A DNA stretch of 64,000 bases from Sinorhizobium fredii USDA 257 (GTDB lineage: Bacteria > Pseudomonadota > Alphaproteobacteria > Rhizobiales > Rhizobiaceae), in the NCBI RefSeq assembly GCF_000265205.3, contig NC_018000.1:4154001-4218000 (forward strand), given 5' to 3'. The notes beneath the pieces were generated by a model. The model was not told where the DNA came from. It did no database searches and saw only the letters and a program-made list of their open reading frames with translations. This document shows positions 1-64,000 of the stretch, piece by piece; within the stretch, counting starts at the first letter, position 1, and every line of letters starts with the position of its first letter. A program made the position numbers and the translations under genes.

Positions 1-2488
1 TTGGAAAGTAGATCTCATCCAGCTCGATAGTGTTCTGAACAACAGCGAGCAGTGCCGGATCTGTGATGTCCGAAGGCGCGAGCCGCGAAAGGGCAGCAAC
101 AAGGCGAACGATCGACCCAACCTCGGTAGCACTTTCCCCTGCAAGGCGACCGAGCGGCGCAAGCGTATAGAAGCCTTCGGGATCCTTCTTGATGAGCCCA
201 TGCTTTTCGAGACTCGTCAGCGCACGCAACAGATCTTCATGCGACCATCGCCATCCGTCCTGCCGGCGACCAGCAAGGAATGCTCCGAAGCTGCTCTCCA
301 GGAAGGAAACGACCGCGTCACTCGACACCCCGGCCTTCGCTGAGCGAGGCAATGCGACAAGGACGCGAAGGACAAGCGATCTCGGATCGGTGTTGCCAGC
401 AATGAACCGCGACGATAGATCTTCAGGCCTTCCAGCGACATATCGGCGCCAGAGGTAATCTTCATCGCGTGAGTTCAGGGCCAGCAGATAAGATGTTCCG
501 GCCTCGGCAAACCCCAAGCGGCCTGCGCGACCGACCAGGTTCTTGTATTCGGCAATTGAATACGGCACCTGGCCGGGATGTTCGAGGCCTACAATGATCA
601 CGCTGTTCGCGGGAGTATTCACGCCCATCGCGAGTGTCGTTGTGGCGGAGATCACTCGCAGGCCAGATCCTTCGCGACGGAATTCTTCCTCGATGACCTG
701 CCTTTCAGCGGGCTGAAGGTCGGCGTTATGAAACGCGACCCCATGCTGAAGATCGGCGATCAGATCCTTGTGCGCCTGCGATGGGTCGAGCCGCGGCATG
801 CGCTTCACCGCCTCGGTTGCCGGTGGCAATCCGAGCTGCGCTGCGAGGTAGTTGCCGACATGCCGGGACTCGCTCTTGGTTTCCCGGAAGACGATGACCT
901 GCTCTCCGGCGGCTGCCAGCTTCCGGATCAGCGGGATGATCCAGTCCTGCGCACTGTCCTTCAGCCCCATACGGGCGGCTGCACCTCTTTCGATCTTCTC
1001 GCTTCCATCCGCTGGATCGATGTACCGGAAAGAGCCGTCGTGCCTCAGGATTCCTTCACGCAACGGAACAGGTCGCTCATCTCGCCGCAGCAGCCTGCCA
1101 CCGAGCCAGGCCTCCAGACCACCGGTGTCGCCGATCACAGCGGAGAGAGCGATGATCTGTGGCTCGATACCTTCTCGTCTTCGCATTTTGATCAGCGTGA
1201 GGATGAACTCGAGGTTGGCTCCACGCGAGGGGTCGGCGATCATCTGAACCTCGTCGACAACGATCGTCCCGGCCTGAGCCAGGACATGCGGATGGGCCAA
1301 GGCGAGGGCCGCGAACTTCTCGTAGGTAAGAAGCGCGATATCGTACTTGCCGCGGATGAGTGGGGAAATATCGTCAGTTTCGCCGGTTGCCTCCAGGATG
1401 CGCAGACCGAACCCGCCATAGACTTTCTCGAAATGACGACGCTTGTCAGCGACGAGAGCCTTGAGGGGGAGAAGGAAGATCGCCCGCTTCCGATCCAGGA
1501 CCTGCCGAAGGGCGGCCAACTCTCCGACCATCGTCTTGCCAGACGACGTCGGTGCGGAGACGAGGAGATGTTTCCCCTGAAGGATGCCGTACTCGTTGAT
1601 CGCTTCGATCTGAAGCGCATTCAGCGAGGGGATTGCCTGTCTCCAGGCGGTGACGATTTTTTCGGGGAAGCCGTGAGCCGCAAGACTGTGGATGTCCGAT
1701 GTGACGGCAGCCGCGCAAATCGAAGGAAAGGCCTTCGTGAAGCGCTCTCCCTGAACGAAGACGGGCCAAGTGAGGCCACCGTCGATCTGGCCACGCATGG
1801 ATGGATTCTGGCTCTTGCCGATCTGCTGAGCTGCGGCCTTCACGCGCGCGGTCACATATTCAAGAATTCGGTAGACGGAAAGTCGTCCAGCCTCCTGGAT
1901 TTCAGCCGGGCCGCGGAGCGCTTTCAGAAGGTAGTAGGTGAGGAGTCCGTGGCCGTGGCTCGAAAACTCCCATGCCTCTTCCGAGACACCTGATGCGGTG
2001 AGGATGAGACGACCATCACCCGCCAGGTTCTGAAGGCGGACCTCCGTCGAAGCGAGGCTGCGAGGCACTGCTGGCACCTGCAGAACCTTCGCGCCTAGGC
2101 CACCCGAGAAGCAGCAGTCGAGGAACAGGATCACGCGGCGAGCGGGTATCCGAGAGAACCAATCCTGAAGACGATCAAGCGGGAGGGAAGTAGCCGGTAT
2201 GTCGTCGTAGGCGGTATCATGGACGATCAGTTCGTGCGTTTCCGAACCGTGACCGGAGAACGCGATGACAACGGTATCGTCAGGGTCGCAATTGGAAAGT
2301 GTCTCGAATTCCTCCTCGATCCTCCCCAGCGAAGCGTCCTGATCAGTCAGCAGGACCGTGCGGCCGCCCAGAGTATCGGCGAACATTGCCCAAAGCGCTC
2401 TCGCATCACGCGCCGCGCACGACAGGTCGCGGATCTCGGACGACTGGTAGCGGTCAATACCGACAAACAAACCCCTGAACGTCAACAT
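1..2488 (-). CDS. Caspase-like protease fused to Ski2-like DExH helicase (partial, runs off left edge)
   Basis: One uninterrupted reverse-strand reading frame of 829 codons runs from an ATG at 2488 to the window edge with no stop. Residues 1 to about 250 are a caspase/metacaspase-like (peptidase C14) domain: the histidine motif SGHGSE (His80) and the cysteine motif LDCCFSGG (Cys125/126) are both present, so the protease looks intact. From about residue 285 a superfamily 2 helicase follows: motif I SAPTSSGKT (about 311-319), motif II VVDEVQ, motif III LSAV, motif V TTLAMGVNTP and motif VI LVGRAGR. This pattern is closest to Ski2/Hel308-like enzymes. A winged-helix-like stretch begins near the cut end; the C-terminus is missing. 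The predicted Shine-Dalgarno (GGGTGA) is weak. Caspase-like domains in bacteria are often effectors of immunity or cell-death systems, so a nucleic-acid-sensing helicase gating a protease is plausible, but the function is inferred. Identification of both domains is firm. Confidence 0.88.
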   Translation of the reverse strand, partial: MLTFRGLFVGIDRYQSSEIRDLSCAARDARALWAMFADTLGGRTVLLTDQDASLGRIEEEFETLSNCDPDDTVVIAFSGHGSETHELIVHDTAYDDIPATSLPLDRLQDWFSRIPARRVILFLDCCFSGGLGAKVLQVPAVPRSLASTEVRLQNLAGDGRLILTASGVSEEAWEFSSHGHGLLTYYLLKALRGPAEIQEAGRLSVYRILEYVTARVKAAAQQIGKSQNPSMRGQIDGGLTWPVFVQGERFTKAFPSICAAAVTSDIHSLAAHGFPEKIVTAWRQAIPSLNALQIEAINEYGILQGKHLLVSAPTSSGKTMVGELAALRQVLDRKRAIFLLPLKALVADKRRHFEKVYGGFGLRILEATGETDDISPLIRGKYDIALLTYEKFAALALAHPHVLAQAGTIVVDEVQMIADPSRGANLEFILTLIKMRRREGIEPQIIALSAVIGDTGGLEAWLGGRLLRRDERPVPLREGILRHDGSFRYIDPADGSEKIERGAAARMGLKDSAQDWIIPLIRKLAAAGEQVIVFRETKSESRHVGNYLAAQLGLPPATEAVKRMPRLDPSQAHKDLIADLQHGVAFHNADLQPAERQVIEEEFRREGSGLRVISATTTLAMGVNTPANSVIIVGLEHPGQVPYSIAEYKNLVGRAGRLGFAEAGTSYLLALNSRDEDYLWRRYVAGRPEDLSSRFIAGNTDPRSLVLRVLVALPRSAKAGVSSDAVVSFLESSFGAFLAGRRQDGWRWSHEDLLRALTSLEKHGLIKKDPEGFYTLAPLGRLAGESATEVGSIVRLVAALSRLAPSDITDPALLAVVQNTIELDEIYFP

Positions 2489-2513
2489 ATTCACCCTTTG
2501 TTCTGGAGGCTAT

Positions 2514-2540
2514 TTTCCGGACGCCATAGACGCCCGGAAA
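2514..2540. promoter_or_regulatory. Inverted repeat upstream of the caspase-helicase
   Basis: TTTCCGG and CCGGAAA form arms around a short spacer, with ACG/CGC partly extending the pairing. The repeat sits 26 bp upstream of the caspase-helicase ATG, in the 141-bp gap before the nrdJ stop. It could be an operator or a leader hairpin. No U-tract follows, so it is not a convincing terminator. I see no gene in the gap. Confidence 0.35.
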
Positions 2541-2629
2541 GTTCATGTTCAAGACAGAAACGCCTTTGCGACAGAGTTTATGTCAAAAAGACAAAGTTCG
2601 TGTCATCGTACACTGTTGCTGACCGATAA

Positions 2630-5600
2630 TCAGCTGCAGCCACTCGTGGCGCCGCACGTGTCGCACTTCTCGCAGGTGCCGTTCCTGACCATCGTGAAGT
2701 TCTGGCACTCGGAGCACATGTTGCCGGTGTAGCCCTGCATGATTGAGCGGGCGCGGCGTTCCGCTTCGACCTTCTTGGCTTCCGACTTGGCAGCGGCGGC
2801 CTCCGCGGCTGCCTTGTCGGAGAAGAGGGCGGTCACTTCCTGCTCGACTTCTTCGGCGATCTCCTCGGCGAGCTCGGCGGCGCGCTCCTCATAGTCGCGC
2901 TTGAAGGCGACGACCTCCGAGCTGGCAATGGCCGTTGTGGGCTCCAGCTTGCGGGCGGCATTGCCGGCAATCGAGGTCACCGTGGCGCCGCCGGCGGCGC
3001 GGGCCGGAGCGCCGGTCGAGGCACCCTTCGGCTCCGAGCGATCGCCCGTGCCGCCGACGATCGTCGGCTTGTAGCCGCGCGTCCAGCCGGTCGAGACGAG
3101 GTTGGTCTTGCCTTCCTGAATGCCGCGGCCGAGCGCCGTGTTGCTGAAGTCGGAGGTGTCGACATGGGCAAGGTCGTGACGGCCGAGATAGGAGACGGCG
3201 AGTTCGCGGAACACGTAGTCGAGGATCGACGTCGCGTTCTTGATCGCGTCATTGCCCTGAACCATGCCGGCCGGTTCGAACTTGGTGAAGGTGAAGGCCT
3301 CCACATATTCCTCGAGCGGCACGCCATATTGCAGGCCGAGCGAGATGGCGATGGCGAAGTTGTTCATCATCGCGCGGAAGGCGGCCCCTTCCTTGTGCAT
3401 GTCGATGAAGATCTCGCCGATGCGGCCGTCGCCGAATTCACCGGTCCGCAAGTAGACCTTGTGACCACCGACGATCGCCTTCTGGGTATAGCCCTGACGG
3501 CGGTTCGGCAGCTTCTCCCGGGCGCGCACGACCTTCTCGATGACGCGCTCGACGATCTTTTCGGTGACGGCGACCGCTTGCGCAGCGGCCGGCGCCTGCA
3601 GCAGTTCTTCAAGCGCGTCCTCGTCTTCCTCGTCCTCGATCAGCGAGGCGTTCAGCGGCTGCGACAGCTTCGAACCATCGCGGTAGAGCGCATTCGCCTT
3701 CAGCGCCAGCTTCCAGGAGAGCATGTAGGCGTTCTTGCAATCCTCGACGGTCGCCTCGTTCGGCATGTTGATCGTCTTGGAAATGGCACCCGAGATGAAC
3801 GGCTGGGCGGCGGCCATCATGCGGATGTGGCTTTCGACCGAAAGGTAGCGCTTACCGATCTTGCCGCAGGGATTGGCGCAATCGAAGACCGGCAGGTGCT
3901 CGGCCTTGAGGAACGGCGCGCCTTCGAGCGTCATGGCACCGCAGACATGGATGTTCGCGACTTCGATGTCCTTCTTCGAGAAGCCCAGGTGCTCGAGGAG
4001 ATTGAAGTCCATTGAGGCGAGCTGCTCGTCCGTGACCTTCAGCGTGTCCTTGAGGAAGTCGGCGCCGAGTGTCCACTGGTTGAAGACGAACTTGATGTCG
4101 AAGGCGGATTTCAGCGCCGTGTTGAGGGCGTCGACCTTGTCGTCGGTGAAGCCCTTGGCTTTCAGCGTCGAAGGATTGACGGCCGGCGCCTGGTTGAGAT
4201 TGCCATGGCCGACCGCATAGGCCTCGATCTCGGCGATCTGGCTTTCCGAATAGCCGAGGGTGCGCAACGCCTCCGGCACGGCGCGGTTGATGATCTTGAA
4301 GTAGCCGCCGCCGGCGAGCTTCTTGAACTTGACCAGCGCGAAATCGGGCTCGATGCCGGTGGTGTCGCAATCCATGACGAGGCCGATCGTGCCGGTCGGC
4401 GCGATCACCGTCGCCTGGGCGTTGCGGTAGCCATGCTTCTCGCCGAGCTCGACGGCCTTGTCCCAGGCGCTCTTGGCGTGCGCGATCAGATCCTGGTCCG
4501 AGCAATCGGCGTGGATGAGGGCGACCGGGTCGACCGACAGGCCCTCATAGCCCGTGGTTTCGCCATGGGCGGCGCGGCGGTGGTTGCGCATGACGCGCAG
4601 CATGTTGTCGCGGTTCGGCGCGAAGCCGGGGAAGGGGCCGAGCTTGGCCGACATTTCCGCCGAGGTCGCATAGGCAACGCCGGTCATGATGGCGGTCAGC
4701 GCGCCGGCGATGGCGCGGCCTTCGGCCGAATCATAGGGAATGCCGGTGGACATCAGCAGCCCGCCGATATTGGCATAGCCGAGGCCGAGCGTGCGGTATT
4801 CATAGGAGAGTTCGGCAATCTCACGTGACGGGAACTGCGCCATCATTACCGAGACTTCAAGCACGATCGTCCAGAGACGCACGGCGTGTTCGTAGTCGGC
4901 GATGTTGATCCGCTTGTTGGCGGCATCCTTGAACTGCATCAGGTTGAGCGATGCGAGGTTGCAGGCCGTGTCGTCGAGGAACATGTATTCCGAGCACGGG
5001 TTCGACGCGCGGATCGGCCCCGCCGCCGGGCAGGTGTGCCAGTCGTTCATCGTCGTGTTGAAGTGCAGCCCCGGATCGGCCGACGCCCAGGCCGCATAGG
5101 AAATCGACTCCCAGAGATCACGAGCCTTCAGCGTCTTCATCACCCGGCCGTCCTTGCGGGCCGTCAGGTGCCATTCGCCGTCGGCCTCGACGGCGCGCAG
5201 GAAGTCGTCCTTGATCGAGACGGAATTGTTGGAGTTCTGGCCTGAAACCGTAAGATAGGCTTCCGAATCCCAGTCCGTGTCGTAGGTCTTGAATTCGATG
5301 TCCTTATAGCCCTGCCGGGCGAACTGGATGACGCGCTTGACATAGTTTTCCGGTACCAGAGCCTGTTTGGCAGCGCGGATCTCGCGCTTCAGCGCCGGGT
5401 TCTGTTTCGGGTCGAAGCAGGCATCATCGCTGCCGTCGCAGTTGATGCACGCCTTCATGATCGCCTTCAGGTGCTTGGCGACGATCTTCGAGCCGGTGAC
5501 GAGTGCGGCGACCTTCTGCTCTTCCTTGACCTTCCAGTTGATGTATTCCTCGATATCCGGATGGTCGATATCGACGACCACCATCTTGGCGGCGCGGCGC

Positions 5601-6421
5601 GTCGTGCCGCCCGACTTGATGGCGCCGGCAGCGCGGTCGCCGATCTTCAGGAAGCTCATCAGGCCGGAGGACTTTCCGCCGCCCGAGAGCTTTTCACCCC
5701 CGGCGCGCAGATGCGAGAAGTTGGAGCCGGTGCCCGAGCCGTATTTGAAGAGACGCGCCTCACGCACCCAGAGGTCCATGATGCCGCCCTCGTTGACGAG
5801 GTCGTCGGCGACCGACTGGATGAAGCAGGCATGCGGCTGCGGGTGTTCGTAGGCGGACTTCGATTTCCTCAGCTTGCCGTTGAAGGGATCGACATAGAAA
5901 TGACCTTGGCCGGGGCCGTCGATGCCATAGGCCCAGTGCAGGCCGGTGTTGAACCATTGCGGCGAATTCGGCGCGACGCGCTGGGTGGCGAGCATATAGG
6001 CAAGCTCGTCACGGAAGGCGCTAGCGTCCTCTTCCGTGTCGAAATAGCCACCCTTCCAGCCCCAATAGGCCCAGGTGCCGGCGAGGCGATCGAAAACCTG
6101 GCGGGCATCCGTTTCGGATCCGTATTGCTCGTCCTTCGGTAGCGCCTTCAGCGCCTCCGTGTCGGGAACCGAGCGCCACAGGAAGGAGGGGACGTCGTTT
6201 TCCTCGACGCGCTTCAGCTTGGCCGGCACGCCCGCCTTGCGGAAATATTTCTGCGCGAGAATGTCGGCCGCGACCTGGGAGAACTGCGCCGGCACGTCGA
6301 TATTGGCGAGGCGGAAGACGATCGACCCGTCCGGATTCTTGATCTCGCTCGTCGCCTTGCGGAATTCTATCTCGGCATAGGCCGATTGCCCTGCCTTCGT
6401 GAACCGACGTTCGATCTGCAT
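2630..6421 (-). CDS. nrdJ: Vitamin B12-dependent (class II) ribonucleoside-diphosphate reductase
   Basis: This cytoplasmic enzyme reduces ribonucleotides to deoxyribonucleotides with adenosylcobalamin as radical source. The 1263-residue product has the class II signatures [20 protein letters not shown] and the later FDCANPCGK and [12 protein letters not shown] blocks. It ends in a cysteine cluster, CSECQNF...CEKCDTCG...GCS, which is a zinc-finger-like tail plus the redox cysteine pair that recycles the active site. I chose the ATG at 6421 because AAGGACGGGACA gives a good ribosome binding site. An in-frame ATG at 6442 would add seven residues but lacks one. Rhizobia typically depend on this B12-requiring reductase. 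No class I or III RNR gene is visible here. Two NrdR boxes lie about 110-155 bp upstream. Confidence 0.96.
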
Positions 6422-6530
6422 TGTCCCGTCCTTCGTTGCCATGCGCCAAGGCGCAGTTAACCTCGCCCGGCCGCGAGGGTCCGCAGCCAGCTTCAGCTTC
6501 CGTTCTCTAGAGGAAACCCAATACCCGGGT

Positions 6531-6577
6531 GTTCCGTATCTTGTGGTGATGCTGGCTGCAATCACTAAATATAGTAT
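6531..6577 (-). promoter_or_regulatory. Pair of NrdR boxes upstream of nrdJ
   Basis: The consensus NrdR box is acaCwAtATaTwGtgt. The segment 6562-6577 (tcactaaatatagtat) matches 13 of 16 positions, including the central CTAaATATAG core. A second, half-conserved box lies at 6531-6546, where the right half TATcTTGTG matches. The two boxes are exactly 31 bp apart centre to centre, three helical turns, which is the usual spacing for cooperative NrdR binding. This predicts repression of nrdJ by the ATP/dATP-sensing repressor NrdR. Confidence 0.7.
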
Positions 6578-7140
6578 TAACAGGTTCTTTATGCCAGCCT
6601 TAACATTGTTTCGGCGCCCTCGAATCGCGCAAAATTCCGCCGCTGCGGCCACGCGAGATCACCCGCTTCAGCCACATGCCAGAACCGACGATATGGGGGA
6701 ATGAACCGGCTTCTCAACTTCCCGGTTCGCCGCCGTCGCAACGTGCAATCCATTAACCGTGAATCGCCTTGGGGCGTCAAGGGGTGGTTTGTGACGGAAA
6801 TTTGAGCGCTAGATCTTGTGTGGATCGACTGTGGAAAACGGGGACATCAACCAAGCCGTTGAAAATCAGGGACTTCCGGTGGCTATCTTGCAACAGGCGG
6901 CGACCAGGGAAAGAAAATGAGAGTTTTCACGGGTAAAAAACAGGTAACGGGGCATCCCACGGTGCTACTAGCAATTGCGGTGCGCGCCGGAATGTGAAGC
7001 GATCGCTTTCATGATTCGGCTGACTATATGTTGTGCCTGGAGGGCCAGCACCCGAAGTCCGGTACATGCCTCGAATCGCATGTGAACGCGACCATGGCTC
7101 TCGTGCGGGGGCTCTCGTGCGGGGCTCTCTTGCGCTTGCG
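6578..7140. other. Intergenic region nrdJ - DUF72, with a small tandem repeat
   Basis: This stretch of about 560 bp holds no convincing gene. A perfect 14-bp unit (GCTCTCGTGCGGGG) is repeated in tandem at 7097-7110 and 7111-7124. A 12-bp palindrome, AAGCGATCGCTT, sits near 6997. Start codons are present, but the frames they open are short and lack rhizobial codon bias. Upstream nrdJ promoter sequence probably occupies the left part. Confidence 0.5.
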
Positions 7141-7944
7141 TTAGCCCACCCGCTTCTGCAATTCCCGCGCCCCGTTCGGAGCATTGACCTTGCCCGAACT
7201 GATGAAAAAGGCAAAAACATCGCGTGGCGCCTTCTTCGCCTTTCGGTCTGGCGCGCTCTTTTCCAATCCGTCCGGCTCGCCGCCGGCGGCAAAGGTCTTG
7301 AGCCTGTCGGCCCAGAGATCGAGTCCCGCCGGTGGATAGCAGGTCTTGACGTCGTCGCTGCCCTTCTGCAGCCGCGCATAGACGAATTCTGCGGTCACAT
7401 CGGCGATCATCGGATAGTCCTCGTGCTCGGCGAGAACCACCGCCGCCTTGTATTTATCCAGAAGCTCCACGAAATCCGGTACCTGGAAGGAAGGATGGCG
7501 CACTTCGACGACGTGCCGGAGCTTGAGGCCGTCCTGCTTTTCCGGCAGGAGCTCCAGGAAGCCCTCGAAGTCGTCCGGCTCGAATTTCTTGGTCGGCGCG
7601 AATTGCCAGAGAATGGGACCAAGTCGGTCGCCGAGTTCCGTCAAACCCTGCGTCAGGAATCGCTCCATGGATTCGCCGGCTTCCGCCAGGACCTTGCGAT
7701 TCGTCACGTATCGGCTTGCCTTCAGGGAGAAGATGAAGCCGTCCGGCACCTCCGCGGCCCATTTGGCGAAGGTTGCCGGCTTCTGCGAGCTGTAATAGGT
7801 GCCGTTGACCTCGATCGCGCGGAGTTCCTTGCCGGCGAATTCGAGCTGCCGCTTCTTCGGAAGGTCGGAGGGATAGAAGCTGCCCTCCCAGGGCTCGAAA
7901 TTCCAGCCGCCGATGCCGACGCGGATTTTCCCGGTTTCTGCCAT
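7141..7944 (-). CDS. DUF72 domain (YecE-like) protein
   Basis: The 267-residue product begins with IRVGIGGWNFEPWEGSFYP, the hallmark of the DUF72 family, and continues with NGTYYSSQKPATFAKWAAEVP and FSLKASRYVTN, all typical of the TIM-barrel fold. The biochemical role of the family is not established. The start at 7944 is preferred over the adjacent ATG at 7947 because AGGAGG lies at proper spacing only for the inner one. The gene is followed 170 bp later by the uvrA stop on the same strand. No signal peptide is visible, so it is probably cytoplasmic. Confidence 0.9.
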   Translation of the reverse strand: MAETGKIRVGIGGWNFEPWEGSFYPSDLPKKRQLEFAGKELRAIEVNGTYYSSQKPATFAKWAAEVPDGFIFSLKASRYVTNRKVLAEAGESMERFLTQGLTELGDRLGPILWQFAPTKKFEPDDFEGFLELLPEKQDGLKLRHVVEVRHPSFQVPDFVELLDKYKAAVVLAEHEDYPMIADVTAEFVYARLQKGSDDVKTCYPPAGLDLWADRLKTFAAGGEPDGLEKSAPDRKAKKAPRDVFAFFISSGKVNAPNGARELQKRVG

Positions 7945-8114
7945 CATTCCTCCTTGAGGCCCAAAGTGCGCCCGCGCTTCTCATCTCATTCGACCGTCTC
8001 GCCCCCATCCCCGCGAGGCGCAAACCTTGGCGGATCCGTATAGGAATCGCCACCCGTTCCTTGAGCAGCAAGTCCGCCGACGTACTCCGCTTGCCCGTCC
8101 ACGGCACGGCCAGA

Positions 8115-11036
<2,922 letters not shown>

Positions 11037-11162
11037 CGGAAGCCAGTTTTGCATGTCGGTTGAAAGCCCCCTATGTAATGACGAGAACGCCCATGTCGAG
11101 GCGCAAACGGCAAACAGGCGGCCCAATTGCGATTCGGTTGACAGGATAATACGGGAATATTA

Positions 11163-11177
11163 GAACAAATAAAGAAC
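11163..11177. promoter_or_regulatory. LexA (SOS) box between uvrA and ssb
   Basis: GAAC-N7-GAAC (gaacaaataaagaac) is the exact reverse complement of the alphaproteobacterial LexA consensus GTTC-N7-GTTC. It lies 127 bp from the uvrA start and 144 bp from the ssb start, so one operator may serve both divergent genes. Confidence 0.8.
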
Positions 11178-11320
11178 ATACATAAGCCTCGGTCTGCCAA
11201 ATGAGCTGTGGATTATGTACGATGCGGGGCGTATCGGCGACGGCTGGTCGCTAAGATGCGCGCTCTTGAGACATTCGAATGCCGGGCCGGTGGCCCTGCG
11301 GAAAGCACGGGAAAAGCGAT

Positions 11321-11833
11321 ATGGCTGGTAGCGTCAACAAGGTGATCTTGATCGGGAATGTCGGGGCCGACCCAGAAATCCGGCGCACGCAGGACGGCCG
11401 GCCGATCGCCAATCTCAGGATCGCCACCTCGGAGACCTGGCGCGACCGCAACAGCGGCGAGCGGCGCGAGAAGACGGAATGGCACAATGTCGTCGTCTTC
11501 AACGAGGGCCTCTGCAAGGTCGTCGAGCAATATGTGAAGAAGGGCGCCAAGCTCTATATCGAAGGCCAGTTGCAGACCCGCAAATGGCAGGACCAGACCG
11601 GCAATGATCGCTATACGACCGAAGTCGTGTTGCAGGGCTTCAATTCGACGCTGACGATGCTTGATGGCCGCGGCGAAGGCGGCGGAGCAGGTCGCGGCGG
11701 CAGCGATTTAGGCGGCGGTTACGAGGACTACGATCAGCCGCGGCAATCCTCCGGTGGCGGACGTTCCGGCGGCCAGCCGAACCAGGGCGGCGGCAATTTC
11801 TCGCGCGACCTCGACGACGATATCCCGTTCTGA
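11321..11833 (+). CDS. ssb: Single-stranded DNA-binding protein
   Basis: SSB coats single-stranded DNA in replication, recombination and repair. The 170-residue product starts [26 protein letters not shown], a classic OB-fold N-terminus with about 110 ordered residues. A Gly/Arg/Gln-rich flexible linker follows, and the protein ends in the acidic tip DLDDDIPF that recruits partner proteins. The start is chosen by alignment; frames open further upstream do not look coding. The gene diverges from uvrA around a LexA box and ends 30 bp before a strong hairpin terminator. Confidence 0.97.
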
Positions 11834-11862
11834 TCGTCAGGGTTTAAAACCTGCAGAAAAAT

Positions 11863-11895
11863 ACGGCCCGCCTCTGAGCGGGCCGTTGCGTTTTC
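11863..11895 (+). terminator. Intrinsic terminator after ssb
   Basis: ACGGCCCGC and GCGGGCCGT form a perfect 9-bp stem with a 6-nt loop, followed by TGCGTTTT. It lies between the convergent ssb and marC-like stops and may work for both. Confidence 0.85.
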
Positions 11896-11900
11896 TCGAT

Positions 11901-12530
11901 CTAAATTGAGAATGCCGAGCGCACGCCGTCGATGACGAATTGCACGGCCAGCGCCGCAAGGATCACGCCAAGGAGGCGGGTGAGGATCGCCCGGCCGGTG
12001 ACACCGAGAAAGCGATCGATCCGTTCGGCAATCACGAGGGCAAGGAACAGGATTGCCATCGACACGGCAATGACCACAAGAAGCTGCACGCGCTCGACGA
12101 CCGAGGGAAACGAACTGCCGAGCAGGATGGTTGCCGAGATCGCTCCGGGGCCAGCTATCAGCGGCAAGGCGAGGGGAAAGACGGCGATGTTGTGGATGTG
12201 GTCCTTGGTCACCGCCGTTTCTCCGGTCTTTTCCTTTCTCTCCTGGCGCCGCTCGAAGATCATTTCGAAGGAGATCCAGAAGAGCAGCAGGCCGCCGGCA
12301 ATGCGGAAGGCACCGATCGAGATGCCGAGCAGGCCGAGAATGCCGTCGCCGAAAAGCGCAAAGGCGGCAAGAATGAAGAAGGCGATCAACGAGCCGCGGG
12401 TAGCGACCTGGAAGCGCTCCTGCCGGCTCAAGCCGACCGTGAGGCTCAGAAAAATCGGCGCGAGACCCGGTGGATCGAGCGTGACGAGAAGCGTCGTGAG
12501 CGCGTTGACCAAGAGATCCAAATCGAACAT
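11901..12530 (-). CDS. MarC family integral membrane protein
   Basis: The 209-residue protein has about six hydrophobic segments and the family pattern DPPGLAPIFLSLT near residue 19 and PLALPLIAGPGAISATIL near residue 118, both typical of MarC/UPF0056 inner-membrane proteins. The transported substrate of the family is unknown; early links to multiple antibiotic resistance in E. coli were not supported later. The start at 12530 has the upstream sequence GGAGGGGGAACGG as ribosome binding site. It converges on ssb. Confidence 0.9.
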   Translation of the reverse strand: MFDLDLLVNALTTLLVTLDPPGLAPIFLSLTVGLSRQERFQVATRGSLIAFFILAAFALFGDGILGLLGISIGAFRIAGGLLLFWISFEMIFERRQERKEKTGETAVTKDHIHNIAVFPLALPLIAGPGAISATILLGSSFPSVVERVQLLVVIAVSMAILFLALVIAERIDRFLGVTGRAILTRLLGVILAALAVQFVIDGVRSAFSI

Positions 12531-12832
12531 CCGTTCCCCCTCCGGATTGACCCCGGTATTTCCGGTAGCAGAGCCGCATTGTTAGGCAAGCCATGCGTGC
12601 TTGGAAAGGGGCGCTAGCCAAGCGCCGCGCAATGGCTTAAACCCGGTCGACGCGGGAGCATGCCAGCAGATCCGGCGCCTGTAGAGGAAGTTATTCCGAT
12701 TGGTGCACGCGTGCCCTAGAAAAGCCCGTTCCGCCAGCAAAAGACTGTTCAAAACCATTGGCCAAAATTGGCGCTTGAAGCGGCATTCGGCTATAAGAAC
12801 TGACTGATTCTGAACAAAGATCGTGATCGACA
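12531..12832. other. Intergenic region marC-like - gyrA
   Basis: About 300 bp between two divergent starts. It should hold both promoters. I found no clear operator, hairpin terminator or short gene. Confidence 0.4.
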
Positions 12833-15616
<2,784 letters not shown>

Positions 15617-15640
15617 GCGAGTTTGCTATAAGCGACAAGG

Positions 15641-15669
15641 AGCCCGCCGGATATGGCGGGCTTTCTTTA
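15641..15669 (+). terminator. Intrinsic terminator after gyrA
   Basis: AGCCCGCC/GGCGGGCT make an 8-bp stem with a 6-nt loop, followed by TTCTTT. Confidence 0.88.
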
Positions 15670-15715
15670 TAAGTGAGTTTCGTCGAGGCCCGTGCGACGA
15701 CACCGAGCTCTCGAA

Positions 15716-16687
15716 TCAGTTCTTGAAGACAACGCAGGCGCCGCCGCTCCGGCGAATGGCGGTGCACAACTTGTCCGCCTCGGCGCGGGTCTGGCGGCCG
15801 ATGCGGGCGGCATAACGCGTTCTGCCTCCGAAGCTGCCATTGCGCTCGCGCACCACCAGCGCCTTTTCACCACTGATTGGCGCCGGCAGTCTCTTTACGG
15901 CATTCACGAACAGGCGGTACGCAATGGTTTTGCGCTGGTGGGCCGCCAGTTGAACGCCCCATGGTGCCCAGGGAGCCTCGTCCACGACGACGACCTCTCG
16001 CAGTCGCCGGGTGTTGGCGAGCGCAACGCAGCCATCCAGGAAGCTCTTGTTTTTGTCGAGCGCGAGGTCGGGCGACTTTGGCGGGTTGTCACGCCAATCC
16101 TCCACCGGATGGGCGGTGATCGCCAGGACATATTCGCGCGTCTCGTAGGGCAACCAGTCAATCTCGAGAAACCGTTCGAGCCCGGCCTCTCCTGCATTGT
16201 AAGCGGCTGCTGCGAAACCAAGATTGCCGTAACGGAGCTTGAGTTCGCTCAGATATTCGGCCGACTTGCCGAGGGCCGCCACGGCGTCGAAGCTGTTGGA
16301 CAGGCCGCGCAGCTTTGCCGTTCCGGGCATGAATTGGGCGATCCCTTCGGCGCCTTTCGGGCTGACGGCGTCCGGTTGAAACAGGCTTTCGCGCCAGATC
16401 AGCCGTGCGAAGAAGGGCGCTGGCAGACCGTTTGCCTCGGCATAATGCTCGATAATGCCGCATACGTCCCGGGCAAAATTCTCGCGGCGGACGCAGAGGG
16501 AAACCGACGGGCTTGTCGCAGACACACCGGAGTAGAGGCATTTGCGCGCGACCGGGGCGTCGGTTCGCGCGTCGGCGATACCGGCAAAGGCCATCACGGT
16601 CAGCAGTCCGGCCCCGGCAGTGCGCGCCAGACGTCCCATTCGGTTGCTCCAGATGTGGCATCGGCCCGCTCTGCTCGGTTTGACCAT
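15716..16687 (-). CDS. Periplasmic lytic transglycosylase (SLT domain) with SPOR-like tail
   Basis: The 323-residue product is predicted to cleave peptidoglycan glycan strands. A basic N-terminus and the hydrophobic stretch AGAGLLTVMAFAGIADA form a signal peptide. The SLT domain follows with the catalytic glutamate in WRESLFQPDAVSPKGAEGIAQF and the motif AAAYNAGEAGLERF. The last 35 residues (YAARIGRQTRAEADKLC...CVVFKN) resemble a SPOR peptidoglycan-binding domain. I chose the ATG at 16687 for its GAGGAG ribosome binding site; an ATG at 16639 is an alternative that keeps the signal peptide. A small RNA candidate ends 134 bp upstream on the same strand. Confidence 0.88.
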   Translation of the reverse strand: MVKPSRAGRCHIWSNRMGRLARTAGAGLLTVMAFAGIADARTDAPVARKCLYSGVSATSPSVSLCVRRENFARDVCGIIEHYAEANGLPAPFFARLIWRESLFQPDAVSPKGAEGIAQFMPGTAKLRGLSNSFDAVAALGKSAEYLSELKLRYGNLGFAAAAYNAGEAGLERFLEIDWLPYETREYVLAITAHPVEDWRDNPPKSPDLALDKNKSFLDGCVALANTRRLREVVVVDEAPWAPWGVQLAAHQRKTIAYRLFVNAVKRLPAPISGEKALVVRERNGSFGGRTRYAARIGRQTRAEADKLCTAIRRSGGACVVFKN

Positions 16688-16821
16688 ACGGCTCCTCGGC
16701 GCTGAACGAGTGAATATGAATAGCATCTTCGCCGCCGACGAGAAACGGGGCAGGCGCGGCGGCCGAACGAATCGCTGCTCTGCGCCCATACGCTTCGTCA
16801 TCTCCCTCAACGATGTCGGGC

Positions 16822-16968
16822 AAAAAAAGAGGGCCGCAAGAAAACTTGGGCCCTTGTAGTTGTGAAGGTAATTAGAACCTCCAGAGGGGAACAGCTGCTG
16901 CGGTGGCACTGGGAGGAGAAGCCACCAAAGTGCATCAGCTGGGTTTGGTATGCTGCTTTTTTGGGCGA
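16822..16968 (-). ncRNA. Putative trans-acting small RNA of about 147 nt with anti-Shine-Dalgarno loop
   Basis: This 460-bp gap contains no good reading frame but a complete small-RNA architecture on the reverse strand. A -10-like TATGAT lies at 16980-16975. A long stem follows: GCATCAGCTG (plus coordinates 16932-16941) pairs with CAGCTGCTGC (16892-16901), and inside it GGTGGC/GCCACC close a 13-nt loop that exposes UUCUCCUCCC, complementary to Shine-Dalgarno sequences. The 3' end is a textbook terminator (AGGGCC plus CAAG arms, AAAA-type loop, then seven U) at 16822-16854. Size and CU-rich loop resemble Hfq-dependent alphaproteobacterial sRNA families. From memory the neighbourhood may match the alpha-r9 family; I cannot verify this. 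Confidence 0.72.
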
Positions 16969-17147
16969 GGAGCAATCATATAATATGCATGACAGCCATG
17001 CCGCCTGCGCATCCCTGCATATTTTTGCATCGCACAATGGCATTGCCTTGCAGTACGGTTTCGCAGCGGAGAAATACTTATTCGCAAAAACAAGAGGTTA
17101 AGAGAAGTGCTGGCAACTGCTCATAAATCGAGCAATCGCTCCGAACG

Positions 17148-18044
17148 TCAGAAGTTCCAGTTGCGTGCCTTGGCGACAATAAAGTCGCGAAAGACCTTCA
17201 GCTTCGCGGCGTTCTTCATTTCGTCTGGATAGCAGAAATAAGTATCGAATGAGGGGATATCGGCGCTGATCGGCAGCTGGATCAACCCAGGATCCCGCCC
17301 GACGATGTAGTCGGGAAGCATGGCGATGCCGATACCAAGCAGGCAGGCGCGCTTGATCGAGGTCTGACTGTTGATCTGCAAGTGCGATACGCGCGGATTG
17401 TCCGGGTCCCGTCCGGCGATCTCCAGCCAGTTCACGTCAAGCAGGTAATTGGGTGCCGGTTCGCCGAAGGTAATGATGCGGTGGTTGTCGAGGTCCTGGA
17501 TCGACTGCGGCTCGCCGTGCTTGTTGATGTAAGAGGGCGCGGCGTAGATATGCATGTGCACCGTGAAAAGCTTGCGCTGGATCAGATCCGATTGCTGCGG
17601 CTGGCGCAAGCGGATGGCGCAGTCGGCGTGCCGCATGTTCACGTCGAGCTCTTCATTGTCGAGAATGAGTTGCACCTGGACGTCCGGGTAGAGCGCCATG
17701 AATTCCTGGACCTTGTCCGTCAGCCAGCCCTGGCCGAGACCGACGGTCGTGGTGATGCGCAATTTTCCGCTCGGCTTGTCGGTCGTCTCGGTGAGCTTCG
17801 CCTTGACGCTCTCGAGCTTCATCAGCACTTCGTGCGCCGTCCGATAGAGCATCTCGCCCTGTTCGGTCAGAATCAAACCGCGCGCGTGGCGATGAAACAG
17901 TTTGATGCCGACATCCTGCTCGAGCGCGCTGACCTGCCGGCTGATTGCCGATTGCGAGAGGTGAAGTTTGTCTGCCGCATGCGTGAACGAGCCGGCCTCG
18001 GCCGCCGCATGAAATATGCGCAGTTTGTCCCAGTCTAGCGACAT
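17148..18044 (-). CDS. lsrB: LysR family regulator LsrB/VtlR type
   Basis: The 298-residue protein has an N-terminal winged helix (LRIFHAAAEAGSFTHAADKLHLSQSAISRQVSALE) and a LysR co-inducer domain. Its sequence and place beside trxB fit LsrB of Sinorhizobium, which is required for effective symbiosis and the oxidative stress response, and VtlR of Brucella. The start at 18044 has a GGGGGA ribosome binding site. An ATG at 18056 adds MGDF and would make the two effector-domain cysteines Cys146 and Cys238, which fits my memory of the published redox cysteines. It lies 215 bp downstream of trxB on the same strand, so a thioredoxin/redox link is plausible. Confidence 0.9.
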   Translation of the reverse strand: MSLDWDKLRIFHAAAEAGSFTHAADKLHLSQSAISRQVSALEQDVGIKLFHRHARGLILTEQGEMLYRTAHEVLMKLESVKAKLTETTDKPSGKLRITTTVGLGQGWLTDKVQEFMALYPDVQVQLILDNEELDVNMRHADCAIRLRQPQQSDLIQRKLFTVHMHIYAAPSYINKHGEPQSIQDLDNHRIITFGEPAPNYLLDVNWLEIAGRDPDNPRVSHLQINSQTSIKRACLLGIGIAMLPDYIVGRDPGLIQLPISADIPSFDTYFCYPDEMKNAAKLKVFRDFIVAKARNWNF

Positions 18045-18186
18045 GAAATCCCCCATAAAGGACCGTTCGGAGGAAAGGGTAGAGTCCTCCGCGCGTCACC
18101 GATGCGTCTGTTCCCATGCGAAGCCACGCCCTCTACAGCGCCGCGTCAAGTCAGACGCAAAGATCGCCGTAGAACTTTGAATTACC

Positions 18187-18230
18187 GCATGTTTTTATCC
18201 TTAGATCGGCTCCGAACTAAGGAAACATGC
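18187..18230. repeat. Nested palindrome between trxB and lsrB
   Basis: Outer arms GCATGTTT (18187-18194) and AAACATGC (18223-18230) enclose an inner inverted repeat, CCTTAG-a-TCGG / CCGA-a-CTAAGG (18199-18222). No U-tract follows, so it is not an ordinary terminator. It lies just upstream of lsrB. I recall similar sequences between genes in other Rhizobiales, which suggests a dispersed regulatory or repeat element. Confidence 0.6.
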
Positions 18231-18259
18231 AATAGGACGTAGGCCCCGTTTTGCAGCTT

Positions 18260-19234
18260 CTATTCGGCTGCAATTGCGACGGGCATATGACCCGCCAGAT
18301 ATTTCTCCGCCTCGAGCGCCGCCATGCAGCCCATCCCGGCGGCGGTGACCGCCTGACGATAGATATCGTCGGTCACGTCGCCGGCAGCAAAAACCCCGGC
18401 GACATCGGTCGCGGTCGAGTCCGGCGCCGTCCAGAGATAACCGTTTGGCTTCTGGCGCAGCTTGCCCTTGAAGAGTTCCACGGCCGGTGCATGACCGATT
18501 GCGACGAACACGCCATCCGCCGCCATTTCGGAAAGAACGCCGGTCTTGGTATTGCGAAGTTTCGCGCCATTGACCGAAGCCGGCATCGGCGGTTTTGCCG
18601 GTGTACCGAGATATTCGACCACTTCATGGTCCCAAACGATCTTGACGTTCGACTTGGCGAACAGGCGTTCCTGCAGGATCTTTTCCGCCCGGAATGAATC
18701 CCGGCGGTGGACGACCGTGACCGTCTTGGCCAGATTCGAGAGATAGAGCGCTTCCTCGACGGCGGAGTTGCCGCCGCCGACGACGATAACGTCCTTGTTG
18801 CGATAGAAGAAGCCGTCGCAGGTGGCGCAGGCGGAAACGCCGAAGCCCATGAAAGCCGGCTCGGTCTCGATCCCTAGCCACTTGGCCTTGGCGCCGGTCG
18901 CAATGATCAGGGCGTCGGTCGTCCATTCTGTGCCGCTGTCCGTCCTGATGCGGAACGGCCGCACGGAAAGGTCGACATCGGTGACGATGTCGTTGACGAT
19001 CTCCGCGCCGACATGCATCGCCTGCTTCAGCATCTGCTCCATCATCCAGGGCCCCTGGACCGGATCGGCATAGCCCGGATAGTTCTCCACATCCGTGGTG
19101 ATCATCAACTGGCCGCCTTGCTCCATACCGGCAATGAGCACGGGCGAAAGCATGGCGCGGGCCGTATAAATCGCTGCCGTGTACCCGGCAGGGCCGGAGC
19201 CGATGATCAGCACTTTGGTGTGGCGGGCGGTCAT
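18260..19234 (-). CDS. trxB: Thioredoxin reductase
   Basis: This 324-residue FAD enzyme passes electrons from NADPH to thioredoxin. The N-terminal FAD motif VLIIGSGPAGYTAAIY, the redox centre CATC (Cys136, Cys139), the NADPH motif VIVVGGGNSAVEEALYL and the C-terminal FAD motif GVFAAGDVTD are all intact. It diverges from lrp across a 410-bp region that holds a perfect palindrome, and lies upstream of lsrB on the same strand. Confidence 0.97.
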   Translation of the reverse strand: MTARHTKVLIIGSGPAGYTAAIYTARAMLSPVLIAGMEQGGQLMITTDVENYPGYADPVQGPWMMEQMLKQAMHVGAEIVNDIVTDVDLSVRPFRIRTDSGTEWTTDALIIATGAKAKWLGIETEPAFMGFGVSACATCDGFFYRNKDVIVVGGGNSAVEEALYLSNLAKTVTVVHRRDSFRAEKILQERLFAKSNVKIVWDHEVVEYLGTPAKPPMPASVNGAKLRNTKTGVLSEMAADGVFVAIGHAPAVELFKGKLRQKPNGYLWTAPDSTATDVAGVFAAGDVTDDIYRQAVTAAGMGCMAALEAEKYLAGHMPVAIAAE

Positions 19235-19398
19235 GCTTGGGTCCTTAGTTCGCCGGACGGGCGTGCGAGCCGGTTCGGTTCGATGCTAAAAAATATCGCC
19301 TTACTTTAGGTATTCACAGCGCGCTCTTTCAAGGGCACCGCTGCTGATACACACAAGTGGTTGCGTCCGCACCATGAATTTGACACCAGATCGGGCAT

Positions 19399-19422
19399 TT
19401 TTGCATCGTTTTCGATGCAAAA
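19399..19422. promoter_or_regulatory. Perfect 10-bp inverted repeat in the trxB-lrp divergent region
   Basis: TTTTGCATCG and CGATGCAAAA are perfect arms around a TTTT spacer. The site lies 165 bp upstream of trxB and 223 bp upstream of lrp. The rest of the 410-bp divergent region (19235-19644) shows no gene. Symmetry and position suggest an operator; Lrp autoregulation is one possibility. Confidence 0.5.
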
Positions 19423-19644
19423 CGACCAATCGGGGGTCTGGAATCCGGCAAGCTGCGTCGTCGTCGGCGACGGCAGAAAGGTTTTTGTGCACGCAACCCC
19501 TTGCACTCTCGTTCAAGGGCGCAGTTACGTGCTACCCACAGCATGAAGAATATCGCCTCGGGCGAGACCCGACTCGCCCCGCCCGGGGAGCGGCGGGCAA
19601 GGGGAACCTCGTCGAGCGAGCTCCATGGAAACGGGGATTGGCAA

Positions 19645-20115
19645 ATGGTCTTACGCGTCGACCTCGATGCAATCGACATGAAAATTCTGCGCGAGTTGCA
19701 AGGCAATGGGCGCATGACGAATGTGGAACTGGCCGAACGCGTGGGCATCTCGGCGCCGCCATGCCTGCGCCGCGTTCGCAAGCTCGAGGAAGCCGGCGTC
19801 ATCCGCGGTTACCGCGCCCTTCTGAATGCCTCTGCGCTCGGTTACGACCTGGTGGCCTTTTGCATGGTCGGGCTAAAGCACCAGTCGGACGCCAATCTCA
19901 AGGCCTTTGCTGCACGCACCGCATCATGGCCGCTCGTCCGCGAGGCCTGGATGGTCTCGGGTGAATCGGACTTTCTGCTTCAGTGCGTCGCCGAGAACCT
20001 TGCGGCCTTTCAGGATTTCGTTATTGAAGAGCTCACTGCGACGGACAATGTCGATACAGTACGGACGATGCTGACGATCCGCCAAGTGAAGGACGCCTGC
20101 CAGGTGGAGATCTAG
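19645..20115 (+). CDS. lrp: Lrp/AsnC family transcriptional regulator
   Basis: The 156-residue product has the AsnC-type helix-turn-helix (IDMKILRELQGNGRMTNVELAERVGISAPPCLRRVRKLEEAGVI) and a C-terminal RAM ligand-binding domain, ending VDTVRTMLTIRQVKDA. Lrp proteins act as octameric or larger assemblies that sense amino acids. The start at 19645 has GGGGATT as ribosome binding site and matches the family length; frames continuing further upstream are unlikely. It diverges from trxB and precedes the LPS core genes by about 120 bp. Confidence 0.93.
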   Translation: MVLRVDLDAIDMKILRELQGNGRMTNVELAERVGISAPPCLRRVRKLEEAGVIRGYRALLNASALGYDLVAFCMVGLKHQSDANLKAFAARTASWPLVREAWMVSGESDFLLQCVAENLAAFQDFVIEELTATDNVDTVRTMLTIRQVKDACQVEI

Positions 20116-20234
20116 CGAAGCATCGCCGTTGTCAATCAATCTGGGCGAAACTGGGAAGCGGAGCTTGAAACTCGCTCGACAAGAGCCCTTTCGCGCCACG
20201 CAGGCTGCCGGTCGCGGCCGGTCAGAGGATCTCC

Positions 20235-21047
20235 ATGACGCCAAAGCTTCCCCTGTCCGCTTTCATCATCTGCTTGAACGAGGAGGCTTATCTCGGCAAT
20301 TGCATCGAGAGCCTCGAACAATGCGCGGAGATCGTCATCGTCGATTCCGGCTCCACCGACGGGACGGCGGCGCTGGTGCAATCCTATATCGACAAGGGCT
20401 GGCCCATCCGGTTCATGTACGAACCATGGCGTGGCTATGCCGGGCAGAAGCAATTCGCCCTCGAGCAGTGCGGCCAGCCCTGGTGCTTCAATATCGACGC
20501 GGACGAGCGGTTCGACGAACCGCTCAAGGCTCTGTTGCCTTCGCTCTTGAACGCCCCGGCCGACATCGTCGGCTGGCGGGTGGCGCGCCGCCCCTATCTG
20601 ATCGGCTACGGCTACACGCCCGAAAAAGTGCAAGAACGGCGCAATCTTCGCCTGATCCGCAACGGCCGCGGCCGCTATGATCTTGGCCAGAAGGTGCATG
20701 AAGGGATCGTTCCGGACGGCAAGGTGGGCGCAGCCCGTTCCGGCAGCCTGCTGCATTATCGGCCGCTGATCATCGACGAGCAGATCCTCAAGGAGAACAA
20801 GTATTCGACGCTGAAAGCGGATCAGCAGATGGCGGAGGGCAAGGCAGCGCGGCCGTACAAGCTGCTGTTTAGTCCACCGCTCTATTTCTACCGGCTCTAC
20901 TTCCGAAACGGCCTGTGGCGCTGCGGCTTTCCCGGCTTCATCGAAGCGATGACCGGAGCAGTCTACGCGTTCCTGACTGCTGCCAAGGTCTATCAGCGGC
21001 ATGCGCTGAAGGCGCGGCCAAACATCGACGATGCGCTTTCCCGCTAA
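20235..21047 (+). CDS. lpsC: Family 2 glycosyltransferase, LPS core biosynthesis
   Basis: The 270-residue protein is a GT-A fold family 2 transferase: LSAFIICLNEEAYLGNCIESL, the nucleotide-binding VDSGSTDGT and the metal-binding NIDADE (DxD) are all present. It resembles WaaE/LgtF-type core heptose beta-glucosyltransferases. In Sinorhizobium the gene between lrp and lpsD is lpsC. It heads a forward run lpsC-lpsD-lpsE with a 19-bp gap to lpsD, so co-transcription is likely. It should act at the cytoplasmic face of the inner membrane. Confidence 0.88.
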   Translation: MTPKLPLSAFIICLNEEAYLGNCIESLEQCAEIVIVDSGSTDGTAALVQSYIDKGWPIRFMYEPWRGYAGQKQFALEQCGQPWCFNIDADERFDEPLKALLPSLLNAPADIVGWRVARRPYLIGYGYTPEKVQERRNLRLIRNGRGRYDLGQKVHEGIVPDGKVGAARSGSLLHYRPLIIDEQILKENKYSTLKADQQMAEGKAARPYKLLFSPPLYFYRLYFRNGLWRCGFPGFIEAMTGAVYAFLTAAKVYQRHALKARPNIDDALSR

Positions 21048-21066
21048 TGCCCGGAAAAGGTGACCC

Positions 21067-22098
21067 ATGAAAGTCATGCATATTCATTTCGGCAAGGAAG
21101 GCGGCGCGGAACGGTTCTTCGTGAACCTGGTCAACGCCCTGCATGACAGGGGTGTCGAGCAGCGCGTGCTGATCCGGCCCGGGCGTAGCTGGCGCAGCGA
21201 GATCGAGCGGAGCGCGCAGGTCTACGAGGGCGTCTTCCGCCGGCTTTCGCTGTCGCGATTTTTCCTGCAGTGGCGGATGTCGCGCATCCTGAGGGAGTTC
21301 CGGCCCGATGTCATCATGGCCTGGCAGTTGCGCGCCAGCCGCTTCATGCCTTCCTACAAGAACGCCTTACGGATTTCTCGTCTCGGCGACTATCCGGAGC
21401 ATCTTGGTTACTACACCAATGTCGAGACATTGGTCTGCATCACCCCGGACATCGCCGCCAAGGTGCGGGAATTCGGATGGCGCCGTGATATCGAGGTGAT
21501 CGCGAATTTCACGCGTGCCACACCCGTCGCGCCGGTCGCGCGATCGGAGATGCAAACGCCCGCCGAAGCATTCGTCGTAGTCGGCATGGGGCGTTTCGTC
21601 AAACGCAAGGGCTTCGACGGGCTGCTTCGCGCCATCCAGAAGGTCGAGGGTGTTTATCTTTGGCTGCTCGGCGACGGGCCGGAACGGGATGAGCTTGAGG
21701 CGTTGACCGACAAACTGGGAATACGCGAGCGTGTCCGCTTTCCCGGCTGGCAGACCAATGCCTATGGTTACCTCGCTGCCGGTGACGCTTTCGCGATCAA
21801 TTCGTCGCATGAGCCTCTCGGCAACGTGTGTTTCGAGGGCTGGGGCGCCGGCAAACCGACTATTGCGGCACGGGCCGAAGGGCCTTCCTGGGTGATGACG
21901 CATGAGCGCGACGCCTTGATGGTGGACTGCGCCGACGACGAGGGCCTCGCGAACGCGATTCGCAGGCTGCGGGACGATCCGGTGCTACGCGAAAGACTGA
22001 GTGCCGGCGGCCGCGAAACACTGCAGACGCGCTTTTCCGAGAAGGCGATCACCGACGCCTATCTCGAGCTCTTCGCAAAAGGTGCGGCGCAGCGATGA
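21067..22098 (+). CDS. lpsD: Family 4 glycosyltransferase, LPS core biosynthesis
   Basis: The 343-residue protein is a GT-B transferase. The N-terminal MKVMHIHFGKEGGAERFF holds the glycine-rich acceptor loop, and the C-terminal NSSHEPLGNVCFEGWGAGKP carries the E-x7-E nucleotide-sugar motif. It is clearly paralogous to lpsE over its whole length, including MKVMH.HFGK.GGAERFF and the ending EKAITDAYLELFA / KEAITDAYLTLFA. The stop overlaps the lpsE start by four bases (ATGA), which implies translational coupling. Confidence 0.88.
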   Translation: MKVMHIHFGKEGGAERFFVNLVNALHDRGVEQRVLIRPGRSWRSEIERSAQVYEGVFRRLSLSRFFLQWRMSRILREFRPDVIMAWQLRASRFMPSYKNALRISRLGDYPEHLGYYTNVETLVCITPDIAAKVREFGWRRDIEVIANFTRATPVAPVARSEMQTPAEAFVVVGMGRFVKRKGFDGLLRAIQKVEGVYLWLLGDGPERDELEALTDKLGIRERVRFPGWQTNAYGYLAAGDAFAINSSHEPLGNVCFEGWGAGKPTIAARAEGPSWVMTHERDALMVDCADDEGLANAIRRLRDDPVLRERLSAGGRETLQTRFSEKAITDAYLELFAKGAAQR

Positions 22099-23117
22099 AA
22101 GTGATGCACTTCCATTTCGGAAAAGACGGCGGCGCGGAACGTTTCTTTGTCCACCTCGTCAAGGCGCTTGCCGAACGCGGCGTCGAGCAGACAGCGGTTA
22201 TCCGGCCCCACCGCCCGTGGCGCCCCGAAATCGAAGGTTCGACCAGGATAACGGAAAGCCATTTCCGGAACTTGTCTCTGGATCGCCTGCTTCTGCCGCG
22301 CAAGGTGATGCAGATGGCGCAGCGCGACAGGCCGGACGCCCTCATGGCCTGGGCACCGCGCGCCAGCCAACTGATGCCGCCTTATAAGCGGTGCATCAAG
22401 ATTTCCCGGCTCGGCGACTATCCGCCTCGCCTCGACTATTTTCACAACACGGACTGCATTGTCTGCAATACGCCGGGCATTGCCGAGCATGTCCGCAAGC
22501 TCGGCTGGAAGCGGGATGTCGAGATCATTTCGAATTTCACCAGCACCGAACGTGTCGAACCTATAAGCCGGGCGACGCTCGACACGCCGGAGGGCGCGCC
22601 CGTCGTCATGTCGATGGGCCGTTTTGTGGAACGCAAGGGCTTCCACACACTCATCGAGGCCGTTGCCAAAGTGCCGGGCGCTTACCTTTGGCTGCTGGGC
22701 GATGGCGAGGAGGGGGAAAACCTCCACAAGCTCGCAACCGATCTCGGCGTCAGCCAAAGGGTCCGCTTCGCCGGCTGGCAGAAGGACACGAGACGCTTCC
22801 TCGCGGCGGCCGATATTTTCGTCATGGCTTCGAACCACGAACCGCTCGGCAATGTCATCCTGGAAGCCTGGGCCCAGGGAACGCCAGTCGTCTCGAGTCG
22901 CTCCGAAGGGCCGCAATGGTTCATGCGCGATGGCGAGAACGGCCTGATGGTCGACATCGGCGATGCCGATGGGTTCGCCCGCGCGATCGAGCGGATTGCC
23001 GACGATCGCAGCTTGGGCGCCGCACTCGCCGAACGGGGACATCAGACGCTGGTCAGTCATTTCTCCAAGGAGGCGATCACCGACGCCTATCTGACGCTAT
23101 TCGCCTCGAAACGGTAA
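22095..23117 (+). CDS. lpsE: Family 4 glycosyltransferase, LPS core biosynthesis
   Basis: The 340-residue GT-B protein shares the plan of lpsD: MKVMHFHFGKDGGAERFF at the N-terminus, SMGRFVERKGFHTLIEAV in the middle and MASNHEPLGNVILEAWAQGTP with the E-x7-E pair. It probably adds a different core sugar or linkage. Its stop lies 9 bp from the convergent lpsB stop. Naming follows the Sinorhizobium gene order. Confidence 0.88.
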   Translation: MKVMHFHFGKDGGAERFFVHLVKALAERGVEQTAVIRPHRPWRPEIEGSTRITESHFRNLSLDRLLLPRKVMQMAQRDRPDALMAWAPRASQLMPPYKRCIKISRLGDYPPRLDYFHNTDCIVCNTPGIAEHVRKLGWKRDVEIISNFTSTERVEPISRATLDTPEGAPVVMSMGRFVERKGFHTLIEAVAKVPGAYLWLLGDGEEGENLHKLATDLGVSQRVRFAGWQKDTRRFLAAADIFVMASNHEPLGNVILEAWAQGTPVVSSRSEGPQWFMRDGENGLMVDIGDADGFARAIERIADDRSLGAALAERGHQTLVSHFSKEAITDAYLTLFASKR

Positions 23118-23126
23118 GCTTCAGCG

Positions 23127-24182
23127 TCAGCGCATCAGACGGTCGTAGATCGCGCCGATTGCCCGAGCTTCGCCCTCGATAGCGAAATCTCTGGACGCAC
23201 GCGCCAGACCGTTCGCGGCGGCAGCCGCAAGGCGGGGCAGGTCGTCCATGAAGGTGGCGGCGCCATCGACCATCGCTTCGAGATTGCCGGCCGGAATGAT
23301 GAGCCCGGTTTCGTCCGGCCCTTCTGCGATCAGTTCCGAAAAGGCGCCGACGTCACTTGCCACGACCGGCACGCCGCTCGCCATCGCCTCGAGTGGCGTC
23401 AGACCGAAGCCTTCCCAGCGCTGCGGCGCGACAAAGAGATCGAGGGCGCGATACCAATCGGGAATATTCGTGTGCTCGCCGACGAACAACAGGCGATCGG
23501 CGAGCCCCGCCTTGGCGACCCGGTCCTTCAATTCAGCCTCGAAGGCGAGGTGAGGGCCCGTGGCGCGTCCGGCGACGATCGCACCCCATTCGGGCCGGCC
23601 GGGCAAAAGGGCGATCATGCTGTCGACGAAAAGGTCGGTTCCCTTCTGGTGGCGGACACGGCCGAAGCAGCCGACGTATTTCCTGGACGGATCGAGATCG
23701 AGCCCACGCTTCGCTGCCGCCTTGTCGACCGGCGGGTGGAAACGTTTGGTGTCGATACCGTGCAGGATGACAGTGCTCGGCACCGCCAGATAGGCGGCGG
23801 TCTTGGCGCTGGTGGCGATCACCGCATCCATCCGGCCGATGAGGAACTTGCTCCACCCGGTATGCCGCCGCTGCGAGGCGGAGGTGAAGACGATCCGGAT
23901 CTTCATGCGCAGCAGGTCGCGCAGCAGGATTGCCGGCAGCATTTCGACATTGCGGCGCGCATGCCAGACGCGGCAGCGGCGGCCTTTCGGCGTCCGCCAC
24001 AGCTGGATCAGGTCGCGAAACCGGATCGATGGCAGACTCGTGGGCAGCCCGAGCCCGAGGACCGCGATCTTCTGCCCGAGGTTGCGCTGAACGGGAACAA
24101 GCTGGATGATCGTCGAAGTGACGCCGGAGAGCCGTCGCTTGAAATTGGGCGCAATAATCTCGATGTCCCGAATATCGGCCAC
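23127..24182 (-). CDS. lpsB: LPS core mannosyltransferase-type glycosyltransferase
   Basis: The 351-residue family 4 transferase has the central GRVRHQKGTDLFVDSM and the E-x7-E motif in RWEGFGLTPLEAM. LpsB of S. meliloti, which I recall as the same length, is a broad-specificity mannosyltransferase of the LPS core; mutants have truncated LPS and fail in symbiosis. The gene is convergent with lpsE and is followed by greA upstream on the same strand (139 bp). Confidence 0.92.
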   Translation of the reverse strand: MADIRDIEIIAPNFKRRLSGVTSTIIQLVPVQRNLGQKIAVLGLGLPTSLPSIRFRDLIQLWRTPKGRRCRVWHARRNVEMLPAILLRDLLRMKIRIVFTSASQRRHTGWSKFLIGRMDAVIATSAKTAAYLAVPSTVILHGIDTKRFHPPVDKAAAKRGLDLDPSRKYVGCFGRVRHQKGTDLFVDSMIALLPGRPEWGAIVAGRATGPHLAFEAELKDRVAKAGLADRLLFVGEHTNIPDWYRALDLFVAPQRWEGFGLTPLEAMASGVPVVASDVGAFSELIAEGPDETGLIIPAGNLEAMVDGAATFMDDLPRLAAAAANGLARASRDFAIEGEARAIGAIYDRLMR

Positions 24183-24321
24183 GTGAGCGCTCTCCTTGCG
24201 CCGCTAGCAATCAGTTGTTTGGGGGAGAGGGGGGCGGAGCGAACGCCGCGCCCTGGGTGGAATGGCGAGGCCCTGTTCGGCCTCTGCCGCGTTCGCGCGT
24301 TTCGGCCGTGGGATCGGGCGC

Positions 24322-24798
24322 TCAGCCCCACTGAACGGCGAGGATCTCGTAGGCCTTGGAGCCACCCGGTGCGTTCACTTCGATCGAGTCTCCGACTTCC
24401 TTGCCGATCAGCGCGCGGGCGATCGGCGACGAGATCGAGATCCGGCCAGCCTTGACGTCAGCTTCCTGGTCTCCGACGATCTGGTAGGTCTTTTCTTCCT
24501 CAGTGTCCTCGTCGACGAGCTTGACCCTCGCGCCGAACTTGATCTTCGAGCCGGACATCTTCGACAGATCGATGACCTCGGCCCGGGCGATCAGATCTTC
24601 GAGCTCGGAAACGCGGCCCTCGTTGTGGCTCTGGGCCTCCTTGGCGGCATGGTACTCGGCATTTTCCGACAGGTCCCCATGGGCACGCGCCTCGGCGATC
24701 GCTTCGATGATTCGCGGGCGTTCTTCCTGCTGGCGCCAGCGCAGTTCCTCCTGCAGATTGGCGAATCCACCCTGGGTCATCGGAACTTTGTCGACCAT
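24322..24798 (-). CDS. greA: Transcription elongation factor GreA
   Basis: GreA enters the RNA polymerase secondary channel and triggers cleavage of backtracked RNA. The 158-residue protein has the coiled-coil finger [19 protein letters not shown] with its acidic tip (GDLSENAEY) and the C-terminal FKBP-like domain ([32 protein letters not shown]). The ATG at 24798 follows AAAGGACAATGAA. A strong terminator-type hairpin lies 60-90 bp upstream in the probable leader. Confidence 0.96.
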
Positions 24799-24857
24799 TT
24801 CATTGTCCTTTACCAAGCGCGCGGCGCCACCTCCCGGCGGCATCGACGCAAAAGAAA

Positions 24858-24888
24858 ACGGTCCCCGGTGCAAAAGCACCGGAACCGT
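24858..24888 (-). promoter_or_regulatory. Terminator-like hairpin in the greA leader
   Basis: Read on the reverse strand, ACGGT-t-CCGGTGC and GCACCGG-gg-ACCGT close a TTTT loop, and TTTTCTTTTG follows directly. This is a strong intrinsic-terminator shape, 60 bp before the greA ATG and downstream of a TATAAG -10-like box near 24910. No other gene on this strand ends here, so attenuation of greA is the simplest reading. Confidence 0.6.
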
Positions 24889-25087
24889 CCGAAACATCCG
24901 AACCGTTCTTATAACAGAAACGGAACTGCGAAAGCCAGATTTTTCGCGACTGTCCACGGGCGGCCAAGGCCGCATACGACCTTGAGCTTCTCGCAATAAG
25001 CGGTCACTTGCAAAAGGCCTCTTTACCTCAACAGCACTTGAGGTTGTATCAATGCTGGTTCCATGAACAAACGATCGGAACCAATCT

Positions 25088-26551
25088 ATGAGTGTAGCCG
25101 AAGAGAACCCGAGGATCTCCAGCGTGACAAGGCACAGGGAAGGCGAGGGACGCTGGAGCGAGTTGCTACGGAGGGATCATCTCGCCGCGACCGTGACATT
25201 GTGCCTCGGCGTCGCGCTCTTTGCTTTCAACGAATTCTTCATTTCGACGGCCTTGCCGACGGCGGTCGAGGAGTTCGGTGGCGCAGCCTTGCTGTCCTGG
25301 GCCTTCACCCTCTACCTCGTCTTCGCCATCATCGGCGGCGCCCTGGCGGCCAATCAGAAAGCCCGATTCGGTGCGCGCAATACGCTCATCGCTGCAGCGC
25401 TTGTCTTCGCCACAGGCACCGTCATAGCGACCTTGGCGACCGGAATGCCGCAAGTGCTCGCCGGCAGGCTGCTGCAGGGACTGGGCGAGGGCATCATTGC
25501 CGGGGTTTGCTACGCACTGATACCGGAGCTTTTTCCGCCGCGGCTCGTTCCCAAGGTCTTCGGGGCGGAAGCGATCGTCTGGGCTTCTGCAGCCTTTGCC
25601 GGACCGCTGATCTCCGGGCTACTCACGGAATACTGGTCGTGGCGCGCCGCCTTCTTCGTCAACATACCGGCCGTGGCGGTCTTCATCGCCCTCGTCATTG
25701 CGATCGTCGGTCAGCCGAAGCAACGCACGGTAGCGGCGGGCGCCGTTCCATTGCCGCGACTTGTCGCTTTCGGCCTCGGGATCTTGCTGATCTCGCTCTC
25801 CAACACCGCCAGCAAGGGTTATGTGATGGCGGTTTTGCTCATGATGGCACTCGCAGTTTTCATAATTGCGATCCGGTCCGACCGCAGATCGCCGCATTCC
25901 ATTCTGCCGTCCGGTGCGTTCTCGCTCCGCACCGCACTTGGCACCGGCCTCTGGGTCGTTCTGTTGATGCCGCTGGCCCAGGCATCCGGTTCCGTCTATC
26001 TCGTCTATTCCATGCAGCAGCTGTGGGACTTCGGACCAACAGCCGCCGGCTTTTCCAGCGCCTTAATGGCCATGTCCTGGAGTGCAACAGCAATTGTGGT
26101 CGCCAGTCTGCCCTCGCATGCATTTCGCATTCGGCTGATGTGGACGGGACCGCTGATCCTCTGCCTTGGTCTCGTCGGGCTGACACTCGCCGTCGGCAGC
26201 GGCGAGCACCGGCTCGTCTTCATCGGGCAGGTGGCGATCGGTGCAGGCTTCGGGATCAGTTGGGGAACGCTCAGCCAGTTCCTGATGGACGTGTCGACCA
26301 GAGAGGAACGCGACAAGATCTCGGCGCTACTGCCGACGCTGCAATCGGCCGGCTACGCGATCGGAGCTGCCGCTTTCGGCGCAACCGCCAATGCATTCGG
26401 CTTCGATGAAGGCGCCAGCGACAATGTGTTGTCTTTGTCGTTGCTTGCCGTGTTTGCACTCGCTTGCGTGATTGCCGTCGCATCGGTCTTCTTTGCCGTC
26501 AGCACGCTAAGCTTGTCGCGGCAGGCACCTTCAGCCGCCACGCTCAAGTGA
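25088..26551 (+). CDS. MFS transporter, 14-helix (DHA2-like) type
   Basis: The 487-residue protein has a hydrophilic N-terminus of about 30 residues, then 12 to 14 hydrophobic segments. [20 protein letters not shown], the motif-A-like region and [27 protein letters not shown] are typical of drug-exporter MFS proteins, so it is probably a proton-driven exporter in the inner membrane. The substrate cannot be told. An overlapping second frame of similar length lacks membrane character and is an artefact. It lies between greA and carB, both on the other strand. Confidence 0.85.
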
Positions 26552-26560
26552 GAGCTCCAG

Positions 26561-26848
26561 TCACGGCGGAGAGGACGGCATTCTCAGGGAGGCGTCGCCT
26601 GGACGACGCCTGCCAATGAAAGCAAACTGCTCGTGGCCGCGGCCTTCGGATGGCGCGACGGTCGCGAGCAGTTTACCCTCGCTCGAGCGTACCTCCACCT
26701 TCAGCGATCCATAGTCCGCATCACGGCCGATCTTGTCGGCAATGCGCCGAGCGTAATAAAGCGCCGAACCCTCGTCGAAATGGACGATGCCATCCTCATC
26801 GATGAAGCGTTCATCGCCCCAGCGGAGATCGAAAAAATAGAGTTGCAC
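26561..26848 (-). CDS. DUF6894 family small protein
   Basis: The 95-residue protein begins LYFFDLRWGDERFIDEDGIVHFDEGSALYYARRIADKI, the typical layout of the short DUF6894 proteins common in Rhizobiales. Function is unknown. The start at 26848 is GTG, with no strong ribosome binding site; no ATG keeps the conserved N-terminus. It lies 172 bp downstream of carB on the same strand and is convergent with the MFS gene. Confidence 0.75.
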   Translation of the reverse strand: MQLYFFDLRWGDERFIDEDGIVHFDEGSALYYARRIADKIGRDADYGSLKVEVRSSEGKLLATVAPSEGRGHEQFAFIGRRRPGDASLRMPSSPP

Positions 26849-27020
26849 GTCGTGGCCCCGCTTCGCGCGTTGCCGTTGATTGCGGCTTTGCTGACGGGTG
26901 GCATGGAACCACGGCGCATCCGAATGCAGCCTGAAGCAAACGTTCAGGTTGCATTCAGATATCTAACGAGAATTGACGCGCAATGGCGCACCGGAAAACA
27001 GATGCGCTATCAGGCATTCG

Positions 27021-30512
<3,492 letters not shown>

Positions 30513-30694
30513 GGTTCTCATCCGTTTTCTGGCTGCGCGAAAAACCGGCCGAGCTGGGAGATCGCCGGCCGGGTGCGCAATGAATGGTGTTTTCAGGCTA
30601 GAAGCGGCTTATAGGCAAATGTCTGTGCCAGCGGAACCCCGAAAATTCCGGAATCGACAATAAAGCGAAGATATTTGTGCGCCGATCAAGGGGG

Positions 30695-30721
30695 ACGTCA
30701 GCAATCGATTTTCGCTGACGT
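30695..30721. terminator. Hairpin downstream of the alcohol dehydrogenase
   Basis: ACGTCAGC and GCTGACGT form a perfect 8-bp stem around an 11-nt loop, 11 bp after the alcohol dehydrogenase stop. There is no clear U-tract, so its terminator role is uncertain. Confidence 0.4.
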
Positions 30722-30731
30722 GCGCGGCCTT

Positions 30732-31757
30732 CTAGGAAGACGGGATCACCAGCACTTTAACCTCTCCCGGGAGGGCTGGATTGGCAATGATATCCGGGGC
30801 CGCGTCGAGGGTCACGCGCCTTGAAATGAGCCGGTCGATTTCGATCGCCCCCGAGGCGACGAGGTCGGCGGCGCGGCGGTGCACAAAGGGATTGATGAAG
30901 GAACCTTGAACGCGCAGTTCACGGAAGAGAATATCGAAAGGTTCGATCTCGACCTTTTCGCCCTGCGGCAACACGCCGAGGATGACGACCGTTCCGCCTG
31001 CCTTGGCGAGACGTGTCGACTGCTTCACCGTTTCTGCCACGCCGGCGCATTCGATCACGACGTCCACGCCACCGGGAACGAGCCCGTGTGGCCCTGAAAT
31101 CGCCTCGATGGCGTCGCCGGCGGCCGGATTAACCGTTGCGGTCGCCCCGACCTCTTCCGCCAAACGGCGCTTCGAAGCCTGGCGTGTCGAAAGAATGACC
31201 GTCGTGGCGCCGGCCAGCCGCGCGAGTTGAACGGTGAGGAGACCAATCACGCCGCCCCCGAGGACGACAACCGAGGATCCGGCGACGATGCCCGCGCTGT
31301 CAATACCGTGCAGGCAGCAGGCGAGGGGTTCGCAGAAGGCACCGTGCACCGGATCGAGACTAAGCGGAATTTCAAAGGCCTGCTTCTGAGGGACCAGCAC
31401 GTACTCCGCGAAGCCGCCGTCACGATGGATGCCGATGGCGCGTAGATTGCGGCAGAGATTCACGCGGCCCGCCTGGCACTGTGGGCAGCGCCCGCAAGAG
31501 ATATTGGGGTCTCCGGTGATCCTCGTCCCCGGCTTGAAACCGTGAACGGCGCTCCCGGCCCTCACGACAATGCCGCAGAATTCGTGACCGAGGGTGACCG
31601 GAGGCGTGGAGGGAAACTCCCCATGAAGGAGATGCCGGTCGGTCCCGCAAATGCCGCAAGCCTCGACTTTGACAAGCAGATCGTCGGGGCCAGGCTCGGG
31701 CACCTCGACGTGCCGAACGGAGATGTCGCCGACCGCTTCCAGACGCACTGCCTTCAT
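30732..31757 (-). CDS. Zinc-dependent medium-chain alcohol dehydrogenase
   Basis: The 341-residue oxidoreductase has the catalytic zinc site CGICGTDRHLLHG and GHEFCG, the structural zinc cluster CGRCPQCQAGRVNLC, and the NAD(P)-binding VVVLGGGVIGLLTVQLA. It is most like the sorbitol/threonine dehydrogenase subgroup; the substrate is probably a polyol or sugar alcohol but cannot be fixed. The start at 31757 has the ribosome binding site GGAGGAGC. It diverges from the metallopeptidase gene. Confidence 0.9.
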   Translation of the reverse strand: MKAVRLEAVGDISVRHVEVPEPGPDDLLVKVEACGICGTDRHLLHGEFPSTPPVTLGHEFCGIVVRAGSAVHGFKPGTRITGDPNISCGRCPQCQAGRVNLCRNLRAIGIHRDGGFAEYVLVPQKQAFEIPLSLDPVHGAFCEPLACCLHGIDSAGIVAGSSVVVLGGGVIGLLTVQLARLAGATTVILSTRQASKRRLAEEVGATATVNPAAGDAIEAISGPHGLVPGGVDVVIECAGVAETVKQSTRLAKAGGTVVILGVLPQGEKVEIEPFDILFRELRVQGSFINPFVHRRAADLVASGAIEIDRLISRRVTLDAAPDIIANPALPGEVKVLVIPSS

Positions 31758-31972
31758 GCACTGCTCCTCCGACCGTCCTCGCGCCATAGGAACGCGAAAG
31801 CGAAGAGACGTCAATCCTTTACCTGGCAGGACGAATCGGCGGCACACGCATCGCGGAAAATGACCGGTGCGATGAAACCGCGTGGCGGCGATTGCGTTTT
31901 ACATGGGTTGTCGTGCGGGCATATAACTACTCAACGCGTCAGACAGAAAACGACGTCTCCGGAGGAAAGATC

Positions 31973-32908
31973 ATGGAATGGAAGGGCCGCCGCCAGTCCA
32001 GTAACGTCGAGGATCAGCGGGGCGCGAGCCCCGGCGGCCTTGGAGGCGGCCCCTTTGGACGCGGCGGCGGGTTCCGCATACCGACCGGCGGGGGCATGCG
32101 TCGCGCCGGCGGCGGCTTGAGCTTCGGCACGATCATCTTCCTCGTCATTCTTTATTTCGTCCTGAAAGCCATGGGCATCGACATGCTCCAGATACTCGAG
32201 GGTGGTCCGGTGAACATGCCGGGCTTCGAACAGAGCGATGGCTCGCAGGCGCCGCGTGGCTCGGCCGAAGAAGAGGAAATGAAGGCTTTCATGGCGACGG
32301 TACTCGCGGAAACGGAGGATACCTGGAACGGCATCTTCCAGGCGGGTGGCGAACAATACGAGGAACCGAAGCTCGTGCTTTTCAGCAATGCCGTCCAGTC
32401 GGCCTGCGGGTTCGCCTCCGCTGCCTCGGGGCCGTTCTATTGCCCGGGTGACCGCAAGGTCTATCTCGACATGAACTTCTTCGAGGAACTCGCCCAGAAG
32501 TTCGATGCAGCCGGCGACTTCGCCCAAGCTTATGTTCTGGCGCACGAGGTTGGCCATCACGTGCAGAACCTGGTCGGGGTCCTTCCGAAGTTCAACCAGA
32601 TGCGCCAGCGCATGAGCGAGGCCGAGGCAAACCAGATGTCGATCCGCGTCGAGCTGCAGGCAGACTGCTTTGCCGGCATCTGGGGCAAATACACCGAACA
32701 GAAGGGCTTGCTGGAGCGCGGCGACCTCGAAGAGGCACTCAATGCCGCGACCCAGATCGGTGACGACACGCTGCAGAAACGCACGCAGGGCTATGTCGTG
32801 CCAGAGAGCTTCAACCACGGCACCTCGGAGCAACGGATGAAGTGGTTCAGGCGTGGTTTCGACAGTGGCAGGATGTCGGATTGCGACACCTTCTCCGGTT
32901 CGGTTTGA
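31973..32908 (+). CDS. YpfJ-like neutral zinc metallopeptidase, membrane-anchored
   Basis: The 311-residue protein has a Gly/Arg-rich N-terminal tail, one membrane helix (GTIIFLVILYFVLKAMGIDML, about residues 43-63) and the zinc motif HEVGHHVQN of the Zn_peptidase (YpfJ) family. YRSASGPFYCPGDRKVYLD-like surroundings and ELQADCFAGIW with the third ligand are present. The substrate is unknown. Start chosen for GGAGGAAAGATC before ATG at 31973. It is convergent with the aldo-keto reductase. Confidence 0.9.
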   Translation: MEWKGRRQSSNVEDQRGASPGGLGGGPFGRGGGFRIPTGGGMRRAGGGLSFGTIIFLVILYFVLKAMGIDMLQILEGGPVNMPGFEQSDGSQAPRGSAEEEEMKAFMATVLAETEDTWNGIFQAGGEQYEEPKLVLFSNAVQSACGFASAASGPFYCPGDRKVYLDMNFFEELAQKFDAAGDFAQAYVLAHEVGHHVQNLVGVLPKFNQMRQRMSEAEANQMSIRVELQADCFAGIWGKYTEQKGLLERGDLEEALNAATQIGDDTLQKRTQGYVVPESFNHGTSEQRMKWFRRGFDSGRMSDCDTFSGSV

Positions 32909-32946
32909 TTGCTCTCCGGACCGGGTAAATCCGGTCCGGAGCTCCG

Positions 32947-33945
<999 letters not shown>

Positions 33946-34060
33946 CTGACTTCTCCTTGGTGAGGCCGCTGTGGCCGTATCGTTCGCTGCAATATTTACC
34001 CCGGATCAATCTGTGCGATAATCAGGCATTCCACACACAGGTTGTACGGATTTTTGCACA

Positions 34061-34969
34061 ATGAACGATCTTCCCCTGGCCGATCTCGACGCCTTCGCCG
34101 CCGTGGCGCGCGAACGCAGCTTTCGTTCCGCCGCGAAGAAGCGCGGCGTATCGGCGTCGGCTCTCAGCGAAGCCCTGCGGCGGCTCGAAGCCAGGCTGGG
34201 GGTGCGGCTGCTCAATCGCACCACGCGCAGTGTCACCGTGACGGATGCGGGCAGACGCCTCATCGAACGGCTGGCGCCGGCGCTCGGCGAGATTGCCGGA
34301 GCTCTCGACCAAGTGGCGAGCGAACGCGACAACCCGGCCGGAACCTTGCGGCTGAACGTGCCGACGATCGTTGCGCGTAAAATCCTGCCATCCATCGTCG
34401 GTCCATTTCTCGCGGCTCACCCGTCGATTGCCATGGAGGTAACCGCCGAAGACGGATTCATCGACGTGCTGGCTGCCGGATTCGATGCCGGTGTGCGTTA
34501 CGAGGAGCGCGTCGAAAAGGACATGATCGCGATCCCGATTGGCCCGCATGTGCAGCGCTACGTCACGGCGGCCGCACCGACCTACCTTGCCCGGCACGGA
34601 GTACCGCAGCATCCCCGCGATATCCTCGAGCACGCCACCATCCGCCATCGGTTCCAGAACGGCATTGCACTAGCCTGGGAATTCGGTGAGGGCGACGCCG
34701 CAATGACCGTGGCGCCGCCGGCAACCGTGCTCGCCAATGCGATCGACCTCGAGATCAGTGCGGCTGTGGACGGGCTCGGAATCATCCGGACGTTCGAAGA
34801 ATTCCTAATGCCCGAAATCCATGCCGGACGCTTAGTGCCAATCCTCGAAGATTGGGTGACCAGCTTCCCCGGACCGTACCTCTATTACGCCAGCCGACGG
34901 CACATGCCGGCGCCGCTGCGCGCCTTCGTCGATTTCCTGAAGGCACGGCAGCGGCAACTGTCGCGGTGA
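34061..34969 (+). CDS. LysR family transcriptional regulator
   Basis: The 302-residue protein has the LysR helix-turn-helix (LDAFAAVARERSFRSAAKKRGVSASALSEALRRLEARLGVRLLNR) and an effector domain ending PYLYYASRRHMPAPLRAFVDFLK, as in CrgA/AaeR-type regulators. It is divergent from the aldo-keto reductase, the classic arrangement for a LysR protein and its target. The inducer is unknown. Confidence 0.9.
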   Translation: MNDLPLADLDAFAAVARERSFRSAAKKRGVSASALSEALRRLEARLGVRLLNRTTRSVTVTDAGRRLIERLAPALGEIAGALDQVASERDNPAGTLRLNVPTIVARKILPSIVGPFLAAHPSIAMEVTAEDGFIDVLAAGFDAGVRYEERVEKDMIAIPIGPHVQRYVTAAAPTYLARHGVPQHPRDILEHATIRHRFQNGIALAWEFGEGDAAMTVAPPATVLANAIDLEISAAVDGLGIIRTFEEFLMPEIHAGRLVPILEDWVTSFPGPYLYYASRRHMPAPLRAFVDFLKARQRQLSR

Positions 34970-35018
34970 GATACACGCGCCGCACGAAGAGCCATTCACG
35001 AATGTGATCATTCCGATA

Positions 35019-35037
35019 AGAACCTTTGAAATGTTCT
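35019..35037. promoter_or_regulatory. Inverted repeat upstream of the TetA-like MFS gene
   Basis: AGAAC-N9-GTTCT is a perfect 5-bp inverted repeat centred about 100 bp before the MFS start, a plausible repressor operator. No dedicated regulator is adjacent except the LysR gene upstream. Confidence 0.3.
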
Positions 35038-35131
35038 CGGATTGTTTCGTTCCGGGCGATGCGATACACCTTATTTGGTGACGTCGTTCATGTTCTGTCT
35101 CCGTTTTGGCGGACAGCGGAGAGGAAGCTTC

Positions 35132-36433
35132 ATGCTCGACAAGAAATTCGCGCGACGTGGCCTGTTCCTTGTCTTTCTGATTCTGCTTCTCGACATCATG
35201 GGCATCGCCATCATCGTGCCGGTGCTGCCCAGCTATCTCCAGGAACTGACCGGAACGAGTGTCGGCGAGGCCGCCATCGAGGGCGGTTGGCTGCTGCTCG
35301 TCTATTCGGCGATGCAGTTTCTCTTTGCACCGCTGATCGGCAATTTGAGCGACCGGTTTGGACGCCGGCCGATTCTGCTGGCCTCCGTGCTGACTTTCGC
35401 GATTGACAACCTGATCTGCGCTCTGGCAACCAGCTACTGGATGCTGTTTGTCGGCCGCATTCTTGCCGGCATCAGTGGCGCGAGCTTTGGAACGGCGTCC
35501 GCCTTCATCGCCGACGTCAGCGACGACAGCAACCGCGCCAGGAACTTCGGGCTGATCGGCATCGCCTTCGGCACGGGCTTCGCGCTCGGTCCGGTAATCG
35601 GCGGCTTGCTCGGCGAACTTGGCCCGCGTGTTCCCTTTTATGGGGCGGCTGGCCTGTCCTTTGTCAACTTCGCCATCGGCGTGTTCCTTCTCCCCGAGAC
35701 GCTTGATCCGGCAAATCGGCGCCGCTTCGAGTGGCGCCGGGCAAACCCGCTCGGCGCGCTGAAGCAGATGCGCAACTATCCCGGCATTGGCTGGGTGGGT
35801 CTCGTCTTCTTTCTTTACTGGCTCGCCCATGCCGTCTATCCGGCGGTCTGGTCCTTCGTTTCCTCCTACCGCTACGGCTGGAGCGAGGGGCAGATCGGGC
35901 TGTCGCTCGGCATCTTCGGCGTCGGCGGCGCCGTTGTGATGGCGGTCGTCTTGCCGCGCGTCGTGTCTAGATTTGGCGAGCGAAGAACGGCAACGCTTGG
36001 TCTTATCTTTACCGCGCTTGGCATGGCAGGCTACGCCGCAGCCTGGGAGGGCTGGATGGTTTATGTCGTGATCGTCGCGACAGCGCTCGAAAGTCTCGCC
36101 GATCCGCCCTTGCGCAGCATCGCGTCGGCCCAGGTGCCGCCCTCGGCGCAGGGCGAACTACAAGGAGCTCTCACCAGCATTTCGAGCATAACGACGATTC
36201 TAGGACCGCTTCTTTTCACGCAGATCTTTGCCGTCTTCACAGGCCCGGCAACGGCCTATTCGTTCTCCGGCGCCCCTTACGCGGTGGCGGCGTGCCTGAT
36301 CGTCGCAAGCCTGGCCGTCTTCCTGTTGCGGGTGCGCACCGTCCGAGGCAATGCGTTCCAGAATATCGTGCCGACTCCAATCGACGCTCCGCGTGGACAG
36401 GTCACGCCGCGATCGCAAGCGCCTGCGGATTGA
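35132..36433 (+). CDS. TetA-type MFS efflux transporter
   Basis: The 433-residue protein has 12 hydrophobic segments and the MFS motif A GNLSDRFGRRPILL between helices 2 and 3, as in TetA(B)-like drug/proton antiporters; GTASAFIADV is also typical. It is probably an inner-membrane exporter. Substrate not determinable. The start at 35132 follows GAGAGGAAGC. Upstream in-frame starts would add a non-membrane tail. A MATE exporter follows on the same strand after 135 bp. Confidence 0.88.
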   Translation: MLDKKFARRGLFLVFLILLLDIMGIAIIVPVLPSYLQELTGTSVGEAAIEGGWLLLVYSAMQFLFAPLIGNLSDRFGRRPILLASVLTFAIDNLICALATSYWMLFVGRILAGISGASFGTASAFIADVSDDSNRARNFGLIGIAFGTGFALGPVIGGLLGELGPRVPFYGAAGLSFVNFAIGVFLLPETLDPANRRRFEWRRANPLGALKQMRNYPGIGWVGLVFFLYWLAHAVYPAVWSFVSSYRYGWSEGQIGLSLGIFGVGGAVVMAVVLPRVVSRFGERRTATLGLIFTALGMAGYAAAWEGWMVYVVIVATALESLADPPLRSIASAQVPPSAQGELQGALTSISSITTILGPLLFTQIFAVFTGPATAYSFSGAPYAVAACLIVASLAVFLLRVRTVRGNAFQNIVPTPIDAPRGQVTPRSQAPAD

Positions 36434-36568
36434 TCAATTTTCTTGATAGACCGATGAAAAATTAAGCAGCTCCGCCCTTGTCGCTGGCGCCCGTCCCGGT
36501 GGTGCTGTAATTCGGCTTACTCCTAGAATTTAATTTGTGCCTATGCGCCGCAGAGCGAGGATTTTTCC

Positions 36569-37969
36569 ATGCTGATCGCGACAAAAGAGTTTGTCCCTGC
36601 GCAAACCGATAATTCGTGGGGCACCCACTTTCGCGCCAGCATCTATCTCGGCGTTCCCTTCATCGGTGCACAGCTAGCACAGCTTGCCATCAACACCACC
36701 GACGTGCTGATGGTCGGCAGGCTCGGAGCGGTCCAGCTTGCCGCGATTATCCTTGCCACGCAGCTCTTCTTCACCGTCTTCATCTTCGGCAGCGGCTTCG
36801 CAAATGCCGTGGTGCCGATGGTCGCGCAGGCACAGGGGCGCGGAGACCGGATCTCCGTTCGCCGCTCCGTGCGCATGGGCATGTGGGTGGTCGTGCTTTA
36901 TGGCCTCGTTACCGCGCCGATCCTCTGGATGGCCGAGCCGATCCTGCTTCTCGCCGGCCAGAAGCCGGAGGTTTCGGCGCTTGCCGCGGAATATCTGCAC
37001 ATCGCGCAATGGGCGATCTTTCCGAGTCTTATCTTCATGGTGCTGAGGGCGTTCCTGAGCGGACTGGAGCGGGCTGGGATCATTCTCTATGTGACGCTCG
37101 CGACCTTGGTTCTCAACGCCGTGCTCTGCTACCTGCTGATCTATGGCCATTTCGGCTTTCCGGCGCTTGGCATTTTCGGCGCTGCGGTCGCGGCTCTCGG
37201 CGTGGCACTGCTTGGCGCAGCGCTGACGATCGGCTACATACGCAGCCAGCCTGAACTCGATCGGTACGAGCTGTTCGTGCGCTTCTGGCGTCCGGACTGG
37301 CTGGCTTTCCGAGAGGTCATCTATCTCGGCGTGCCGATTTCGGTGACGATTCTCGCGGAAGTGAGCCTCTTCACCGTCGCTTCGCTGCTCATGGGGACGA
37401 TCGGCACGATCGAGCTCGCCGCGCACGGCATTGCGCTCCAGTTCGCGTCGATCGCCTTCATGATTCCGCTCGGACTCGCCCAAGCGGGCACCGTGCGCGT
37501 GGGTCTCGCCTATGGCAGCGGCGATCTCATCGGCGTCCGGCGCGCCGCCATTGCCGTTCTTGCCCTCGGCTCCGGGTTCGCGGCCATCGGCAGTACGATC
37601 TTCGCGCTGCTTCCGTACCAGCTTGCGACGCTCTATCTCGACACGAGCCGGCCCGATGCTGCCGAAGTACTAGCCTTCGCCGGCCCGCTGATCGTCATTG
37701 CGGGTGCGTTCCAGCTGGTCGACGGGCTTCAGGCGCTCGCCGCCGGCATGCTGCGCGGACTAAAGGATACGACCGTCCCGATGATCCTGGCGATGATTTC
37801 CTATTGGCCAATCGGCTTCGTCTGCGCCTGGGCCTTTGCCTTTCCGCTGAAGTTCGGCGGCGTCGGCGTCTGGTTCGGCTTCGTGCTAGGGCTGGCGGCG
37901 GCGGCCGTGCTGCTCAACTGGCGCTTCTTCCGCCTCATTCATTCGATGCGCGCTCCGACTGCTATTTGA
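36569..37969 (+). CDS. MATE family multidrug efflux protein (NorM-like)
   Basis: The 466-residue inner-membrane protein has 12 hydrophobic segments in two MATE halves. The first has AINTTDVLMVGRLGAVQLAA, the second LGVPISVTILAEVSLFTVASLLMG and AAGMLRGLKDTTVPM. These proteins export cationic drugs or metabolites using sodium or proton gradients. Two efflux genes in a row suggest a detoxification locus, but each has its own spacing and perhaps its own promoter. Confidence 0.92.
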   Translation: MLIATKEFVPAQTDNSWGTHFRASIYLGVPFIGAQLAQLAINTTDVLMVGRLGAVQLAAIILATQLFFTVFIFGSGFANAVVPMVAQAQGRGDRISVRRSVRMGMWVVVLYGLVTAPILWMAEPILLLAGQKPEVSALAAEYLHIAQWAIFPSLIFMVLRAFLSGLERAGIILYVTLATLVLNAVLCYLLIYGHFGFPALGIFGAAVAALGVALLGAALTIGYIRSQPELDRYELFVRFWRPDWLAFREVIYLGVPISVTILAEVSLFTVASLLMGTIGTIELAAHGIALQFASIAFMIPLGLAQAGTVRVGLAYGSGDLIGVRRAAIAVLALGSGFAAIGSTIFALLPYQLATLYLDTSRPDAAEVLAFAGPLIVIAGAFQLVDGLQALAAGMLRGLKDTTVPMILAMISYWPIGFVCAWAFAFPLKFGGVGVWFGFVLGLAAAAVLLNWRFFRLIHSMRAPTAI

Positions 37970-38017
37970 GTGCACGGCGATCGCAAGAATATGCGAACAG
38001 GGTTCGCAGAAAAAGGA

Positions 38018-38049
38018 AAGCCGGACGCGCAGGGGATGCCGTCCGGCTT
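38018..38049 (-). terminator. Intrinsic terminator for the 43-residue membrane protein gene
   Basis: AAGCCGGACG and CGTCCGGCTT make a perfect 10-bp stem with a 12-nt loop. On the reverse strand CTTTCCTTTTTC follows, a good U-rich tail. It lies about 115 bp after the small gene's stop; MATE read-through on the other strand may also end here. Confidence 0.7.
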
Positions 38050-38162
38050 GTAATGAGCGGCCCCACCAGGGGAAGAAATGAGACCGCTTGTTGCGAAACT
38101 TCCTGGCAGAAGTTTCTGGAGGCATTCATCTCACAGCCACAGCGACCTAAGCACGGTCGCCG

Positions 38163-38294
38163 TCATTTTCTCCTCAGCCGATCCCTTGCTGCCGACAGGA
38201 CCGTCACACGGTCACGGGCCTCGTCACGAAGCGCATGGATCGTCGCGAAAATCATCGCGAAAAACATCGCCATCGAAAACAGAGCAAGTCCCAT
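38163..38294 (-). CDS. 43-residue membrane protein
   Basis: A short frame with all the signs of a real gene: ribosome binding site AAGGAGACGGAC before ATG at 38294, a product MGLALFSMAMFFAMIFATIH with one membrane helix at residues 3-20, and then a charged tail (ALRDEARDRVTVLSAARDR...RRK). A general-stress promoter lies just upstream and a hairpin terminator downstream. It belongs to no family I recognise. Likely an inner-membrane small protein made under stress or in stationary phase; this is inferred from the promoter. Confidence 0.68.
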   Translation of the reverse strand: MGLALFSMAMFFAMIFATIHALRDEARDRVTVLSAARDRLRRK

Positions 38295-38316
38295 GTCCGT
38301 CTCCTTTCAGCTGCTA

Positions 38317-38341
38317 AACGGCACGCCCTATGAAAAGTTCC
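38317..38341 (-). promoter_or_regulatory. EcfG/RpoE2-type general stress promoter
   Basis: GGAAC (38341-38337) and CGTT (38320-38317) are separated by exactly 16 bp, matching the RpoE2/EcfG consensus GGAAC-N16/17-CGTT of Sinorhizobium. The expected transcript start near 38310 leaves about 15 nt to the start codon of the 43-residue protein and includes its ribosome binding site. Confidence 0.75.
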
Positions 38342-38521
38342 GTTCACTTGTTGTTTCACGCTACAACTTCCGGTGTGAAACCATCTTGAACGTTGCCCTT
38401 CATCTAGCATTCATTCTCCCGTCGCTGCTGTTTCCGGTGGAACAGGGCTAGGGGGATCGCCCCACCCTTGCGGACGAGCGCCGTCCGTGACAAAAGGCTT
38501 CACCAAACGGAAACAGGCGCG

Positions 38522-39016
38522 ATGACCACGGCTTTCTATCCCGGCTCCTTCGATCCGATGACAAATGGTCATCTTGATGTGCTCGTTCAGGCGCTCAACG
38601 TAGCGTCGAAAGTGACCGTCGCGATCGGCATTCATCCCGGGAAGGCGCCGCTTTTTTCGTTCGACGAGCGGGCAGACCTGATCCGCCGGTCGCTGAGCGA
38701 ATTCCTGCCGGAAAGGGCAGGGGACATTGCCGTCGTCTCCTTCGACAATCTGGTCGTGGATGCGGCCCGTCAGCATGGTGCAGGCCTCCTTGTGCGCGGC
38801 TTGCGGGACGGTACGGATCTCGATTACGAGATGCAGATGGCCGGCATGAATCGACAAATGGCCCCGGATATCCAGACCCTGTTTCTGCCCGCGGGGACCG
38901 CATCCCGGCCCATTACGGCCACATTGGTCCGGCAGATCGCAGCCATGGGCGGCGACGTCAGCGCCTTTGTTCCCAGGGCGGTCTTTCAGGCGCTGCAGGC
39001 GAAGCACAGGGCCTGA
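38522..39016 (+). CDS. coaD: Phosphopantetheine adenylyltransferase
   Basis: CoaD makes dephospho-CoA from 4'-phosphopantetheine and ATP. The 164-residue product begins [20 protein letters not shown], with the nucleotidyltransferase T/HxGH motif as [29 protein letters not shown] is the conserved substrate region; the usual ISSS segment reads ITAT. It heads a forward gene run, 25 bp before a cyclophilin gene. Confidence 0.96.
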
Positions 39017-39040
39017 GCTTCCACCACGCAAGGAGAACGC

Positions 39041-39613
39041 ATGAAAATCCTCCAATTCGCTTTTGCAGGCGCCCTGGCGCTCGCCACCTTCACGGGAGGC
39101 GCGCAAGCGCAGTCGAGCGACAACATCCTGACGATCGAGCTCAAGGACGGCCCCGTCGCCATCGAGCTGCGCCCGGACATCGCGCCGAAGCACGTTGAGC
39201 AGATCAAGGCCCTGGCAACCGCGGGCGAATACGACAATGTCGCCTTCCATCGGGTCATCAAGGGCTTCATGGCACAGACCGGCGACGTGCAGTACGGCGA
39301 CATGAAAGACGGCGTTCAGCCGGAGCTTGCCGGCACGGGCGGCTCCTCGAAGCCGGATTTGCCGGCCGAGTTCTCGGATGTTCCCTTCGAGCGCGGCACC
39401 ATCGGCATGGCACGCTCGCAGGACCCGAACAGCGCCAACTCACAGTTCTTCATCATGTTCGCTCCTGGCGACTTCCTCAACGGACAATACACGGTCGTCG
39501 GCAAAGTCGTCGAAGGCATGGAAAATGTTGACAAGATCAAGCTTGGCGACGAAGCCAACAACGGCGCCGTCACCGACCCTGACCGCATGATCAGCGTCAA
39601 GGTCGGCAAGTAA
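39041..39613 (+). CDS. ppiA: Exported cyclophilin-type peptidyl-prolyl isomerase
   Basis: The 190-residue protein has a signal peptide (MKILQFAFAGALALATFTGG, cleavage near AQAQ) and a compact cyclophilin domain with VAFHRVIKGFMAQTGD and ANSQFFIMFAPGDFLNGQYTVVGKVVEGM. It probably helps fold periplasmic proteins. The ribosome binding site is AAGGAGAA. A cytoplasmic paralogue follows after 22 bp, so the pair is likely co-transcribed. Confidence 0.93.
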   Translation: MKILQFAFAGALALATFTGGAQAQSSDNILTIELKDGPVAIELRPDIAPKHVEQIKALATAGEYDNVAFHRVIKGFMAQTGDVQYGDMKDGVQPELAGTGGSSKPDLPAEFSDVPFERGTIGMARSQDPNSANSQFFIMFAPGDFLNGQYTVVGKVVEGMENVDKIKLGDEANNGAVTDPDRMISVKVGK

Positions 39614-39635
39614 GCTCAGCAGAAGGAGAAAAACC

Positions 39636-40145
39636 ATGGCCGAGATCAAGGATCCGGAAAACACGATCATCATGGAAACCACCAAGGGCAGGGTGGTGAT
39701 CGAGCTTCGGCCGGACGTGGCTCCCGGCCATGTCGCCCGCATCAAGGAGCTGTCACGAGAGGGCGCCTATGACGGCGTCGTCTTCCATCGCGTGATCGAG
39801 GACTTCATGGCCCAGACCGGCGACGTGCAGTACGGCAAGTCCGGCGGCGAGCACTTCGACCCGGCGCGCGCCGGCATGGGCGGTTCCTCCAAGCCGGACC
39901 TCAAGGCCGAGTTCTCCGAGGTCGCCCATGTGCGCGGCACCTGCTCGATGGCACGCAGCCAGATGCCGAATTCGGCAAACTCCCAGTTCTTCATCTGCTT
40001 TACCGACGCTCCCTGGCTCAACAAGCAGTATTCCGTCTGGGGCCAGGTCATCGAAGGCATGGAAAACATCGACCAGATCAAGCGCGGCGAGCCGGTGCGC
40101 GATCCCGACTCGATCGTCTCCATGCGAGTTGCCGCCGACGCCTGA
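39636..40145 (+). CDS. ppiB: Cytoplasmic cyclophilin-type peptidyl-prolyl isomerase
   Basis: The 169-residue paralogue of the preceding gene lacks a signal peptide and has VVFHRVIEDFMAQTGDVQYG, ARSQMPNSANSQFFICF and WGQVIEGMENIDQI. It catalyses proline isomerisation in the cytoplasm. Clear AGAAGGAGAAA ribosome binding site. The gene is followed by a cluster of mosaic palindromes before queA. Confidence 0.94.
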   Translation: MAEIKDPENTIIMETTKGRVVIELRPDVAPGHVARIKELSREGAYDGVVFHRVIEDFMAQTGDVQYGKSGGEHFDPARAGMGGSSKPDLKAEFSEVAHVRGTCSMARSQMPNSANSQFFICFTDAPWLNKQYSVWGQVIEGMENIDQIKRGEPVRDPDSIVSMRVAADA

Positions 40146-40154
40146 TTTGCGCCA

Positions 40155-40398
40155 ATGCATGTCGCCCAAAAGTGTGCAGCGGTTTTGGGATGACGACATG
40201 CATAATAATAAAGACCTAAAGCGCGCCGCATGAATACGTTTGAATGCGACGCGCTTTAATGCACAGACCCGCCCCGGTGGCGCTTGGATCACAATGATTA
40301 TCGGTCGAATCGACCCATAATCATGACCCGTGATCGATTCCAAGAAGTTGGAGCGGGACGCGGGCGGAAAACCGCGCACACTTTTCCTCATCCCGCTC
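40155..40398. repeat. Cluster of Rhizobium-type mosaic intergenic palindromes
   Basis: The 293-bp ppiB-queA gap is nearly filled by four imperfect palindromes in a row: ATGCATGTCG...CGACATGCAT with inner CCCAAAA/TTTTGGG (40155-40203); TAAAGCGCG...CGCGCTTTA (40217-40258); ATGATTATCGGTCG...CGACCCATAATCAT (40294-40324, with outer CTTGGA/TTCCAAG arms); and GAGCGGGA...TCCCGCTC (40351-40398). These modules look like the RIME-like mosaic elements I recall between genes in Rhizobium and Sinorhizobium. They could end or stabilise the ppiB transcript. Confidence 0.75.
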
Positions 40399-40438
40399 TA
40401 GAGCCATCGGGGCGGGTTTGCTTTTGTTCGACACCCAG

Positions 40439-41524
40439 ATGCGCGTAGACCTGTTCGATTTTGACCTGCCGGAGACTTCCATTGCGCTGAGGCCCGCAAG
40501 CCCCCGCGACAGCGCCCGCATGCTTGTCGTGCTGCCGCAAGGGGAACAGGTGCTCGGCGACCACGGCGTGCTCGATCTCCCTTCCTTCCTGAGACCCGGC
40601 GATGCGCTTGTCTTCAACGATACGAAGGTCATCCCGGCGCAGCTCGAGGGCATTCGCCGACGCGGCGAGGACGTCGCCACACCAGTCTCGTTGACGCTGC
40701 ACATGCGCGTCGCGCCCGACCGCTGGAAGGCATTCGCACGGCCGGCGCGGCGGCTGAAGCCCGGTGACAGGATCAGTTTCGGCCACGGCGAAAATGCCTG
40801 CCTGCTCGGTGCGCTCGATGCGACCGTTGAAGAAAAGGGAGAGGCGGGCGAGGTCACGCTTCGCTTCGATCTTTCAGGCCCGGTGCTCGACGAGGCGATC
40901 ATGTCGGTGGGGCACATTCCCCTGCCGCCTTACATCGCCGCCAAGCGCCCGGAGGATGCCCGCGATCGAACAGACTACCAAACGGTCTATGCGCGCGAGG
41001 AAGGTGCCGTCGCTGCCCCGACAGCGGGTCTGCACTTCACCGATCGCCTCTTCGCCAAGCTCGACGAAGCAGGCATCGAACGCCACTTCGTTACGCTTCA
41101 CGTGGGGGCGGGAACTTTCCTGCCCGTCAAGGCCGACGATACCACGGATCATGTGATGCATGCGGAGATCGGTCATGTGGATGCGGCGACCGCCGAAAAG
41201 CTTAACGCGGTTCGGGCGCGCGGCGGGCGCATCGTCTGCGTCGGCACGACGTCGCTTCGGCTGATCGAAAGCGCAGCGACAGAGGAAGGCGAGATACGTC
41301 CCTGGTCGGGACCGACCAGCATCTTCATTACCCCCGGCTACCGCTTCCGTGCCGTCGACATGCTGATGACCAATTTTCACCTGCCGAAATCGACATTGTT
41401 TATGCTGGTGTCCGCCTTCGCTGGGCTGGAAACAATGCGTGCCGCCTATGCTTATGCGATCGAGGCCGGCTACCGCTTCTATTCCTATGGCGATGCAAGC
41501 CTGCTCTTCCGGAAAGACCAATGA
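40439..41524 (+). CDS. queA: tRNA preQ1(34) S-adenosylmethionine ribosyltransferase-isomerase
   Basis: QueA adds the epoxycyclopentane ring to preQ1 in tRNA, the step after Tgt in queuosine synthesis. The 361-residue product starts [19 protein letters not shown] and has [22 protein letters not shown] and the C-terminal [19 protein letters not shown], all family signatures. The start at 40439 is set by alignment; the ribosome binding site is poor. Its stop overlaps the tgt start by four bases (ATGA), so the two are coupled. Confidence 0.95.
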
Positions 41525-42651
41525 CCGAGACCTTTCAATTCAAACTACTCGCGACGGACGGTAAAGCGCGCCGCGGCGAGGTCTTGACGCCACGCGGAAC
41601 GATCCGCACGCCGGCCTTCATGCCGGTCGGAACCGTTGGCACGGTCAAGGCCATGTATCTCGATCAGGTGCGGGATCTTGGCGCCGACATCATCCTCGGC
41701 AATACCTATCATTTGATGCTGCGTCCGGGCGCCGAACGTGTTGCGCGGCTCGGCGGACTGCACGATTTTATCCGCTGGGAGCGGCCGATCCTGACCGACA
41801 GCGGCGGCTTCCAGGTCATGTCGCTCTCGAGCCTGCGCAAGCTCAACGAACAGGGCGTGACCTTCAAGAGCCATGTCGACGGCGCGCTTTATCATATGTC
41901 GCCGGAACGCTCGATCGAAATTCAGGGACTGCTCGACAGTGACATACAGATGCAGCTCGACGAGTGCGTCGCGCTGCCGGCAGAGCCGGGCGAGATCGAG
42001 CGCGCAATGGAAATGTCGCTCCGCTGGGCGGAACGCTGCAAGGTCGCTTTCGGCGACCAGCCGGGCAAAGCGATGTTCGGTATCGTCCAGGGCGGCGACA
42101 TCCCGAAATTGCGCGAACGTTCTGCCTTGGGACTCAAGGAGCTCGATCTCAAGGGCTATGCCGTCGGCGGTCTCGCAGTCGGCGAGCCGCAGGAGGTCAT
42201 GCTCGACATGCTCGACGTCACGTGCCCCGTCTTGCCGGCCGAGAAACCGCGCTACCTGATGGGCGTCGGAACGCCGGACGATATCCTGAAGTCGGTCGCG
42301 CACGGGATCGACATGTTCGACTGCGTCATGCCGACGCGCTCCGGTCGCCATGGGCTGGCCTTCACGCGCCATGGGCGAATCAATCTGCGCAATGCGCGGC
42401 ATGCCGAAGACACGCGTCCCCTCGACGAGCGGTCATCGTGCCCGGCGACGCGGGACTACTCGCGCGCCTACCTGCACCACCTGATTCGTTCCAACGAATC
42501 GCTCGGCGGCATGCTCCTGAGCTGGAACAATCTCGCCTATTACCAGGAACTGATGGCAGGCATTCGCAACGCGATCGAGGAGGGGCGTTATGCCGATTTC
42601 ATGGCCGAGACGCAGGAAGACTGGCAGCGCGGCGACCTTCCGCCCGTCTAA
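41521..42651 (+). CDS. tgt: tRNA-guanine transglycosylase with degenerate zinc site
   Basis: Tgt exchanges G34 of GU(N)-anticodon tRNAs for preQ1. The 376-residue protein keeps the catalytic aspartates in [11 protein letters not shown] and [17 protein letters not shown] and the specificity segment FGIVQGG. The zinc site is unusual. Where E. coli has Cys-x-Cys-x2-Cys and a later His (C302, C304, C307, H333), this protein has Ser305, Cys307, Thr310 and, in [11 protein letters not shown], Asn in place of His. Only one of four ligands remains. Everything else is intact and the gene is coupled to queA, so it is probably active. Confidence 0.95.
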
Positions 42652-42670
42652 TTCGGCGTCGTGAGCTTGT

Positions 42671-43087
42671 TCAGAGCGCAGGACCAGGTGCCGTCGGCAC
42701 CATCAAGACGCCATTGACCTTGTAGCTGCCGTCCGGCTGCGGGACGAGTTCGTAAATTGCCGTCCAGTCCTTGCCGTCTGATCCGACGATCAGCACCTCC
42801 TGGATGACTTCGTTGCCGACCAACTTCGATCGCCCGAAGGCAAAATTGCCGGGGCGGTACAGGTGCTGGTAGCGTCTCTTGACCATCTCGAAAAAGGCCA
42901 GCTCGTCCGGAAATTTTTCCCGGATTCCGGGGGAGGCGAAGGAATAGGCAGTTTCCGCGTCGTCCTCCAGAAAGGCCGTGATCTGGGCACGAATGACCGA
43001 TTGCGCCTCATCGACAGGGTCCGCAAGTGCAGGTTTTACGCCCAGCGCGAGCACCAGACAGAGAGCGACGGAGACCCATCTTGTCAT
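42671..43087 (-). CDS. DUF4864 exported protein
   Basis: The 138-residue protein has a signal peptide (MTRWVSVALCLVLALGVKPALA) and then a domain with AQITAFLEDDAETAYSFASPGIREKF and GSYKVNGVLM, typical of DUF4864. Its NTF2-like pattern suggests a small ligand-binding periplasmic protein of unknown role. The start at 43087 was chosen for the signal peptide and AGAGGCACCC. Convergent with tgt. Confidence 0.85.
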   Translation of the reverse strand: MTRWVSVALCLVLALGVKPALADPVDEAQSVIRAQITAFLEDDAETAYSFASPGIREKFPDELAFFEMVKRRYQHLYRPGNFAFGRSKLVGNEVIQEVLIVGSDGKDWTAIYELVPQPDGSYKVNGVLMVPTAPGPAL

Positions 43088-43326
43088 GGGTGCCTCTATT
43101 AGCTTCTTGTCATTGAAGCATATGCCCGGCAGTCGCATTGATAAGCACCACCTTCGGCTTACGGCGAGGCCGTGCGGGTGAACTCTACGATAGCGCTTTA
43201 ATCTTTTCAGGGACTTATGCGGGCCAATTAAACATCTTGCGAAGCAGTCACAATCTCGTGAGCGAGGCCGCGTCGCCCTTCGCCTCGGGACGCACCGCAA
43301 GGAGCGCACGCACGCTTCTCGAAAGA

Positions 43327-44214
43327 CTAACCGCGCTTCGAGATCGCCGGTTCTATCTTATGGTGGCGCGCGCCGTGGCATGTCGCGTATTTCTTGCCGG
43401 ATCCACAGGGGCATGGATCATTGCTCCGGCGCTGCAGACGGCCGATCAAAGGCAGCAATAGCTTGGACGGCAACAGGGAAGTAACAAGGATTGCCAGCTT
43501 GGCCGAGATACCCGGTATGACGAGGCGACGGCCGGATCTGAAACCGCGCCAGGCGCATTCGGCGACATATTGAGAATCGACCTTGGGCAAGACCTTGAAG
43601 AGCGCCGCCCTGTTGGCACCCGATCGCTCGAGGAACTCGGTCGATACCGGTCCGGGGGCGACGCAGGTCACGGTCACGCCGGTGCGATGAAGTTCCTGGT
43701 GAAGGGCCTCCGAAAACGACCGCACGAAACCCTTGCTGGCGTAGTACAGGGCCATGTACGGGCCGGCCGTGAAGCTCGCGACGGAACCGAGATTGATGAC
43801 GCCGCCGCGGCCGCGCGCCACCATGCCCGGCAGGAAGCGAAGGGTAAGGTCGGTGAGGGCGCGTATGTTAAGGTCGACGATCCCCAACTGCTCACCAACG
43901 GGCAACACCGTTGCACTGCCGCGAAGACCATAGCCGGCGCTGTTGACGAGGACATCGCAGAACAGGCCGTTGGCAGACAGGTATGATTCGAGCTGGCGTG
44001 CCGCATCGCCCGCCGAGAGATCCAAGGCGAGGGTGAATACCTCGCCGCCGGCCTTCGGCATATGCGCAGCGGCGGCCGAGAGACCGTCTGGCGAACGCGC
44101 CACCAGCACCACCGTGGCGCCGTCCCGGGCGGCAATGTCGGCAATCGCCTTGCCGATGCCGCGTGAGCCACCAACGACGACGACGGCTGGCCGGAGTTCC
44201 GTTTCCGCCGTCAT
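43327..44214 (-). CDS. Short-chain dehydrogenase with C-terminal SEC-C zinc motif
   Basis: The 295-residue protein has a Rossmann SDR domain: VVVGGSRGIGKAIAD for NAD(P) binding, LVNSAGYG, the active-site serine in NLGSVASF and YYASKG with the catalytic Tyr and Lys. After about residue 262 a SEC-C motif is fused: NDPCPCGSGKKYATCHG (Cys268, Cys270, Cys279, His280), a zinc knuckle best known from the SecA tail. The SDR part resembles 3-ketoacyl/sphinganine reductases. The start overlaps the upstream acyltransferase stop by four bases (ATGA), so this is the last gene of a three-gene operon. Confidence 0.88.
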   Translation of the reverse strand: MTAETELRPAVVVVGGSRGIGKAIADIAARDGATVVLVARSPDGLSAAAAHMPKAGGEVFTLALDLSAGDAARQLESYLSANGLFCDVLVNSAGYGLRGSATVLPVGEQLGIVDLNIRALTDLTLRFLPGMVARGRGGVINLGSVASFTAGPYMALYYASKGFVRSFSEALHQELHRTGVTVTCVAPGPVSTEFLERSGANRAALFKVLPKVDSQYVAECAWRGFRSGRRLVIPGISAKLAILVTSLLPSKLLLPLIGRLQRRSNDPCPCGSGKKYATCHGARHHKIEPAISKRG

Positions 44215-44993
44215 GCCGCACCTGAGACGGCGGCGCCCGCAACTCCGGTGGTTTCCGCCAGACTAGCCACCTCGGCGGCGATGTCACCGTTCAGAATACT
44301 TTCGAATCGCTCCAGCGCCCGCGCCACATTGGCGCCATCCATGACCCGATGATCGTAGTGGATGCGGACGGTCACCGTTCCCTGGTCGTCGATCGGACCA
44401 TAGTTGAAGATCGTCGTCAGAGGTGTCAGCGGATTGAGGGATTCGGCGCCGAGGCCCGAATAAACCGACAACTGGAAAGTCCCGAAATGACGGCCGCGCT
44501 GACGACCGAGATTGAGTCCCAACCACATGAGCAGCCAACGGATCGGCCCCGGCAGGCGGGCAATCTTCAGGGCGCGCCGGAACTCCTTGACCTCCATGAT
44601 GGGACGCGTCCGCGCGGCCTCAACCAGGGCCGCGAGCTCGGCAATCGGCCGGCGTTCGGGAGTCTTGATCAGGCTCAGAAGCACAACCCGCTCGCCGTCA
44701 AGCTCGCGCTCGTGGGCGATCGAGGCGAGGCTTCCCGGATATTCGTAAAGCTGCGGTCTCGGCAGCTTGACATAAGCCCGCCGCAACTCTGGGGTTTCGA
44801 GAGACAGAAGCGCATATCCCTTGAGAAAGAGCACCGTCCAGGAGGGTCTGCTTTGCAGTGCCATGCGGGCCTTCAGCAGCGGACCGAGATTCATCTGCCG
44901 CTGCACGGTTACCCTCGGCACACGAATCGAAAACCGCATCAGATCGCCGACGAGGCGTCGCGACCCCGAAAGCTTGAGAGCTCGGCCTCGCAT
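44211..44993 (-). CDS. Stand-alone 2-oxoacid-dehydrogenase-type acyltransferase
   Basis: The 260-residue protein matches the catalytic domain of E2 acyltransferases: the active-site motif YDHRVMDGANVARAL near residue 215 and GTFQLSVYSGLGAES before it. It has no lipoyl domain or peripheral binding domain, so it does not belong to a normal dehydrogenase complex. It could transfer an acyl group from CoA to a small molecule, lipid or protein. It lies 10 bp after the methyltransferase-like gene and overlaps the SDR start. Confidence 0.8.
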   Translation of the reverse strand: MRGRALKLSGSRRLVGDLMRFSIRVPRVTVQRQMNLGPLLKARMALQSRPSWTVLFLKGYALLSLETPELRRAYVKLPRPQLYEYPGSLASIAHERELDGERVVLLSLIKTPERRPIAELAALVEAARTRPIMEVKEFRRALKIARLPGPIRWLLMWLGLNLGRQRGRHFGTFQLSVYSGLGAESLNPLTPLTTIFNYGPIDDQGTVTVRIHYDHRVMDGANVARALERFESILNGDIAAEVASLAETTGVAGAAVSGAA

Positions 44994-45003
44994 CAGGGCA
45001 CCT

Positions 45004-45591
45004 CTAGTAAAGATATGGGATGATTCGCTTGGTTCTTTCCATGTAGGCGCGGTACTGCGGGCCGAATGTTTCCAGCATCATGCGCTCTTCGTCGTCCACC
45101 CTTAGGAAAAACAGGATCGCGAATCCGACGAGACCAGCGAATCCTGCCACCCAGTTCGACACCAGAAATGCCTGCCCGACTCCCATGAGCATGAACGAAG
45201 TGTACATCGGATGGCGGACGAGGCCATAGGGCCCGCCGCTGACCAGCTCGTGCCGATCGCGAATCTCCAGTGTGATGGACCAGTTGCGGCCAAGTTCCTT
45301 ATGGGTCCTGCGAAACACCCACATGGCGGCAGCGAAGACGACGGCCCCGATCGCCACAGACCAGGCCTTGGCCGGATAATCGGCGGACTCGGGAATCCCC
45401 GTTACCACATAGAACCCGGGTACGATTCCGAGCCCGAGCAGGGCCGCAGCAAGCCCGATCATCTCCGAGCGCGAGCGACGGTTGCTGACGACCTCTACGC
45501 GCTTTGCGCGGCGTTCATAGGGACGGCGAATGAAGTACCAGGCGATGATGCCAAGCACCCAAATAATCTGGCCGATGGAAGCTATCGACAT
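45004..45591 (-). CDS. ICMT/PEMT-like membrane methyltransferase
   Basis: The 195-residue membrane protein has about five hydrophobic segments and the family signature ELVSGGPYGLVRHPMYTSFML followed by EERMMLETFGPQYRAYMERTKRIIPYLY. This is the isoprenylcysteine carboxyl methyltransferase/phospholipid N-methyltransferase fold that binds S-adenosylmethionine. Bacteria lack CaaX proteins, so a lipid, phenol or small acid is a more likely substrate. It is the first gene of a tight operon with the acyltransferase and the SDR/SEC-C protein. Confidence 0.85.
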   Translation of the reverse strand: MSIASIGQIIWVLGIIAWYFIRRPYERRAKRVEVVSNRRSRSEMIGLAAALLGLGIVPGFYVVTGIPESADYPAKAWSVAIGAVVFAAAMWVFRRTHKELGRNWSITLEIRDRHELVSGGPYGLVRHPMYTSFMLMGVGQAFLVSNWVAGFAGLVGFAILFFLRVDDEERMMLETFGPQYRAYMERTKRIIPYLY

Positions 45592-45662
45592 GCTTACCCT
45601 AGCTTACAAGGCTTTATTGCGATCATGCCGCTGAGAAGCGGGCAGAGCTCAAGCCGACCGCG

Positions 45663-46256
45663 TTAGCCGCCGTTCATCTCACGGAGCCTTGTAATGAATT
45701 CCTGCGGCCTTAGCCAGATGCCCGGCGTCTTATACCCCATGGAGCGCGCAATCTCCGCCACGAAGGCATTGCAGTTGTAGACCGACGCATGCCAGACGCG
45801 CGACTTTTCCTTCAGCTTGCGTATGAAGGCGACGACCTCGTTGTACTCTGCCTCGGTCAACATGATACGCCAGCTTGCCGACCTGTATTGCTCTTCCAGG
45901 TCGCCATCACTCGCTCCGGTCTCGGCCGGCACGGGAAAGAAATGACCAAATACATAGGGAGCGGCGTCATTGGTCGCCGGAGCGAGACCCGCAACCTCGG
46001 GGCTGATCATCGCCCCCGACGCATTCGTGCGGCCGAAAACTGCGTAAGTGTGGCCGTAGCTCAGCGCATAGCGCGAGCGGAATTCGATGAAGTAGCCTTG
46101 CTCTCGGGATTGGGAAACCAGCTTCGCCGGGCCGCCATTCTTCTGGCTGCTCGACACGTAAGCGGGTAGGGGGCCCTTGTCTTGCGTCTGGCACGCTGTT
46201 GCAGCGAATGCGAGTAAGAACACAGGGAGGATACGGCTTGCTGCAGATGTCATCAC
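45663..46256 (-). CDS. Putative cysteine-hydrolase-like lipoprotein
   Basis: The 197-residue protein has a lipoprotein signal peptide with the lipid cysteine at Cys22 (ATAC|QTQD). The mature part shows GHTYAVFGR (His69), VWHASVYNCNAFVAEIARSMG (His156, Cys162) and an acidic helix between. A Cys at the start of a helix after YNC and a preceding His recall permuted NlpC/P60-like or PPPDE-type hydrolases. I do not recognise a named family. It is probably attached to the inner or outer membrane facing the periplasm. Confidence 0.7.
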   Translation of the reverse strand: MMTSAASRILPVFLLAFAATACQTQDKGPLPAYVSSSQKNGGPAKLVSQSREQGYFIEFRSRYALSYGHTYAVFGRTNASGAMISPEVAGLAPATNDAAPYVFGHFFPVPAETGASDGDLEEQYRSASWRIMLTEAEYNEVVAFIRKLKEKSRVWHASVYNCNAFVAEIARSMGYKTPGIWLRPQEFITRLREMNGG

Positions 46257-46367
46257 GTCACTTCGCTCTGTCGCCGAACTTTATTTTAGCAGAACTTTGG
46301 CCGGCTTGGGCCGATCAGTGGCGTTCTTTGACCGTCGGCCTTGCGCTGATTCGGTCGTAAAGGCGCC

Positions 46368-46396
46368 CCGTGGAAGGCGATTGGAGCCTCCCACGG
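46368..46396. terminator. Hairpin after the 47-residue lipoprotein gene
   Basis: CCGTGG-a-AGGC and GCCT-c-CCACGG form a stem with single mismatch and 7-nt loop. It lies 15 bp downstream of the small lipoprotein stop on the reverse strand. The U-tract is weak. Confidence 0.4.
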
Positions 46397-46410
46397 AGCA
46401 AATTTAGATT

Positions 46411-46554
46411 TTACTTAAAAACGGGGGCAGGTTCTACTGCCGGCTCTGCTGCAACTGGCGGCGGAGCCTTCCCTTTGCCCTTGCCGATCGTGTCACAAGC
46501 CGTCAGGCCGGCGACAGAAAGCAACGCAATCATCACGATCAGAATTCTGCTCAT
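46411..46554 (-). CDS. 47-residue lipoprotein
   Basis: A short reverse-strand frame encodes MSRILIVMIALLSVAGLTAC, a clean lipoprotein signal with lipobox LTAC (Cys20), followed by DTIGKGKGKAPPPVAAEP and a short Pro/Ala/Glu-rich tail ending VFK. Such small lipoproteins resemble entericidin-type or unknown envelope peptides of rhizobia. The ribosome binding site is modest (GGACTACTTG). A hairpin follows the stop. Confidence 0.65.
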   Translation of the reverse strand: MSRILIVMIALLSVAGLTACDTIGKGKGKAPPPVAAEPAVEPAPVFK

Positions 46555-46744
46555 CAAGTAGTCCTTTCCTCAATAGTCGGAATGGTTTATCGAAGGCAAC
46601 ACTCGAAGTAATAGTGGCGATTTGCGCCTAGGCCTAGTGCAAGAAGGACACAGTTGGCATCAGCTTTGTCGGTGCGGAACTGTTCAACGGGTACTTCAAC
46701 ACACATGGCTTGATTATTTATACCAAATACGCGCGCAAACACCA

Positions 46745-47329
46745 TCAGATGATCAATACCGTGGTCCCGACGGGGGTCCGATTGTAGAGATCAACGATGT
46801 CGTCGTTCGTCAAGCGGATGCAACCGCTCGATACTGCCTGGCCGATCGTCCATGGTTCGTTCGTGCCGTGCAGGCGGAACATGGTGTCATTCCCGCCACG
46901 ATAGAGGTAGAGGGCGGACGCACCAAGCGGATTGTGTAACCCGCCTGAGACACCCCCCGCATACTGACGCAGGTGCGGTTTGCGTTGCATCATGTTTTCG
47001 GTGGGTGTCCACGACGGCCACTCCGCCTTTCGGCCGATCGTCGCCTTGCCCTTGAGCGTGCGTCCTTCCTCTCCGACGCCGATGCCGTAGCGCATCGCCC
47101 AGCCGCCCCCTTGGACGTAGTAGAGATAGCGTTGCTCGGTGTCGACGACGATCGTTCCCGGTGCCTCGCCCCCGTGATAGACCACTTCCTGCCTGCGGTA
47201 GCGCGGGTCGATACGCGTCCTGGACGCGATGGAGCTTTCCATCGGTCGCGAAATCGAACTGCATCCAGTCACCAACGAAGCCAAACTACCCAACACGAGC
47301 ATGCGACGCGTAACGTGGTTCTTGTCCAT
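46745..47329 (-). CDS. L,D-transpeptidase (YkuD domain) lipoprotein
   Basis: The 194-residue protein begins MDKNHVTRRMLVLGSLASLV with lipobox VTGC, so it is probably lipidated and may use the Tat route (RR). The YkuD domain has GTIVVDTEQRYLYYVQ at the start and the catalytic HGTNEP...AVSSGCIRLTNDD, with the nucleophilic cysteine in SGC. It should cross-link peptidoglycan (3-3 bonds) or anchor proteins to it; rhizobia have many paralogues. The ribosome binding site is AGGTGAAG. Confidence 0.92.
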   Translation of the reverse strand: MDKNHVTRRMLVLGSLASLVTGCSSISRPMESSIASRTRIDPRYRRQEVVYHGGEAPGTIVVDTEQRYLYYVQGGGWAMRYGIGVGEEGRTLKGKATIGRKAEWPSWTPTENMMQRKPHLRQYAGGVSGGLHNPLGASALYLYRGGNDTMFRLHGTNEPWTIGQAVSSGCIRLTNDDIVDLYNRTPVGTTVLII

Positions 47330-47693
47330 CTTCACCTGCTGAGAAATTCGTGAGTCCCCATTTTGCGTATTTAACACCGCTGCGCGTGTCGGCCAAGCCT
47401 AGCATCTCAGGCGGGCACAACGATGTGAATTTGACGTTCAAAATCAGGACGGTGCTGGCTCGATCCGACACACCACGTGGGTTCGCTGCGTCGAATCGGT
47501 CGACTGATTCGCGTCTGACTTACTCCTCTCAGTGTCCGATTCTTGCGGCCGCGGACGCCGAATCATGAACGGCTACGACTGCTGACGCCTGCGAATCATG
47601 GGGCAGTCCAACTGCGCGGATGGATTAAACCCTTGCGGCAACCACCTGTGTCTGCTCGACTAGGAGTGGGAAGAGGTAAGAAGGATAGAGAGC
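47330..47693. other. Intergenic region L,D-transpeptidase - SDR
   Basis: About 360 bp between divergent genes. I find no gene, clear operator or terminator. The right end carries a GA-rich ribosome binding region (GGAAGAGGTAAGAAGG). Confidence 0.4.
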
Positions 47694-48449
47694 ATGAAAC
47701 TGGGCTTCGAGGGCAAGGTCGCCATCGTCACCGGCGGCGGTTCGGGAATCGGCGCCGCTATCTCCCGGCAATTGAGCGGCGAGGGGGCGGAAGTTGTCGT
47801 AGCCGATCTCAATCCCGAGGCAGCCCAGCAGATCGCCGAAGAGATCCGCTTCAATGGAGGCCGAGCCCGTCACTTCACGGTCGATATCGCCGACCCCCAC
47901 GCCGTAGAGCGTTTGGTCGACTTCACTGTCCAGGAGTGCGGAGGCCTGAACCTGGCCGTCAACAATGCCGGCATTGAAGGCGTCCGGAAGCCGACCGCGG
48001 ACTATCCGCTCGACGATTGGGCGCGCGTGATCGACGTCAATCTGAACGGCACGTTCTTTTGCATGAAACAGGAGATCGCCGCGATGCTGGGACGGGGAGG
48101 AGGCGCGATCGTCAACGTGACGTCGATTCTCGCCTCCGTCGGCTTGCCAACGGTATCGGCATACACCGCGGCAAAGCATGGGGTTGTCGGCCTGACCAAG
48201 ACGGCAGCGATCGAATATGCGCGCATGGGCATCCGTATCAACGCTGTCGGTCCCGGATGGATCGAGACGCCGCTTCTGTCGGAGCATGCCGAGCTGGCGA
48301 AGACCCGGCGGCTGGAGGCCCTTCAGCCGATGGGCAGGCGCGGAATGCCGGAAGAGGTGGCGGCCCTTGTATGCTTTCTCTTGTCCGACCAAGCGAGTTT
48401 CATCACCGGCAGCTACCATCTCGTGGACGGCGCCTACACGGCTCACTGA
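47694..48449 (+). CDS. Short-chain dehydrogenase/reductase
   Basis: The 251-residue classical SDR has the cofactor motif VTGGGSGIGAAI, VNNAGIEG, the active-site serine in NVTSILASVG and YTAAKHG, and ends ITGSYHLVDGAYTAH. It probably prefers NAD(H), judging from the acidic Asp after the second beta strand (VVVADLNPE). Substrate unknown. It marks the start of the accessory stretch. Confidence 0.9.
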   Translation: MKLGFEGKVAIVTGGGSGIGAAISRQLSGEGAEVVVADLNPEAAQQIAEEIRFNGGRARHFTVDIADPHAVERLVDFTVQECGGLNLAVNNAGIEGVRKPTADYPLDDWARVIDVNLNGTFFCMKQEIAAMLGRGGGAIVNVTSILASVGLPTVSAYTAAKHGVVGLTKTAAIEYARMGIRINAVGPGWIETPLLSEHAELAKTRRLEALQPMGRRGMPEEVAALVCFLLSDQASFITGSYHLVDGAYTAH

Positions 48450-48514
48450 CGGTCATGAAGGTGCTGCGCTGCAGCTCGCGATGTCGTCGAGCGATTGGCG
48501 AGCGAATTGCTGCC

Positions 48515-48784
48515 TTATAACGGATTTGATACTCGCCAGAAGGGCTTGGCGATCTCTGCCTCGATCTGCCGTCTCGTCAGACCGATATCGTCGATCAAAT
48601 GGGGATCGTCCTTCAATTTCTGCTCGAGCTCCCTGCGAAAGCGTATCCGCTCGCCCCAAGTCGCGATAATGCTTCGCAGGGTCGCTATGCTGTAGTGCCG
48701 ATGCGAGACTTCCGCCAGCCCCACGGGCGTTCCCGGCCGCGCTGCCTGGTGCGGGGCCGACGCGAAGGTGGGGGTATTGTTCAT
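48515..48784 (-). CDS. DUF1127 domain protein
   Basis: The 89-residue protein ends with an arginine-rich DUF1127-type segment (IIATWGERIRFRRELEQKL, then DDPHLIDDIGLTRRQIEAEI). Short DUF1127 proteins in alphaproteobacteria act in RNA handling, phosphate or carbon homeostasis and stress. The start at 48784 has a strong GGAGGTTGCC ribosome binding site. It diverges from the broken CadC-like gene. Confidence 0.8.
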   Translation of the reverse strand: MNNTPTFASAPHQAARPGTPVGLAEVSHRHYSIATLRSIIATWGERIRFRRELEQKLKDDPHLIDDIGLTRRQIEAEIAKPFWRVSNPL

Positions 48785-48912
48785 GGCAACCTCCTTATGG
48801 TTTGAGGGTCCGGGGGCCCTCGACCTGAAAGAGGATGAATTCTGCAGGATGCGAACAGCGTCGTAATTAAGCTCTCCCAAAAAGTTCTCGAAAACTTCCA
48901 AACGGACTATAG

Positions 48913-50423
48913 ATGCGGCTTATGCAGGGATCGCGTGTTGCCTTTGGTCCGTTCGTGCTTGATCCGGGTGCGGGAACGCTCCTCCGGAACGATGATCCCG
49001 TTGCCGTTGGCCATCGTGGGCTGAAGCTGCTTGCGGCGCTCGTCGGACGGCCCGGCGAAATCCTGGGCAAGGCCGAGCTGATGGACGCGGCTTGGCCGGG
49101 CACGGCCGTCGAGGAAGGCAACCTCACCGTCCAGATCGCGCAGCTCAGGAAGCTGCTTGGTCCGGCCGCCGACGGCGGTGAATGGATCTCGACGGTTCCG
49201 CGCGTCGGCTACCGCTTCACGGGGGTCATCGAACAGCTTGGTGGCGCGAGGCGAAAACCTTTGCCGCTGCCCAGCAAACCATCGATAGCCGTGCTGCCCT
49301 TCGTGAATGTCAGCAACGACCCCGAGCAGGAATCCTTCGCGGATGGGTTGACCGAAGACCTGATCACCGACCTGTCCAGGAGCTCCGGTCTGTTCGTCAT
49401 CGCACGCAACTCGGCCTTTGCCTATAAAGGAAAGGTGATGGACGTCCGCGAAATCGCCGAGGACCTTGGCGTGCGCTACCTGCTGGAGGGGAGCGCAAGA
49501 CGCGCCGCTGGGCGCGTGCGCATCAACGCCCAGTTGGTCGACGCGGCGAATGGCGATCATCTATGGGCGGAACGCTTCGATCGCAGCCTGAAGATATATT
49601 TGCCGTTCAGGACGAGGTCACCGGCAAGATCGTGGAGGCGTTACTCGGCCGGCTGCGCGCACCGCCGCCGCGCAATCGGCCCAAAAATCTCGAGGCTTAC
49701 GATCTCTGCGTGCGGGCGCGCAAGCTGATCGATGATTCGCCACAGACGGCGCGGGAAGCGCATCTGATGCTCACGCGCGCGGTTTCGCTCGATCCGGGAT
49801 ACGCGGAAGCCTATCGTTGGCTGGCGATGAACCACTGGATGGGATGGGTGCATTGGGGCGAGCCAATCGAACCAAACCGTAGCGTTGCCTTGGAACTGGC
49901 GCGAAAAGCTGTAGCGATCGATCCCAACGATGCAGGCTGCCGCTGGGTCCTGGCCAACCTGCTTGCCTATGAGCGCAGCTTCGCGGACGCGGAATTCGCC
50001 AAGGCGATCGAGCTCGACCCGAACGAGGCCGACACCTGGGCGACATTGTCCGACATCGCGGTCTTGGCCGGGCGGGTAGAGGAGGGCCTTGAGCACATTC
50101 GCAAGGCGTTCCGGTTGAACCCGTTTCCGCCAAGCTGGTACTATCTGACGCTCGGCCAGACGCAATATGCGGCCGGCGAATACGAGGCCGCTGTCGAGAC
50201 ACTGCGCAGGGACGAGACTTATCGTACAAGCTCACGCCGTTTCCTGGCGGCAAGCCTTGCCCAACTGGGCCGGCTCGACGAGGCGCGCGCAGAGGTCGAA
50301 CTGTTCCTCGTCAGCAACCCGCATTTCACAACCCGCCACTGGGCCACGACGGAACCATTTCGCGACGCTGCGACGCTTGAGCATTTCGTCGATGGATACC
50401 GCAAGGCCGGTCTTCCGGAGTGA
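48913..50423 (+). pseudogene. CadC-like winged-helix/TPR regulator broken by a frameshift
   Basis: Two overlapping frames (48913-49600 and about 49590-50423) form one protein of about 503 residues. The first has an OmpR/CadC-type winged helix (ILGKAELMDAAWPG...TVPRVGYRF) and then SIAVLPFVNVSNDPEQESFA...LFVIARNSAFAYKG, ending HLWAERFDRSLK. The second continues exactly where homologues do, DIFAVQDEVTGKIVEALL, and carries TPR-like repeats. Loss of one base near 49590 (CTGAAGATA) explains the break. Such proteins lack a sensor histidine kinase. It is either a recent pseudogene or a sequencing error. Confidence 0.82.
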
Positions 50424-50530
50424 CGCTCCGGCGTGATCGAGGGCGCTGTCCTCGAGTATCTGGTTTGAGATGTCGAACAAGGCTTACATCTCGGTCACTC
50501 GTAACGGCGCCTTCGCACCTTTCGTGCGAC

Positions 50531-50923
50531 CTACTCCTCAAAGCGACCCGTGGCGTCACGATCGCGTTCGTATCGCCTCGTGAGCGGAAACGGCGGCAAC
50601 CAGGATTCGCGACGGATGATCCAGCTTTCGTAGGTTGGCATCAGTTGATCAGGGGCATCCAGGGAACCGAGGTTCACTTCGATTTCGTCTGCGGTGCGTG
50701 CGAAAATGGTCGAGCCGCAGCGGGGACAGAAAAACCGCCCGGCGTAGTCGCGTGTTTCGCCATTGATCGTCACCGCATCCTGAGGGAACACCGCGGAAGC
50801 GTGAAAAAGGGCGCCATGATGCTTGCGGCAGTCGAGACAGTGACAAAGGCCAACCCGGTATGGGAGTCCCGACGCCACAATTCGGACGTTGCCGCACAGG
50901 CAACCGCCGGTGAATCGGTCCAT
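50531..50923 (-). CDS. GFA/CENP-V domain protein
   Basis: The 130-residue protein has the zinc-binding pattern of the GFA (glutathione-dependent formaldehyde-activating-like) family: GGCLCGNVRIVASG, CHCLDCRKHHGALF and FFCPRCGSTIF. Some members bind glutathione adducts, many are uncharacterised. A GGAGACGCAGC ribosome binding site precedes the ATG at 50923. It converges on the frameshifted regulator. Confidence 0.88.
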   Translation of the reverse strand: MDRFTGGCLCGNVRIVASGLPYRVGLCHCLDCRKHHGALFHASAVFPQDAVTINGETRDYAGRFFCPRCGSTIFARTADEIEVNLGSLDAPDQLMPTYESWIIRRESWLPPFPLTRRYERDRDATGRFEE

Positions 50924-51124
50924 GCTGCGTCTCCTTTAAAATGAAGCGGTCCGAATGGTTACGACGAACAGCACCGTCATTGCAATTGCCCGCTGCGCGC
51001 GGTGACGCGTCGTTCTTCCGTAGCGGGCGATAGTGATCATCGCTTCCAGCCGAATGGAGCCTATCAGATGACACACCTGCATCCCCACCCAAACCGAGGC
51101 CCGATAAGGCTCTGACGAGCCTAG

Positions 51125-51306
51125 GGGTATAGCGAGGCTAAACCAAAGGAGAATATAAGCATCCTGGGCGGTTTCGAAGTCGAGGATCGGCTGAAGGCAG
51201 CCGTGCAGAAGATCGCCGTGGAGTTGCTTGCCGCTACACTGAGGGAGAAGGCTGCGAAGGCAAAGGCGTCGCATCTTCAGGTCGGAGACCTGTTGACGAC
51301 GGCTTA
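51125..51306 (+). pseudogene. Coding-like remnant without start codon
   Basis: An open frame ending at a TAG at 51306 encodes a helical stretch with strong rhizobial codon bias (FEVEDRLKAAVQKIAVELLA, then AATLREKAAKAKASHLQ). No ATG or GTG lies before it. It looks like the 3' end of a decayed gene next to insertion sequence debris. I cannot name it. The rest of the 50924-51303 gap shows nothing. Confidence 0.3.
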
Positions 51307-51600
51307 GCGTAAGTGGGGCTCTCTGATCGGCTGGGGTATAGATCGATGCGCCTCCAATCGATCGATCACACGGTGGCGCAGCTGCGGGTGGCGCCTGAGC
51401 TTTCGTAAGCGTCCTCGACGCTCCTTGCTGATGTCGTCGGCGATGCCGCCGTAATAGCCGCTGTATTCCGGAAACTCGCGATCATGGAAGGTGTTGAGCG
51501 ATAATCTTCGCTCGGACATGCAAAAATCCGCACCGCCAGCTCTGATCCGATCCAGCAGACGACGCACCTGGCGGGTGCTCAGATCGAGCACATGGGGGTC
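51304..51600 (-). pseudogene. Chimeric transposase remnant (ISNCY-like head, IS30 fragment)
   Basis: The reverse strand first encodes LDLSTRQVRRLLDRIRAGGA, the helix-turn-helix of an ISNCY-type transposase, and then switches to TFHDREFPEYSGYYGGIADD and RRHPQLRHRVIDRLEAHRS, which matches residues after the N-terminal HTH of the IS30 transposase at 53.7-54.7 kb. Both are truncated. This is debris from two nested insertions. Confidence 0.75.
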
Positions 51601-51627
51601 GGTTCCGGCACGGGGCGAAATGACACC

Positions 51628-52617
51628 TTAAGCCGATGCGATCTGTTTATCGGGCGCTTCGATCATAAAACGTGCGCGATATTCACTTGGGCTAATACCG
51701 ACTTTCTTTCGAAAGTGATGCCGAAGCGTATGAGAGCTTCCGAAACCCACTGTCATCGCTACCGCCTCCATTCTTGCGTTGCCTTGGCACAGCAAACGCT
51801 TCGCTTCGTTGACGCGTTCGGCGGCGACCCAATCCCCTGGGGTCTGTCCCGTGGCTTCAGAAAACCGGCGTAGAAATGTTCGCGTGCTCATCCGGGTTTC
51901 ATGTGCCATTCGCTCGACGCTCCAGTTGTTCGTGAGATCGGCACGTATTCTGTCCAGAAGCGGGGCGATTTCCAGCCCTTCCCGGATCGGAACAGGACGC
52001 TCAAGAAACTGCGCCTGCCCCCCTGTTCGGTGCGCGGGCATCACGAGACGTCTAGCGACGGAGTTCGCTGCAACCGCCCCGAAATCCTGCCTGACGATCT
52101 CGATCAGGAGGTCGATCCCGGCCGCGCTACCCGCTGACGTGTGGATGCGATCATGCGCACGATAGAGCGACGCGTCATCGACCTCGATATCGGGATAATG
52201 TTCGCGGAGCTTGTCAGCGTAGCGCCAGTGCGTCGTTGCTGTCCCACCCGAAAGCAGACCTGTCGCGGCCAGAACAAATGCGCCGGAACATATTGACGCG
52301 AGCCGGGCTCCGCGCATGTGAGCGGCACGAAGCTGCTGGCATAGTGTCTTTGGAACGGGAACGTCGGCGCCCTTCCAACCCGGAACGACAACGATGTCGG
52401 CTTGCTCGATGACCTCTGGTCCATGGTCCGCCACGATCAGCAAACCGCCATGGGCGCGCATCGGTCCTTCATCGACCGCGCAACTCGCAAAGCGATACCA
52501 TTCTGATCCCATTTCTGGTCGAGAGAGCCCGAAGATTTCGGCGACGATGCCGAATTCGAAGGTGCAAAGGCCATCGTAAAGAAGGGCGACAACGAGTGGT
52601 CCGGTGAGGTTTGGCAT
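51628..52617 (-). CDS. GlxA/FtrA-like AraC family regulator with DJ-1/PfpI domain
   Basis: The product of about 329 residues has an N-terminal DJ-1/PfpI-like domain (VVALLYDGLCTFEFG, then SICSGAFVLAATGLLSGGTAT with the nucleophile-elbow cysteine) and a C-terminal AraC helix-turn-helix pair (NWSVERMAHETRMSTRTFLRRF, GFGSSHTLRHHFRKKVG). An in-frame ATG at 52638 is an alternative start. It diverges from a rhodanese gene, an arrangement I recall for FtrA-type regulators. It probably controls the rhodanese/GNAT pair. Confidence 0.88.
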   Translation of the reverse strand: MPNLTGPLVVALLYDGLCTFEFGIVAEIFGLSRPEMGSEWYRFASCAVDEGPMRAHGGLLIVADHGPEVIEQADIVVVPGWKGADVPVPKTLCQQLRAAHMRGARLASICSGAFVLAATGLLSGGTATTHWRYADKLREHYPDIEVDDASLYRAHDRIHTSAGSAAGIDLLIEIVRQDFGAVAANSVARRLVMPAHRTGGQAQFLERPVPIREGLEIAPLLDRIRADLTNNWSVERMAHETRMSTRTFLRRFSEATGQTPGDWVAAERVNEAKRLLCQGNARMEAVAMTVGFGSSHTLRHHFRKKVGISPSEYRARFMIEAPDKQIASA

Positions 52618-52696
52618 AATCTTTACGTACATTGTCATTCACGCCAATTGCAAGCGTGGCGGCAAATCGTAGACAGAGAGAACAAAGGAGACCGAT

Positions 52697-53098
52697 ATGA
52701 CCACATCCGTTACAGCTGTCCCGCCTGCACCGAGCGCGCTCGCCCGCGAACACTTCGCCGCTGAATTTGCCTTTGAATCCGATTGCTGGGACGTACACGA
52801 GGCCCTGGAGAAGGGTGCTGATTTCGTACTGCTCGATGTGCGTAGCCCAGCGATGTTTGCCAAAGGCCATGTGCCTGGCGCGATCAATCTTCCTCACGGC
52901 AAGATCGTCCGGTCGAAGATGAGCGTCTGGCCTGAGGATACGATATTCGTGACCTATTGCGCCGGCCCACATTGCAACGGTGCGGCACGTGGTGCTTTGC
53001 GTCTCGCTGAGTTGGGGCGCCCAGTCAAGATCATGGCCGGGGGCATCACCGGGTGGATCGATGAGGGTTTCAGGCTTGAAACGGTCGAAAACACATGA
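52697..53098 (+). CDS. Single-domain rhodanese-like protein
   Basis: The 133-residue sulfurtransferase domain has VLLDVRSPAMFAKGHVPGAINLPHG, and the active-site loop YCAGPHCNGA with the catalytic cysteine. A ribosome binding site, AAAGGAGACC, precedes the ATG. It diverges from the GlxA-like regulator and its stop overlaps the start of the GNAT gene (ATGA), so the two are coupled. Confidence 0.92.
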   Translation: MTTSVTAVPPAPSALAREHFAAEFAFESDCWDVHEALEKGADFVLLDVRSPAMFAKGHVPGAINLPHGKIVRSKMSVWPEDTIFVTYCAGPHCNGAARGALRLAELGRPVKIMAGGITGWIDEGFRLETVENT

Positions 53099-53571
53099 CT
53101 CGAGTAAGGGGTGCTTTGCCGGAAGATGCCGCACAGTTGCTGGATTTGATCCGACAACATGCCCTCTTCGAGCGGGCGACCGCGCGCGTGACCGAAGCGG
53201 GGCTTGTCTCCATTCTTAGTACCGATAAGCCGCTTACACATCTTATCGTAGCCGAAGATGGAAAAAGTCTGATCGGCTATGCGGCAGTGACATTTGACTA
53301 TGCATTGTGGACCGTTTGCCGCTTTGCTCACCTCGACTGCCTGTTCGTGCGCGAAACGGCGCGCGGACAGGGAATCGGAAAGCGTCTCTTTGAGCGCGCC
53401 TGCTTGCTGGCCGAGGAAGACGGTGCGGAACGGATAGAATGGCAAACGCCATCATGGAATCTGGATGCAATCCGATTTTACCAACGCGAGGGCGGCACAG
53501 GTCAACCAAAGATACGTTTCAGCAGGCATGTCAACCAACCGGAAGGATCTGGTGGTTCCGGCCGACATTAA
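53095..53571 (+). CDS. GNAT family N-acetyltransferase
   Basis: The 158-residue protein has the acetyl-CoA loop RETARGQGIGKRLFERA and the typical LDCLFV beta strand before it, with NLDAIRFYQREGG in motif B. Substrate unknown. It is translationally coupled to the rhodanese gene and is followed after about 60 bp by the IS30 element, which did not cut its reading frame. Confidence 0.88.
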   Translation: MTRVRGALPEDAAQLLDLIRQHALFERATARVTEAGLVSILSTDKPLTHLIVAEDGKSLIGYAAVTFDYALWTVCRFAHLDCLFVRETARGQGIGKRLFERACLLAEEDGAERIEWQTPSWNLDAIRFYQREGGTGQPKIRFSRHVNQPEGSGGSGRH

Positions 53572-53631
53572 GAAGGCATACCTAACCGATTTTTCGGTGG
53601 CCGTCGCCGAACGACGAAACGAAGGGCCGTG

Positions 53632-54742
53632 GGGAATCTAATCCAAGTGCAACATTGACGTGTGAAGGGTAGGGCACTACGCGCATTCGCGCAAATGCGC
53701 CATGAACACCTCGGCTGGTGTCCGATAGCCAGGCACTTCCTGGGCAGCGAATTTAGATGGTGGGCAAGGGCGAAAAGCTGCTGCTGGCTGACAGCGGATA
53801 GGTCCGTATCGCTCGGCACAAAGCGGCGGATGCGCTTATTGGTGTTCTCGACCGCACCTTTCTGCCACGGTGAATTTGGATCGCAGAACCAGCTCTTGGC
53901 GCCGATCCCATCTTCCAAAGCCCTGAAACCGCGAAACTCGGTACCACGGTCGAAGGTGAAGCCCTGCCGGGCAAAGGCGGGTAGCGGTGAGAAGGCATCG
54001 ACGATCTTGTCGATGAGCGGCCGAGAGTGGCGGCTGCCATTCTTGATCATCACCGTGTAGCGGCTTTTGCGCTCGACCAGCGAGGTGACATTGGCTTCAC
54101 CGAGGTCGCGCCGGAAGATCAGGAGATCGCCTTCCCAATGTCCGAACTGCGAGCGATCGGCAATAAAATCAGGACGTTGGCTGATCCTGCAATCAAACGG
54201 GATCGAGCCGTCGCGGGGCTTGCGGGAGCGGCGTGGGCGGCGCTTACGGCGGCCTTCCGGCAGATGCTGATAAAGCTCCCGCGCATCATCTTCCTTGCAA
54301 TAGATGAAGCGGTAGATCGTCTCGGTGCAGACACGGACCGCGCTCACACCGTCGGCAAGCAGGCGGCCGGCGATCTGCTCCGGCGACCAAAGTGCCTTCA
54401 GTCGATCGATAATCAGCTCACGCAGCTGCGGGTGGCGCCTGAGCTTGCGCAGACGTCGCCGACGCTCCTTGGAGAGGTCGTTGGCGATGCCACTGTAATA
54501 GCCGCTGTATTCGGGAAACTCGGCATCATGAAAGGTGTTGCGCTTCAGCTCGCGGTAGATCGTCGAGCGATGGCGCCCGAGTTGCCGGGCGATCTCACCG
54601 ACAGGAACCTTGCGTTCCATGAGCTGATGCAAACGTCGGCGATCGGGAAGGGCGAGCTGCGAATAGCACTGCGACATACAAAAACTCCAAGGGACAAGCC
54701 ATTGTTTTATTGGCATGTCGCACTTGGAAATAGAATGCACCC
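53632..54742 (-). mobile_element. IS30 family insertion sequence
   Basis: An element of about 1.1 kb. The left end (GGAATCTAATCCAAGTGCAA) and the complement of the right end (GTGCATTCTATTTCCAAGTG) match with one gap, giving imperfect terminal inverted repeats with core TCCAAGTGC.ACAT. End positions are approximate. It encloses one transposase gene with a frameshift near its 3' end. Confidence 0.75.
53677..54677 (-). pseudogene. IS30 family transposase, frameshifted near the C-terminus
   Basis: The frame starts at ATG 54677 (ribosome binding site GGAG) with LALPDRRRLHQLMERKVPVG and the HTH GEIARQLGRHRSTIYRELKRN. The DDE core follows: HWEGDLLIF, TFDRGTEFRG and the C-terminal NSPWQKGAVENTNKRIRRF. 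Near 53730 the frame leaves the family sequence after LPRKCL; shifting one base restores GYRTPAEVFMAHLRECA and a stop at 53677. One G appears lost. The unshifted frame runs on to 53568 with an unrelated tail. Activity is doubtful. Confidence 0.82.
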
Positions 54743-54867
54743 CCGCTACACACAATGTCACAGCTATTTAAAGATGAGACAAAGTAGTCAACTTAGAAAT
54801 GCGACACCATCTTATTCCTTAGTACTGCGTTTGCAAGTTGCTATATTTACCAAGTACGAAGGCGCAA

Positions 54868-54930
54868 GCCGCCGACCGGGTGGAGCTGGTCAGGGTTGCA
54901 TAGCCCGGTCGGCGGCGGATGGCTCCAGCT
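54868..54930 (-). other. Structured, possibly pseudoknotted segment downstream of the ISNCY-like transposase
   Basis: GCCGCCGACCGGG (54868-54880) pairs perfectly over 13 bp with CCCGGTCGGCGGC (54904-54916). The loop contains TGGAGC (54881-54886), complementary to GCTCCA (54922-54927) outside the stem, so an H-type pseudoknot can form. It lies 30-90 bp past the transposase stop, in the element's 3' untranslated part. There is no U-tract, so a plain terminator is not the full explanation. Confidence 0.5.
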
Positions 54931-54960
54931 GCAAGATAAACTTTAGCTTGGACATCCCGA

Positions 54961-56388
54961 TCACTCCGCCGCTTTCAGCTGCGCAAGGGCTTGCTGGCGT
55001 CGGGCGATGACCACCGGATCCTTGGTAAAATCCGTCTTGCGGCCAGGCTTCGTGCCGCGCTTTTGGTAGCCATTGCTCTGACTGCCGTCGCGAATGCCGA
55101 ACATATGGTCCGTCTGGCCGGTGCGACGCGGCCCGCCCTTGCTGCGCTGTTGCTCTCGTCCGGCCTGCATCCCGGCCACCAGCGCCAGCATGTCATCAAG
55201 GCGCTTGTTCTCAACCACCTCGGAGCGGTGCACCGAGCGCAGCGTGTCGAAGGTTCTGTAGGGCAGGGACGTCCCCTCATGGGTGATCTCGAGGCGACCA
55301 TCGGGATAGTCGCAGACAATGACCTTCTGGCCGGCCAGCGCCGTGGCGAAATCCGTCGGATCGAGGATGAACATCACCTTGTCATAGCGCAGCGTCAGCG
55401 ACTGCGACAGCTTGCGGATCTCCTTGCGGCACATGGCGCCATCGAGGTTCTCATGCGCGGCAAACGGCCGATGCATGTCCTTCGGATTGCGCGGCGCCTT
55501 GCCAAAGCGACGATTGAAGTCGGCCATGAACGCCGGCGCATAGGCATTGGCCGCCGCGATCGTGTCGATGCCGCGCAGCCGCAGTTCCTTGACGAGGCGA
55601 TCCTGCAGCGTCTGGTTGGCGCGCTCGACGCGGCCTTTGGCCTGCGGGGTATTGGCGCAGATGATGTCGATGTTGAGTTCATAAAGGGCCCGGCCGAACT
55701 GCGTCAGGCCACTGGTTCTGTCCTTCTTGGAAGCATGGGTGGTGCGGAAGATGCCATGCTTGTCGCTGTAGAAGGCGATCGGCTTGCCCCATTGCTGCAG
55801 GTAGGCCTTCGTCGCGTGCAGATAGTCGAAGGTGCTCTCCGAGGCAGCAAAGCGTAAGTGCAACAGCTTGCCGGTGGCATCGTCGATGTAGACGAGCAGG
55901 GCGCATTTGGGACCGCGGTTCTCGAACCACCAATGAAGCGAGCCATCGATCTGGACCAGTTCGCCGAAACAATCGCGCCGGCCGCGCGGCTGGAAAACCC
56001 GCTTCTTGCGCTCGCGTCGCGACACCCAGATGCCGGCTTCCATCATCCACTGACGCAGCGTCTCCTTGCTGACGGAAATCCGGTGGCGTTCGAGCAGCTT
56101 CTCGGCGGCCAACGTCGGTCCGAAATCCACGTAATGCTCACGCACCAGGTCGAGCACCAGGTTGCGGAAATCCTCGCTGTGGCACCGGTTGCTCGGCCGG
56201 CCGCGCTTCTTCGAGACGAGACCGTCGGCGCCGACCAGGTCATAGGCCTGCAACAGCCGATGCACCTGACTGCGACTGAGACGAAGCAACTCGGCCGCCT
56301 GGACGACGCTCAGGCTACCACCGCGAATCCGCTGGATCAGTTCAAGACGATGCAATTCCTTCTGCGACATGGTGATCAAACAAGACAT
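54961..56388 (-). CDS. ISNCY-like DDE transposase
   Basis: The 475-residue protein has an N-terminal HTH (LSVVQAAELLRLSRSQVHRLL), then a DDE integrase core: LVQIDGSLHWWFE, YSDKHGIFRTTH and the glutamate in AKGRVERANQTLQDRLVKELR. The C-terminal part has YPDGRLEITHEG, typical of this transposase group. The frame is complete. The ATG at 56388 has a GGAGTCGTC ribosome binding site; 56370 is an alternative. Confidence 0.9.
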   Translation of the reverse strand: MSCLITMSQKELHRLELIQRIRGGSLSVVQAAELLRLSRSQVHRLLQAYDLVGADGLVSKKRGRPSNRCHSEDFRNLVLDLVREHYVDFGPTLAAEKLLERHRISVSKETLRQWMMEAGIWVSRRERKKRVFQPRGRRDCFGELVQIDGSLHWWFENRGPKCALLVYIDDATGKLLHLRFAASESTFDYLHATKAYLQQWGKPIAFYSDKHGIFRTTHASKKDRTSGLTQFGRALYELNIDIICANTPQAKGRVERANQTLQDRLVKELRLRGIDTIAAANAYAPAFMADFNRRFGKAPRNPKDMHRPFAAHENLDGAMCRKEIRKLSQSLTLRYDKVMFILDPTDFATALAGQKVIVCDYPDGRLEITHEGTSLPYRTFDTLRSVHRSEVVENKRLDDMLALVAGMQAGREQQRSKGGPRRTGQTDHMFGIRDGSQSNGYQKRGTKPGRKTDFTKDPVVIARRQQALAQLKAAE

Positions 56389-56637
56389 GACGACTCCGAA
56401 CGCTCATGGTCTCAACCACGCTTCACGTCGCCAGTCTTCCTTCCAAACGTTGACGTTTGACCAGCCTCCCAAGAGGCGACGACTGTCGCATCTCTAACTG
56501 GCTCATATGTCGCATCTCTAAAATGCCGCTACACAACAAGATCGCATAAGATAGATTATGGAACATGCAATACGTGGCTAGGGGCCGCATGTCCCAATCT
56601 AAATCAACATCTTGCAGGCAAATTCTGTCAGCGGACT

Positions 56638-57474
56638 TTAGGCTTCTTCCGCCGATGGCATATCGATCTCGAACTCCAGCCGCATCATGTCGTAGGCCGG
56701 CTCGACATGCTCCGGCGTCTCGTCGAGCACAACGTCGTAATCCAATGGCACATGCATGTGGGTCAGCACCGCGCGCTTCGGCTGCAACCGTTCGATCCAG
56801 CCAAGCGACTGCACCAGCGACAGATGACTTGGATGAAATTTGTACTGCAGCGTGTCGAGGACAAGCAGATCGAGCCCACTGAGCTTGTCGACGGTTTCGG
56901 CCGGAAAGTCGCTGACGTCGCTGCAATAGGCAAAATTGCCGATGCGGAAGCCGAGCGAATGGATATTGCCGTGGAACTGCAACAACGGCTGGAATGCAAT
57001 CGGCCCGCCGGCGCCTTGAACGGTAAACGGTGGAAGATCTTCCGGCATGACGTGCGGCTCGACGATCGGCGGATAGCCGCTTCCAGGCGGCGATTCCAGA
57101 CAGTACCGAAATCCGTCGCGAATCCGCCCCATGGTAAAGGCGTCTGCCCAGATCGGCACACGCTTGCGATTCTCGATAACGAAGCCGCGCAGGTCGTCGA
57201 TCCCGTGCAGATGGTCCGCGTGGGCGTGGGTATAAAGCACGGCATCGATGTGGCGGACATTGGCCGCCACCATCTGGGTACGGAAATCCGGCCCCGTATC
57301 GACGACCACGGTCGTCTTGCCGCCGTCCGGTGCGATTTGCTCCACGAGCAGAGCGGCCCTCGAGCGACGATTCCGCGGGTTTGACGGATCGCAGGCGCCC
57401 CAATCGCCAGTGATGCGCGGCACCCCGGGCGACGAGCCGCAACCCAGGATCGTAAAGACGCGCCGGAACGCCAT
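56638..57474 (-). CDS. MBL-fold metallohydrolase (PhnP-like)
   Basis: The 278-residue metallo-beta-lactamase-fold protein has FTILGCGSSPGVPRITGDWGACDPSNPRNRRSR, the metal site THAHADHLHG (HxHxDH), and VLTHMHVPLDYD. The N-terminus is typical of PhnP/ElaC-like phosphodiesterases, perhaps acting on cyclic phosphates. It starts one base after the tatD-like stop, so it is the last gene of the metG-tatD run. The substrate is inferred only from the fold. Confidence 0.88.
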   Translation of the reverse strand: MAFRRVFTILGCGSSPGVPRITGDWGACDPSNPRNRRSRAALLVEQIAPDGGKTTVVVDTGPDFRTQMVAANVRHIDAVLYTHAHADHLHGIDDLRGFVIENRKRVPIWADAFTMGRIRDGFRYCLESPPGSGYPPIVEPHVMPEDLPPFTVQGAGGPIAFQPLLQFHGNIHSLGFRIGNFAYCSDVSDFPAETVDKLSGLDLLVLDTLQYKFHPSHLSLVQSLGWIERLQPKRAVLTHMHVPLDYDVVLDETPEHVEPAYDMMRLEFEIDMPSAEEA

Positions 57475-57475
57475 G

Positions 57476-58255
57476 TCAAAGCCTCGGCATCTTAGCGAAG
57501 ATCCGAAGGGCGTTTTCCGTGGTGATCTCCGCGATCTCCTCCTTCGAGACGCCGATCGTTTCGGCGAGCACTTCGGCCGTGTGCGCAACATAGCCCGGCT
57601 CGTTGCGCTTGCCGCGGAAAGGCTTCGGCGCCAGATAGGGCGCATCCGTCTCGACAAGCAGCCGATCGCGTGGAACCGTTTTGGCGATGTCCCTCAGTTC
57701 CTGCGACTTCGGAAAGGTGAGAATTCCGGAAAAGGAGACGTAGCCGCCGAGTTCGACGCCGATACGCGCCAGTTCGGCTCCAGACGAAAAGCAATGGAGA
57801 AGAAAAGGAAAGGCACCCTTCCCGGCTTCCTCCGTCAGGATCGCGGCCATGTCGTCGTCCGCCGACCGGCTGTGAATGACGAGCGGCAAGCCGGTTTCAC
57901 GAGCCGCCGTTATGTGGCGTCGCAAGCCTTCCGCCTGGGCATCGCGCGGCGCGTTGTCATAGAAATAATCGAGCCCCGCTTCACCGATCGCAACGACCTT
58001 CGGATGCGCCGACAGGCGGACGAGATCCTCCGTCGTGACGTCCAGTTCTTCGTCGGCGTTGTGCGGATGCGTGCCGACCGAGCAGAAGACGTTCTCATAT
58101 TCCTCGGCGATCGCCAAAATCGTCTCGAACCGTTTCACACGGGTCGAGATTGTCACCATCTGGGTCACGCCTGCCTGCCGGGCGCGCTCGATGATCGCGT
58201 CGCGCTCAGCGTCGAAGTCCGGAAAATCCAGATGGCAATGCGTGTCGATCAGCAT
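57476..58255 (-). CDS. TatD family metal-dependent hydrolase
   Basis: The 259-residue TIM-barrel protein has the metal motif IDTHCHLDF at the start, IGEAGLDYFYD, VIHSRSADDD and VETDAPYLAPKPFRGKRNEPGYV. TatD/YcfH proteins are 3'-exonuclease/DNase-like hydrolases, though some have other substrates. It lies 14 bp after metG and one base before the MBL-fold gene. Confidence 0.92.
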   Translation of the reverse strand: MLIDTHCHLDFPDFDAERDAIIERARQAGVTQMVTISTRVKRFETILAIAEEYENVFCSVGTHPHNADEELDVTTEDLVRLSAHPKVVAIGEAGLDYFYDNAPRDAQAEGLRRHITAARETGLPLVIHSRSADDDMAAILTEEAGKGAFPFLLHCFSSGAELARIGVELGGYVSFSGILTFPKSQELRDIAKTVPRDRLLVETDAPYLAPKPFRGKRNEPGYVAHTAEVLAETIGVSKEEIAEITTENALRIFAKMPRL

Positions 58256-58269
58256 GGGTTCGCTCTCGC

Positions 58270-59820
58270 TTACGCTTCCGGCGCGACGTAACGCGGGAAG
58301 ACCGGCTTCGGCGCCTCGAGCGGCGTTCCGGGCACCAGACGGCCGGCCTCGCCGAGCTCGGCGAAACTGCGCTTTTCCGCAGGAACTGCCAGCAGGTCCA
58401 AGAGCTTACCGGCCGAGTCCGGCATGAAGGGTTGCAGAAGGATCGCGATCTGACGCACGACCTCCGCCGTTGCGTAGAGGACGGTCGCCATACGCTCCGG
58501 ATCGGTCTTCTTCAGCGCCCAGGGCTCCTGGCCCGCGAAATAGCGATCCGTCTCGGAAACGACGGCGATGATCGCGGCAAGCGCGCGGTGGATGAGCTGT
58601 TTGTCCATTTCCTCGCGCGTCGCCTGGAGTAGCGAGTCAGCGGCAGCGAGCATTGCGCTATCCTCTTCCGTCAGCGCTCCGCACGCCGGGATCTGGCCGT
58701 CGCAGTTCTTAACGATCATCGATAGCGAGCGGCTGGCCAGATTGCCGATCCCGTTGGCGAGGTCGGAGTTGATTCGGGTCGCGATCCCCTCCTCGCTGTA
58801 GCTGCCGTCCTGGCCGAAGGAGACTTCCCGCAGGAAGAAATAGCGGATCTGATCGAGGCCGAAATGCTCGACGAGGTTGAACGGATCGACCACGTTGCCG
58901 AGCGACTTCGACATCTTCTCGCCCTTGTTGAGCAGAAAGCCGTGCGCGAAGACGCGCTTCGGCAGCGGCAGTCCGGCCGACATCAGGAAGGCCGGCCAAT
59001 AGACGGCATGAAAGCGAATGATGTCCTTGCCGATGACGTGGATATTTGCCGGCCAGAACTTTGCTCGCGGCCCTGATGGATCGGTCAGATAGCCCGTCGC
59101 GGTGACATAGTTCGTCAGCGCATCCACCCAGACATACATGACATGGGAAGGATCGTTCGGGACACGGATGCCCCAATCGAACGTCGTGCGCGAGACCGAC
59201 AGATCCTTCAGGCCCGACTTGACGAAGGAGATGACCTCATTTCGCCGCTCGGCCGGGCCGATGAAATCCGGGTTCTCCTCGTAATGCTTCAGGAGCTTTT
59301 CCTGATAGGCCGACAGGCGGAAGAAGTAGCTTTCCTCCTCCACCCACTCGACCGGCGTTCCCTGAGGCCCGTAGCGCACGCCGTCGCCGCGCAGTTCCGT
59401 CTCCTTTTCCTGGTAGTAGGCCTCGTCGCGGACGGAGTACCAACCGGCATAGGAATCCTTGTAGAGATCGCCCGCCTCGCCCATGCGGATCCAGATCGCC
59501 TGCGATGCCTCGTGATGTCGCTTCTCCGTTGTGCGGATGAAGTCGTCATTCGATGCGTTAAGCAGCTCGGCCATCTTTTCGAACTCGGCAGAGTTGCGGT
59601 CAGCGAGCTCCTGCGGCGAGATGCCTTCCTTCCGCGCCGTCTGCTGCATCTTCTGGCCGTGTTCGTCCGTGCCGGTCAGGAAGAAGACCTCGCGCCCGTC
59701 CAGCCTCTGATAGCGCGCCATGGCATCCGTCGCGATCAACTCATAGGCATGACCGATATGCGGTTTGCCGTTGGGATAGGAAATCGCGGTGGTGATGTAA
59801 AACGGGGACGTGTCTCTCAT
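58270..59820 (-). CDS. metG: Methionyl-tRNA synthetase
   Basis: The 516-residue class I synthetase charges tRNA-Met. The ATP motifs are HIGH in [13 protein letters not shown] and KMSKS in [15 protein letters not shown]. The connecting domain appears to lack the zinc knuckles of the E. coli type, as is common for the shorter bacterial form. No C-terminal tRNA-binding domain is fused. It heads the reverse run metG-tatD-MBL and diverges from the MazG-like gene across 177 bp. Confidence 0.97.
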
Positions 59821-59997
59821 GGCGGACTTCGACTTACCTCGGATCGGAAACTACCGCTGCTATTAGCGCATCGCCTTTAGGTAGGGAACCGCCGCGCCAG
59901 AAAAAGCCTCACCGACAAGTGTGCCGCTTTCTTCCGCGGACGTTGACATCTGCGGCCATCAGGAACAAAACAGAAACACGGAAAAAGGGGAAATGCC

Positions 59998-60303
59998 GTG
60001 CTAAGCGACCTCAAGGACAAATTCGAGAAGGCTTCGGCCGCCTATGCGGCCGAGCACGCGATCATTCGCGATCCGGATTGGTACATTCTGAAGCTGCAGG
60101 AAGAGCTGGGTGAGCTCACACAGGCATGGAACAAAGCGAGCGGTCGCGGCCGAAAGCGCGGCGCGCCGATCGAGGAACTGCGCCGGTCGCTTGCGGATGA
60201 AACAGCCGATCTCCTCGGCCACGTCCTGCTCTTTGCGCACAACAACGGTATCGACCTTGCCGCGGCGATCGAGCGGAAGTGGAAATTCAGGCCGGCCCTA
60301 TAA
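59998..60303 (+). CDS. MazG-like nucleotide pyrophosphohydrolase domain protein
   Basis: The 101-residue protein has the MazG-type helices with LQEELGELTQAWNKASG (ExxE) and DETADLLGHVLLFAHNNG (ExxD), so it probably hydrolyses a nucleoside triphosphate or similar. It starts with GTG at 59998, with AAAGGGGAA upstream; an ATG overlapping the ribosome binding site opens a different, two-codon frame. Its stop overlaps the convergent holB stop by six bases. It is the only forward gene in this part. Confidence 0.85.
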   Translation: MLSDLKDKFEKASAAYAAEHAIIRDPDWYILKLQEELGELTQAWNKASGRGRKRGAPIEELRRSLADETADLLGHVLLFAHNNGIDLAAAIERKWKFRPAL

Positions 60304-61329
60304 GGCGTCCTTCAGATCATCGAGCAGTGACAGGATCGTCTGCTTGCGATCGAGATTGTACGCGTCGCTTAAATTCAGGCGCTCGGTAAAACTGCTGGAG
60401 AGCCTTGCAAAGCGCTCGGCGCGGCCGATGTCGCCGGCAATCGCCGCCTCGCGCGCCAGTCGCATCACACGCCCCATGAGGAGCGACGAGAAGAAGTCGT
60501 AGATCGTTTCGCCATCCTTCGCCGAAAGGATATCGGCAAGCTTGTGCATCTGCTTGCGGACAGCTGGCCCCTGCCCTCTAATGACGTCCTCGAAGGCGGC
60601 GGCGATATCGACGCCGCCATAGTTGATCAGCTTCAGCGCCTCCGAAACGCTGCCGCTCGCCGCGGCAACGATCGCATCGGCGTTCGGACCCGTCATTTCG
60701 AATCCCAGATGGGTGAGCGCCAGGCGCATGGAGTCGGCCTCGAGCGGCTTCAGCCGCAGCGGCAGACAACGCGAACGGATCGTCGGCAGCAGCTTGCCCG
60801 GCGCGTGCGTCAGCACCAGGAAGAGCGAGCGGCGCGGCGGTTCCTCGAGAATCTTCAGAATGGCGTTGGCCGCATTGCGGTTGAGGTCGTCGGCAGGGTC
60901 GATGATGACGATGCGCCAGTTCCCCGTTCCCGATGTCTGCCCGAAGAACTTTCCGGCGCGCCGGACCTCGTCCACAGTAATTGCCCCTTTCGCCCTGCCC
61001 GTCTTCTCATCGACGGGGCGCGTCAGATGCAACAGGTTGTGCGACGCGCCGGAGGCAAGCTGGCGCGTGACGATCGAAGTCGGAACGGGGTCTGCGAGGT
61101 GCTCCGGCGCCTGCGCAGGTTCCGGATGGCTGAGCACATGGTTGGCGAATCGGAAGGCGAGCGTCGCCTTTCCAATGCCTTCCGGACCCTCGATGAGGAT
61201 CGCATGGTGACCCTTGCCGGACCTGTAGCTCTGCGCCAGAAAGGCTTCGGCATCCCGATGGCCGAAAAGCTTGCTGTTTTCGACGGGAGCGACTGCCCCT
61301 TCGAGCACGCCGGGACGTTCCATCGTCAT
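60298..61329 (-). CDS. holB: DNA polymerase III subunit delta prime
   Basis: The 343-residue AAA+ clamp-loader subunit has [37 protein letters not shown]; the P-loop ends GKA instead of GK[ST], so ATP hydrolysis is unlikely, as for delta prime in general. [27 protein letters not shown] and [21 protein letters not shown] are standard. The ATG at 61329 overlaps the tmk stop (ATGA), so translation is coupled. Confidence 0.95.
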
Positions 61330-62030
61330 GACGCCGCTTCCACCCTGGACGGTTGCGGTTCGCCATCGTCCGGCAGCAGCGCTTCCACGTGCCTCAGCAC
61401 TTCTGCGGCGATCACTTCCGGCGGACGCGTCGCGTCGACGACACGGCACCGTTCCGGATCGGCCTCGGCAATATCCAGGAAGGCCTCCCGGCGTTTCTCG
61501 TGCGTCTCCAGCTGCTCCTTCTCGAACCGGTCAGGCCCCTCATTGGCGGAACGGCGCCGGGCGCGTTCGAGCCCGACCTCTGCCGGCAGGTCGAAGATGA
61601 TCGTCCGATCGGGAGTGACGCCGTTGACGGCGACGCGCTCGAGCGTTTCGACGAAGCCCGGCTCGAGATTGCCGGTGACCCCCTGGTAGACGCGGGAGGA
61701 ATCCATGAAGCGATCGCAAAGGACGATCCTTCCCTGCTGCAAGGCGGGCCGGATGACTTGCTCGACATGATCGCTGCGCGCCGCCGCGAAGAGAATCGCT
61801 TCCATGCGAATGCCGAAGGGCTCCGCCGCGCCTGACAGCAGGACGTGTCGAACCGCCTCCGCGCCGATGGAGCCACCGGGCTCCCGGGTGGTCAGCACGT
61901 CATAGCCTCGGGCACTGAGCGAATCGGCAAGAAGGCGCATCTGGGTCGACTTTCCCGCCCCTTCTCCACCCTCGAATGTTACGAACAAACCCTTTGTTGG
62001 CGACACAAGTTCTTCCAGATCGGCGTGCAT
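61326..62030 (-). CDS. tmk: Thymidylate kinase
   Basis: Tmk phosphorylates dTMP to dTDP. The 234-residue protein has the P-loop [13 protein letters not shown], the DR(F) motif [14 protein letters not shown] and the lid [17 protein letters not shown]. The ATG at 62030 is used; no strong ribosome binding site is visible. A GTG at 62090, overlapping the upstream carboxypeptidase stop, is an alternative that would add 20 residues. The stop overlaps the holB start. Confidence 0.94.
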
Positions 62031-62086
62031 ATCGGTTCTGTTTAGCCGATTGATCTGACGGAAGGAACCGCCAAGCGCCGCATTTG

Positions 62087-63241
62087 TCACAGCCAGAAGA
62101 ACAGGAGTTCCTGAAGCGCATCGAGCGCACGGCTAGTGAGCGTGCCGGGTTCTACCGCCTCGGCCGTTTTGACCGGAACTTCCCTCAGCAGCTTGTCGCC
62201 GTTCCAGAGTTTGACGACGCCCACTTGCTGACCGGCCGCCACCGGCGCTGCCAGTGGCCATTTATAGACGATCCTCGCCGTCAGCCGTTCCGGATTGTTG
62301 ACCGGAAGCAGCAAATCGACCGGGCCGGCGGCAACCAGCGAGACACGAGACGCTGCGCCGCCATAGACGCTCGCTTCGCCGATCGTTTCGCCATTGGAGA
62401 AAATGCGCCTTTTCTCGAAGTTCGTCATCGCCCAGTCGAGTACCCGGCGACTTTCTTCCGTCCGCTCCTTGTCGGTTTCGAGGCCGCCCATCGCCAGATA
62501 GACCCGGCGGTCGCCGCGCTGCATCGATGCGGCAAGCGAGAAGCCGAAGCCCTCCGCAAACCCCGTCGCCAGCCCGTCGACACCGACATTGGCGGCAATC
62601 AACGGGTTCTTGTTGCGCTGCAGGATCTTGTTCCATTCGAATTCCGGCTGCGCGTAGAGGCGATAGAAATCCGTATGCGCCTCGCGCAGATGGCGCGATA
62701 GCGCCACGAGTTCGCGCATCGTGATCCTGTTTCCCGGATCCGGGAGGCCGGTTGCGTTCTTGAAGGTCGCAACCGGCATACCAAGTTCGCGCGCACGTGC
62801 CGTCATCCGCTCGGCGAAGGCAGCCTCGCTGCCGGCCAGGCCCTCGGCGAGGATGATGCAGGCGTCATTCGCCAAGTGAACGATTGCACCTTGAACGAGG
62901 TCCGCAACGCGGATCTGGGATTTGATAGCAGCAAACATTGTGGACGTGCCGGAGGGCGCGCCGCCCGTGCGCCAGGCATGTTCGGAGACCGGGAAAACCG
63001 TCTCGGGCGTCAGTTCCCCTTTGTCCAGAGCCTCGAAGACCACCTCCATGGCCATCAGCTTGGCAAGCGAGGCGGGCGGTACGGGCTCATCTTCGCCGCG
63101 GGCAAAGAGCACGGTCCCGGTTTCCGCGTCGATGAGATAGATCTGCTTCGCCTTCGTATCGAAGGCCGGCGTTTGCGCCGCCGCCTCCCCCTGAGCAATC
63201 GCGGCCAGGATGCCCACGATCGCGAACCACTTCATGCGCAT
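62087..63241 (-). CDS. D-alanyl-D-alanine carboxypeptidase family protein with altered motifs
   Basis: The 384-residue protein has a signal peptide ([21 protein letters not shown]), an S11 penicillin-binding fold and a C-terminal membrane-anchor-like helix ([13 protein letters not shown]). The SxxK motif is present (Ser58-Lys61 in PASLAKLM). The other two motifs are altered: SxN reads LAN (Leu123-Asn125 in VHLANDACI) and KTG reads ATG (Ala225-Gly227 in GLATGFAEG). It may be a weak or non-enzymatic penicillin-binding protein, or use a variant site. Located upstream of tmk and downstream of the rlpA-like gene on the same strand. Confidence 0.9.
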
Positions 63242-63307
63242 GAGAAACTCCGGTTTCTACACGGGCATAGCAGCGCAGACACCCCCGTTCAACCGGCGTC
63301 AACAGGA

Positions 63308-64000
63308 TCAAATGGCGCCTTGCTGCCGCTTTGCATAGGCAAGGATCGACTCGGGCGTCAGCGGATTGGGGTCGACCATGATCGCTTCGAACGGCGAGGC
63401 CTTGTCGCTGACCCGCACTTCGACATAGGCCGCAGCATAGGCCAAGGTGCCGTCCGGCAGCGGGATCAATTCCGGTCTCTCGGTCGGGATCGGCCCGATC
63501 TCCGGCAGCAGCACGAACTCGGTCATCGAACGCGGCGTCGGAAAGCCTTGCGCCGGCGCGGCAAGGGCATTCACCGGGACTCCCGTGTCGAGCCGCGATT
63601 TGGCTGGGACAGTGACGGTGCCGAGGTCTTGCACCTGATTGCGCAACGGCTCGTTCGATGCGACCATGACACCCGTCGCGATCTGTCCTTCCGGCCTCAC
63701 ACCCGGGCTGCGATCGCCTTTGGTGACATAGGACGCCATAAGATAAGGCATGTCGTTGCCCTCGAGAGGTGCCCGGCCGACATATTGAACGCGGACCTTG
63801 GCACTTCCCTTGCGCTTGATGTCGAGCATGTCCGCCGTCTTCGACGATACATCGATGATCCGGCCGTATTCATAGGGACCGCGATCATTGACACGCACGA
63901 TAACCGAAGTGCCGTTCTCCATATTGGTGACGCGGGCATAGCTCGGCAGCGGGAAAGTCGGGTGCGCGGCCGAGAGGTGATACTTGTCGTAGACTTCGCC
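63308..64000 (-). CDS. rlpA: RlpA-like septal ring/lytic transglycosylase-type protein (partial)
   Basis: The frame is open to the right edge, with 230 residues visible and the start outside. The window edge begins inside the double-psi beta-barrel: YDKYHLSAAHPTFPLPSYARV and VIVRVNDRGPYEYGRIIDVS, typical of RlpA. The remaining C-terminal part is a low-similarity linker plus a tail (AYVEVRVSDKASPFEAIMVD). RlpA binds or cleaves denuded peptidoglycan at division sites. It precedes the carboxypeptidase gene on the same strand. Confidence 0.9.
   Translation of the reverse strand, partial: GEVYDKYHLSAAHPTFPLPSYARVTNMENGTSVIVRVNDRGPYEYGRIIDVSSKTADMLDIKRKGSAKVRVQYVGRAPLEGNDMPYLMASYVTKGDRSPGVRPEGQIATGVMVASNEPLRNQVQDLGTVTVPAKSRLDTGVPVNALAAPAQGFPTPRSMTEFVLLPEIGPIPTERPELIPLPDGTLAYAAAYVEVRVSDKASPFEAIMVDPNPLTPESILAYAKRQQGAI

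Follow-up and report, generated by a model that had tools for sequence, protein, structure and literature searches.

A single bacterial polypeptide that joins a caspase-fold protease to a Hel308-type SF2 helicase is encoded at the left edge of the 64,000-nucleotide stretch of Sinorhizobium fredii USDA 257 DNA analysed here (the window). Since its gene moves between unrelated bacteria and is often surrounded by anti-virus genes, the protein probably has an immune function that has not yet been characterised. The reading preferred here, with a probability of roughly 60%, is that of a mobile single-polypeptide defence protein whose helicase would sense abnormal DNA and free the protease, which would stop the infected cell.

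In the window the gene appears as a reverse open reading frame (2..2494, minus strand) that runs open into the left edge. When the assembly was extended leftward, the complete gene, whose product is referred to as P0001, was located at L002:11384-14488(-), equivalent to window -616..2488, with its start ATG at 2488 (genome C1:4153385-4156488 including the stop). The 3' part takes up 616 bases past the left edge, so that the C-terminus lies outside the window on that side, as had been anticipated. The full product is 1,034 aa, and the part in the window (1..2488, minus strand) encodes residues 1-829, the N-terminal 80%. The caspase-fold protease (residues 1-240) is followed by the helicase (about residues 274-1010), and the Pfam matches are all above cut-offs: Peptidase_C14 (2.7e-13, residues 7-231), DEAD (4.2e-22) and Helicase_C (1.7e-9). 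The initial annotation had described one reverse frame joining a caspase-like domain to a helicase; the assembly extension, Pfam and collinear homologues confirm it, and the residues it singled out (SGHG His80, LDCCFSGG Cys125/126, Walker-A Lys318, DEVQ 412-415, GRAGR 653-657) are correct. A frame-fusion artefact or chance open reading frame is excluded by 23 aligned homologues. The fusion is far beyond chance because collinear relatives with 35-85% identity to P0001 occur in several phyla.

The caspase-fold domain (residues 5-218; 1835..2476, minus strand) was delimited by Pfam PF00656 (2.7e-13), NCBIfam NF047832 and the predicted fold of an orthologue (L019). Its predicted catalytic residues, His80 of SGHG (2249..2251, minus strand) and Cys126 of LDCCFSGG (2111..2113, minus strand), are intact in all 22 homologues that include the N-terminus, so the pair has not been lost across homologues, an outcome that the initial annotation had allowed for. 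Cys126 aligns with a position occupied by Ala or Gly in the crystal constructs of metacaspase MCA2. Foldseek matched the predicted fold of the L019 orthologue to caspase-3, MALT1 and caspase-8 (E 3e-11 to 7e-11, rmsd 4.6-9.1), and by Pfam, alignment and this fold the P0001 family has both the fold and the His/Cys dyad of the caspase superfamily (C14). An Asp two residues before Cys126 suggests a protease of the Arg/Lys type. The closest curated caspase type is NF047832 (EACC1-type caspase), which matches 22 of the 23 homologues and scores 91.6 bits (4.6e-26) on P0001 and 98.9 bits on L042 against a cut-off of 140; the caspase part resembles the EACC1 type weakly.

The helicase (residue 274 onward; 1..1669, minus strand; NF002654 and PDB relatives) is represented in the window by both RecA-like domains and the beginning of the later domains. 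GKT of Walker A (APTSSGKT, with Lys318 at 1535..1537, minus strand), motif VI GRAGR (518..532, minus strand) and LSAVIG are kept in 23/23 homologues, and motif II DEVQ (1244..1255, minus strand) reads DE[VAG]Q in the homologue alignment. The Hel308 domain set consists of RecA1, RecA2, a winged helix, a ratchet and a C-terminal domain. This set is matched as a whole rather than domain by domain: residues 274-1010 align with positions 8-703 of the 739 in NF002654 (1.1e-78), and with the L019 model Foldseek ranks 1-8 are all Hel308/Hjm (TMt 0.70-0.77, over 740-784 columns), which are also the closest PDB relatives of the helicase by sequence. Four Hel308 equivalog scores fall below their cut-offs (265 vs 887 bits for NF002654, and 209 vs 1200, 205 vs 1216 and 182 vs 891 bits), so the P0001 helicase is a relative, not an orthologue, of Hel308. 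The earlier assignment to the Ski2-like helicases stands and can be refined to the Hel308 type inside that group. The helicase part can be aligned over nearly the entire length of archaeal and metazoan Hel308 (HELQ), but the protein described here is bacterial, mobile and fused to a protease.

Distances in the caspase and helicase halves correlate (r = 0.947, 20 sequences); judged by these sequences, the fusion is old and both halves have diverged together. The helicase halves of 13 caspase-helicases form one clade (support 100/99) apart from HamB and archaeal Hel308, in a tree in which several outgroup branches are long and HamB sits on its own long branch. The fused gene was found over its length in 1 of 60 near relatives (own genome counted) and, among 385 genomes sampled from the class, in one, in both cases the window's own genome only, and identity between P0001 and members from other phyla is 35-58%. 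Relatives at a coverage of at least 80% are present in 12 plasmid records; among phage records none covers more than 80% of the query, and one viral-collection contig (L050) carries a relative that does. Homologue counts are lower bounds because the genome contigs were scanned once with six peptide patterns. This distribution excludes a housekeeping gene, and with carriage on plasmids and a Tn7-like transposon it supports the initial annotation, which had seen no housekeeping architecture here; a single-copy, syntenic core gene, which it had named as the contrary case, is not what was found. The distribution also bears on a role in DNA-damage-triggered programmed cell death or repair regulation, in which the helicase would detect stalled forks and the protease would cut repair regulators. 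Human HELQ works in DNA repair (PMC12278908) and the helicase of P0001 has the Hel308 architecture; its patchy accessory distribution and defence neighbours are, however, unlike those of repair genes, and we regard such a role as improbable.

One of the closest known immune systems is Hachiman, which likewise pairs an SF2 helicase of Hel308-like type with an effector. HamB is described as a Hel308-like sensor helicase that restrains the effector HamA (PMC12278908). The effector here is an in-frame caspase, whereas in Hachiman it is a separate DUF1837 nuclease, HamA, and the helicases fall in separate groups. HamA (DUF1837, PF08878) gave no match in 19 of the 21 genomes or records searched, a set that leaves out L026 and L050, and lies next to the caspase-helicase in none. 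The two cases are one on a different contig of the window's own genome and one in a plasmid (L048), within a separate complete HamAB 3.7 kb from the caspase-helicase. A divergent Hachiman, in which an N-terminal caspase has replaced HamA on a direct HamB descendant, would account for two Hel308-like helicases and for the match of HamB profiles to the helicase core; the best of these reaches 103 bits on P0001, with its best stretch starting at profile position 233, as against 1387 bits for real HamB and 265 bits for the Hel308 model. No full-length HamB match that includes the N-terminal HamA-binding region was found, the N-terminus of P0001 being the caspase, and of the 25 top-ranked PADLOC models listed for P0001 not one spans the whole protein. 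Membership of Hachiman was rejected on the lack of an adjacent HamA, the lack of a full HamB match and the separate tree group, and direct descent from HamB seems very improbable.

The caspase-helicase is the outermost cargo gene, before the right end, of a 173,831-bp (173.8-kb) Tn7/Tn5053-family transposon with 18-bp inverted ends and a 5-bp target duplication. The right terminal inverted repeat (2595..2612, minus strand) has an exact inverted copy at C1:3982782-3982799 and no further copy at up to 3 mismatches in 186 kb; the duplication CTGTT (2613..2617, plus strand) recurs left of the element's left end. The insertion lies 17 bp beyond the stop codon of nrdJ, the gene for B12-dependent ribonucleotide reductase (2630..6652, minus strand; NF005736, 2370.9 bits), which flanks the insertion site outside the element and is conserved in 31 of 33 relatives searched. 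Genes for TnsB, TnsC and TniQ, together with the ends, the duplication and the site beside a conserved gene, mark the element as Tn7/Tn5053-like; TnsB was assigned from PDB relatives, its Pfam match being below cut-off. An integrase-type island at nrdJ, suspected from an insertion of about 177 kb, was rejected since the ends and left-end genes are of the TniA/B/Q type, and a tRNA attachment site since there is no tRNA in L002 or L003. No literature pairing Tn7-like elements with ribonucleotide reductase was among the matches listed.

Caspase-helicases have as neighbours ThsA/ThsB (Thoeris), a CBASS cyclase with a 2TM effector, QatA, PtuA/PDC-M01 (Septu-like), MkoA and MkoB (Mokosh), HamA with HamB (Hachiman) and pAgo. 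By product names, another defence gene is nearby at 7/10 plasmid loci and in 1/10 control windows (p = 0.020), under a keyword rule fixed after the near windows were seen and therefore not blind; without the two softest positives, L046 (a generic caspase) and L047 (multiubiquitin/ThiF, its scanned protein without a PADLOC match), the figures are 5/10 and 1/10 (p = 0.14, not significant). The 10 loci derive from 12; going by the hit table, H7 and H11 nearly duplicate H6 and H10 and were left out. PADLOC was applied to hand-picked neighbours of caspase-helicases, and control windows were judged by product names. Control L102 has a DUF6088 protein of the same family as the AbiEi-like neighbour of L044, neither being counted. 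Three loci (L039, L044, L045) have no defence gene under the product-name rule, two scanned neighbours in L028 have no PADLOC match, and a 399-aa upstream gene in L021 has no match in Pfam, PADLOC or NCBIfam. The defence setting suggested at the outset is supported, and the neighbours could partly stem from common mobile islands. Carriage before a Tn7-like end, on plasmids and near integrases, recombinases or transposases would also suit a gene that assists or stabilises the carrier elements (inter-element competition, plasmid incompatibility or addiction), with proteins of rival elements as targets. The carriers differ in kind, yet defence genes recur alongside, and this explanation is considered unlikely, if somewhat less so than the DNA-damage role.

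In one clade, the rhizobial one, the caspase-helicase gene is closely spaced with a downstream gene for a predicted membrane protein (DUF6338-like). The partner in the window's genome, P0002, has no match in Pfam, PADLOC or NCBIfam; its orthologue in L019 matches DUF6338 below threshold, and a distant relative (25.6% identity) is found on a Rhodobacteraceae plasmid with no caspase-helicase listed nearby. A single universal partner was rejected, as all-against-all comparison of 23 hand-picked partner proteins gave clade-wise sets only. No universal substrate is visible because the partner genes differ between clades. The two-gene EACC1-caspase systems share the NF047832 caspase type, below cut-off for P0001, but here a constant Hel308 helicase follows the caspase, and no EACC1 gene was recognised with the profiles used, which include no EACC1 model.

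Protease as a regulated part of bacterial immunity is a feature shared with the Canu caspase-nuclease and the trypsin-HamA of HamMAB. In some Hachiman systems a HamA-fused protease is described as activating a pro-nuclease (PMC12799240), and Canu, in the account at hand, is a fusion without a helicase that pairs with a gated MBL nuclease. Neither a gated MBL-fold nuclease nor an Ig-like domain, the marks of Canu, was found in Pfam scans of P0001 and the scanned subset of neighbours. A 2012 survey of prokaryotic metacaspases lists helicase activity among linked functions in 12 of 671 sequences (PMC3501461); the portion of it consulted gives no role, family definition, Hel308 identity or defence context. 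A literature search on names for the exact architecture found nothing.

For the preferred defence reading, the following sequence of events can be proposed: i) the Hel308-type motor would scan DNA for structural anomalies, for example the replication forks of phages or plasmids, ends containing ssDNA, or damage; ii) DNA engagement and ATP hydrolysis would lift a restraint on the fused caspase-fold protease; iii) the freed protease would cut some target in the cell, for which the DUF6338-like membrane protein encoded alongside it is a candidate in the rhizobial clade; and iv) cleavage would halt the infected cell, by growth arrest or death. By analogy, helicase control of the protease would most likely be comparable to HamB control of HamA. 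A more specific version, held tentatively and at somewhat less than even odds, is that of an uncharacterised immune family forming a single-chain bacterial counterpart of pathways that pair a nucleic-acid sensor with a caspase, in which forked or single-stranded invader DNA would license an Arg/Lys-type caspase to cut lineage-specific partners, and which would spread via plasmids and Tn7-like elements docking at nrdJ.

If the defence reading is right, the 3' end of nrdJ, as a docking site, and an unusually large Tn7-family island would each have a part in the spread of defence genes. The family would represent another route by which a Hel308-type helicase became an immune sensor, its direct output being proteolysis rather than a nuclease. 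It would also provide a compact, testable model of how nucleic acids can gate caspase activation, an issue at the heart of how caspase immunity arose.

The reverse frame at window 2..2494 runs without a stop to the left edge of the window, which lies at C1:4154001-4218000 in the assembly (C1 = NC_018000.1). When the assembly is followed leftward, the gene starts at an ATG at window 2488, encodes 1,034 aa and ends 616 bases outside the window, placing the C-terminus past the edge as the initial annotation had expected. Three Pfam domains score over the cut-off: Peptidase_C14 (residues 7-231), DEAD (292-452) and Helicase_C (579-659). The assignments already made for His80, Cys125/126 and Lys318 are right by alignment of homologues. 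The top helicase models for this caspase-helicase are those of Hel308; NF002654 covers residues 274-1010 (1.1e-78) with 265 bits, under a model cut-off of 887. In sequence comparisons with PDB, archaeal Hel308/Hjm come out nearest (3.5e-48), and HamB is matched at 1.5e-22. An AlphaFold2 model was made of the orthologue at genome locus L019 (1,033 aa, 80% identical to the USDA 257 protein; mean pLDDT 78.3, pTM 0.60), and its best eight Foldseek matches are all Hel308/Hjm, over 740-784 columns.

Residues 1-245 of the same orthologue, modeled alone (pLDDT 86.3, pTM 0.88), have caspase-3, MALT1, caspase-8 and CED-3 within their ten best Foldseek matches (E from 3e-11 to 2e-10, rmsd 4.6-9.1, and TM-scores of 0.64-0.71 when normalized to the query length). 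By sequence profile, the closest solved proteases are metacaspases (4.4e-6), and in that alignment Cys126 falls on a position that is Ala or Gly in MCA2 constructs, presumably the mutated active-site Cys. In metacaspases and MALT1, specificity for Arg/Lys instead of Asp is marked by an Asp at the second position ahead of the Cys; the Asp found at that position relative to Cys126 suggests that the caspase part may also prefer Arg/Lys over Asp. Two more caspase-family genes of this genome (G000) lie ~9 kb apart at G000:C1:2971154-2971828 and 2980559-2981209.

One scan of genome contigs returned 20 loci, 11 of which (L019-L029) hold relatives across the available length; their record titles name Rhizobiales, Planctomycetes, cyanobacteria, Myxococcales, Ignavibacteria, a Jorgensenbacteria genome and Frankiaceae. 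The caspase part is present in 10 of the 11; in L026 the contig end cuts the gene before it. In the plasmid collection 200 records match, 12 with at least 80% query coverage; one IMG/VR contig (L050) carries the protein, and none of the 19 matching phage records reaches 80% coverage. Alignment of 23 sequences (USDA 257, the 11 genome loci, 10 of the 12 plasmid loci and L050) shows GKT, LSAVIG and GRAGR in 23/23, and [SA]GHG and DCC in all 22 that have the N-terminus; the His/Cys pair, whose loss across homologues the initial annotation had named as evidence against its reading, is retained. Pairwise distances in the caspase part and in the helicase part of 20 full-length sequences correlate at 0.947 (the rows are related and no significance is claimed). 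By these sequence comparisons, the fusion is old and has been preserved intact. A 23-row tree was built from 13 helicase halves of caspase-helicases together with HamB, two Hel308-like proteins from archaea, three bacterial relatives that are helicase only, and three other helicases. The 13 halves form a single group (100/99) separate from all outgroups, several of which have long branches. The Bradyrhizobium copy, which shares one bacterial order with the USDA 257, L019 and Rhodopseudomonas copies, branches separately from these and pairs with the Nitrospirota copy (100/100), a sign that the gene has moved horizontally between bacteria.

In a set of 60 near relatives that includes USDA 257 and has 33 members of its genus, a whole-length match occurs in USDA 257 only, with partial helicase or caspase matches in 38 others; in a class sample of 385 genomes, a match at 1e-60 is again confined to USDA 257. 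This is not the distribution of a syntenic core gene, the alternative weighed in the initial annotation. Same-genus DNA homology stops, at 19/19 loci, at L002:14619-14652 (L002 being the USDA 257 stretch that holds the whole gene), around the nrdJ stop codon (14630-14632). Beyond nrdJ, five of these relatives are mostly collinear. The post-nrdJ DNA of the relative G013 corresponds to C1:3966594-3979730 in USDA 257, in unchanged orientation and 176.9 kb from nrdJ; USDA 257 therefore holds a large insertion next to nrdJ. The right portion of the insertion (C1:3982782-4156612) is an element of the Tn7/Tn5053 family. An exact 18-bp inverted repeat bounds it at C1:3982782-3982799 and C1:4156595-4156612 (window 2595-2612), and no further copy at up to 3 mismatches was found in the 186 kb examined. 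CTGTT flanks both ends, which defines an element of 173,831 bp with a 5-bp target duplication. The left end encodes a TniQ protein (PF06527, 2e-21), a TniB/TnsC ATPase (PF05621, 4.1e-20) and a transposase under the Pfam cut-off with TnsB relatives in PDB (3.7e-13). The right end lies 17 bp after the nrdJ stop codon (12 bp without the duplication), and the first gene inside it is the caspase-helicase. L020 has a similar transposon end (2 mismatches) beyond its nrdJ; L019 has the caspase-helicase at the same nrdJ site, yet no transposon end within 4 mismatches there.

The other 3,051 bp of the insertion (C1:3979731-3982781; L091:3731-6781, at the element's left end) separate it from the end of G013 homology and carry otsA (TIGR02400) and, by eye, an adjoining otsB-like gene, which are not beside nrdJ in G013. 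In the accessible portion of a survey of 6,549 Tn7-like elements, which scanned up to 125 kb on each side of tnsB, median lengths are 14-29 kb and the longest is 140 kb (PMC8649781). The 173.8-kb element exceeds that maximum; its length may include nested insertions. A dispersed repeat of ~107 bp occurs at L087:15672-15782 and ~39 places on G000 C1 (40 of 354 candidates scored).

PADLOC identifies a Septu-like pair in the element ~5 kb from the caspase-helicase, a PtuA/PDC-M01A ATPase (2.3e-192) with its PDC-M01B partner (L002:4275-6658, + strand). Other neighbors found by PADLOC are QatA (L019), a CBASS cyclase and 2TM effector (L029), MkoA and MkoB (plasmid locus L040), pAgo (L042) and complete HamA and HamB (L048). 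At the nrdJ site of L020 (L020:9911-14784), Thoeris ThsA and ThsB follow a caspase-helicase gene truncated near residue 820, as if one defense cargo had partly replaced another. Near the L022 copy are a further caspase gene, scoring 126 bits, and a WYL/WCX regulator. PADLOC gave no match for two scanned neighbors in L028, the L021 upstream gene or the L047 multiubiquitin gene. By product name, another defense gene occurs at 7/10 plasmid loci versus 1/10 control windows (Fisher p = 0.020): TIR/caspase in L040 and L041, Piwi in L042, ABC-three-component in L043, caspase in L046, multiubiquitin/ThiF in L047 and restriction in L048, against MmeI in control L105. The windows were ~21 kb (L045: 15.6 kb), each control came from the same plasmid as its locus, offset by roughly half the record length, and toxin-antitoxin and Fic genes were excluded from both. 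No defense gene was named at L039, L044 or L045; PADLOC finds an AbiEi-like neighbor in L044, whose family, DUF6088, also has a member in control L102. For the clustering with defense genes that the initial annotation suggested checking, the count falls to 5/10 versus 1/10 (p = 0.14) when L046 and L047 are left out; since the name rule was not blind, the excess is support, not proof. A different contig of the USDA 257 genome carries HamA (5.3e-25) and, ~1 kb away, a helicase match within a frame of 1187 aa (G000:C14:163931-166739), probably a Hachiman system.

Partner genes differ by clade. In the rhizobial clade, the caspase-helicase stop is followed after 8-9 bases by the start of a 216-aa protein predicted to have two membrane helices; it is weakly DUF6338-like (L019 copy 4.6e-5, under cut-off) and intact in USDA 257 and L019, and L039 has a 113-aa version of it, followed by an IS3 transposase. 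Two Planctomycetes loci and one Myxococcales locus share a conserved uncharacterized gene of ~400 aa immediately upstream of the caspase-helicase (L021:8730-9929, L023:675-2000, L025:8769-9986). L040 and L041 share an upstream 201-aa gene (L040 copy PDC-S54-like, 2.9e-31), and L043 and L045 a downstream exonuclease-domain gene, with a BRCT domain added in L043. Similarity between these sets was looked for and not found. A clade-specific partner could be a regulator or a substrate for cleavage, and chance islands fit equally well.

Protease-helicase combinations have been counted before: the accessible text of a 2012 survey lists helicase activity in 12 of 671 prokaryotic metacaspases (PMC3501461), and that of a cyanobacterial review has DEXDc among domains associated with orthocaspases (PMC7475262). 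In the available parts of two EACC1 papers, helicases occur only in other settings (PMC7159879, PMC8195603). Among the titles listed from an open-access library none names a caspase plus Hel308-type helicase architecture, and querying the architecture by name retrieved no paper; within that scope the family, its Hel308 identity, its defense neighbors and its carrier appear undescribed.

Anatomy, conservation, mobility and genomic context can be read from sequence; sensing, gating, target and outcome we infer. HamB, in the portions of the report available, is a sensor helicase functionally closer to Hel308 than to Ski2 RNA helicases, and restrains HamA until DNA damage is detected (Tuck et al., PMC12278908). 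Part of another source describes HamA-fused proteases that switch on a pro-nuclease, as well as a nuclease activated by a caspase (PMC12799240). In the simplest reading, the caspase-helicase would place a Hachiman-like logic within one chain, in which the helicase motor would be the sensor and the caspase part the output.
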